From positions 1 through 36,012 of IMG/VR virus record IMGVR_UViG_3300043466_003107: a stretch of DNA of 36,012 nt. One strand, 5' to 3'. Source of the stretch: a virus. Made by a program: the position numbers and the translations under genes. Of the stretch, positions 1-36,012 are shown piece after piece (position 1 is the stretch's first letter; each line of letters starts with the position of its first letter). Under the pieces are notes generated by a model. The model had not been told where the DNA came from. It searched no databases and worked only from the letters and a program-made list of their open reading frames with translations.

Positions 1-141
1 AGCTTGAGCGGCCACTATTGTGTTATTTCCTACAGTTGCCCTCGATATTACAGACGAATTAACTTGAAGAAGCTCTCCCGAAGGAGACCATATTCTATCA
101 ACCGCATTTCCAAAAGTGACCCCGTTAGCGCATCCGCTCAT
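1..141 (-). CDS. 5' part of a small head/tail structural protein gene, cut by the window edge
   Basis: This is the first 47 codons of the gene found complete at 35613-35993, seen again because the window ends overlap. The start ATG at 141 overlaps the TGA stop of the upstream gene (138-701) as ATGA. The single mismatch between the copies changes a Leu codon (right copy) to a Val codon (here). It should not be counted as a second gene; on the circle it is the same locus. Confidence 0.9.
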   Translation of the reverse strand, partial: MSGCANGVTFGNAVDRIWSPSGELLQVNSSVISRATVGNNTIVAAQA

Positions 142-160
142 TTTTTACCCTTTACGAGTT
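1..160. repeat. Left copy of the 160-bp terminal overlap
   Basis: Bases 1-160 match 35853-36012 at every position except base 33, which is C here and G at 35885. This shows that the molecule is circular or circularly permuted. The unique length is about 35,852 bp. The repeat lies inside coding sequence, which argues for an assembly or linearisation overlap and not a dedicated packaging repeat. Confidence 0.95.
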
Positions 161-701
161 CTTTTAACATGTCTTGGAGTTCGGCATTTTGCTTCTGCAT
201 TGCCGCCATTTGCTCTTTTAGAGCTTCCACTTCAACATTTTTGCTCGGCTTTGCGTCAAGATAATCGCAAGCTCGTTTCCTCATGTTCATCGCGCCTATT
301 CCGATTGCGCTCAAAACATGATCGCCCACTTTCGATAACTGTTCAACCGAAAAAACATGCGCTCTTGTACACATATCTTTTTGGGTTTCGGTGAATCCAA
401 GAACATCAAGAGGGGTTCCAATATCTTGGCCTTCATTCAATTGCCATTGCCTGTACACTTCTGAAAACCGCTTGATATCAGCAGGAGTGACAACGCGTAC
501 AACCGTGTCGCCGCCTGGTACTTTTATTTCAATGTATTCAAGTTGTACAGAATCATCGTAGATATCACGTTCCTCGATACGGCTTTCCTCTGCCTTGTAT
601 TTTGGGCCTCTATAGAACCGTACTCTTAGCGACGAATCATCCCCATGACGCATCCGTTGGCCTGAGTTTGGCATTCGATCTTCTAATATTTGTGGAAACA
701 T
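138..701 (-). CDS. Head-region protein with helix-hairpin-helix-like middle and C-terminal coiled coil (187 aa)
   Basis: This protein has no named family that I recognise with certainty. Residues about 95-150 are helical, with a GIGAMNMRKRA segment that resembles a helix-hairpin-helix or SAM-like fold. Residues about 155-185 (VEALKEQMAAMQKQNAELQ) form a clear coiled coil ending in a lysine-rich tail. It lies between the decoration protein and the next small structural gene. Its stop overlaps that gene's start (ATGA), so the two are probably translationally coupled. The position, downstream of the coat and upstream of the tail adaptor, suggests a minor head or connector protein. That role is inferred from position only. 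Confidence 0.75.
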   Translation of the reverse strand: MFPQILEDRMPNSGQRMRHGDDSSLRVRFYRGPKYKAEESRIEERDIYDDSVQLEYIEIKVPGGDTVVRVVTPADIKRFSEVYRQWQLNEGQDIGTPLDVLGFTETQKDMCTRAHVFSVEQLSKVGDHVLSAIGIGAMNMRKRACDYLDAKPSKNVEVEALKEQMAAMQKQNAELQDMLKELVKGKK

Positions 702-759
702 GAATCCTCTTTATTTTTTTAAATAGGGGGGAAGCCGCCTCCCCCCTTTGCCCTATACT

Positions 760-1263
760 TTAGTTACTTGCTCCGTAGAACAATTCACCCGGGCAATAAA
801 TCCCAATGTTCACATCAGCTGCTGCAACTGCTGCCGAACTGTTGAGGAATGCATTGAGGAACTTACCAGTAATGGCAAGGTCATCAAGTTTTCCGTCAGT
901 TGCGCTCAGAGATACTTGAGCGTTAGCGGCAATAGCTTGTGCTGAGGTTGCGCGAAGTAATCCACCAGTTCCGATCCAGAAGTAGTTTCCGGCTGGAACG
1001 GCAGCAAACTGCACAATCCCTACGCATCCTGCTAATGCATCGTCACCCGCTGCGCCGACTTCCAGTTCCCCAGTTGTGGCGTTAAGGCGAAGAATGTATG
1101 CAAGACGAACAGCGAGCGTCCCTGCTGTAGTGTTTTTAACGAGTCGGTAAACAATCCCATCCTTTCCGGTTACACGGTCACCCGCGTTAAAACCGTCTGG
1201 AAGGGAGGTCCCAACATATTCCAGCTCAACCCCACCAAGGGGCTCAATTATTCCAATACCCAT
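760..1263 (-). CDS. Probable capsid decoration/stabilising protein (167 aa)
   Basis: This small, acidic, alanine/glycine-rich protein is predicted to be all beta, with repeated Gly-turn segments (for example residues about 20-40 and 70-105). It lies directly downstream of the coat gene, with 21 bp between them. Head decoration or stabilisation proteins commonly occupy this slot in tailed phages. A good ribosome site (AGGAGG in the gap, minus strand) precedes the ATG at 1263. I see no membrane segment or catalytic motif. The role rests on composition, size and position; no diagnostic motif was recognised. Confidence 0.65.
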   Translation of the reverse strand: MGIGIIEPLGGVELEYVGTSLPDGFNAGDRVTGKDGIVYRLVKNTTAGTLAVRLAYILRLNATTGELEVGAAGDDALAGCVGIVQFAAVPAGNYFWIGTGGLLRATSAQAIAANAQVSLSATDGKLDDLAITGKFLNAFLNSSAAVAAADVNIGIYCPGELFYGASN

Positions 1264-1284
1264 AATAAAAGCCTCCTAAAAAGG

Positions 1285-2262
1285 TTATTGTTGTGCGTAG
1301 CCGTGAAGGAAGAGGTTTCTTCCTGTCATGTTACCAGCCCATGCAAGATAACGAACGGTTGCATCTTGGTTGAATGAATCCCGAGCTTTCAAAGGCACGA
1401 AGTTACGCTTCGACGCAGTTTTGAAAAACAAGTGATTGAGGTTAAGGAATCGGGTGATTGTCGCTGTCGAAACACCTTGGTACCCACCACCGTTGATTAC
1501 TGGAATCCCCATAAACTCAAGATCGCCACCACCAATGGTATCAATCTTAGCATCACCAACTTTCATGATTCTCTGAACGGTCTGAAGAGACTCACGATAA
1601 AAACGATAGTGCGTTCCACCTGCATAAATCAGGGTAGGTCGCTCATTGTTTCGTGTGAGTGCATCAACGCAAAGTCCATAGAACGATTGAATGGTTTGGT
1701 TGCTGATGGTGATACTGTTATCGGAAGCATCAAGAAGCTGACTTCGTGCCCATGTGTAGGTCGCACGGTCTATCCCCCCAACTGTTCCAGAACTCGGAGC
1801 CGATGGCACTAAGAGACCAAGACCACCGATTTGCTTACCGCCGTCTGCTGTCCCATCCGACTCAATATCAACGGCCATCTGGTTCATCATGGTATACTCA
1901 GCAGCCTCGATTCTCTTTTCGAGAAGATCGAATACCTGCTCAGGTCCAGTGTTCTGAACATCGCTTTCAAGACCGTTTATAACAACGGCAACCGCTACCT
2001 GTTTCCAGAGGAACCGGAAAGCGGTGAACTGTTCAGTCTGCGAGGTGTTAAGAACCTCACCCCCAGAGTAACGCTGATAGGAAGGGTTCTCCGCGAAGAG
2101 CTGTTCTTCGAGGATAGATTCCCCACCAGAAACGAGTTTTTGGTTATCTTTCATGAATCTCAGCAACGGAATGTTACGTGAGATACCATCTGCCATTTTT
2201 TTACTTCTTTTGTACATCGTAACGGTGAGCATTTCACCGATACTTGCGTTAGGCTGTGCCAT
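1285..2262 (-). CDS. Major capsid protein, HK97-fold type (325 aa)
   Basis: This is the main coat protein that builds the icosahedral shell. Its length (325 aa) is normal for an HK97-fold coat with no cleaved N-terminal scaffold domain. It contains a GLGLLVP...SSGTVGGIDR stretch at about 148-166 and a following tryptophan/arginine helix, both of which I recognise from podovirus-type coat proteins. It ends in a compact basic/aromatic region (NMTGRNLFLHGY). It follows the scaffold gene by 11 bp and precedes the decoration gene, the standard order for a head module. The scaffold is a separate gene, which fits the lack of an internal delta domain. The exact coat family could not be assigned by eye. 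Confidence 0.88.
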   Translation of the reverse strand: MAQPNASIGEMLTVTMYKRSKKMADGISRNIPLLRFMKDNQKLVSGGESILEEQLFAENPSYQRYSGGEVLNTSQTEQFTAFRFLWKQVAVAVVINGLESDVQNTGPEQVFDLLEKRIEAAEYTMMNQMAVDIESDGTADGGKQIGGLGLLVPSAPSSGTVGGIDRATYTWARSQLLDASDNSITISNQTIQSFYGLCVDALTRNNERPTLIYAGGTHYRFYRESLQTVQRIMKVGDAKIDTIGGGDLEFMGIPVINGGGYQGVSTATITRFLNLNHLFFKTASKRNFVPLKARDSFNQDATVRYLAWAGNMTGRNLFLHGYAQQ

Positions 2263-2273
2263 TTATTTAATCC

Positions 2274-3227
2274 TTAAAAGTAGCCAGTTTCTTTTGCAGC
2301 TTGCATCAAAGCTTCGCGAATACTTCCAGCTTCAGGGGTAGGAGTGGGAGCACCACTCAAACCACTTACACCGCTGGCGGCTCGTTTTACGGATTGGGGG
2401 ACTCCTTGCGGCCTATTTAATCGTGAAAAATTCGGGTGACGCATCACAGCCCCGTAGGTAGTTTCTAATTGCTCCTCGAAAGACAAGTAAGGATAGCTTT
2501 GCTGAATTTCAGGAAGCACCTGCGCCATTGCTTGCCTTACGGCTCCAAAGTGCGGCTTAGTGCTTCCCCAATTCTCTATATAGCTTCTTAATTGCTCGGT
2601 TTGCATTGAAACTTGCTGCTGTTCAATGTCCCGCTTTTGCGATTCAACTGCTCGTCTTTGGTCCTCCACTTCCCATCGAGCTTTGCGAACCTCTGGGGCT
2701 TCGCTCATATCGCTATCTACGGCAATGTCGAGAAGGTCAATTTTGTTTGCGTCTGCAAAGCGTTTCAAAAAAGCTTTTGGGTCGCGCATCATCTCAGAGC
2801 GTTCTGTAATCAATTGTTCAATTACTTGGCCCCGACTAATACCCGCTGCCGCTATTGCTTTTTCGTATGGCTTTAAAACAGTCTCAATTTCTCCCATCTG
2901 TTTTTTGAGATTGCCGTGTTCACTACCGAATCGGCTGATATAAGCGTGCTGCTGGCGTTCTCGCTCCGCGATGTACTTACGCACATCTTTGGGCAAGCCT
3001 TTCCAGTGCTGGCGCATTTCTGCCGCCCACGCCGCTGGCTGCGGTTCGTCATCATCATTTTCTGCGCTTTCTTGTTGCGCTTCTGATGATGGGTCCGAAA
3101 CGTCCGTTGGCTCGGCTTCTTCTGTGGGAATTTGTTCTTCATCCGATTCTACGGATGGCGGTAAATCAGGCAGATCAACATCTAAATCAAGCGCTGCTGA
3201 TTCTAAATCGTCTCTTATATCGCTCAT
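2274..3227 (-). CDS. Scaffolding protein (317 aa)
   Basis: This is the assembly scaffold that directs coat polymerisation and is later lost from the head. It has the usual build. An acidic, Pro/Ser/Glu-rich, probably disordered N-terminus (about 1-65) leads into a charged helical middle. A long coiled coil follows at about 185-225 (rich in Gln, Glu and Arg), then a C-terminal helix that would contact the coat. The start ATG at 3227 overlaps the stop of the upstream gene (ATGA), and the coat gene follows after 11 bp. No serine-protease motif is visible, so this is not an obvious protease-scaffold fusion. Confidence 0.82.
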   Translation of the reverse strand: MSDIRDDLESAALDLDVDLPDLPPSVESDEEQIPTEEAEPTDVSDPSSEAQQESAENDDDEPQPAAWAAEMRQHWKGLPKDVRKYIAERERQQHAYISRFGSEHGNLKKQMGEIETVLKPYEKAIAAAGISRGQVIEQLITERSEMMRDPKAFLKRFADANKIDLLDIAVDSDMSEAPEVRKARWEVEDQRRAVESQKRDIEQQQVSMQTEQLRSYIENWGSTKPHFGAVRQAMAQVLPEIQQSYPYLSFEEQLETTYGAVMRHPNFSRLNRPQGVPQSVKRAASGVSGLSGAPTPTPEAGSIREALMQAAKETGYF

Positions 3228-3631
3228 CGGCGTATCCCTTCAGTGATATCGTTCGGGTTTACTTCTTCGCAGTCTCTTAATTCCTGCGGGACATTCGCGT
3301 TAATGTAGTCTTTATTGCCTCTCATAGCGGCTGTATACCACGCCTTAACTTCTTCAATATCCTCCCGTAACCCTTCAAGTTGTTTATTTTGGTGTCGTCC
3401 GACTGATGCCCAAGTGCGATCGTCATCAATTTCTACGTAACCTTTTTCTTTGGTTACGCGACGGAACGCGCTTTTACTGTCAAAGGTTTGCCCAGTTGCA
3501 GGGTGCCAAGTTGGGTTGATTGTGTCTTGATGAATTGCATGGATAGGATAGGGGACTACTTCCTCGCCACATGGAACAAGTTCCCCAACCGTTGGGTCGT
3601 ACCTCCATTTACCTCTTATCCCCTCGGTCAT
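3224..3631 (-). CDS. Conserved phage protein upstream of the scaffold (135 aa), function unknown
   Basis: The first half contains short motifs (YDPTVGELV, then HQDTINPTWHPATG, then FDSKSAFRR with EKGYVEI) that I recognise from uncharacterised proteins encoded between portal and scaffold in other podovirus-like genomes. Some of these are annotated as FmdB-like or as structural. The second half is helical and charged. There are too few cysteines for a zinc ribbon. It overlaps the scaffold gene by four bases and starts 4 bp after the previous gene. It is probably a minor head-assembly factor, inferred from its neighbours. Confidence 0.7.
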   Translation of the reverse strand: MTEGIRGKWRYDPTVGELVPCGEEVVPYPIHAIHQDTINPTWHPATGQTFDSKSAFRRVTKEKGYVEIDDDRTWASVGRHQNKQLEGLREDIEEVKAWYTAAMRGNKDYINANVPQELRDCEEVNPNDITEGIRR

Positions 3632-3635
3632 CGCT

Positions 3636-4112
3636 TTAATCCATCCGTAATAGAAAGTTAAATAGCAAAGATAAATCTTCTAATTCTTCTTGTTCCTTTC
3701 TAGTTCTTTCCGCTGCTTTTAGCTCTTCCTCGGCCCGTTGCTGTGCAAGAATCTGTTCGATTTCTAGCACCCGCTGCTGTATGCTTCTTCGCGTTCGCTC
3801 TTTTTCTGCTTCAATTACATCTAGTAATCTCAGCTCTGCATCAAGCACCTTATATTGCAACTCTATCAAAATTGATTCTTGCTCAATAGATGCCTTTATT
3901 TGAGCGAATCGCTTCTCGTCTAATTCTCGTTTTACAGCTAGTTGTTTTACTTCTTTAAGAGACTCTTCAATTTTGCAAGTTGCAATTTTTACTCGCCGCT
4001 TTGCTCGTTCCTCTCGCTTTTTCGGTTTCCTGTCTTCAATTATCCATACCTCTTGGTATATCTGCGATATACTTGTCGGTTGAATAAAGCTTTGAAGTAA
4101 GGTTAAAAACAT
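3636..4112 (-). CDS. Long coiled-coil protein in the head module (158 aa)
   Basis: After a hydrophobic N-terminal 25 residues, most of the protein (about 28-145) is a highly charged Lys/Arg/Glu helix with heptad spacing. It ends with LEDLSLLFNFLLRMD. I do not recognise a family. Its ATG lies only two bases after the stop of the small gene at 4115-4282, and no clear Shine-Dalgarno is visible, so it is probably translated by coupling. It sits between the head-fibre protein and the scaffold. A structural or assembly-chaperone role is plausible but unproven. Confidence 0.6.
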   Translation of the reverse strand: MFLTLLQSFIQPTSISQIYQEVWIIEDRKPKKREERAKRRVKIATCKIEESLKEVKQLAVKRELDEKRFAQIKASIEQESILIELQYKVLDAELRLLDVIEAEKERTRRSIQQRVLEIEQILAQQRAEEELKAAERTRKEQEELEDLSLLFNFLLRMD

Positions 4113-4114
4113 GG

Positions 4115-4282
4115 CTAATCAAGCAAGGTTTTCAGTTTTTCCACTGTTCTTTGCGTTTTTGCAATTTCATCTTCTAACTTTTGCAATTCAAGTAAATCGC
4201 CCGCTAATGACATAGAGGCTTGTATTGTGTTTAAAAATACTAAACGCTTTTCGCAAAGACCTAGCAATTGATTTATATCCAT
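4115..4282 (-). CDS. Small helical protein, 55 aa
   Basis: This short reading frame exactly fills the gap between two late genes. Its ATG (4282) lies 6 bp after the stop of the 537-aa gene, and its TAG ends 2 bp before the next ATG. The peptide begins MDINQLLGLCEKRLVFLNTI, and its second half (LELQKLEDEIAKTQRTVEKL) has coiled-coil spacing. The upstream Shine-Dalgarno is weak. The tight fit at both ends and the amphipathic pattern support a real gene. Function is unknown; it may partner the coiled-coil protein that follows. Confidence 0.6.
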   Translation of the reverse strand: MDINQLLGLCEKRLVFLNTIQASMSLAGDLLELQKLEDEIAKTQRTVEKLKTLLD

Positions 4283-4288
4283 AAACTT

Positions 4289-5902
4289 TTACACTAAAAC
4301 GATAAGTTCTTGCGCTACGCTGTTTAGATGAGATTGTAATAAAATTACGTCGTAAAGGTCTGTCCCATCGATTGCGGCATAGGCTGCGATTCGGTTCCCT
4401 GACGCTGCGGTTCCTGATTGAATCCAATCGGTTGGCACCCAAGGACTTAACACCCTATTTTTTACATCAAATCGATACATCTGGTTTAATGCGGAAGCCA
4501 CATAAACGTTCATGTAAAACATCCGGCCTTCGTTTCCAAACGGCGAATAAGCACCACTTGTCCCCACCGTCAAACTCACAGAACCGTCATAGGTAATCGC
4601 GCCCGTCCATGTTCCCGTAATGCTTCCAGCAATGTTTAAAACATCAAGTGTCGACGATCCACCTCGAAAGAAATAACAGAAAGAATGACGGGCATTTCTT
4701 GCCGGATCTGGCTGTATCCCAAATGAAGGAGCCCACATCCCCCCGGTTGAGTTGGCCGCAGGAGCCGCTCCAAAATAGGTTGTACTCCACGATCCCGCCG
4801 TAATGTTATTTGTACCGTTGTTTATTGTAGCGTCGGTATAGTTATATACATAAACGGTTGTGGTCGCGGATGAGCGGAGAAGGAGAAGGTTAGGTAGTTC
4901 GATGACGTACTTTGCGCTGGCCGAAGGTTGTGTAGTCCAAGCTGTCCCAAGCGTATAAACAGGAGATGCCCCTGCGGTATGAGAAGCAATAATTCTTCTT
5001 TGACCAACCGCTGCGGGCGTACCCAAATCTTGCACAATGCGAATTTGAAAGTTCCTAAATTCATTTGCAGCAATTACTGCGTCCCCGAGGGTAGCTTGGC
5101 CTGTGAGGGTTGATGCGCCTGATCCTGTCGCGGTTAATGCCTTTAAACTAGTGATATTAGTATCATAGGTAAAAGCTCCTTTAACAAGTCCCTCTCCTGG
5201 ATAGCAATCGTATGGAGTATATAATTCATCAAGTGCCAAAAGTGCAGAATCAGTGGCGATAGTTGCAGGAAGGTTTGTTATGCTCAACCCAGAAGATAGC
5301 GTATTGGTAGCAACTTCCAACGATCTCCAACTGTTTGCAGCAGTTACCCCAGCCCCAAGCATCCATACTCGACCGGACAAAATTTCATACCTTGCGCCGC
5401 TTGCTGGTGTAAAAGTGAAAGCGTTATCAACGTTTATTGTTGGTGTCGTACCTGCGGAGTTTCCAACAATAAATCTTTCTTCCGTTTTCCCTGCGGTAGT
5501 ATCAATTATTCTAAGCTTAAACCCATACTCGCCCGAACCTCCTCTGTTAGCCAGCATATTCACGCCAACGGCTGTAGCTAATGCAGTTGAAAGCGTAACA
5601 CTGGTAGTCGTGGCCCCCGCTGCAATAGTGCCAACGGCTCCAAAACTAGGCGCAAAAGTTGCTGCTGCACCCGCTCCAAAAGTCCCCGCAAGCGCTGGGG
5701 ATTGAACAAGGTTCCATGCTTTTGTGATAATATTGAATCTATTTAGGACAGTTGATGATACTAATTGATAAACAAATGGATTCCGTGAAGCATCAGAACG
5801 TTGATCACAAGCAATACTTGCACCAGCCGCATGAGCGTTAGGCGATGGTGGGACTTGAACCCACATTAGGCGATCAATTACTTTTTTGAATGTATTTGCC
5901 AT
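4289..5902 (-). CDS. Large beta-rich virion protein, probably head fibre or decoration (537 aa)
   Basis: This protein is Ser/Thr/Gly/Ala-rich with many short beta-strand and turn repeats and very few charged residues in the core. This is typical of fibre-like or decoration virion proteins. It begins with an unusual segment (residues about 8-26, VIDRLMWVQVPPSPNAHAAG) followed by a helical stretch, then Gly/Ala-rich repeats at about 73-105. The DNA for residues 10-22 looks like the T-arm and acceptor end of a tRNA (see the separate entry). It lies between the 134-aa head protein (8 bp upstream) and the coiled-coil genes in the portal-to-scaffold interval. Tail fibre is a less likely alternative because the S74-type fibre is encoded elsewhere. 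Confidence 0.6.
   Translation of the reverse strand: MANTFKKVIDRLMWVQVPPSPNAHAAGASIACDQRSDASRNPFVYQLVSSTVLNRFNIITKAWNLVQSPALAGTFGAGAAATFAPSFGAVGTIAAGATTTSVTLSTALATAVGVNMLANRGGSGEYGFKLRIIDTTAGKTEERFIVGNSAGTTPTINVDNAFTFTPASGARYEILSGRVWMLGAGVTAANSWRSLEVATNTLSSGLSITNLPATIATDSALLALDELYTPYDCYPGEGLVKGAFTYDTNITSLKALTATGSGASTLTGQATLGDAVIAANEFRNFQIRIVQDLGTPAAVGQRRIIASHTAGASPVYTLGTAWTTQPSASAKYVIELPNLLLLRSSATTTVYVYNYTDATINNGTNNITAGSWSTTYFGAAPAANSTGGMWAPSFGIQPDPARNARHSFCYFFRGGSSTLDVLNIAGSITGTWTGAITYDGSVSLTVGTSGAYSPFGNEGRMFYMNVYVASALNQMYRFDVKNRVLSPWVPTDWIQSGTAASGNRIAAYAAIDGTDLYDVILLQSHLNSVAQELIVLV
5838..5874 (-). other. tRNA 3'-end-like sequence (T-arm plus acceptor) inside a coding gene
   Basis: On the minus strand, bases 5864-5848 form a perfect T-arm. 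The 5-bp stem is GTGGG/CCCAC and the loop is TTCAAGT, which fits the TTCRANY T-loop rule. It is followed by an acceptor-like ATCGCCTAA. The same nine bases also occur just before the T-arm, giving 9-bp direct repeats at 5838-5846 and 5866-5874. No D-arm, anticodon arm or matching 5' acceptor strand is present, so this is not a tRNA gene. It could be a relic of an attachment site or of recombination with a tRNA, or a coincidence of the protein sequence VQVPPSP. Confidence 0.45.
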
Positions 5903-5910
5903 ATTTTACC

Positions 5911-6315
5911 TTATGAGATTCGAGATCTGACGCAAGCTGCCCAAGCTGATAAATTCTCTCCTAATTGCCCTATGCGGCCTTGTATTGAATCAATCGATAT
6001 TATATTGGTTAGGCTGGTTAGTGTTCCTGATTCCAATATCACAGTGCCGCGTTGACGTTGAAGCGATTTATCATACCCACGAGGAGAATCTAGCAACCCA
6101 ACTACAGGGATAAGAATATCCCGTACGTTATTCACTTCGACCGTGAGTGGATTTGGCCCCGCTATAGCAACTGGTAGAGGATTGTCGGCACTCGCATCTG
6201 ACGCAACTCCATCAGGTCCAACTGCAATTTTTACGCGCTGGTACAGTACGCCATCAATTTCATCAGCAGCAACGGTGGCCCCGGTTCCAGGCGTGTATCC
6301 AACATTATCAGCCAT
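5911..6315 (-). CDS. Head-associated structural protein (134 aa)
   Basis: The N-terminal third follows a pattern seen in many phage head or baseplate-associated proteins: GTGATVAADEIDGVLYQRVK, then VGPDGVA, then NPLPVAI. The rest is short strands with few charged residues. The gene lies 13 bp after the portal and 8 bp before the large beta-rich protein, so all three are in one transcription unit. The motif is common but the function is not well defined. A decoration or fibre-anchor role is an inference from context. Confidence 0.65.
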   Translation of the reverse strand: MADNVGYTPGTGATVAADEIDGVLYQRVKIAVGPDGVASDASADNPLPVAIAGPNPLTVEVNNVRDILIPVVGLLDSPRGYDKSLQRQRGTVILESGTLTSLTNIISIDSIQGRIGQLGENLSAWAACVRSRIS

Positions 6316-6328
6316 TGTGCTCCTTTTT

Positions 6329-8692
6329 CTACTTGCCTGTTAAACCACGAATCCCAACAAATGCGTCCTTAATTTCTGGGACAACATCATCTGATTCATC
6401 AATAATGATCATCTTATTACCAAGTTCGTCGGTCGTGATTCTACCTTTGCGGGTTCGCTGCCGTGGCATCATATTAAACTCTGCCGCTTTTTCGACGCTC
6501 ATTTTGAGCATTTCACGCCCGTGTTTTAGCTCTTCAATCTTACGCTCGCGTTCATCTTCAAGGTAAATCTTTTCTCGTTCTAATTGTTGTTTTTCGCGTT
6601 CTAACGTTGCTTTTAGCGCAAGTTCAGCTTCGTCCTTCATCTTTTGCTGCTGCTGTTTCATCATTTCAGCTTGCAACTTTTGAGCTTCTACTTGTGCCGT
6701 TATCTCATTCTCGGCAGATGCCTGCTGCTGGCCTTGCTGTGTGGCCTGCTCCTGTTGCATCCGTTGTTGTTCTTCCATCGCCTTGGCTTCTTGTCGAGCC
6801 TTTTCCATCTCTGTCTCAACTTCGGTGAGCGCTTTTTCTAATTTGCCTTTTATTTCTCGGCCTGCTTCAAACTGGCTAGTTGTGTAAAGGGTTATCTCGT
6901 TAATAACTGGCATCAACTGCGGAATCGCTTGAGCGTGTGGAAGCAATACGTTAAACAAATTGCCTAGTGCATTAGTTAGGTCAATTGCAGATTGTTTTGC
7001 AGCTTCTTGGTCTGCGAAAGTAGTCGAATCTGTTTCAATATCAATGCGATAATCGCTTTGAGTATCATTGCGAAGTAGGTCAATTACACCGCCTAAATAC
7101 TCTTCTATTTCAGGGTCGTTACTGACACCTGCCATCTTAATCATGGTTTGCGATTGGAAGTGGTTCTTGATGACTTGCGCAATTAGGGCAACCACGTCTC
7201 GGCAAAACTTGGCGACTTTCCGCTGCCTATCGCTAATTCGACTCATCGCGTACTGAGTCTTAATCTGTTGTGCCCCTAAAGTCTCGGAAGCACGAGAAGT
7301 CCCGCGTACAATGTCAGAGATACCCGTGATATCGTATATCTGTTGCTTTTCTTGCTCCATCGCTTCATGCAGCACTCTCAAAATCGCCGCATGGTCGGCC
7401 ATCGATAGTACTTCCAGTGCGGTTTTTACGCCGCCCTGTTGTAGGTACATCTGAAAGTTAGAAAGCTGAATATGGGTACCGTTTGGCTTTCTTAGTATGT
7501 TATCTAGCTCTGGGTTCTCGCTGCTAGATATCGAAAGCACCTTGATGTATCTCGCAATATCTTGGGCTTTTTGGCAAAGCTGATTAAGCGTCTCTTGCTG
7601 GTCTTGGTAGAAACAGATATCGGGTCTTGGGATAAGTCCCGTGGTAAGGGTAGCAAATAAAGGTTCAGGGCAGGGGAAGAACTCATCAAAAACAAGGTAA
7701 GGTTCGTCCTCTTTTAAGACTTCGTTGTGCCCTTCAGCTAACCAATAGACCTTATTAGAATCCTTACACCAAACCTCATAAACGCAAATACGGCCCTTGT
7801 TTATTTCCTTCTCCGCGTCTTCTTGCGCCGCTTCCTGCGAGTTGCGATAAGTAACGTAAGCATCTTCTCCGAATTTCTCCTTAAACTCTTTTTTAGTTAT
7901 ATGGGTTTTTCGGGCTACTTTTCGGACTTCCGCCCAAGTTCTTGCTGGTTCAAACAGCAGGTCCGTCCAATGGATGTAATCGACAACGCATCGCTCATCG
8001 ACAAGCGTTTCAACGGGCTCGCCGTCAATGTAATACCCTTCATCGTCTTGCTTAACGAGTTTGGGGTCTACAGGTTGCCCCATCTCATCAACGTACTGTT
8101 CTTGGCCTTCCGGTGCTTCTGGGTAACTTTCTGGGGCTTCACCCGCTTCGGGAGCTTCTGGCCCTTCTTGTTCGCCGCCCATCTCCTCCCCCATACCCAT
8201 CGGAGGCATTCCAGGCATTTGGCCCATCATAGGGGCAGGGGACTCAGGCAACTCTTGCACTCGAATTTTCGGAACCTCTACGCCTATTTTTGGCTCGTAA
8301 CGTACCCATAGGGCACCTTGGCCTACCACCAAATAATCATCAACGGCGCGTGACACGGCGGCATCGAACCCCGAGACTTCCACCTGAAAGCGTGTGCAAC
8401 GCTCTAAAATCTGGCTCCCTAAACGCGCTGTAATGTCCTTTGACGGGTATCGCCTAAATATCTCCGGCTTTGGAGGTTGGGCGTAAAGAGCAGGTTTGAG
8501 GGTATTAACAATCGACCAAAACACGTTCAATTGTGCAGGTCTTTCAACGTAGGGGCTGTAATCTTCTCCGGCATAAAGCTGCTCGCTGCGCCTTGCCATC
8601 TCATAGTAACGCTCACGCGCCTTTTTCCACCGTCGTATCTCGGTGTGCAGGGGATGCTCTTTGTCTTTATCGTCGCTTTCGTACTCAGCCAT
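6329..8692 (-). CDS. Portal protein, podovirus type (787 aa)
   Basis: The portal forms the dodecameric ring at one capsid vertex through which DNA is packaged and ejected. The length, the N-terminal pattern (RRWKKARERYYEMARRSEQLY, then NVFWSIVNTLKPALYAQPPKPE) and the position directly after the large terminase support the call. Later landmarks are a tryptophan-rich wing region and a helical stem with QEAINQL-like residues (ETLNQLCQKAQDIARY). A Met/Pro/Glu-rich low-complexity insertion occupies about 148-215. The C-terminal 180 residues are a long Gln/Glu/Lys helix, reminiscent of the barrel of P22-like portals. The following genes begin 13 bp downstream. Confidence 0.88.
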   Translation of the reverse strand: MAEYESDDKDKEHPLHTEIRRWKKARERYYEMARRSEQLYAGEDYSPYVERPAQLNVFWSIVNTLKPALYAQPPKPEIFRRYPSKDITARLGSQILERCTRFQVEVSGFDAAVSRAVDDYLVVGQGALWVRYEPKIGVEVPKIRVQELPESPAPMMGQMPGMPPMGMGEEMGGEQEGPEAPEAGEAPESYPEAPEGQEQYVDEMGQPVDPKLVKQDDEGYYIDGEPVETLVDERCVVDYIHWTDLLFEPARTWAEVRKVARKTHITKKEFKEKFGEDAYVTYRNSQEAAQEDAEKEINKGRICVYEVWCKDSNKVYWLAEGHNEVLKEDEPYLVFDEFFPCPEPLFATLTTGLIPRPDICFYQDQQETLNQLCQKAQDIARYIKVLSISSSENPELDNILRKPNGTHIQLSNFQMYLQQGGVKTALEVLSMADHAAILRVLHEAMEQEKQQIYDITGISDIVRGTSRASETLGAQQIKTQYAMSRISDRQRKVAKFCRDVVALIAQVIKNHFQSQTMIKMAGVSNDPEIEEYLGGVIDLLRNDTQSDYRIDIETDSTTFADQEAAKQSAIDLTNALGNLFNVLLPHAQAIPQLMPVINEITLYTTSQFEAGREIKGKLEKALTEVETEMEKARQEAKAMEEQQRMQQEQATQQGQQQASAENEITAQVEAQKLQAEMMKQQQQKMKDEAELALKATLEREKQQLEREKIYLEDERERKIEELKHGREMLKMSVEKAAEFNMMPRQRTRKGRITTDELGNKMIIIDESDDVVPEIKDAFVGIRGLTGK

Positions 8693-8776
8693 CCCGCTTT
8701 AACCCCTACATAGAGAATCTCTCGCTCAAACCACATGCGATAAGGGTATCTGATATTGCCTTAAAATGAAAAGAGC

Positions 8777-11353
8777 CTAAATCCGCCACCGATTGCTGAC
8801 ATCGTCCACCGCTTCCACCAAGTCCGAATAGGTCACCGCGTTTGGGTCTCGGCGTTTCTTCTTGTCAAACCGTGGAATGACTGGCCATTGCATACAAATA
8901 TATCTAATGCAATCCCCGATATGATCGGCCCCCTGCGTATCCACGTCTTCCGGCCTTCTGTCGTCGTGTTGAAGCATCGGAAAGGTTCGAAGCAAGTGCT
9001 TACAGCTGCGAGTAAACAGCAAACTCTTCTCTCTTAGCCTCATCCGTATCTGGTTCCAGCCTGGAATTCTCGATTTATCGCTTCTTGAGAAATACACGCC
9101 CGCAATCGCCAACGCATCGGCAATACTTTGACCGCCGTGGTTCTCAAATATCTGGTTATCGGCAGGCCCTGGCTCTATCCTTCTCTTAATAGTGGACTCT
9201 CGCTCAGTAATGCCGTCTCGAATGTCAACCAAGGACATCTTTAACCCCTCATCTTTATCATTCCCACCGTACCATTCTCGTAAAATAACAATGGAGCCCT
9301 TTTTGATGCCTCTCCAATCCTCTCCAGCATACGTGTACCAAAGCACAGCAAACGGGTGATAGGTCCCGTGGTCGTAAGCTCTATAAATCTTCCAATGATT
9401 CGGGATGTCATCAGGGTCAATCGCATCAATAACATGCTCTTGGCTAAACTCAGGGAAGTAGGCCCCGGCCACAACGTCCCAATCCCCGTGCAACCATGCC
9501 CGTACCATCTCAGGGCTTCCAATCTCATGAAGCCTTTGAACATAGGTAGGGTCGGCCTTCATCAGAATCTGGTTATCGGTTACTCTAGAAGGGATAAACA
9601 TCCTATGAAGTCCGGTGTCTTGCTCAAGTAGCTTATAGCCTTGAGGGTTCTCGGCTATCCCATAACGCGCCTTTACCCATCCGTGGCCCACGCCTCCCGG
9701 GTTCGCAGTCAATCGAATTCGCTTATGAGGCACATCGTGAGGGCTCCTCAAACAAGCAATCATCTGGGTGAACCCCTCATCAGTGGCAAAGTTCCCGACC
9801 TCATCGAAGCCTAGCCATGTTAAGTTAAAACCCTGATAATTGGTCGCATCCCTTGCATGCGCCATATACCTCAAGTACAGCTTAGCCCCATTCGGCCACT
9901 TCCAAACCTTCTCATTCGCATTATAAGAAGCACCGGTTTGGGGGTAAAACTCGAAACTCTGTCGAATCACCTCCTCTAGTTCTGGGTAAGTCCTACGGAA
10001 GAGCATCCCAATCCAGTGCTGCTTATAAACCGAAACGTCACTTACAAAATCTCCTAAAAGAGCCGCGGTGTTGTGCGTTGGTATGAAACTCTTTGTCACC
10101 AAAAACGTATGACTTGGAGAATCCACCGTTAAACATTGCGTCCAAACCGGATCTATTGGCTCAATATTTGTGATGTAATGCCATTTTTGTGTCTCCCTTA
10201 AAACCTTAGGCAATCTTTGACTTTTTCTAAATAGCCTAAAAACAGGTAGGGCAGTAGTCGCTTTTACGATCCAAGCTAGTTTCCCCTCTACAGGTCCATT
10301 CCTCCCATTCGTACAAATTGGTTTTTTTGACGTGATAAATGGCTTTACCCCTAAACTGGCTAGTAACTCAAAAACTCCTCTCGATAACCCTTCATTCGTA
10401 TTGCAAAACTCAATTTGACCATCTGACATGCAGCTGCCGTCAGTATCAAACAACCCCTGCAATAACTCTAATCTTTGTTGTGGCGATGAATGAAGATATT
10501 GTTCAGGGATATGCTTATTCCCCGCGACGCCTAATCGTTTTAACTCGGTAATGAAAGGGATGTCCCTCCATATTTTGTATTCAATATCATTATCGTATCG
10601 CCGTGACTTATACCCGTAATAATGCAATTCCCGAGTCATGTCTCGTGCATCTTGATCACCAATTGCAATGACTCCACTATCTGAACTCCCATCACCTAAC
10701 CAAACCCCTAACACGTAGGGAGGAATTGGCAAATCTCTCTCCGGCTGGTCAACGGTTCCAGCTAACTTAATTGCATGATTTACTTCTCGCCCGTTTTGAA
10801 CTTTTAACGTCTCAAAAAGCTCCTGCGTGTCCCGCATTGTTCCAGTACTTGGCTCTTTGTACTGGTATTCTCGCGCCCTATTTAGCTCGGTAACCTTTTT
10901 TTGGCTCCCCACATTCTTAGGGTCACTTTTAGCCCTAGACGGACGGTTTTCTCTTCGCTTTGCACGGTATTCGTCAGTGCATTTATAGTTAGAAACTCGC
11001 TCAGCTTTTGAATAGGTAATCCAGCGATGCACATCGTCGGCGACAATTTGCTGGCCATTGTCAAACGTCAATAGATAGCACTGCCTTAAAGTCGGCTCGC
11101 TCTTAAAAGTCACGGTAGTTGGCTTGCCATCAGCATCAAAAATCACATCCCCAACTTTGAGATCGCCGACAGTAGACCACCCGTAAGTAGTTAAAACCTC
11201 TGTAGAAAGTTTCAGGCCTTTTCCGCCTCCGCGCGCTCCTCCGAACAGTATCTCAGGCACGCTCCTGTATTTTAGGAGGTCTTCTTGAGGCCCCTTCTGT
11301 GGGAACCATACTAACTTTGAGGCCCGTTTTAATATCTCGCTGCTTCCGTCCAT
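8777..11353 (-). CDS. terL: Terminase large subunit interrupted by a class 3 intein (858 aa precursor)
   Basis: This is the motor ATPase and nuclease that packages DNA. Numbering is from the ATG at 11353; an upstream in-frame GTG (11404) lacks a Shine-Dalgarno. The Walker A motif is split after GGARGGGK (K45). An intein fills residues 46-428, and the extein resumes with T429 AALLGDF. Splicing would restore GARGGGKT and leave a 475-aa enzyme, a normal length. Walker B is LGFDE (about 514-518) and the coupling motif is TANPGG. Nuclease-domain aspartates are visible at about D661 (AYDHGTYHPFA), D732 and D814 (HIGDCIRY). Without splicing the ATPase should be dead, because its P-loop is broken. 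Probable small-subunit gene upstream, portal downstream. Confidence 0.93.
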   Translation of the reverse strand: MDGSSEILKRASKLVWFPQKGPQEDLLKYRSVPEILFGGARGGGKGLKLSTEVLTTYGWSTVGDLKVGDVIFDADGKPTTVTFKSEPTLRQCYLLTFDNGQQIVADDVHRWITYSKAERVSNYKCTDEYRAKRRENRPSRAKSDPKNVGSQKKVTELNRAREYQYKEPSTGTMRDTQELFETLKVQNGREVNHAIKLAGTVDQPERDLPIPPYVLGVWLGDGSSDSGVIAIGDQDARDMTRELHYYGYKSRRYDNDIEYKIWRDIPFITELKRLGVAGNKHIPEQYLHSSPQQRLELLQGLFDTDGSCMSDGQIEFCNTNEGLSRGVFELLASLGVKPFITSKKPICTNGRNGPVEGKLAWIVKATTALPVFRLFRKSQRLPKVLRETQKWHYITNIEPIDPVWTQCLTVDSPSHTFLVTKSFIPTHNTAALLGDFVSDVSVYKQHWIGMLFRRTYPELEEVIRQSFEFYPQTGASYNANEKVWKWPNGAKLYLRYMAHARDATNYQGFNLTWLGFDEVGNFATDEGFTQMIACLRSPHDVPHKRIRLTANPGGVGHGWVKARYGIAENPQGYKLLEQDTGLHRMFIPSRVTDNQILMKADPTYVQRLHEIGSPEMVRAWLHGDWDVVAGAYFPEFSQEHVIDAIDPDDIPNHWKIYRAYDHGTYHPFAVLWYTYAGEDWRGIKKGSIVILREWYGGNDKDEGLKMSLVDIRDGITERESTIKRRIEPGPADNQIFENHGGQSIADALAIAGVYFSRSDKSRIPGWNQIRMRLREKSLLFTRSCKHLLRTFPMLQHDDRRPEDVDTQGADHIGDCIRYICMQWPVIPRFDKKKRRDPNAVTYSDLVEAVDDVSNRWRI
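10070..11218 (-). mobile_element. Class 3 intein with LAGLIDADG homing endonuclease, in terL (383 aa)
   Basis: The intein starts at Gly (codon 11216-11218) and ends with His-Asn before Thr. Block A is GLKLSTEVLT...GW followed by DLKVGDVIFD. Block B is IVADDVHRW, with His at B:10 and Trp at B:12. Block F is QCLTVDSPSHTFLV, with Cys at F:4 in place of the usual Asp. Block G is FIPTHN followed by +1 Thr. Trp, Cys and Thr are the class 3 signature, in which the F:4 Cys replaces the missing N-terminal nucleophile. Two dodecapeptide motifs of a LAGLIDADG endonuclease are visible, LGVWLGDGS and LLQGLFDTDG, so the element is probably mobile. Its insertion point is between Lys and Thr of the P-loop. 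Confidence 0.92.
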
Positions 11354-11737
11354 AGAGCCCCGTAAATGGCCTGTAGTGCAATGGTGATGGATACAGGATA
11401 GCACAGGTATTGGGGGATTCGGATAGGGGCTAAAAGGAGGTAGAGGGGCTTTAGAAAGGGGGGTGGATGAGACTCTTTAGGGGGTTGATGGGGGGTGGGG
11501 TCCCCGGGGGGGGTCAGTTGTTAAAAGATTCTTAAGGGCTGGGGAAAGGAGTTGTCAAGGAATGCTTGATAGGTGGAAGGGGTGGCTTTAGAAGGAGCGG
11601 TCCTGGGTATTTTTGGGTAGGGGGGATTGGGGGCTTGATGGGAAATTCGTTTAGAGACGAGGGGGGGGGTAATTTCTATATTGAACAGATTATCGGACAA
11701 ACCTAGATTAAACCTATAACCTATCATCGGAGAACCT
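11354..11737. other. G-rich intergenic region with potential G-quadruplex
   Basis: I see no convincing gene here. The plus strand is strikingly G-rich. At 11480-11513 runs of 5, 6, 4 and 8 G are separated by short spacers, which is enough for a G-quadruplex. Another run of 9 G lies at 11661-11669. Because the late operon is transcribed leftward, its RNA here would be C-rich. The right end holds a promoter-like sequence for the HNH gene. A minus-strand reading frame at 11521-11727 has no ribosome site and low complexity, so I do not call it. Confidence 0.6.
11681..11709 (+). promoter_or_regulatory. Sigma70-like promoter for the HNH gene
   Basis: A TTGAAC hexamer (11681-11686) and a TAGATT hexamer (11704-11709) are separated by 17 bp, in an AT-rich patch between G-rich stretches. 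The HNH start codon lies 28 bp downstream, with GGAGA in front of it. The spacing is ideal, but the hexamers are only moderate matches. Confidence 0.45.
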
Positions 11738-12244
11738 ATGAATATTCAAACCGCCATCAAAGACGGAAAGTTCCTTAAACGATTCTGGTCAAAAGTTAAT
11801 AAAACCAAAGACGGGTGCTGGTTATGGACTGGGAGCCAAACGGTCGGAGGATATGGGGCAATTCGCTTACCGTCACCCTTAACCCAGAAAATTATGACTC
11901 ATCGAGCTAGTTACTTAATCGCCACTGGACAAGAAATAGACGGGTTAGAAGTCTGCCACCATTGCGATAACCCTAGTTGCGTGAACCCAGAGCATCTTTG
12001 GGTTGGAACACATAAAGAAAACATGAACGATTCAAAGAATAAAGGCCGATTAGACGCTTTTATGTATGCAAAAACAAAACATCTCCGGTTTGACGTTGGC
12101 AGCGTTCATCGGGACCTAACCCACTGTAAAAGAGGGCACCCGTTCGATGAAAAGAATACAGGGAAGCAAGCAAATGGACGGTACTGTAAGAGATGCGAAG
12201 CCGATAGAAAGCAGCAGAAAAGAGCACAGGAAAAGCTTGGTTAA
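11738..12244 (+). CDS. HNH homing endonuclease with C-terminal zinc ribbon (168 aa)
   Basis: This is a free-standing HNH-type DNA endonuclease. The N-terminal part has the GCWLWTGS...GGYG pattern common in phage HNH enzymes. The HNH core is VCHHCDNPSCVNPEHLWVGT (about 72-91), followed by NMNDSKNKGR. The C-terminus holds a second metal site, CKRGHPF (C130, H134) with CKRC (C150, C153). It sits between the small and large terminase genes but on the opposite strand, antisense to the late transcript. That is typical of an inserted homing gene. Translation would start at the ATG with GGAGA upstream. Its target is probably in or near the terminase genes, by analogy with other free-standing HNH genes. 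Confidence 0.9.
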   Translation: MNIQTAIKDGKFLKRFWSKVNKTKDGCWLWTGSQTVGGYGAIRLPSPLTQKIMTHRASYLIATGQEIDGLEVCHHCDNPSCVNPEHLWVGTHKENMNDSKNKGRLDAFMYAKTKHLRFDVGSVHRDLTHCKRGHPFDEKNTGKQANGRYCKRCEADRKQQKRAQEKLG

Positions 12245-12249
12245 TTGAG

Positions 12250-12288
12250 CTGGGGACGGGGGGTGGCTTACGACGCCCGTCTCCCCAG
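12250..12288 (+). other. Strong hairpin just after the HNH gene
   Basis: CTGGGGACGGG (12250-12260) pairs with CCCGTCTCCCCAG (12276-12288) with one 2-nt bulge, 5 bp after the HNH stop. No U-run follows, so it is not a standard intrinsic terminator. It may still slow transcription or protect the 3' end of the mRNA. A run of 10 G follows at 12332-12341. Confidence 0.5.
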
Positions 12289-12373
12289 CGGGCTGGAACC
12301 CCCTGCCGTTTTGCATCCGGAGGCGGAGGGTGGGGGGGGGGTCAAATCGGCGGGAAAGAGCCCGAAATCAAAA

Positions 12374-12727
12374 CTATTGGGGCTCGGAGTCGGGACGGAT
12401 GCTAGCGATTGCATCAAACAGGTCATCACTCGTGCGAAGTTTTCTAGGGACCGATAATTGGTGATTATCGGACATTAGACTCGGAGAAGAGGATTCTATC
12501 CTGCGCCTTTCCGACTCAGCGCGTATCTCGTCAAGGGTTATTGCTTCCGGAGCTACTGCGCACAGCTGTATATCTACGTGTCGAACGGTTTCGCGGTCGC
12601 CGTACACCCAACTGAGTACCTCTTTAGCAGCGGCCACCTTGTCTCTTGCCGTCCCGTCTTTGAGCACATCGCGGAGAGCGTCGATAGCCTCAGGGACCAA
12701 GTGTTCCAGTCTCAATCTAATTGTCAT
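12374..12727 (-). CDS. terS: Probable terminase small subunit (117 aa)
   Basis: The small subunit recognises phage DNA and hands it to the large subunit. The N-terminal half (LRLEHLVPEAIDALRDVLKDGTARDKVAAAKEVLSWVYG) is a pair of helices of the type seen in many small terminases, with a charged, Ser/Arg-rich tail. It is the first gene of the leftward late operon and precedes the large terminase; only the antisense HNH gene separates them. GAGAGG sits 5 bp before the ATG. No DNA-binding motif is beyond doubt, so the call leans on helix pattern, size and position. Confidence 0.6.
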   Translation of the reverse strand: MTIRLRLEHLVPEAIDALRDVLKDGTARDKVAAAKEVLSWVYGDRETVRHVDIQLCAVAPEAITLDEIRAESERRRIESSSPSLMSDNHQLSVPRKLRTSDDLFDAIASIRPDSEPQ

Positions 12728-13198
12728 AGTAACCTCTCTGGTTTTCGCAGCCTTACCATCCCACCAACCTCATTACACTCTACTACGTAACATTACAGTC
12801 TTACTACGTAGTCCCTAACCTCACCCTACTAACCACACCGATCCACTATCTAACTAACCACCTATCTAACCTCTCTATCTACTCACCTACGAGCTCGTAT
12901 CGTATCGTCGTCAACGTGCCGTTAACTCCTCACCATACTCGCTCTATGACTTGTGCTTGATGCTTGCTAATGCGCTCTTGTCTCTTCACTTCGCCGATCT
13001 ACGTTCGACTCGTTTGAGACAATCGCTATACTCGTGTTAGCACCCCCCTTCCCCCCTCAAAGTATCTCAATGTCAACATCCGAAACAACATTTTTTTTCG
13101 AGTTTAATCTTGAGTCCTTTATTCAAGATTAAAGTTTTGGTAGTGGTTTCGGGAGTTTAGGTTATTTTAACTTTTTTCAATTATTTTTGTGATTATCC
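12728..13198. promoter_or_regulatory. Divergent control region between late and early operons
   Basis: There is no gene in this 471-bp region. From 12751 to 12890 the plus strand has only 5 G in 140 bases, so the terS leader RNA would be almost free of C. CTAACC occurs four times there, at 12815, 12829, 12854 and 12866. TACTACGTA occurs twice, at 12781 and 12802, 21 bp apart. A 12-bp palindrome (TACGAGCTCGTA) lies at 12888-12899. The right end is AT-rich and feeds into the early promoter. I found no good leftward promoter; a TTGACA reads leftward at 13076-13071 but lacks a matching -10. Packaging-site or operator roles are possible. Confidence 0.55.
13103..13133. promoter_or_regulatory. 11-bp perfect inverted repeat upstream of the early promoter
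   Basis: TTTAATCTTGA (13103-13113) is the exact reverse complement of TCAAGATTAAA (13123-13133), with a 9-bp centre. It lies 65 bp upstream of the early promoter and has no adjacent U-run in either direction. An operator for a dimeric regulator is more likely than a terminator. Confidence 0.55.
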
Positions 13199-13227
13199 TT
13201 GACGATAGCAAGGCCTGATTATATTAT
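13199..13227 (+). promoter_or_regulatory. Strong sigma70 promoter of the early operon
   Basis: TTGACG (13199-13204), a 17-bp spacer and TATTAT (13222-13227) nearly match the consensus, with a long AT-rich stretch upstream that could act as an UP element. It lies 55 bp before the first early start codon and points rightward. It would drive the gene block up to the terminator at 20.7 kb using host RNA polymerase. Confidence 0.8.
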
Positions 13228-13282
13228 CATCTTATCAACTGAGACGGTTGATACTGCCACACCACAAAAAAGGAACCACACA

Positions 13283-13600
13283 ATGGGAAACGAAGAATTA
13301 ATTAAACATTTATTGCAGGATATTTTAGAAACTAAGGCCGTAAGGCATCTACCAGCTACGATGACTCCATCGAGAGACAATTTCAGCAGTGATGCAGAAT
13401 TCGAGATGGAATTGGATTACATCAAATCCGACGCTTACGGTGTTGATGCCGAGATAAATTGGGTACTGAAACATAGATTGCAGAATCTCTCCGAAGATAA
13501 AAAAGAGCTATTTCGTTTGATGGTTTGGCAACACATTGATTACAAAAAAGGATGGCTTCCCCAATTTCCAAGCCTTCATCCCGAATCTTTTAACCATTAA
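13283..13600 (+). CDS. First early gene, unknown acidic protein (105 aa)
   Basis: The start is the ATG at 13283, preceded by AGGAACCACACA. A longer frame reaching to 13199 would begin on the promoter's -35 box and is rejected. The protein is acidic and mostly helical (MGNEELIKHLLQDILETK; a middle with DAEFEMELDYIKSDAYGVDAE), and ends with aromatic and proline residues. I do not recognise a family. Being the first gene after the strongest promoter, it is likely made very early. Such phage genes often act on host functions, but nothing here identifies a target. Confidence 0.7.
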   Translation: MGNEELIKHLLQDILETKAVRHLPATMTPSRDNFSSDAEFEMELDYIKSDAYGVDAEINWVLKHRLQNLSEDKKELFRLMVWQHIDYKKGWLPQFPSLHPESFNH

Positions 13601-13608
13601 ACACCAAC

Positions 13609-13624
13609 GGGGGAGTAATCCCCC
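13609..13624 (+). other. GNRA-tetraloop stem-loop between early genes (copy 1)
   Basis: GGGGGA and TCCCCC form a 6-bp stem closed by GTAA, a GNRA tetraloop in RNA. It lies 8 bp after a stop codon and is followed by an A-run and the next ribosome site. No U-run follows, so it is not a simple terminator. A second copy with loop GCAA is at 13925-13940. Confidence 0.65.
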
Positions 13625-13646
13625 ACAAAAAAAAATGAGGAACACA

Positions 13647-13916
13647 ATGAAAATGACAGCAGAAACCCCAATTAAGCGCGCTAAACGAATGAGGGTATTC
13701 GAGCACCATTTCGGAAGCCGTGGCCACCATTTCGGAAAAACGCTGGAAAGCATGGCGAAAGTTGGCGGGCATTGGACGGATCCAGAAAAAAAATATCCTG
13801 AGCTAAACTGTGAGCGTAGATACTGGTATTGCGAAGAGCCCGACGAGGAGAATTGTGGTCGCCTTGTTTGGGTAGGCAAATTGACGATGGATGATTTTGA
13901 GAAGTTCGGACGATAA
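13647..13916 (+). CDS. Unknown basic early protein (89 aa)
   Basis: The start at 13647 is chosen because GAGGAACACA precedes it, matching the leaders of neighbouring genes. An ATG four codons upstream overlaps that ribosome site. The N-terminus is basic (PIKRAKRMRVFEHHFGSRGHHFG), with a repeated HHFG motif. The second half has several aromatic residues and three cysteines (CERRYWYCEEPDEENC) that could bind a metal or form a fold. No known family was recognised. It is flanked on both sides by the paired GNRA stem-loops. Confidence 0.65.
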   Translation: MKMTAETPIKRAKRMRVFEHHFGSRGHHFGKTLESMAKVGGHWTDPEKKYPELNCERRYWYCEEPDEENCGRLVWVGKLTMDDFEKFGR

Positions 13917-13924
13917 TTAAAAAA

Positions 13925-13940
13925 GGGGGAGCAATCCCCC
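13925..13940 (+). other. GNRA-tetraloop stem-loop between early genes (copy 2)
   Basis: The stem is the same GGGGGA/TCCCCC as at 13609-13624, with loop GCAA in place of GTAA. The loop changes but remains a GNRA tetraloop, which favours an RNA-level function. It is preceded and followed by A-runs and lies 20 bp before the next ATG. Confidence 0.65.
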
Positions 13941-13960
13941 CTAAAAAAGGACACCATACA

Positions 13961-14353
13961 ATGCCAACTAAAGACCCCTACGATGTAGTGATGAGGCCCG
14001 CGATTCGCGAAGCCGTACGCAGAGGATCGGAAAAGTTTCACGTACCTGAGGCCGTTTTTATACTTCACGCCTTAGAGTATTACCTCAAGTTCCGATGTTC
14101 TCAGCACCCCTTTAGTGACCGAATTGAGTTTTTTGAGGGCAAGCAAGTAAGCACGGCGAAGAATCGGGCGGAAAAAATGAGGGCAAAAATCCTAGGGTTA
14201 CTAACCCCCAACCAGAAAAAAAATAAGAGAGAGGCGGCTCTTGAGCGCGCAAAAAAATGGCTTGAGGAGAACGAAAAAAAGGAGGAACACAATGGGGATA
14301 CGGAAGGGGGCGACACTGCTACGGATAGCGCAACGGCCGAAGGATCTGACTGA
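13961..14353 (+). CDS. Unknown early helical protein (130 aa)
   Basis: The ATG follows AAAGGACACCATACA. The protein is rich in Lys, Arg and Glu. Residues about 10-55 are helical with aromatic residues (AVFILHALEYYLKFRCSQHPF). Residues about 70-108 form a long charged helix, followed by a Gly/Thr/Asp-rich tail. The tail region overlaps the next gene by 62 bp, including that gene's ribosome site, so the tail is probably not under strong protein constraint. I recognise no family. It might bind nucleic acid through the basic helix, but that is a guess. Confidence 0.65.
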   Translation: MPTKDPYDVVMRPAIREAVRRGSEKFHVPEAVFILHALEYYLKFRCSQHPFSDRIEFFEGKQVSTAKNRAEKMRAKILGLLTPNQKKNKREAALERAKKWLEENEKKEEHNGDTEGGDTATDSATAEGSD

Positions 14354-14600
14354 CAGGGTTGAAAAAATGATGGTCGAAACAGGAATGAGCCGGTTTCAAG
14401 TTATTGAGCAAGCAATTTTCAGATATATCGAATCAGGCTGTCGGTCTTTGATGTATCGCCTAGAGGAGATCGAGGAGCGGAAAAAACTAGCGGAAGCGGT
14501 GAGGCTAGAGAACTTGAGGAAGCGGGCGAACCGAGAGGCTAACCCGAACAGACGTGTAGGCAGACCAAGAAAGCCAAGACCGTTCAACGGGATAAGCTAA
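14292..14600 (+). CDS. Small DNA-binding protein: ribbon-helix-helix-like domain plus AT-hook (102 aa)
   Basis: The start ATG has AGGAGGAACACA in front of it. Residues about 19-47 (LTDRVEKMMVETGMSRFQVIEQAI) fit a ribbon-helix-helix pattern, where the first strand would be ATLLRIAQ. A charged helix follows, then a basic tail with VGRPRKPRP at about 89-97, an AT-hook-like minor-groove-binding motif. The gene lies in the early block upstream of the initiator. A transcription regulator or nucleoid-like protein is plausible. The AT-hook is clear; the ribbon-helix-helix call is softer. Confidence 0.7.
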   Translation: MGIRKGATLLRIAQRPKDLTDRVEKMMVETGMSRFQVIEQAIFRYIESGCRSLMYRLEEIEERKKLAEAVRLENLRKRANREANPNRRVGRPRKPRPFNGIS

Positions 14601-14617
14601 AAAAATAAGGAGACACA

Positions 14618-14764
14618 ATGAGCGGAATCAATCTTACTAAAACTTTGGGGCTTGATTGGAACCTAATTCTAAACGTAGCCGTTGGAACAGTCTTCGGCTT
14701 ACTCTTAGCGTTCTTTTTAATGCTGGTCGTGGCGGGGCTTTTTGACGACCTAAATCGCCGATAA
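14618..14764 (+). CDS. Small single-pass membrane protein (48 aa)
   Basis: The ATG at 14618 has AAGGAGACACA upstream, the same leader as its neighbours. After about 15 polar residues (MSGINLTKTLGLDWN) comes one long hydrophobic segment (about 16-41) with glycines, then a short charged tail (DDLNRR). It would span the inner membrane once. Function is unknown. Early small membrane proteins in phages can act in superinfection exclusion or membrane modification, but nothing specific is visible. The next gene starts about 145 bp later, after a structured region. Confidence 0.7.
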   Translation: MSGINLTKTLGLDWNLILNVAVGTVFGLLLAFFLMLVVAGLFDDLNRR

Positions 14765-14777
14765 AAAAACCTCTTTC

Positions 14778-14878
14778 CGGTACGCCACCTCTGGTGTACC
14801 GTCATTACATGCCCGCTAGTTGACGGGGCTCAGGCCGTGAAGGCCCGATGCTGAGGAGCGGCAAACTCCACCAGCATC
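14778..14878 (+). ncRNA. Multi-hairpin structured region before the initiator gene
   Basis: Three hairpins stand in a row. The first has a 10-bp stem (CGGTACGCCA at 14778-14787 with 14792-14801, one G-U pair) and a 4-nt loop. The second is GGCC/GGCC at 14833-14836 and 14842-14845. The third is nested: GATGCTG (14847-14853) pairs with CAGCATC (14872-14878) and encloses GGAG/CTCC around a 7-nt loop. None is followed by a U-run. It could be a leader RNA controlling the initiator gene, a processing site, or an independent small RNA. No known family was recognised. Confidence 0.5.
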
Positions 14879-14909
14879 AGTAAGCTTCCCCTACATGACT
14901 AGAGGTGCC

Positions 14910-16040
14910 ATGAATCCAAGAATACCCCTTCCGACCGTGTCCGACAAGGACGAAAAACGCAACAATCGCGTGCAAATCCACGATTCAAAAATAACGTACT
15001 GGTTTATTCCACCAGAAATCGGAGCGTTGTCGATTCCTCTCCTAAAAAAAAATATCCTTGGCGTTGTAGCTACGTTTACCCGAGCTGGTGGCGAATGTTG
15101 GGCAACAGATACCCAACTAGGCGAGGCGTTCCAATGGTCTCGGCAAAAAGTAAATGCTGCAATCAACGAAATGGTGACAGCAGGCCTCCTGAGAAAAGAT
15201 GTAACTCGACTAGCGAATGGGATGACACCACGGCGCTTATGGATAGCCGACAGCTTTCCGACCTTGTCACCCACGGTGACTACCTTAGCCACATCACATA
15301 TAGACCTTGTCACCCACGGTGACTACCCTTGTCACCTAGAGGGACTACCCTTGTCACCCACAGTGACTACCCTAGTCACCCACGGTGACACAAATAGTAA
15401 TAAACTAAATAAAGAAAAAGTAACTGAAAGAGTCGTCGCTGACGCTCCTCTACCCAATGAAACTGAATTAAAGGATTCTTTAATAGACCTCGAACCTATT
15501 AAAGAGCCTCTTGAGATCCACGAAGCCCCCCCAATTCCGGCGGCCCCCCCCAAGGCGCAAAAACCGAAGAAGCCGGACCTTCCGATTGATGCGGTCGATG
15601 CATTGGAAGTACCGGACGAGGTAAAGGCGGCGGCCAAGCGATGGTTTGAGCACAAGCAGTTGATCAAAAACCCGATCAAGGTTCGTACCCTTTTACGTGA
15701 GATCACAAAATACGGTCACGGGTTGCCGGTCGTGGTTCAAAGATCCATTTCAAGTAATTATGACGGGCTCTGGCCAATAAAATATCAAGACCTCGACGAA
15801 GTAGCTGACGAGGCGGTAAACAAGCTCTTCGTATGCATGAGCGAAGATGGCGATTGGGTAGAGGCTGGAAGAAGCAACCCGTTGTTACGAGATTCTCTAA
15901 CCGAATACATGGGCGCGAACGGAATCGACGATAAGCAGACGTTCAAAAATAAGGCTGAGGGCAGTGGCCGGACCTTCATCCTGAAAGACATCAAAAAAAT
16001 CTACATTCGAAAGATGAAACAAACGTTTAACACCATATAG
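14910..16040 (+). CDS. Replication initiator, lambda-O-like organisation (376 aa)
   Basis: The start at 14910 has AGAGGTGCC upstream; an in-frame ATG at 14895 lacks a ribosome site. Residues about 25-95 form a winged-helix domain typical of phage replisome organisers (SIPLLKKNILGVVATFTRAGGECWATDTQLGEAF, then SRQKVNAAINEMVTAGLLRKD). The next 40 residues are encoded by DNA repeats (see the iteron entry) and have low protein complexity. A Pro-rich linker (about 180-215) leads to a helical C-terminal domain. A helicase gene follows two genes later. By analogy with lambda O, it would bind the repeats in its own gene and recruit the helicase. The exact family is not named here. Confidence 0.75.
   Translation: MNPRIPLPTVSDKDEKRNNRVQIHDSKITYWFIPPEIGALSIPLLKKNILGVVATFTRAGGECWATDTQLGEAFQWSRQKVNAAINEMVTAGLLRKDVTRLANGMTPRRLWIADSFPTLSPTVTTLATSHIDLVTHGDYPCHLEGLPLSPTVTTLVTHGDTNSNKLNKEKVTERVVADAPLPNETELKDSLIDLEPIKEPLEIHEAPPIPAAPPKAQKPKKPDLPIDAVDALEVPDEVKAAAKRWFEHKQLIKNPIKVRTLLREITKYGHGLPVVVQRSISSNYDGLWPIKYQDLDEVADEAVNKLFVCMSEDGDWVEAGRSNPLLRDSLTEYMGANGIDDKQTFKNKAEGSGRTFILKDIKKIYIRKMKQTFNTI
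15266..15389. repeat. Iterons of the probable replication origin, inside the initiator gene
   Basis: The 15-bp palindromic core GTCACCCACGGTGAC occurs at 15266, 15309 and 15375, with one mismatch at 15353 and a decayed copy at 15331. The last four copies start exactly 22 bp apart, and the first is 43 bp before the second, with a degenerate half-copy near 15288. A very AT-rich stretch follows at about 15388-15432, suitable for DNA unwinding. This matches the layout of origins such as lambda's, with repeats inside the initiator gene. The 22-bp period is not a multiple of three, so successive copies encode different peptides. Confidence 0.85.
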
Positions 16041-16047
16041 GGGAAAA

Positions 16048-16482
16048 ATGAAAAGTTACGACGATTGGGCAAGAGAGCTATATGAAAAAAGCGATAAAAC
16101 ACACGAAGGGTTTAAAAAAATAAAATGGGAATTTCTTGGTCTCCATTGGCAAGCCTTTGGACTGACAACATTGAATCTGGTTGAAAGTTTTTGGAAAGAG
16201 CCCGATTCGTATCTTTATTTCCGAAAACAACCAAGCGCCGAAATAAAGATGCATTCAATTGAACTTCTTTTTAAATCAATGCCGTTGCCGGAGGGACCAG
16301 AGAGAGAAATGAGATTTTGGTTTAAATCAGACGGGGGATTTGAGGCACAAGCATATTGCTGGATGCAATTTCATGAAACGACTCACGAGCTGGTTAAGTC
16401 AGTACAAAAAGAGTTTGACATTTATTTGAAAATCTCAGCCGCACTAGAAAAAATTGAAAGAAAAAAATTTAGGTGGTGGTGA
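16048..16482 (+). CDS. Unknown aromatic-rich early protein (144 aa)
   Basis: It starts 7 bp after the initiator stop, with AGGGGAAAA before the ATG. It is AT-richer than its neighbours and rich in Trp, Phe and Tyr, for example HWQAFGLTTLNLVESFWKEPD at about 33-53 and FWFKSDGGFEAQAYCWMQFHETTHE at about 90-115. The C-terminus is a basic helix ending in KKFRWW. I recognise no family. Lying between the initiator and the helicase, it occupies the place where some phages keep a helicase loader, but its sequence gives no ATPase or other loader motif. Confidence 0.65.
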   Translation: MKSYDDWARELYEKSDKTHEGFKKIKWEFLGLHWQAFGLTTLNLVESFWKEPDSYLYFRKQPSAEIKMHSIELLFKSMPLPEGPEREMRFWFKSDGGFEAQAYCWMQFHETTHELVKSVQKEFDIYLKISAALEKIERKKFRWW

Positions 16483-16528
16483 AAATCCTGCTTGCCATTG
16501 AAACCATAGACCTACCGGAGACCTCAGA

Positions 16529-17806
16529 ATGACCACCCGCATCGACCTTGAAACCCAACTAGTTGCATACAGCCTCCAGGATGACCGTGGTTACGCCGAA
16601 GCCATGGCCCTAGGGGTAATCCCTAGTTCGTTCCTAGACCCCGCTCTACGGGCAATCTGGAGCCTAATTGGGGCACTTGTACCAGAGGAGGATATGCCGG
16701 CGGCTTTAAAAGAGGTTCAGGGCGGAATTGATGCCTTCATCAAGGTGACCTCTGAGGTGTATCGGCAATCTCAGGCCCCTTCCCTAGCGAAGGTATGCGC
16801 GAGAGAATTAATGGCGGCGAACGAGAGGTCATGGCACCTGTCACAGATTCGCGAGATTGAAAACATTTTGGCAAAGGGTTGGGACAAGACGGCAGTTGCA
16901 AACCTTCACAATGATATCGCAGCGCGCTTGCTCGAAAACAAAGAAGACAAGAGCGTAACCCGACACGAAGCGGTCAAACGGTTTATAGCTCAAAAAAAAG
17001 CTCCGAAGGGCGACCCCGTTCGGCTTGCCTTAAACGTTCCGGTTCAAGACTACCATTTGCGGAACGTTCTTGCTGGTGAGCTTCTAGTCATCGCGGCACG
17101 GAACGGACACGGGAAAACAGCATGGGCTCTGCAAGTAGCGCAAGAATCGGCAAAGCTTGGCACTAAGGTTCTCTACATTACCGCTGAGATGGATATCGAA
17201 GAGCTAGGTGGCCGGATGTCATCCCAAGAAACGGGAATCAATCACCGAGAGTTGCGCGTCCAAGAGCTTGATGAATGGGACGAGCAAAAAATGACCACGG
17301 AAAATGAAAAATGGGCAGGCCGTGGGATAAACGTTGAGGAGATGCCGAGAAAAGTTACCGGAGAACAGCTCTGTAATTCGGTGCGCCGAGCTTTTATGAG
17401 AGGCTTTAAGGTGGTCATTGTGGACTACGTGGGGAAGGTCCGAGGAGGTAAGTTTAACAGCCGCCGTGAGGAGATGGAGGATTTAGCTATTAGCCTAAAA
17501 ACAGAAGCACACAAAGGCAAAGGCGTGGTCATCGCACTCGCCCAGCTTAACCGAGCAGCTTCAACGGAAAAAAACAACAAAGAGATTGACACGGCATATA
17601 TCGCCGACTCTGACGCTTGGGGGAGAGAGGCCGATTTTGTTCAATTTCTTTCACAGCAGGAGGATGACAAGCGCGTTACGCACGTGTCGATAACCAAGGC
17701 CCGCCACGGAGAGACGGCCAAGTTTGCATTAGATTTCCAAGGGGCGATTTACCGTTTCGTTGGAGAGATAAAAATAGAACCACAACCAAAAAAAGGAGGA
17801 TGGTAG
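16529..17806 (+). CDS. DnaB-like replicative helicase (425 aa)
   Basis: This is the hexameric helicase that unwinds DNA at the fork. The RecA-like core has Walker A AARNGHGKTA (about 189-198), Walker B VVIVDY (about 295-300), the AQLNR motif (about 338-342) and a C-terminal KARHGETAKFALDF segment typical of DnaB relatives. The N-terminal 150 residues correspond to the DnaB N-terminal domain, shortened and diverged. The length is a little below the 450-470 aa of bacterial DnaB. CGGAGACC precedes the ATG. It follows the initiator by two genes, so the two probably work together at the iterons. Confidence 0.9.
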   Translation: MTTRIDLETQLVAYSLQDDRGYAEAMALGVIPSSFLDPALRAIWSLIGALVPEEDMPAALKEVQGGIDAFIKVTSEVYRQSQAPSLAKVCARELMAANERSWHLSQIREIENILAKGWDKTAVANLHNDIAARLLENKEDKSVTRHEAVKRFIAQKKAPKGDPVRLALNVPVQDYHLRNVLAGELLVIAARNGHGKTAWALQVAQESAKLGTKVLYITAEMDIEELGGRMSSQETGINHRELRVQELDEWDEQKMTTENEKWAGRGINVEEMPRKVTGEQLCNSVRRAFMRGFKVVIVDYVGKVRGGKFNSRREEMEDLAISLKTEAHKGKGVVIALAQLNRAASTEKNNKEIDTAYIADSDAWGREADFVQFLSQQEDDKRVTHVSITKARHGETAKFALDFQGAIYRFVGEIKIEPQPKKGGW

Positions 17807-17808
17807 AA

Positions 17809-18126
17809 ATGATAGACGATGATAGAGCGAAACAACTAATCGAAGAGAGCGCAGAATCAATTAATCAAAAAAACGCTTGGCATCTCGGCAGGCGAAAGTT
17901 TCAGGAAGAGGCAACACGTCATATAGAGGCGTACCGAGCGCACGAAGAAAAGTACATACTCAAAGCAGTGGAAAGCCTCTTGAGCGAAGCGATAGACAAA
18001 GACGATATCCGCCTAGTTGTAATCGCTCGGGAAACGCTGAAGCTGTTGCGAGAAAAACCGAAAACCGACCTTAATTTTTCGGACATTTGGGGACCGGAAT
18101 TAGTTGCTGTTGATTGGACGAAATGA
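17809..18126 (+). CDS. Unknown small helical protein after the helicase (105 aa)
   Basis: The start at 17809 is preferred because AGGAGG lies 9 bp upstream. The ATG at 17800 directly abuts that ribosome site. The protein is charged and almost entirely helical, with a coiled-coil-like first half (RAKQLIEESAESINQKN) and a short aromatic tail (DIWGPELVAVDWTK). No family was recognised. Its closeness to the helicase (2 bp between stop and start) suggests a replication accessory role, without direct evidence. Confidence 0.65.
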   Translation: MIDDDRAKQLIEESAESINQKNAWHLGRRKFQEEATRHIEAYRAHEEKYILKAVESLLSEAIDKDDIRLVVIARETLKLLREKPKTDLNFSDIWGPELVAVDWTK

Positions 18127-18141
18127 AAAAGGGGAATAGAA

Positions 18142-18309
18142 ATGGTAATGAGTAAAGACCTGATAGAGCTTTTTATGAGCATTCGTTTGCTTTTACAAAT
18201 TATGAGCAAGGAAGAATCGTCGTTTCACGAAGTGCAAAAAGAATTTGCAAAGGAGTTAACAACGCGGTTGGAGGAGTACCTAAAAACGGTAACAGAGATA
18301 TCAGATTAA
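18142..18309 (+). CDS. Small helical protein (55 aa)
   Basis: The ATG at 18142 follows AAAAAGGGGAATAGAA, a reasonable ribosome site, 15 bp after the previous stop. The peptide (starting MVMSKDLIELFMSIRLLLQI) is amphipathic and ends in ESSFHEVQKEFAKELTTRLEEYLK. It could be a small coiled coil or a membrane-edge peptide. It fills what would otherwise be a gap in a tightly packed operon. Function is unknown. Confidence 0.55.
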   Translation: MVMSKDLIELFMSIRLLLQIMSKEESSFHEVQKEFAKELTTRLEEYLKTVTEISD

Positions 18310-18349
18310 AAAGTTATCGATTAAACGATTAAACGATAGGAGACAAAAA

Positions 18350-18676
18350 ATGACAGACACATCAGTAATAAACATGATTCGAGTACGCGGCGAAGTTAAA
18401 TCAGTGGAAGAGTTTTGGAGCAAGGATGGACGCTCGCTGTCGAAGATGAGAATAGACCTAGACTTGACCAAATTCGGGCAGAATTTTGCCATCCTCACAA
18501 TCGACGGAGAGCTCGCGAAACACGCTAGAATTGGGGCAATCGTTGAGATTAAAGGCAAACTAGGCGGCAAAGAGCACAACGGAAAGGTGTTCGGAGATGC
18601 GCGAGTGACTGACATCACTGAGATTGCACCACCAGCGAAAGCACATCCGAATGATGACGAGTTTTTACCGTTTTAA
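18350..18676 (+). CDS. ssb: Single-stranded DNA-binding protein (108 aa)
   Basis: This protein coats single-stranded DNA during replication and recombination. It has one OB-fold (about 8-92), with strands around MIRVRGEVKSVEEFW, MRIDLDL, FAILTIDG and AIVEIKGKL. A short linker leads to an acidic tip ending DDEFLPF, like the DDDIPF tail that bacterial SSB uses to recruit partners. It is short for an SSB because the disordered linker is only about ten residues. TAGGAGACAA precedes the ATG. Near it lies a small direct repeat (CGATTAAA twice) at about 18318-18336. Confidence 0.82.
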   Translation: MTDTSVINMIRVRGEVKSVEEFWSKDGRSLSKMRIDLDLTKFGQNFAILTIDGELAKHARIGAIVEIKGKLGGKEHNGKVFGDARVTDITEIAPPAKAHPNDDEFLPF

Positions 18677-18688
18677 TTTGGGGGAATA

Positions 18689-19006
18689 ATGGAAGATTTA
18701 TCTGAAAAGCAGCAGTTAAAAATAGAAGCAAGAGACCTAAAAAGTCTACTCAAAAAGTCTTATGCCGACCTTCAGAGGAACTCACTCAACATGAACAAAC
18801 TCTTAAGAGCGGTCGAGGATAACAACCAAGACGCGATAAAACGCTATGACAAACTGAAGAATGAACAGCTATTCCTAGCGCGAACCATCTATAAAGTGGA
18901 GGAAAGACTAGGCGATTTAGGGGAAGGATTAGATCTAAAATGGCCGCTAAATCGGTATGCAGAAAAGCAAAGAAAATGGGTAGAGACTGTCGGGAGGCCG
19001 CAATGA
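18689..19006 (+). CDS. Coiled-coil protein (105 aa)
   Basis: It begins 12 bp after ssb with GGGGGAATA before the ATG. Nearly the whole protein is a charged helix (DLKSLLKKSYADLQRNSLNMN...LFLARTIYKVEERL), ending in a short Pro/Arg tail. Its stop overlaps the next gene's start as ATGA, so translation is probably coupled. I recognise no family. Confidence 0.65.
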   Translation: MEDLSEKQQLKIEARDLKSLLKKSYADLQRNSLNMNKLLRAVEDNNQDAIKRYDKLKNEQLFLARTIYKVEERLGDLGEGLDLKWPLNRYAEKQRKWVETVGRPQ

Positions 19007-19239
19007 TACCAGGGGCCGCGTTGTTAATAAGGAAGCAACGCGCCATCCGCGAGATGCAGTTTGAACTCGCAGAATGGGCGCGAAGAGAAGAACGCTTGTT
19101 GATGAAAAAACCTCTGGACGAAGAGGAAAAAGCGAAAGATGATTGGATGCGTGCGTTGTTGAGAATCGATGACACAAAGCGACGCATCAAAAAAGAGATA
19201 GAGCAGTACGAGATGGAGATAAAGTTGTTAGAGATGTAA
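19003..19239 (+). CDS. Small charged helical protein (78 aa)
   Basis: It starts at the ATG overlapping the previous stop, with GGGAGGCCGCA as ribosome site. It is helical throughout (LLIRKQRAIREMQFELAEWA, later KRRIKKEIEQYEMEIKLLEM), with strong coiled-coil periodicity. It may pair with the coiled-coil protein before it. Function is unknown. Confidence 0.65.
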   Translation: MIPGAALLIRKQRAIREMQFELAEWARREERLLMKKPLDEEEKAKDDWMRALLRIDDTKRRIKKEIEQYEMEIKLLEM

Positions 19240-19267
19240 AACACACAAAAAAGAGAGAGAAACACAC

Positions 19268-19612
19268 ATGAAAAAAATCGTTGATTGCAAAACAGAAATA
19301 AGAAAAGGCGAACTGTACCAAATTAAGTTTTACAGTGACGGTACGAAAGAAGAGAAGCGCATCACGGATGGTCAAATGAGTAAGCTTATGCGTGCGATCA
19401 TGGACCAAAAAGAGGGCATTGCTAGCCGTCCTGACCTCAAAGTTATCAAAGGCGGCAAACAGTCCGGCATGGCGGATATTGGCTGGATTGCGATGTGCGC
19501 CCTCGTTTGGATTACAGTCATGATTCTCGGCTGCGTCGAAGAAGATGACAGATGCGTGACTCCGGGGTGGGCAAAACATAAAGATTGCTTCGGTGAGCCC
19601 GTCGACTATTAA
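19268..19612 (+). CDS. Unknown protein with one membrane segment (114 aa)
   Basis: The first 66 residues are soluble and charged (MKKIVDCKTEIRKGELYQIK...). A hydrophobic segment at about 70-88 ends in ILGC, which resembles a lipobox, and is followed by a short cysteine-containing tail (C96, C107). Translation from the internal ATG at Met68 would give a 47-aa lipoprotein-like product. No strong ribosome site supports that, so the full frame is called. Function is unknown. AGAGAGAAACACAC precedes the main start. Confidence 0.6.
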   Translation: MKKIVDCKTEIRKGELYQIKFYSDGTKEEKRITDGQMSKLMRAIMDQKEGIASRPDLKVIKGGKQSGMADIGWIAMCALVWITVMILGCVEEDDRCVTPGWAKHKDCFGEPVDY

Positions 19613-19629
19613 TAAAACAGGGGCGCGAG

Positions 19630-19968
19630 ATGGAGATAAAACACCTCATCCCTTACACCGACGATGAAGCAGACCGCATTCAGGAGCATAGCCTCTGGTG
19701 CGGTGTCATCGAGCGATTAGTGTTGGACCTTCGCGCCCCACTCGACCATCCCCTGCGAATTAGGCAGAGGGCAATTAGAGATTTTCTCCTTCACATCGAC
19801 TTTATGCGCGAGATTCTCGAAGAACGGTGCGGGTTCTCGGAGTCCATTGCCGTAGGGCATTTCAAGAAGCTCGAAACCCTCGTCAAAGAAAGCCAAAACG
19901 AGCTTGATACTGGCGTGATAAAAATTCTACCCGTGCGCTCTTGGTGGGCAAAGAGGCTCATACAATGA
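19630..19968 (+). CDS. Unknown helical protein (112 aa)
   Basis: It starts 17 bp after the previous gene. It is soluble and helical (DDEADRIQEHSLWCGVIERLVLDL; later HIDFMREILEERCGFSESIAVGHFKKLETLVKESQ). It ends with a tryptophan/lysine tail, and its stop overlaps the next start (ATGA). No family was recognised. Confidence 0.65.
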   Translation: MEIKHLIPYTDDEADRIQEHSLWCGVIERLVLDLRAPLDHPLRIRQRAIRDFLLHIDFMREILEERCGFSESIAVGHFKKLETLVKESQNELDTGVIKILPVRSWWAKRLIQ

Positions 19969-20351
19969 ATATCATCATCATTTTTTTGACCCTTTTGGGT
20001 GTGGCTATCGGCGCGTGGGGATACAAGACGCGAGAAGATAGGTTCGGTGGGATGCCGTGGTCTGATATCTCTCAGGCTCAACTAGAATTGCATCACAAAT
20101 TGGTAATTGCGATGGCGGATAGAGCGCATCTTGACCCCGCTTGTAGAGAGCTCCTGCGGCATCAGGTTAAGCTCCTTAAAAGCGTGGGTGTCGTAGGTAA
20201 GGAAGTGCTTGACGTGTCGCCTAGCGTCCTTCTAGAGCCGCCTAAACCATCTCAAGACGGGTTCACTAAAATCTCTGACAACAAGTGGGTACGCAATGAA
20301 GAAAAACAAGAAGGCTTCGGGTTCTATGACCGCGATTCTGGACCTGAGTGA
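19965..20351 (+). CDS. Membrane-anchored small protein (128 aa)
   Basis: The start at 19965 overlaps the previous stop (ATGA), with AGAGGCTCATACA upstream. A hydrophobic segment (MNIIIIFLTLLGVAIGAWGY) spans the membrane at residues 1-20. The rest is soluble, with a helical middle and a Gly/Asp-rich end. The last 56 bp overlap the start of the nuclease gene. Function is unknown. Confidence 0.65.
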   Translation: MNIIIIFLTLLGVAIGAWGYKTREDRFGGMPWSDISQAQLELHHKLVIAMADRAHLDPACRELLRHQVKLLKSVGVVGKEVLDVSPSVLLEPPKPSQDGFTKISDNKWVRNEEKQEGFGFYDRDSGPE

Positions 20352-20679
20352 ACACCAGATCCAGTGTGCGGTTGTTGATTATTGTGCGTTAAAAGGCATT
20401 CCCGTGTTCGCCATCCCGAATGGGGGAGACAGGCACGTAGCCGTGGCGGTTAAACTTAAAAAGGAAGGCGTAAAGTCAGGAGTCCCAGACCTTTTTGTGC
20501 CGATTGTAAACAGCAAGTACGGCGGCCTTTTCATCGAAATGAAAAAACCGAAAGGCAAGCTCAGCGACGTTCAGAAGTTTTGGCTGAACCTGCTAGAAGA
20601 CCAAGGGTACCGAGTCAAGGTTTGTTATGGCGTAGATGAGGCTATCCGATGGATTGATGATTATTGCGGGATAGCTTAG
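20296..20679 (+). CDS. VRR-NUC-type nuclease (127 aa)
   Basis: This is a stand-alone VRR-NUC domain of the PD-(D/E)XK superfamily. These enzymes cut branched or structured DNA, and phages use them in recombination or Holliday-junction processing. Visible landmarks are SEHQIQ (E19, Q21), AIPNGGDRHV (39-48), SGVPDLFV (D65), FIEMK (E81, K83) and VQKFW (Q93). This set covers the expected catalytic acid, Glu-X-Lys and Gln. The start at 20296 lies within the previous gene; Met11 at 20326 is an alternative. It closes the early operon, with a terminator 24 bp downstream. Confidence 0.85.
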   Translation: MKKNKKASGSMTAILDLSEHQIQCAVVDYCALKGIPVFAIPNGGDRHVAVAVKLKKEGVKSGVPDLFVPIVNSKYGGLFIEMKKPKGKLSDVQKFWLNLLEDQGYRVKVCYGVDEAIRWIDDYCGIA

Positions 20680-20702
20680 ACTTGGCTTGTGTTTCTTTTT
20701 TG

Positions 20703-20742
20703 ACCCTCCAGATCTTGAATAAGATCCGGAGGGTTTTTGTTT
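20703..20742 (+). terminator. Intrinsic terminator of the early operon
   Basis: A 14-position stem (20703-20716 with 20721-20734, one A-C mismatch) has a GAAT loop and is followed by TTTTTGTTT. It sits after the last early gene and points rightward. On the other strand the trailing sequence is A-rich, so it would not stop leftward transcription. Confidence 0.9.
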
Positions 20743-21010
20743 ATTCCTCAAGCTTGTCTATTCCATCTGAGTGACAGCTGCCGTCCGCAGGTCCGAACCC
20801 GTGGCCCGTTCCGTCCGAATTGGATGCGCCATCGCCAAAGGCGCGGTAATCACCAAAGCCAAAGCCCGTTCCGTTACCGGAATAGCCATGCCCAAGGCTC
20901 GTACCCCATCCATAGCCAAACCCTGAGCTTGCCCCGACACCTGATTGATAATCAGCAGCGCGTCCGTCGCCAAAGCAAAGAGTATCTTTTAGATTTTCCA
21001 TTTCCTTCAT
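20741..21010 (-). CDS. Glycine-rich, aromatic-rich repeat protein B (89 aa)
   Basis: The start ATG at 21010 overlaps the upstream TGA (ATGA) and has GAAGGTGAAGC before it. An ATG three codons later would give a MENLKD start matching its neighbour. Gly, Ser, Asp and aromatic residues dominate ([25 protein letters not shown]), ending with DGIDKLEE. The start MENL[S/K]D is shared with the gene upstream, so the two are probably paralogues by duplication, this one more diverged. There is no signal peptide or membrane segment. I recall similar low-complexity proteins in other phage genomes but no known function. Confidence 0.7.
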
Positions 21011-21165
21011 GCTTCACCTTCATTCCCATCGCCAGAGCCATCGCCAGAGCCATCGCCCCAGCCGAAGCCAGAGCCCCAGCCAAAGCCAGAGCCAGAGCCA
21101 AAGCCAGAGCCAGAGCCCCAGCCAGAGCCAAAGCCAGAGCCAGAGCCATCGCTTAGATTTTCCAT
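21007..21165 (-). CDS. Glycine-rich tandem-repeat protein A (52 aa)
   Basis: The start at 21165 lies inside the end of the upstream gene, with GGAGTG 5 bp before it. After MENLSD the protein alternates Gly with Ser, Phe, Trp or Asp ([10 protein letters not shown], then a second near-copy), and ends in an acidic [15 protein letters not shown]. The DNA is a run of GGCTCT/GGCTTT-type hexamers, so length can vary by slippage. Every second residue is Gly across about 42 residues, with bulky aromatics at regular intervals. This resembles phase-separating or sticky low-complexity tails, which is only an analogy. Confidence 0.7.
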
Positions 21166-21440
21166 TCAGGCACTCCGTAAAGGTTTTGAACAGCTTCAGG
21201 AGTTAACGGGATAATTTCGCACACGCCCAAGATGGTTATCTCTGGGACGATAACCGAAAACTTGCACTCGTCCGATTTTTTCACGCCTTCGACCGCCATC
21301 TGAGAGAGCGAACAAGCACCCGCCCATGCCCATACTCGACGGGAATTGAGCAGGGTGACCTCATCGCCTTGTTTGTCTGCGAGTTCGCCGAAGTGAACGC
21401 CGGAATTTGCTGAACGTATTAGTACTTTTTTGTATGTCAT
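21153..21440 (-). CDS. DUF6948-like protein (95 aa)
   Basis: The start has AAGGAGAAACAAC upstream. The sequence pattern ([38 protein letters not shown], then [14 protein letters not shown], then [13 protein letters not shown]) matches my memory of a small beta-rich family of phage and bacterial proteins (DUF6948) with unknown role. The family name is recalled, not checked. Its last 13 bases overlap the start of glycine-rich gene A, so the three genes are translationally linked. Confidence 0.65.
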
Positions 21441-21451
21441 GTTGTTTCTCC

Positions 21452-21916
21452 TTATTTGATTATTACGTTTTGTCGTTGAACTAGCTTACAGTGCGGCACC
21501 TCCGCCCCCGCTTTCAATGCTGCCTTAAGCTTCTGCTTATCCGCGTGCCATTTCGGGACAAGATAATCGTCGGGAATCTTCTCTTCAAATCCCTGCTCAA
21601 TCTCTAAAGCTTCCGAGGCTCTGAAACTAATTTTTGCGTACCCAAGATCAGCCTTTTGACCACCAGTTAATCGTCCGGCAGAGTCTTTGAGGCGTTCAAT
21701 GCGTTTAGCGGTGTCGGCCTTCAGTTGGTTGAGTCGAGCGATTTCGTGGCTTAGCCCTTCCAACCGCGCTACTTCATTCAGGTACGCGCGTGTAACTCCG
21801 TGCAGCCATTTCTCCGCCTTTTCTTTATCCTCGAGTAGCCGTTCTACCACTTCAGTAATCTCGCCTTCGGACTCTAAAAGTAGCTCCTCTATTTGCTGCT
21901 CAATTTCGTATATCAT
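21452..21916 (-). CDS. Gp157-like phage protein (154 aa)
   Basis: The protein is a long coiled coil (about 1-90, LLESEGEITEVVERLLEDKEKAEK, then RLEGLSHEIARLNQLKADTAKRIERLKD) followed by a small domain (ISFRASEALEIEQGFEEKIPDDYL, then KQKLKAALKAGAEVPHCKLVQ). This two-part arrangement fits the siphovirus Gp157 family. Its members are often encoded next to RecT or SSB genes and are thought to act in phage recombination. Here it follows the RecT-like gene by 39 bp. Exact function is not established. Confidence 0.8.
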   Translation of the reverse strand: MIYEIEQQIEELLLESEGEITEVVERLLEDKEKAEKWLHGVTRAYLNEVARLEGLSHEIARLNQLKADTAKRIERLKDSAGRLTGGQKADLGYAKISFRASEALEIEQGFEEKIPDDYLVPKWHADKQKLKAALKAGAEVPHCKLVQRQNVIIK

Positions 21917-21955
21917 CGTGTTTCCCTTTTAATGGGGACCGGAGTCCCCTTGTGT

Positions 21956-22720
21956 TTAGCCTTGGAAGGTATCGAACGCCGCTTCAATCTCGGCTTCCGT
22001 TGGGTCTTGTGACCGCATCACGCCCGCCAAGTACTCATCGAACGCTGCGATAGACTCTTCAGGAATCTTAGCGATGCCTGTCTTGTCAACGATGCCTTTG
22101 AGTTCCGTAACTTTCCGAGCTACCTTTGCCTTGGTGTCTCGGTCCCAAGTTTTATCTAGTACAAACTCGGAATAGACGGGGTCTGGTCTCATCGCTTCAA
22201 TCACAACATCAGGACGCAGTGGAAGCGTTGGGTTCATCGGCTCAATCTCTTCAGCTTCATCAGCTGTCGGGATGCCTTCCAGAACGAAAGGAGCCACCGC
22301 CCGTACCGCTTCGCTCTGAGCCCTGCGAAGTAGCATGCTGCGAGGATGGTTCTTCCAGTTGTCCTTGTTCGTGAGTCCGGCTTTTGTCGCCTGTTCAAAC
22401 GTCCACTTGACTCGTGCCGAGCCGCCAGCGGGGTGCGAGAGAGTTATGTCCGCCTCTTTTTCGCTGAGGCTATGAATTTCCTGCTTGCCACCACCTGCAA
22501 GAAACTTGCTCATCATGGTCTGCGAGGTCATCGCAGCGCGGCCCTGTATCACGTGATATTGGCGGCAAGCTACCATTGGGTGGAGTCCTTCAGCTTGGCA
22601 GAGCAGCATCAGTGCCATGGCCTGAGTTGGATCTTTCACACCGAATAGGCCGCTCTTACAGACGACGTTAGCCATCGTTTCAACGTCTTTCATACTTAAT
22701 GCGGGTAGGTTGTTCGTCAT
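21956..22720 (-). CDS. recT: RecT-like single-strand annealing recombinase (254 aa)
   Basis: This protein anneals complementary single strands and promotes strand invasion in phage recombination. Residues about 10-80 (ANVVCKSGLFGVKDPTQAMALMLLCQAEGLHP...YHVIQGRAAM) and about 100-150 (VKWTFEQATKAGLTNKDNWKNHPRSMLLRRAQSEAVRAVAP, then GIPTADEAEE) follow the pattern of phage RecT proteins. The C-terminus is acidic and helical. No exonuclease (RecE or lambda Exo type) is encoded nearby. The VRR-NUC gene on the other strand is a possible partner. AAAGGAACACG precedes the ATG. Confidence 0.8.
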   Translation of the reverse strand: MTNNLPALSMKDVETMANVVCKSGLFGVKDPTQAMALMLLCQAEGLHPMVACRQYHVIQGRAAMTSQTMMSKFLAGGGKQEIHSLSEKEADITLSHPAGGSARVKWTFEQATKAGLTNKDNWKNHPRSMLLRRAQSEAVRAVAPFVLEGIPTADEAEEIEPMNPTLPLRPDVVIEAMRPDPVYSEFVLDKTWDRDTKAKVARKVTELKGIVDKTGIAKIPEESIAAFDEYLAGVMRSQDPTEAEIEAAFDTFQG

Positions 22721-22732
22721 CGTGTTCCTTTT

Positions 22733-22996
22733 TCAAATAAACATTTCATCAGAGTTAGCGTAAATATCGAAGTCAAAGCCCTCAGCTTTGTACTCATCGA
22801 CTAAGCTCCATTCTTGCCGATCTAATGCGAGGTATGCCCCAAGAATCTCTGGCCCGCTAAACTTAGGGTTATAGAACTTCAGTTCGCGGAGTTGCTCGCT
22901 TAACATCTTAAGCCGTCTTAAATCAGGCACCGACCGCCGGACGTAGGCTTGGATCTCTCGGAATCCATCAATATAGAATCGTTTGCTCTTTCTCAT
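22733..22996 (-). CDS. Unknown small protein heading the RecT operon (87 aa)
   Basis: The ATG at 22996 has GAGGTGAAG just upstream. A GTG at 23023 in frame overlaps a promoter-like sequence and is not chosen. The protein is basic in its first half (MRKSKRFYIDGFREIQAYVRRSVPDLRRLKMLSEQL) and acidic at the end (DFDIYANSDEMFI). No family was recognised. It is first in an operon of recombination genes and is divergent from a helix-turn-helix gene. Confidence 0.65.
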   Translation of the reverse strand: MRKSKRFYIDGFREIQAYVRRSVPDLRRLKMLSEQLRELKFYNPKFSGPEILGAYLALDRQEWSLVDEYKAEGFDFDIYANSDEMFI

Positions 22997-23017
22997 CTTC
23001 ACCTCTTTGTTTTTGTG

Positions 23018-23046
23018 TTGCACCCCGTAACTTCATGGGGTAGAGT
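23018..23046 (+). promoter_or_regulatory. Possible promoter with operator for the helix-turn-helix gene
   Basis: TTGCAC (23018-23023) and TAGAGT (23041-23046) are 17 bp apart. The spacer holds an ACCCC/GGGGT inverted repeat (23022-23026 and 23037-23041) that could be an operator for the protein made 32 bp downstream. The hexamers are modest matches, so this is tentative. Confidence 0.35.
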
Positions 23047-23077
23047 GAGTTTCGCAATTCCGAAAGATGAGGTCAAC

Positions 23078-23344
23078 ATGAAAAAGGATGAAAAACGAAA
23101 CTTTCTCTACACGCTTCGCAGCTTCTGCGAGATGACAATAACGGAGGCTTCGCAAGCTGGAGGGATTCCGATCAGCGTTGTGCATGAGTACGAAACGGAA
23201 GGCGTGCGGTTGCTTCCGATTCGCTATCTGATTGCAATGAAGCGAGAAGCGAACGTTTCGTGGGAAACAATTGGAGAGCTAATGGAAAAATGGAACGAAG
23301 AAAGGCCGCTTCGGAAGAGACACAAACTAGTCAACTCGCTTTGA
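23078..23344 (+). CDS. Small helix-turn-helix regulator (88 aa)
   Basis: The start at 23078 has GAGGTCAAC upstream. Residues about 15-45 (EMTITEASQAGGIPISVVHEYETEG) fit a Cro/CI-like helix-turn-helix, followed by RLLPIRYLIAMKREANVSWETIGELMEKW. It is divergent from the RecT operon, only 81 bp from its first ATG, so it could repress both its own gene and that operon. Its last 18 bases overlap the end of the convergent lipoprotein gene. There is no integrase in the genome, so it is not clear whether it is a lysogeny repressor. Confidence 0.7.
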   Translation: MKKDEKRNFLYTLRSFCEMTITEASQAGGIPISVVHEYETEGVRLLPIRYLIAMKREANVSWETIGELMEKWNEERPLRKRHKLVNSL

Positions 23345-23866
23345 TGGTCGAGGAATAGACCAATGCACGCACCCGCATCGGACTACAATCTTTCCATGTT
23401 TTTTCTCAAGGCGTTCCCCAGTCCAACCATCAAGGATATGGACCTGCCTCGTTCCAGCTGTCCCGATCTCGTCGTGGTGAGCCCCCTTATGTCGGGCAGG
23501 CAGTCCGGCGAAGCTACACTCTAGCTCCGGCCCCAGGTCATTAGGAAGAATCGCAACCGCCCACCGTTGAGTATCAGAGTTCGGCTTCCAGACGAACCCG
23601 CGCTTAGGTCCGTCATTAGGGTTCCGAGCCCCACATTTGACCGCTGTGGGCTCTTTATCTTCAACGAGTACAATCGGTGTCGGGGTTGCAGTTGGTGCCG
23701 CTGTCGGGGTAACTAGGGGCTCTATCGTCGGCGTGGGACTCGGTACAACCGATTGCTCGGCAGAACTCTTGGAGTGACGTTGTATCGCACTCAAGACCTG
23801 TTCGGCCACTTTCAGATGCTCTGCCGAACAAGCGGTAAGAAGTATGAGAGGAATCAGTTTTTTCAT
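23327..23866 (-). CDS. Lipoprotein with Pro/Thr-rich linker (179 aa)
   Basis: The start at 23866 has GGAGG 8 bp upstream. MKKLIPLILLTACSAEHLK is a short lipoprotein signal, with LTAC as lipobox and Cys at about residue 13. A linker of TPT/PTP repeats (about 40-65) follows, then a cysteine-containing domain (CGARNPNDGPKRGFVWKP...C...RCGCVHW) that I do not recognise. It would be anchored in the outer or inner membrane. It is the last gene of the late operon, after endolysin and holin, so an outer-membrane lysis role (spanin-like) or a surface exclusion role is possible. Neither is shown by the sequence. Confidence 0.75.
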   Translation of the reverse strand: MKKLIPLILLTACSAEHLKVAEQVLSAIQRHSKSSAEQSVVPSPTPTIEPLVTPTAAPTATPTPIVLVEDKEPTAVKCGARNPNDGPKRGFVWKPNSDTQRWAVAILPNDLGPELECSFAGLPARHKGAHHDEIGTAGTRQVHILDGWTGERLEKKHGKIVVRCGCVHWSIPRPSKRVD

Positions 23867-23970
23867 CGCGTTTGCCTCCAAAACCCCTCCCCTCACCTCT
23901 CGGGGGGCCCTCTCCACCCACTTTTTGACCAAATCCTAGCCAGTAGGGGGCAGGAGAGGGTAGGGGAAAG

Positions 23971-24027
23971 TTACTTTTTGCCACCCTTGCCGCCTTTCTT
24001 ACCGCCTTTCTTTCCACCACAAGCCAT
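23971..24027 (-). CDS. Tiny glycine/lysine peptide (18 aa)
   Basis: The ATG at 24027 has a near-perfect AAGGAGG about 5 bp upstream and lies 9 bp after the holin-like gene. It encodes MACGGKKGGKKGGKGGKK and then a stop. The strong ribosome site and the repeated GGKK pattern make it more than a random frame. I have seen Cys-Gly-Gly-Lys micro-peptides in other phages but know no function. Confidence 0.6.
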   Translation of the reverse strand: MACGGKKGGKKGGKGGKK

Positions 24028-24036
24028 AAAGCCTCC

Positions 24037-24222
24037 TTATTTTTTTTCTTGAAAAAACTGAACCAATTTCAGCACAGTGCCGATAAGTGCTAGGACTAAC
24101 CCAATCGGCTCACCGACTCCAGTAAGGTTTGCGGGTAGGTCAATTGTCTGAGCAAGAGACAAGAGCCCCGCGCTTGACGCGAAACTAGCGTTTGCTACTG
24201 CGTTTGTTTTGCTATCTGACAT
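24037..24222 (-). CDS. Holin-like small membrane protein (61 aa)
   Basis: The polar N-terminal half leads to one clear membrane segment at about 35-56 (LTGVGEPIGLVLALIGTVLKLV) and a short basic end (QFFQEKK). It overlaps the endolysin gene by 11 bp and lies between endolysin and lipoprotein genes, the usual place for a holin. One segment only, so it would be a small class III-like holin or an accessory protein. The evidence is size, topology and position. Confidence 0.6.
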   Translation of the reverse strand: MSDSKTNAVANASFASSAGLLSLAQTIDLPANLTGVGEPIGLVLALIGTVLKLVQFFQEKK

Positions 24223-24655
24223 ATACCCCCGTCCTCATCATTTCAGCCAATCGTCGGGCTCGTTTCCCTGTCTGCTTTGCCCACCTTGAGTTTAACATAT
24301 GGTCCGCGGCCTCTGCCCACTTTTTTTCTCGGACCGCTGCAAGGGTATCCGCAAACTTAGCAAAGCCTCCTGCCCCCATCTGAAAGACCATGCTGGTTAG
24401 GACATCTTGCCTCACCTCGTCCATGTCGCCCCAAACTGGACCAACCACTTTCTCGGCAGAGCCTTGGGATTTCGCGATATCGTGTCTCAGCTGAACAAAA
24501 ATAGCTTGATCACAAAGGCCGTTTGCTTCTAAATTAAAGCCCACGCCGATGGTAAGCTTCCCCCGCGGGCAGGTGTACATTCGATTGTGGAACCCCTCAT
24601 CTCGAATGAGCATCTTCATCAACGGCGTGTTCTCTAACGATTTCAAATCGGCCAT
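24212..24655 (-). CDS. T4-lysozyme-like endolysin, GH24 family (147 aa)
   Basis: This enzyme cuts the peptidoglycan glycan chain at lysis. The catalytic region DEGFHNRMYTCPRGKLTIGVGF has the E-8-(D/C)-5-T spacing of GH24 enzymes, with E20, C29 and T35. Cys replaces the Asp of T4 lysozyme (D20), a variation known in phage endolysins. The helical second half (MVFQMGAGGFAKFADTLAAVREKKW...RWAKQTGKRARRLAEMMRTG) matches the family. There is no signal peptide, so a holin is needed for export. The start overlaps the upstream gene by 59 bp. Confidence 0.9.
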   Translation of the reverse strand: MADLKSLENTPLMKMLIRDEGFHNRMYTCPRGKLTIGVGFNLEANGLCDQAIFVQLRHDIAKSQGSAEKVVGPVWGDMDEVRQDVLTSMVFQMGAGGFAKFADTLAAVREKKWAEAADHMLNSRWAKQTGKRARRLAEMMRTGVYVR

Positions 24656-24983
24656 TCTTCATCCCTGCGCTATAGCCTAATAGGTTAAGAATTAAGAGCG
24701 TCACGGCAAGCGTAAACCCCCCGACTTGTATCAAGTGAGCTGGCCGATGGCTCTGAATCGCTTGTGTTGTGAGTGACGTTATCTGCGATATTAACGCGCT
24801 CTGGCGAGTCTCGATAGCGGCCAAATCCGAGCGAATCTCAGCAACGCTTTGAGCTTGCATAGTCAAACTCGTGGGCAAAGTGGAAAGAGCGGTCACATTC
24901 CGCGTTAGCTCTACAATCGCTTCAGTTTGAGTCCGAAGGTGCTCGACAACATCGCAAAGATTGATTCGCTCTTCTTCCGTCAT
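24597..24983 (-). CDS. Coiled-coil protein with one membrane segment, lysis region (128 aa)
   Basis: The N-terminal 80 residues are helical with heptad-like spacing (VVEHLRTQTEAIVELTRNV, then AEIRSDLAAIETRQSALISQ). One membrane segment follows at about 85-104, and a charged tail at 108-128. The ATG follows the fibre gene's stop as TAAATG, with GAGGGGG before it. It overlaps the endolysin gene. The position suggests a role in lysis, for example as a holin or holin regulator, but no family is recognised. Confidence 0.6.
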   Translation of the reverse strand: MTEEERINLCDVVEHLRTQTEAIVELTRNVTALSTLPTSLTMQAQSVAEIRSDLAAIETRQSALISQITSLTTQAIQSHRPAHLIQVGGFTLAVTLLILNLLGYSAGMKNGRFEIVREHAVDEDAHSR

Positions 24984-25973
24984 TTATGCCCCCTCTAACA
25001 CTGCGATTCTAGCCTCCAATGCTTCGACTTTCGCCGCTAATTCTTTGACGGCGTTAATCAACGCAAAAGTAACAGCATGGCCATTATAGTTAAGGATCTG
25101 AGTCTCTTCAGCATCTTCGGGGTGAAGTTTTGCCGAAAAGTGTCCAACGCATTCAGGGAAAATAGATTGAATTTCTTGAGCGATTATGGAGATTCCACCA
25201 TCTCCCGCAGGGAATCCGCCGCAGCCGTTGTAATCATACGTGACTGGCCTAACCTGTTTAATCGCCTCAAGCCCTTTAGTGTAGTCTTGAACGTTTGTTT
25301 TAATCCTAGCATCAGAGGCAATCGTCCAAGTGTTAGTAGTTGGTTTTGCAGCGGAATCGGCAGAAAGTTGGAGTCTATAGGCAGGGTTTGATAGGCCGAT
25401 GCCTACATTGCCGCCCCCCGCTTGAATTGCTAACGCGGTTCCAAGAATTGTTTGAATACGTGCGTATTCAGCCACGGCCACTTGATAGCGATAGCCAAGA
25501 ACTAAGCCGCTGACCGCATTATCACTGTCTTGGATAATTACTTGGCCTTGCGATGACCCAGACCCATCTGTATCATTTGCTTGACCAGACACATTTAACG
25601 GTGTCAGCGGACTTAGCGCACCAATCCCAACACGTCCAGAAGAATCAACCCTAACCCTTTCAACCCCACCCGTAGCAATCGCATAAGCATTCGCCGCAGG
25701 ACTAAACGCGCCTGTGTCGGTGTCGTTGTTTGCGGTATAAGCTGGTGCAGCGGCACTCCCTCCGGCTACGTTCGACGGTCTGAACCCGCCAAAGTTAAGA
25801 TCCGCAGTGCAACTGTTTTGCCCGTCTTTCGTTAGGCACTGGTTGATACCCGCCGCAAAGTCGTTGTCTTGGGTATCGTGGCGTGTTGCATCAATCGCAA
25901 TTCCAGCCACCGCGTCGCCAGTCCAGCCGCCTGTTCCTGCATTGCTCTTTGTATAGGTTCCGCCACTCCACAT
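24984..25973 (-). CDS. Tail fibre/spike with C-terminal S74 chaperone domain (329 aa)
   Basis: The start at 25973 is preferred (GGAGG 9 bp upstream). A longer frame would overlap the previous gene. The body is Gly/Asn/Asp-rich beta structure (about 1-200), with motifs such as RVRVDSSGRVGIG that repeat as NVGIG. From about S220 the SDARIKTNV segment begins an S74 (endosialidase-type) intramolecular chaperone, with Ser-Lys dyad spacing S220/K225, followed by GISIIAQEIQSIFPE. It ends in a coiled coil. Such proteins trimerise and may release the chaperone by self-cleavage. The receptor cannot be inferred. Confidence 0.85.
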   Translation of the reverse strand: MWSGGTYTKSNAGTGGWTGDAVAGIAIDATRHDTQDNDFAAGINQCLTKDGQNSCTADLNFGGFRPSNVAGGSAAAPAYTANNDTDTGAFSPAANAYAIATGGVERVRVDSSGRVGIGALSPLTPLNVSGQANDTDGSGSSQGQVIIQDSDNAVSGLVLGYRYQVAVAEYARIQTILGTALAIQAGGGNVGIGLSNPAYRLQLSADSAAKPTTNTWTIASDARIKTNVQDYTKGLEAIKQVRPVTYDYNGCGGFPAGDGGISIIAQEIQSIFPECVGHFSAKLHPEDAEETQILNYNGHAVTFALINAVKELAAKVEALEARIAVLEGA

Positions 25974-25977
25974 ATGA

Positions 25978-28176
25978 TTATTCCTCCGTTGCAGTTCTGC
26001 TAGCCACTTTTGACACAACGCTCGATTGTGGTTTTAAGATCTCAATTAAAGTATCAACGCCTTTTTGATTGTTTGTGAGTCGCTTGATGTATGGAGATAG
26101 CTTTTGAATCATTTGAGCGGCTTCTGGCCCGCTGCTGTAAATGATATTGCTCATCTCTCTTATTGCTGCATCATCAAGCCCTAATGTACCCCCTTGCGAT
26201 TCCATGAATAGGCTTGCCATTTTTCGTGGAAAATTTGTTACCGTATCGTAAATAGCTTGAGTTAGCGTCGTCAGTTCCTTATCGTTTATAGCCCGAGCTC
26301 CTGTACGACTACCGCGAAGAATTTTCCCCGCGCTTTCTAACATCTGGACTTCTTGATCAAGCCCTTGGCGGATAGATTGAGAGGCTTCTTCACCAACAAC
26401 TGCGCCTATTTTCTTACGAGTAGCTGGACCTCGGCGAATAGCCTTCACTAGTTCAGTTCCGCCCTTTTCTCCGCCTTTTCGCTCAAGCTCGACTCTTAAT
26501 GCGGAAGCTAGACCTCGCTTCCCTTCTTCGCCTAATCTGCTTCCTACTGCTTTCGATATTTTATCAACAAATTGGGGTGATGTAGTAGAGTTTAAAAGAG
26601 TAGAACCCACCTTGTCGGGAGATTGAAGTATCAAATTTTCAACTCTCAATCGTTCCGGTTCGGATAACCCACTAATCTCTTCAAATAATGCGCGATATTG
26701 GGCATCAGCTGCTTTATAGCCAGGGTTCAATGCTTCTAGTTCGTCCTCAATCGCCATCCGCAGTCGTTTTGCTAACTTTATGTCTTTAGCTCCGGCAATT
26801 GATGGGTCTTTTGTTCTTTCAATAAATTTTAAATGGCTTACAAATTTCTTCGCTGATTCTTGTGAGTACCTATCTCCCGGGAAAGCTGGAGTAATAATAT
26901 CTTTAAAATATTCTTTTGCTTGGCGTTCATCCATTAGCTTCGTTAAGCGTTCACTCGGCTCGCCCTTAAACATTTCAAGATAAGCCCCGCCGCCTCTTGC
27001 TTGTACCTCTGCATCTACGCTTTCTTTGAAGCTTTTAAGAGCCTTCTGCCCTTGGTCAGCTCCAATCTCAAATTGGGTTTCTGGGGATATCTTATCGAGA
27101 ATTTTACCAATCCGGCCCCTCATTACTTCCTGCTCGCCTTCAAACCCTTTCTTCCCTATACGGCCCATTAAAGCTTCGCTTGCAATTGGGGCTCCGGCTG
27201 GGCGTTGTGCAAGGATATCCGCTAGGTCCATCGCTCCAGTTTTTTGCGTCGGAAAGTATTCAGATTCAAATAACAATTGTTCCGGTCGCCCCCCAGCTAT
27301 TGCTTCCTGTTGAGCTTTTAAGGCTTGTTCTGGGTCAAACCCACGCTTGGCTAGCTGTTGCGCTGTGGCTTTTTCCATTGTCGTAAGTCCGGCTTTCCCT
27401 TTGGTCGGTAAATTACCAACCGCTCCCATCTGCTGCCGTATTAGTTCTTGCGCTTGTTCTGCCGTTTCGGGAGTTGCGCCTTTTAATGCTGTAATGATTG
27501 GTGATAATACATCTTGACCAGCTTCTAAAAGAGCTTGTGCTGGTCGAGTTTTGGCAATATATCCTGCTGTGTTTAAGGCTGCGCCGACAACAGCAGGAGC
27601 AGCTGCGCCAACTCCCGCGCCAAATACGGCACTGGGGAGTCTTTGACTGACAGAATCTAATAAAGACGCATCGTCGCTAGGTTCTGCTAATCCTGCACCT
27701 GTAATAGCTCCACCAAGTGCGCCAGAAACGTAAGGCCGTTCGAGAATCATTTGCCCGATTGTTGGAATATAACTCCCCGCTTTTTTTGCACCGGCCGCAA
27801 CTAACCCGCCAGCTAAACTGGGGACGTTTGCAAGGACTTGTCCGGCTATCGCTTTTCCGTATGCCTCGCGTTCGGCTTCCTTTGCTTGTTCTCTGTAGCT
27901 TTGTTCCTGGCTTGCCACGTCCATTTCAGCGGGGGAACCACCGAGTAAACTACCAATCTTTTGGCCTAAGACATCGGCTCTTGCGGCAAGTTCTTCACCA
28001 AACGGCAAGCCCTGCAATCCCGCTGCACCTAGTTTGTTTAATGCAACACTTGGTGTATCCGTTGGCGCAAATTGCCACCATGCGCGAGCCTCCTCGCCGC
28101 TCTGTAATTGATTACCCTCGACTGGCACCAATTCTGTGGTTCCGTCCTCGTTAAGCACTTCATAAAAATCTGCCAT
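25978..28176 (-). CDS. Large internal virion protein (732 aa)
   Basis: This is one of several large proteins in the position where podoviruses encode DNA-ejection proteins stored in the head. The N-terminal region (about 1-65) is acidic. Gly/Ala-rich hydrophobic stretches at about 110-210 (VSGALGGAITGAGLAE, FGAGVGAAAPAVVGAAL) could form membrane-active helices. The rest is charged helix. It lies immediately upstream of the S74 fibre gene (4 bp gap). No lysozyme or transglycosylase motif was recognised, so the ejection role is by position and composition. Confidence 0.6.
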   Translation of the reverse strand: MADFYEVLNEDGTTELVPVEGNQLQSGEEARAWWQFAPTDTPSVALNKLGAAGLQGLPFGEELAARADVLGQKIGSLLGGSPAEMDVASQEQSYREQAKEAEREAYGKAIAGQVLANVPSLAGGLVAAGAKKAGSYIPTIGQMILERPYVSGALGGAITGAGLAEPSDDASLLDSVSQRLPSAVFGAGVGAAAPAVVGAALNTAGYIAKTRPAQALLEAGQDVLSPIITALKGATPETAEQAQELIRQQMGAVGNLPTKGKAGLTTMEKATAQQLAKRGFDPEQALKAQQEAIAGGRPEQLLFESEYFPTQKTGAMDLADILAQRPAGAPIASEALMGRIGKKGFEGEQEVMRGRIGKILDKISPETQFEIGADQGQKALKSFKESVDAEVQARGGGAYLEMFKGEPSERLTKLMDERQAKEYFKDIITPAFPGDRYSQESAKKFVSHLKFIERTKDPSIAGAKDIKLAKRLRMAIEDELEALNPGYKAADAQYRALFEEISGLSEPERLRVENLILQSPDKVGSTLLNSTTSPQFVDKISKAVGSRLGEEGKRGLASALRVELERKGGEKGGTELVKAIRRGPATRKKIGAVVGEEASQSIRQGLDQEVQMLESAGKILRGSRTGARAINDKELTTLTQAIYDTVTNFPRKMASLFMESQGGTLGLDDAAIREMSNIIYSSGPEAAQMIQKLSPYIKRLTNNQKGVDTLIEILKPQSSVVSKVASRTATEE

Positions 28177-28183
28177 AGTATAC

Positions 28184-30034
28184 CTATCGTCTCACGATGC
28201 CGATTACAGGACGACCATTCACGTATCCCATTAAATTTGGGGTTTTTGTGATTGGTGCAGAAGCTTCAGGGGAAGCGGACTCACTTCCTTTTTTGATATA
28301 ACCTCGTGGCGCGACCTTTATACCTTTTGCTTTATTAATTGCGCCTAAAGCATTGTTTACAATTTCAAACGGATCCGTTTCAGGGATTGCCCGCTGTACT
28401 GCCCCAATTAGCTTTTCCCCTTGTAGAAAATTGCTATAGGTTGGTCTAACCTCATTCTCTAAATAATCAGTTGCGGCATTCTGCTGAGCTTTGACATAAG
28501 CACCTGTAGTTTTTAGGAGCGCGTCTAAGCTATCAACTGGAATTTCATTCCGTCCAAAAACATCCGCCACAATTCGACCAGGCCTGCTATTCCACCAAGC
28601 ACTATCTGGTATCAAAGCTTGCGCGGCTTCGCCTTCGTTTACACTTAACCCTGGTTCGATAGCGTTGATTGCTAGTTTAGCAAGCTGTACCCGATCCTGC
28701 GGTTTAATCCGTCCGTCTGGACGTTTAGCAATCTCTGTGGTCAATGCAGCCAACTTATTAAGCGTGGAGCTTTGCCCGCGTAGTTTTTCTACGTTTTGCT
28801 TATAGCCTTCACTGGTTTGAATATCTTTTAATTGTCTTGCAAAAGTTTGTTCTTCTTTTACTGTCAATTCGCGTTTCTTTATAGTCTTTTCCTCTTCGGC
28901 TGCGGTTTGGGTAGCAGCTCTAATATCTGCGAGGGTTTCAGGTCGATTCCCGTAAGTTTCTGGCTGAGAGGACGAGGGAGTTATCGGTTGCCCTAAAATT
29001 CTGGACGCTTCTTCATATTGGGATGAAGGTGTCGCTTGTATATTAATCCCCTCTGGTCCTTCAATACTTGGCTGTTCTTCTCTAGTTGGAGCTGCAACGC
29101 TTGGAGCAATTATCGACGGCATTTTTGCGGTTGGTTCCGTTGTAGAACTAGGAAGAGGTATCCCCCTTTTCTCAAACTCCCTTCTGAATGGTTCTAACCT
29201 TGCCGCCTGATCTTTTGATTGCTGATCCATCAAGATCTGTGCTTGTTGGGCTCTAAGTTCTGGTGGTGTTCCTTCTTTTTCGGCAATCGTAAGGGCATCC
29301 AAGTAAGTGAGCGGACGGCCTCCGGCTTTACGGGCAAGATCTATGAGTTTTAATTGATTCTCTTGCTCTTTCGCTAACAACTGCCCCGCAACTCCCGCCA
29401 TTGCTGGATTTTGCCGCATAAACTCGGCTAGGCGTTCGTTACGAGAAAGAGGGTTAGGGGTTTCTGGAGTTACGCCCGGAATGTCGACCGAAGCCCCCGC
29501 TTCTGGCGTTGCCTTTACTGCGGCTGTTGTAGGTTCTGCGCCCGTAAAGATCTGATACAACTCCGAGGTAGCTTTCTGCTTTGCCGCCTCATCGGATGCC
29601 TTGCCGTACCCTGTAGCCACCGCTCCGAGAATTCCCGCAAGCATATTATAGCGGTTGGCTTTCTCTCGTTCTTCGCGACTTGCTCCGGCTCGTGGTGTGG
29701 CCCTAAAAGACGATGCAAGGCTACCCAATACTTGTGGCCATACGCTTGGCCCCGTGTAGCCTGTAGGCCCGCTGCTACTGCCGCCGAAGATACTTCCAAG
29801 CGAGTCCATGATCCCGCCGCCTTCAGATACGGGGTTTTCTGAAACAGGGCTATCGCTGCCGAAGATGGACGATAAGAACCCACCGCCCTGACCTCCGGTT
29901 GTAGGTGCGGTCCCGCTGCTGAAGATTGGCCCAAGGATGCCACTTAAGCCACTTGCTGCGCCTCCGGCGTTGCCTTGGCTCGCGTTGTATGCGGTCAGTC
30001 CGAGATTAAGAATATCAGCTAAATCTATTGCCAT
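28184..30034 (-). CDS. Internal virion protein, Gly/Ser-rich N-terminus (616 aa)
   Basis: The N-terminal 120 residues are Gly/Ser/Pro-rich and low in charge (NASQGNAGGAASGLSGILGPIFSSG, SIFGSDSPVS). The remaining part is charged helix with Pro/Ser linkers (about 270-360). It lies 7 bp before the 732-aa gene and 9 bp after the 493-aa gene. I recognise no enzyme motif. It is probably an ejected or internal structural protein, inferred from its position among similar proteins. Confidence 0.6.
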   Translation of the reverse strand: MAIDLADILNLGLTAYNASQGNAGGAASGLSGILGPIFSSGTAPTTGGQGGGFLSSIFGSDSPVSENPVSEGGGIMDSLGSIFGGSSSGPTGYTGPSVWPQVLGSLASSFRATPRAGASREEREKANRYNMLAGILGAVATGYGKASDEAAKQKATSELYQIFTGAEPTTAAVKATPEAGASVDIPGVTPETPNPLSRNERLAEFMRQNPAMAGVAGQLLAKEQENQLKLIDLARKAGGRPLTYLDALTIAEKEGTPPELRAQQAQILMDQQSKDQAARLEPFRREFEKRGIPLPSSTTEPTAKMPSIIAPSVAAPTREEQPSIEGPEGINIQATPSSQYEEASRILGQPITPSSSQPETYGNRPETLADIRAATQTAAEEEKTIKKRELTVKEEQTFARQLKDIQTSEGYKQNVEKLRGQSSTLNKLAALTTEIAKRPDGRIKPQDRVQLAKLAINAIEPGLSVNEGEAAQALIPDSAWWNSRPGRIVADVFGRNEIPVDSLDALLKTTGAYVKAQQNAATDYLENEVRPTYSNFLQGEKLIGAVQRAIPETDPFEIVNNALGAINKAKGIKVAPRGYIKKGSESASPEASAPITKTPNLMGYVNGRPVIGIVRR

Positions 30035-30043
30035 GTTATTCCC

Positions 30044-31525
30044 TTATTGCTGAAAGCCATAATCAATTCCGCTTGGTCCACCTTGAATTGTGTTCTGGGC
30101 GATTTCTTGGAGACGGCCTGGGTCGATGTTAAATCTTCTTCCCATTTCTTGAAGAGACTCGATCCAGCCCCCTGTTCTTCCGGTTATTTTAGCTTTTTCA
30201 AGAGCTTCAATTGCTGATGGGTCTTGCCCCGCGTTCTGGGCTGAAATGGCCAAACGCTTTAAGGCTTCCTCTGCTTTATTGTTACGTACTAGTTCGGCAA
30301 AATCGCGCTTATCTTTTTCGGTCAGCCATTTAAAGTTTTTGAGAGTCTGATTAAACTCTATGCGCCATTGTTTCTCGGCTTGTGTTTGTTTGCGTAAAGC
30401 AAGCTTCATTTCTTGATCAAATTGCTCTTGATTCACTCCAAGCTTTCGCATTTCCAGCCCAAAATTACGGTAGGACTCCTTCTCGTTTTGGTTTGCAGCG
30501 ATTAAAGTATTTCGCTCTTGGCCTGTTAGATTCAATCGAGCTAGTCCTGCACTTGTATCGCGGTCAAACCCCATCTTGTTGAGTTCACCAGCCTGCCGTA
30601 GCTGTTCCCCCGCAAGAGGGGTGATGGCTCCGATAGCTCCTTGAATCTCGGTTGTTTTTTGTTGTTGTGCTCCTAGTTCAGCCTGATATCGCTGCTGCGC
30701 TTGGTTCATCAAGTTCTGAGTCGAGGTGTTTGCGACGTTTCGCGCTTCGTTTCGAAGGCTTGCTTGTTCGTCGGCAGCTTGTTTGTTTAGAGCTTGCATC
30801 TCCCTCATGTAAGCCTCTGAACCTACCGGAATGCCTCGGTTTACCAGCTCGGCTTCCCGTTGAGCTTGTCGCTGTTGCTGCATTTCGCCTACGCCTGTTT
30901 GTAGGTCGGCAAGAGTCTGCGAATAGATATTGTTAAAGAATTGGCCCGCTTCTTGCTCGGTTGGCATCTTTGTTGTCGGTGTCCATTGTCCCGCGGTCTG
31001 TAGATTGCCCATCAGTGAGCTGATGAGATTTGGGTCAACGTACGTCTGAAGGTTTGCGGTATAGTCCCCAATGTTTGTATCAAAAAGGTCCGCATCTCCG
31101 GGGAGTTCCGGCAACGGCTGATAGCTTGGACCTTCTTCGGCTGCTCCGGCTGCTTGGTCAGCAGGGGCTCCCGCGCCTTGATCCGCAGCACCTCCTGCAC
31201 CTTGGTCGGCTGGTGGGTTCGCTCCTGCCCCTTGATCGTTGACCGTTAATCCGCCGCCTGTTGGAGGGGGATTTCTTACCCGTGTCCTATTTGCGTTCTG
31301 GATTTGCCCCGCAAGAGACCGACGCCGCTGCATGGATGCTGCATCGGTCTTCCCCGCAAGCCCTCGGTATTCTGTCATCGCCGTGTTATATGGATTCGTC
31401 CCATAGTCCAGCGGTGGCGGTGTAGTAGGGGTCTTCGTCGTCGCTGCCGCTGTAGTAGGCTTTGCCTTCGGTACCGGAGTCGCAACGGGTCGAGGGTTTA
31501 TTGGGTTTGTGCGAGGCACTGCCAT
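30044..31525 (-). CDS. Internal virion protein with DQGAG repeats (493 aa)
   Basis: The N-terminal 55 residues are Pro/Thr-rich. A motif EYRGLAGKTDAASMQRRRSLA at about 53-73 closely matches one in the preceding small gene. A low-complexity ADQGAG repeat region spans about 95-130. A long Gln/Glu helical region follows (about 195-400), including LVNRGIPVGSEAYMREMQALN, a pattern I recognise from podovirus internal proteins. It probably forms part of the ejected core. No catalytic motif is visible. Confidence 0.65.
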   Translation of the reverse strand: MAVPRTNPINPRPVATPVPKAKPTTAAATTKTPTTPPPLDYGTNPYNTAMTEYRGLAGKTDAASMQRRRSLAGQIQNANRTRVRNPPPTGGGLTVNDQGAGANPPADQGAGGAADQGAGAPADQAAGAAEEGPSYQPLPELPGDADLFDTNIGDYTANLQTYVDPNLISSLMGNLQTAGQWTPTTKMPTEQEAGQFFNNIYSQTLADLQTGVGEMQQQRQAQREAELVNRGIPVGSEAYMREMQALNKQAADEQASLRNEARNVANTSTQNLMNQAQQRYQAELGAQQQKTTEIQGAIGAITPLAGEQLRQAGELNKMGFDRDTSAGLARLNLTGQERNTLIAANQNEKESYRNFGLEMRKLGVNQEQFDQEMKLALRKQTQAEKQWRIEFNQTLKNFKWLTEKDKRDFAELVRNNKAEEALKRLAISAQNAGQDPSAIEALEKAKITGRTGGWIESLQEMGRRFNIDPGRLQEIAQNTIQGGPSGIDYGFQQ

Positions 31526-31527
31526 GT

Positions 31528-32076
31528 TTAGGCCCTTCTGTTAAATTGGGAAAGAATCTGGTTTATTCGCGTTTGCATATCCGCCATCCTCGCTTCGGTG
31601 GCCGCATCTGGAGTCAATGGCGCATTAGCGGGGCGAGGGATTGAATTGAATTGAGCTTGCTTGGCAGCTTGTAGGTTCGCCATCATATCAGGCCCATAAC
31701 TGCCCGTTTCGTTTTGAGCCCAAGGAACAACCTTTGTCGGCATTCGATTGCCCGGATTTACTGGCATCTGTCCCATTGGTCCGTTTTGCACTGGCATCTG
31801 TCCCATTGGTCCGTTTTGCACTGGCATCTGCCCCATTCTGTCGCCCGGCATGTTCGCTGGTCGCTGTGGCATATTCGCTGGCATTCCAGGCAATCCCTGA
31901 TATATTGCTTGCCTATCGCGAGACTGCTGTAACGAAGGAGCTGCCACCGTACCCGGAGGGACTTGCCCACGCCGCTGAGCCTGAAGCCCACGGGCAAGTT
32001 CACGCCGTCTCTGCATAGCCATCGGATCTTTATTCCCTGATAGGCTCTGATACTCTTTGTACATGTCATTAGGCAT
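31528..32076 (-). CDS. Small virion protein with tandem repeats (182 aa)
   Basis: The N-terminus (YKEYQSLSGNKDPMAMQRRRELARGL) is clearly related to a segment of the next gene's product, so the two share a module. The middle holds Pro/Gly/Met/Gln-rich tandem repeats (QNGPMGQMPV, DNA repeat of 30 bp at 31761-31837). The C-terminal third is helical. The start shares a base with the upstream stop (TAATG). Probably a minor virion or assembly protein; function unknown. Confidence 0.6.
   Translation of the reverse strand: MPNDMYKEYQSLSGNKDPMAMQRRRELARGLQAQRRGQVPPGTVAAPSLQQSRDRQAIYQGLPGMPANMPQRPANMPGDRMGQMPVQNGPMGQMPVQNGPMGQMPVNPGNRMPTKVVPWAQNETGSYGPDMMANLQAAKQAQFNSIPRPANAPLTPDAATEARMADMQTRINQILSQFNRRA
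31761..31837 (-). repeat. 30-bp in-frame tandem repeat (2.5 copies)
   Basis: 31761-31790 and 31791-31820 are identical 30-bp units and a third is partial to 31837. The period is a multiple of three, so each copy adds ten residues (GQMPVQNGPM). Copy number could vary between strains. Confidence 0.85.
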
Positions 32077-33581
32077 TAGAAAATCCCTCCAATTTCAAAC
32101 GTGATAGATGCTGCAAACAGTTCGACGCTTCCGACCTTTGTTTCAACCGCGAACGATAAGGAAGCGCACCTCCCAATACTGGTTAATGAGTACGAATCTT
32201 CGGAAGATATCTGCGGGTAATCCCATAGCGACACGTTCCAGATCGACGTGTTCCATAGTGATGTGCTAGGCTCTCCAATCTGAACAGTACCGAAAACGCC
32301 TTCCTGAAAATCACAATCAACGGCCATGCTGAATTTTAGTCCCGTTGGGGTTTTTACGGTTGGCCTAGCAAGCGTGAAGCGTTTTGTAGAAGCGCGATTC
32401 CCAAAATAAGTGTAGGCCGTCTTTATCTCACTTCTGATGTATCCGCCGTTATCATCGGTTCCCCAGTGCGCTTCGTATATCTTGCCGCCGGCGGAAGAAA
32501 AGAATAGGCGGTCATCCATCGTGGCCCAATGAAAAGCGTGCATCCCGACGTAGCGAGTCCACGCCCCGATAGCTGGGTTCATAACGAACTGTTCGGCGGC
32601 ATTGTAAACTGGAATATTTACGTAAAGAGATTGGGCTATGGGGTGATACTTTAGGCACCATCCAGAAGTATCGCCCCACGTCGTCGCAGCATCAAGGAAC
32701 GACTTGTTGATTACATCCGTAACCGCTGCATACTTTGCGGTATTGCCCGCTGTTAAAAGCGTTCCAAGAGCTGTAATCCCCGCTTTGTGTACGATAAGGA
32801 GATCGCTTCCAAGGTTGTAGTATGCTCGCCGTCCAGCTACCGGAGCGGGTAAGAAGAACCTAGCGGCTAATCCCCAATCGGATGCCGTATCTGGGTCAGT
32901 CCCTTCATATACTAAAACTTCACCTTCGGAGGTAACTGCAACCAAATAATCCCGTAGGCCCACGCCCGTGTCTCGACTAAATGGAGCTAAGAACGCAAGG
33001 GTTCCACCTTTCTGAGTGACGGTCTGAAGGTTGAACTCTTTTAGGTCTCCGGTCGTTGCGCGAAGGTCTCCATACCAGAAACTTGCGGTATTCTTCTTTA
33101 CAAAATAAAGACGGTTTTTATAGACGGTGACATCTATCAGGCTAGAACTAACTAGCCCAGGGTATGAGGGATGTGATTGATAAGTAGGGGTAGTAACCGT
33201 AGTCCCGTTGTAGTTCCGTGGCGCATCTGAGCCATTTACAAGAATAACGGTATTGTTAAATATCGCGTGTTGCCACTGATTGTTAGTTAGTCCAGTTGCG
33301 AGGGTAGTGGGAGTGGAGCCTGTTACGTTAATCAATTTCCCGTTTACCCCTGCAATTAGTTGGGTGTTCCCGTTTTGCAAAGGAAACTCAATTAGCGTCT
33401 GAACATCCGCGTTTTCGCCTGTATTGCAATGAAGGCGATACCCTTTACGAGTCCGTACATACCCCTGATCTGGGTATACGTTCACCAGCTTTACAGCATA
33501 ACCCTCCTTCATCTGGTCGAGTGGATCTCTCGTGTTCCAACCAAGATAGGGGGCTGATATGGTGGCGGTCGTAGCTTTCAT
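32076..33581 (-). CDS. Tail nozzle/hub-like beta protein (501 aa)
   Basis: A protein of about 500 aa, made almost wholly of short strands and turns with many Tyr and Trp residues (PYLGWNTRDPLDQM at the start, later LWNTSIWNVSLWDYPQ). The layout resembles beta-propeller tail proteins such as P22 gp10 or T7 gp12-like nozzles. It follows a glycine-zipper internal protein and precedes the internal protein genes. It shares a base with the next start (TAATG). The nozzle role is by size, strand pattern and position. Confidence 0.65.
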   Translation of the reverse strand: MKATTATISAPYLGWNTRDPLDQMKEGYAVKLVNVYPDQGYVRTRKGYRLHCNTGENADVQTLIEFPLQNGNTQLIAGVNGKLINVTGSTPTTLATGLTNNQWQHAIFNNTVILVNGSDAPRNYNGTTVTTPTYQSHPSYPGLVSSSLIDVTVYKNRLYFVKKNTASFWYGDLRATTGDLKEFNLQTVTQKGGTLAFLAPFSRDTGVGLRDYLVAVTSEGEVLVYEGTDPDTASDWGLAARFFLPAPVAGRRAYYNLGSDLLIVHKAGITALGTLLTAGNTAKYAAVTDVINKSFLDAATTWGDTSGWCLKYHPIAQSLYVNIPVYNAAEQFVMNPAIGAWTRYVGMHAFHWATMDDRLFFSSAGGKIYEAHWGTDDNGGYIRSEIKTAYTYFGNRASTKRFTLARPTVKTPTGLKFSMAVDCDFQEGVFGTVQIGEPSTSLWNTSIWNVSLWDYPQISSEDSYSLTSIGRCASLSFAVETKVGSVELFAASITFEIGGIF

Positions 33582-34658
33582 TTAGAAGTTCGGTTTAAAG
33601 CTAGCCCCAAAATCAGGTACGTAAACCTTGCGGTTCGCGCCCGGCATCTTCGCTTCGTTTGTAGCCAAAATATCTGTAGCTTGGCTTAAAGTTTCTGGTG
33701 TCCACGCAATATCTACAGTGCCCAGATGTTCTTTTACTAGTTTATTATCAAGAGCAATCTGCATTAGGCGAAACTTTTCCTGATCGGGGAGGTTCCCGTA
33801 TGCCTCGCCAAACGTCTCGTGATTTGTGGCGAATTGATAAATATCTTGAGGTCTTAAAGCTTCTTCTTTGCCCGTATTTGCAAACTGATTATTCACCCAT
33901 TTGCCTGACTCGTCATACCCGACAAAATCCTTGGCTAGGTTTTTATTTTCACCAAATTTTGCAATATCTTTATTATCGACCCATTCAGGTTTTGGGACAT
34001 CAAACCCGTACATTTTGAGGCGTTCCCATCGCTCTTTTTCTAGGTTTTTTTTTCGAGGCGAAAATAGTTTGCCAGCAATTGTCCCAGCAAGTAGCCCAAC
34101 CCCAGCACCAACTAAAGTCCCAACGCCAGGAATTATACTTCCAAGGGAAGCTCCGGTTGTCATTCCAGAGATTGCCCCAGCGGTCGCCCCTTGCCTTTTG
34201 TTAATTACCCTAGATAAATCGTAAGCCCCTTTCAGGGCTCCAACTACTCCAACGGTAGTCCCAAGTGTGGACCCTGCTGTTTGTCCGGCTTGTTGGGCTC
34301 CTACTTGGGCTGCTCCTTGTGTCGCAGCCTGTGTCCCGCTTTGTGTAATTGCTTGCCCCACTAACGCTTCTGGGTAAACGCCTGATGCGATTGCTTGCTC
34401 TGCTGCTGATTGCCCAATAGATTGCGCTCCTGCCTCAACTCCTTTTTGTGCAAGAGCTTCGCCCGCACGTCTTTTTATCTCTTTCCCTAGTTCCTTTGCC
34501 CCAATATTTACAATTTCTCCGCCAATTCTTTCCGCAGAGGTAGGGGTGTCAATATAAATTGGACGACCAATTAATCCTCCGGGGGTTTTATAAATCCCCT
34601 GATTCATTAAATTCTGCTGTTGTTGTCGATACCAATCGACATAATTCATGTAAGGCAT
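33582..34658 (-). CDS. Internal virion protein with Gly/Ala-zipper membrane-like region (358 aa)
   Basis: The middle third (about 100-200) is a long run of Gly/Ala/Thr/Gln with GxxxG-like repeats, including SLGSIIPGVGTLVGAGVGLLAGTIAGKLF, a strong membrane-insertion candidate. The C-terminal half is charged and soluble. It starts on the last base of the adaptor stop (TAATG). The composition suits a protein ejected to help DNA cross the cell envelope. I recognise no named family. Confidence 0.6.
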   Translation of the reverse strand: MPYMNYVDWYRQQQQNLMNQGIYKTPGGLIGRPIYIDTPTSAERIGGEIVNIGAKELGKEIKRRAGEALAQKGVEAGAQSIGQSAAEQAIASGVYPEALVGQAITQSGTQAATQGAAQVGAQQAGQTAGSTLGTTVGVVGALKGAYDLSRVINKRQGATAGAISGMTTGASLGSIIPGVGTLVGAGVGLLAGTIAGKLFSPRKKNLEKERWERLKMYGFDVPKPEWVDNKDIAKFGENKNLAKDFVGYDESGKWVNNQFANTGKEEALRPQDIYQFATNHETFGEAYGNLPDQEKFRLMQIALDNKLVKEHLGTVDIAWTPETLSQATDILATNEAKMPGANRKVYVPDFGASFKPNF

Positions 34659-35509
34659 TACCAGTTACCCTCTTTGATATTTGCCTCAGAGATAAACGTT
34701 CCATACCCTCGGTAAAGGTTCGACGTTCTGCCGCCGTTTTGTTGAGCGAGATCCGCCTTTAACCCGAGGATGTATTCGGCTTCTAAGTCTTGATAGTCAA
34801 AGCCCTTGAAGCGGTAGAATCGAGCTAAAATCCCTTTCATTAATACCGATGACTCAATCAATGGCTCATCAGTATCGGCTAGAAACTTCTGATATATCAT
34901 GTCCTGAGCGGTCCATGTCACACTGCCATCGTTCCCGCTGTTGGCGGTAGTAGGGGCATTGGCTCCGGTTGTCCCTGCGCTTGTGTTCCGCCAAATCTGA
35001 GAATCTGAATAAACATAAGTACCCGCTGCAACTACCGTTGAGGCCGTCCAGAGTTTAGGTCGAATCCAGCTTTTTGATTGGTAGAAGATTGAGACCTGCT
35101 CCCCGCCTGTAGGAGTTGGGACAAATGAAAGCCCTCTCCCCCCTGTGCTAGTTAGTTGAACTCGAAAAGCAAACTTTGTAGGGGCTGCTGCTGTTTGCTT
35201 TATTTGTTGCCATTGAGCGAAGGTAATCGGCCCAGTTAAAGGGCTCATATCCGCTGTATACCACGCAGTTGAATCCACTAATTCGGCAAAATCAGCGGGT
35301 AATGGCTGGATTTCAGAGGCAATCAGAGTGAGCGTTTTTGCTTCGACTAGCTGAGGAAACTTGAATTGTCGAGCGGCTTCGGTGCCTCGTTCGTTGGCTA
35401 TCGCTAAAAGCTGGCGCACCGTACCGTCGTTATTACCGATGACGGTTGACGGGTTCGGTAGCCCGCCATAACTGCACACATCTTGGATCATTGAAAGTAG
35501 GGTAGCCAT
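34658..35509 (-). CDS. Tail adaptor (tubular-A-like) with carbohydrate-binding-like insertion (283 aa)
   Basis: The helical ends of the protein (about 1-60 and 215-283, including LARFYRFKGFDYQDLEAEYILGLKADLAQQNGG) follow the pattern of podovirus head-to-tail adaptors. They bracket a beta insertion at about 152-205 (WTASTVVAAGTYVYSDSQIWRNTSAGTTG...DGSVTWT). That insertion resembles the short W-G-Y-DG-W modules found in carbohydrate-binding and fibre proteins. It would ring the outside of the tail. It precedes the internal protein and nozzle genes. Confidence 0.7.
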   Translation of the reverse strand: MATLLSMIQDVCSYGGLPNPSTVIGNNDGTVRQLLAIANERGTEAARQFKFPQLVEAKTLTLIASEIQPLPADFAELVDSTAWYTADMSPLTGPITFAQWQQIKQTAAAPTKFAFRVQLTSTGGRGLSFVPTPTGGEQVSIFYQSKSWIRPKLWTASTVVAAGTYVYSDSQIWRNTSAGTTGANAPTTANSGNDGSVTWTAQDMIYQKFLADTDEPLIESSVLMKGILARFYRFKGFDYQDLEAEYILGLKADLAQQNGGRTSNLYRGYGTFISEANIKEGNW

Positions 35510-35612
35510 GTCGCCGCTTCGTTTATTTAACGTAGCGGAGAGGCAAAGCCCCCGCGATTGGTACTATGATCTTAGCTTGAATGATTCTACTTCTGCAACA
35601 AATCAATCAAGC

Positions 35613-35993
35613 TTAGAACGCAACCCACTGAATGGAACCGGATACTTGAACGGCTCCTCCAAGGAATAGGTTTAATGATGCGCCTACCGCCGTTGAGAAC
35701 CAACTTGTTGGGTTATGCGGCAAAACTTTCATAGCATTTGCTGCAAGGCTTTGAACACCTGAAAGAGATGTTCCGCCAGTACCGCTTTGAAAATCTATTG
35801 TCACGGCACCAGCAACAACAAGTTCGTACGATAATACATAAATCGCCTTGCCAGCTTGAGCGGCCACTATTGTGTTATTTCCTAGAGTTGCCCTCGATAT
35901 TACAGACGAATTAACTTGAAGAAGCTCTCCCGAAGGAGACCATATTCTATCAACCGCATTTCCAAAAGTGACCCCGTTAGCGCATCCGCTCAT
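35613..35993 (-). CDS. Small beta-rich structural protein (126 aa)
   Basis: The protein is Ala/Gly/Val-rich, uncharged and probably all beta (VDRIWSPSGELLQVNSSVIS, later VSYELVVAGAVTIDF). The start at 35993 overlaps the stop of the 187-aa gene at the circle join, so it belongs to the same operon. A gap of 103 bp separates it from the adaptor gene, with no convincing promoter or terminator in it. A head or tail decoration role is inferred from position. Its first 141 bases are repeated at the left edge of the window. Confidence 0.65.
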   Translation of the reverse strand: MSGCANGVTFGNAVDRIWSPSGELLQVNSSVISRATLGNNTIVAAQAGKAIYVLSYELVVAGAVTIDFQSGTGGTSLSGVQSLAANAMKVLPHNPTSWFSTAVGASLNLFLGGAVQVSGSIQWVAF

Positions 35994-36012
35994 TTTTTAC
36001 CCTTTACGAGTT
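35853..36012. repeat. Right copy of the 160-bp terminal overlap
   Basis: It matches 1-160 with one mismatch, at 35885 (G here, C at base 33). See the left copy. The mismatch changes Leu to Val in the small structural protein, so it may be strain variation in the sample or a sequencing or assembly error. Confidence 0.95.

Follow-up and report, generated by a model that had tools for sequence, protein, structure and literature searches.

Terminase gene and intein boundaries

The window, that is, the whole stretch of viral DNA analysed (36,012 nucleotides), carries on its minus strand a terminase large subunit gene interrupted by an intein. The open reading frame at 8777-11353 matched PHROG terminase families with E-values of 2.8e-36 to 1e-8 and contained Walker A/B ATPase and nuclease motifs; the portal gene (6329-8692) comes next after it. 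Pfam Terminase_6N scored under its cut-off, with a match limited to residues 429-526, past the intein. ATG 11353 was preferred as the start codon, the upstream GTG 11404 being less likely. In the following, a slash marks an intein insertion point.

8777..11353, minus strand: terminase large subunit precursor, 858 aa, from ATG 11353; matches PHROG terminase families
11219..11353, minus strand: N-extein, 45 aa, ending in Walker A residues GGARGGGK; delimited from empty alleles
10070..11218, minus strand: class 3 intein with LAGLIDADG endonuclease, 383 aa
8777..10069, minus strand: C-extein, 430 aa, starting with the P-loop Thr (+1), TAALLGDF

The intein comprises precursor residues 46-428 (GLKLSTEV...SFIPTHN). 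When the exteins were joined computationally, a protein of 475 aa from ATG 11353 was obtained, reading GGARGGGK/TAALLGDF. In IMG/VR, alleles of this terminase that have no intein run through GG[AS]RGGGKTAALLGDF without interruption. Six near-identical alleles lacking the intein here have GG[AS]RGGGKTAALL, and because they read through, the Lys/Thr boundary was fixed independently of any motif reading. The original prediction had placed an intein at 10070-11218, between Lys and Thr of GGARGGGK/T and with Gly at position 1; the coordinates proved exact, the motifs were correct, and the intein-free alleles gave the same boundary and the same first residue.

A free-standing HNH endonuclease gene adjoins the terminase start (plus strand, 11738-12244, within 11599-12250; Pfam HNH_3, E 3.7e-09; PHROG 826, E 1.8e-40). 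By flank comparison the ∼650 bp carrying it are missing from relatives L003, L022, L023, L024, L025 and L030, so the segment looks like a separate homing insertion. Also upstream of the terminase, a 117-aa open reading frame (12374-12727, minus strand) is kept in relatives and takes the position of the small terminase subunit; no family match to it was obtained in Pfam or PHROG.

Class 3 assignment and structural model

11216..11218, minus strand: intein residue 1, Gly, without a nucleophile
11021..11029, minus strand: block B His64-Arg-Trp66, Trp at B:12
10124..10138, minus strand: block F QCLTV, residues 361-365
10133-10135, minus strand: Cys362 (F:4), predicted internal nucleophile, from alignment
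10070..10078, minus strand: block G Thr381-His382-Asn383, with Thr381 the triad Thr (G:5)

By sequence the intein is of class 3. Position 1 is Gly, neither the Cys nor the Ser of class 1 inteins. The Trp-Cys-Thr triad of class 3 lies at B:12, F:4 and G:5 (PMC5050341); here Trp66 is at B:12, 2 residues past the block B His64, Cys362 is at F:4, aligned with Cys124 of 6rix, and Thr381 of PTHN is at G:5. The C terminus is His382-Asn383, followed by the +1 Thr. Searches with phmmer matched the class 3 DnaB inteins 6rix and 6bs8 (E 5e-16 to 5e-15), and H-x-W, the Cys of block F and THN all lined up. His64/Trp66, Cys362 and Thr381-His382-Asn383 align with H65/W67, C124 and T143-H144-N145 of 6rix, the M. 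chimaera DnaB1 intein (E 5e-16), for which residue roles were taken from PMC7664689. Trp B:12, Cys F:4 and the class 3 call had been predicted correctly. The third triad member had been misnamed as the +1 Thr; since the published triad uses G:5, it is Thr381, and the class 3 call stands because that residue is present. The +1 Thr is predicted to be the extein nucleophile, outside the triad.

An AlphaFold model of the intein, made with 67 sequences, had a pLDDT of 93.5 and combined a HINT fold with a LAGLIDADG domain. The whole protein matched PI-SceI with Z 25-27. The splicing part matched 6bs8 (Z 20.9, 1.5 Å over 126 residues) and 6rix (Z 20.5, 1.9 Å) at 36-37% identity; these were the best matches among mini-inteins, the others scoring lower, with Z of about 14-18.

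It is very improbable that the class 3 reading is mistaken and that the element belongs to class 1 or class 2 or is a remnant that no longer splices. Gly at position 1 is by itself compatible with class 2 and there is otherwise no substantial support for this, whereas the whole triad of Trp B:12, Cys F:4 and Thr G:5 is in place and does not vary among relatives. Between window-type alleles pN in the splicing regions was about 0.01-0.03 against a pS of about 0.1-0.25, and these regions thus appear to be under purifying selection. Even when its triad is intact, a class 3 intein may splice slowly or depend on certain flanking residues. Merging of intein-bearing and intein-free strains during metagenome assembly was also considered, every sequence of the phage group being a metagenome contig, some relatives breaking within the gene and L003/L032 being two ends of one contig. 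The same in-frame junction was, however, found in several independent metagenomes, with inteins 86-96% identical, and such merging is scarcely credible.

Relatives and known systems

At least 582 relatives of the intein were found in viral contigs. The 76 examined come from the best 80 of these, picked by similarity to the P-loop intein. None of the 76 departs from the class 3 residues or from the two LAGLIDADG aspartates; their position 1 is Ala, Leu, Gly, Met, Pro or another residue. Ala-Lys or Gly-Lys precedes the intein and Thr or Ser follows at +1 in 64/76, many of which are GGxxGGGK terminases. The description of the intein as an unusual, minority-class element with an endonuclease was consequently overstated. 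The suggested search of phage terminases for the insertion site was productive: the same Lys/Thr or Lys/Ser position is filled in Eureka, Ali17, SOVA965 and many IMG/VR terminases. The diverged terminase L008 carries the same intein family. Among the GenBank phage matches listed, identity was at most about 35% over the full intein length and no isolate of the group was present; bacterial genome contigs searched with the intein gave no relative.

A class 3 P-loop terminase intein is a known kind, nothing new in itself. Published examples are the mycobacteriophage TerL1-a inteins, which split the P-loop between Lys and Thr (Kelley et al., 2016, PMC5050341). In the same work, two terminase inteins were demonstrated to cut the empty allele, those tested in E. 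coli spliced quickly, and terminase inteins of the surveyed mycobacteriophages were confined to the ATPase domain. A class 3 intein in the P-loop has also been published for M. smegmatis DnaB.

Eureka, a TerL1-a carrier to judge from its insertion site, shares with the window the gene function (terminase), the Lys/Thr Walker A position and the LAGLIDADG motifs, and its intein has class 3 blocks (Ala at position 1, HLW, VCIQI, PTHN/T). The two inteins are only about 30% identical, however, and the terminase and host group differ. M. smegmatis DnaBi1 (6bs8) and M. chimaera DnaB1 (6rix) have the class 3 residues and HINT fold in common with the window intein, and DnaBi1 the P-loop insertion as well, but both are mini-inteins without an endonuclease, in DnaB and with Ser at +1. 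PI-SceI (the yeast VMA1 intein) has the same HINT plus two-motif LAGLIDADG architecture but is of class 1 and 15-18% identical. The Vibrio phage VCO139 terminase (L015) has a class 3-like intein that retains THN and the Cys of block F but lacks the B:12 Trp, with HIN in place of HxW.

Endonuclease and putative recognition cassette

10688..10714, minus strand: LAGLIDADG motif 1, VLGVWLGDG, residues 169-177 (Asp176)
10436..10465, minus strand: LAGLIDADG motif 2, LLQGLFDTDG, residues 252-261 (Asp258, Asp260)
10493..10687, minus strand: recombining putative DNA-recognition cassette in the endonuclease N half, residues 178-242

Two LAGLIDADG motifs had been predicted and both are present. Pfam LAGLIDADG_3 was matched over its cut-off (E 4.6e-06), and the aspartates that are invariant in 76/76 relatives are Asp176 and Asp260.

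The splicing domains of window-type inteins are 97-99% identical. Residues 178-242, the first endonuclease half past motif 1, occur in three versions with about 55-60% protein identity. The exchange was seen across window 10493-10687 and L021, L022, L024, L029 and L003; in the third version (L021) the exchanged stretch is longer, at about residues 141-270. Between versions the cassette pS was 0.68-0.96, near saturation, and such divergence next to a near-identical splicing domain points to recombination rather than slow drift. Plain positive selection was rejected as the cause on the same contrast (pS about 0.1-0.25 in the splicing regions). Version B was found in at least three independent metagenomes, version A in two and version C once, and the recurrence of A and B disfavours assembly chimeras. 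Residues 178-242 probably contact DNA, as judged from the LAGLIDADG fold. Cassette type was paired with the P-loop Arg codon (CGC or AGA) in six alleles, a number too small to claim a link.

Three intein sites in one phage group

An IMG/VR scan with the C-extein gave 15 loci of nearly the same terminase (93-99% amino acid identity in the best segment). Their neighbouring portal genes are 85-92% identical in DNA over the matched part, so the loci represent one phage group. Besides the Walker A position (site 1), two further positions are filled in some of these alleles.

9820..9821, minus strand: site 2, Walker B region, empty in the window, YQGFNL/TWLGFDE
8920..8921, minus strand: site 3, nuclease motif, empty in the window, GADH/IGDCIRY
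L030:3642-4616, L029:2530-3504, L027:1409-1798: site 3 inteins (DH/C...HN/C)

Site 1 is intein-free in 6/13 alleles, L023, L025, L026, L031 and L033 among them, and holds a different class 3 intein, 44% identical to that of the window, in two (L030, L034). L033 and L034 carry a class 1 intein at site 2 (YQG.../C...NKN/CW[IL]GFDE); no relative of this Walker B intein was found among GenBank phages. The diverged terminase L008 has an intein at a position related to site 2. Site 3 is filled by a class 1 intein, reading GADH/CFTG...VHN/CADVVRY, in L027, L029, L030, L031, L032, L034 and L035. A mini form of 130 aa occurs in L027, L031, L032 and L034, and a longer form of 325 aa, in which no endonuclease domain was recognised, in L028/L029, L030 and L035. 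GenBank phage MW202478 (L173) also has a mini-intein at site 3. This site lies outside the ATPase domain, unlike the published mycobacteriophage terminase inteins. In L034:429-4325 all three sites are filled within one 1298-codon open frame, with a class 3 intein at Walker A, a class 1 intein at Walker B and a class 1 mini-intein at the nuclease motif; in the window terminase site 1 alone is filled.

The native P-loop Thr is kept in every allele, so the +1 residue does not have to change for the class 3 intein. The class 1 inteins of sites 2 and 3 are instead followed by Cys at +1; Thr, Ala, Val, Ile or Leu occupies that position in the empty alleles. The Haloferacales MCM double inteins likewise occupy several neighbouring polymorphic sites in one essential gene, and at one of them the +1 residue is co-converted (PMC10643990); that gene is an archaeal helicase, and the likeness is drawn without regard to intein class.

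Nucleotide diversity in 13 intein-excised alleles was 0.18, 0.28 and 0.22 at the three sites against a mean of 0.097. An equal rise was given by 0.03% of random triples and 6/1389 joint shifts, and diversity was also raised among alleles without the intein. Amino-acid changes were clearly in excess at sites 2 and 3; the excess at site 1 was mainly synonymous. The raised diversity at intein targets is a lead, not proof, the test having been chosen after seeing the data and the alleles being recombining. Between sites 1 and 2 (terminase codons 45-90 after KLVWFP, downstream of the P-loop, 13 alleles), synonymous diversity was 0.03-0.13 against about 0.4 elsewhere in the gene; a gene conversion tract, a sweep or constraint are possible causes.

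Proposed mechanism and role

The locus very probably holds a mobile class 3 intein with a LAGLIDADG homing endonuclease, lodged in a phage terminase large subunit at its Walker A loop. Given the residues, fold, boundaries and presence/absence alleles observed, the splicing chemistry may be proposed by analogy with studied class 3 inteins. Cys362, with help of His64 and Thr381 and with the core packed by Trp66, would attack the Lys(-1)-Gly1 bond. Transfer of the N-extein acyl group to the +1 Thr would follow, and Asn383 would cyclise with His382 assisting, releasing the 475-aa terminase with its P-loop restored. As in studied homing inteins, the endonuclease would cleave the P-loop codons of terminase genes lacking the intein, and repair from an intein-bearing copy would insert the intein into the cut gene; the existence of presence/absence alleles supports both steps. 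The P-loop may be favoured because its conserved sequence keeps the target always there, its own Thr supplies the +1 nucleophile and imprecise loss would kill the gene.

Since close relatives show both presence and absence of the intein, it appears to be mainly a selfish element, any role as a control switch being unproven. The original prediction had suggested a timing switch for packaging. An essential role of this kind was ruled out by the common intein-free alleles (6/13); these, together with the two alleles in which another class 3 intein takes its place, show that the phage can do without it. A redox-conditional role would involve one further residue.

11078..11080, minus strand: Cys47, aligned with the redox partner Cys48 of M. 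smegmatis DnaBi1

Oxidation could join Cys47 to Cys362, so that splicing stalls and packaging waits for a reducing cell, the intein being kept as a conditional switch. In DnaBi1, also a class 3 P-loop intein, a Cys48-Cys118 disulfide halts splicing (PMC6195587); Cys47 aligns with its Cys48 and Cys362 with its block F Cys, and Cys47 is kept in 38/67 aligned sequences. Against this, the intein is missing at site 1 in 6/13 alleles, the alternative site 1 intein has no Cys in the Cys47 column, and the terminase inteins tested so far splice fast (PMC5050341). DnaBi1 Cys48 is moreover needed for splicing itself, so conservation need not mean regulation (PMC6195587). We regard the switch as unlikely and retain the mainly selfish element as the preferred reading.

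Tentatively, the terminase may be seen as a battleground of three mobile inteins, in which endonuclease specificity shifts by cassette swap and targets diversify in an arms race. If true, an arms race between homing element and target would be readable from natural alleles.

As a class 3 P-loop terminase intein, the window member is one of hundreds. Its surroundings, with three polymorphic sites and cassette exchange, are of more interest than the intein itself, which has greater value as the marker of a natural allele series. In this series, intein sites are filled or empty in many combinations across near-identical terminases, one of which has all three filled, and one endonuclease occurs in three versions whose differences lie almost entirely in the putative recognition half. 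The series would allow direct tests of cassette against target choice, of the interplay of co-resident inteins and of a P-loop intein against packaging delay.
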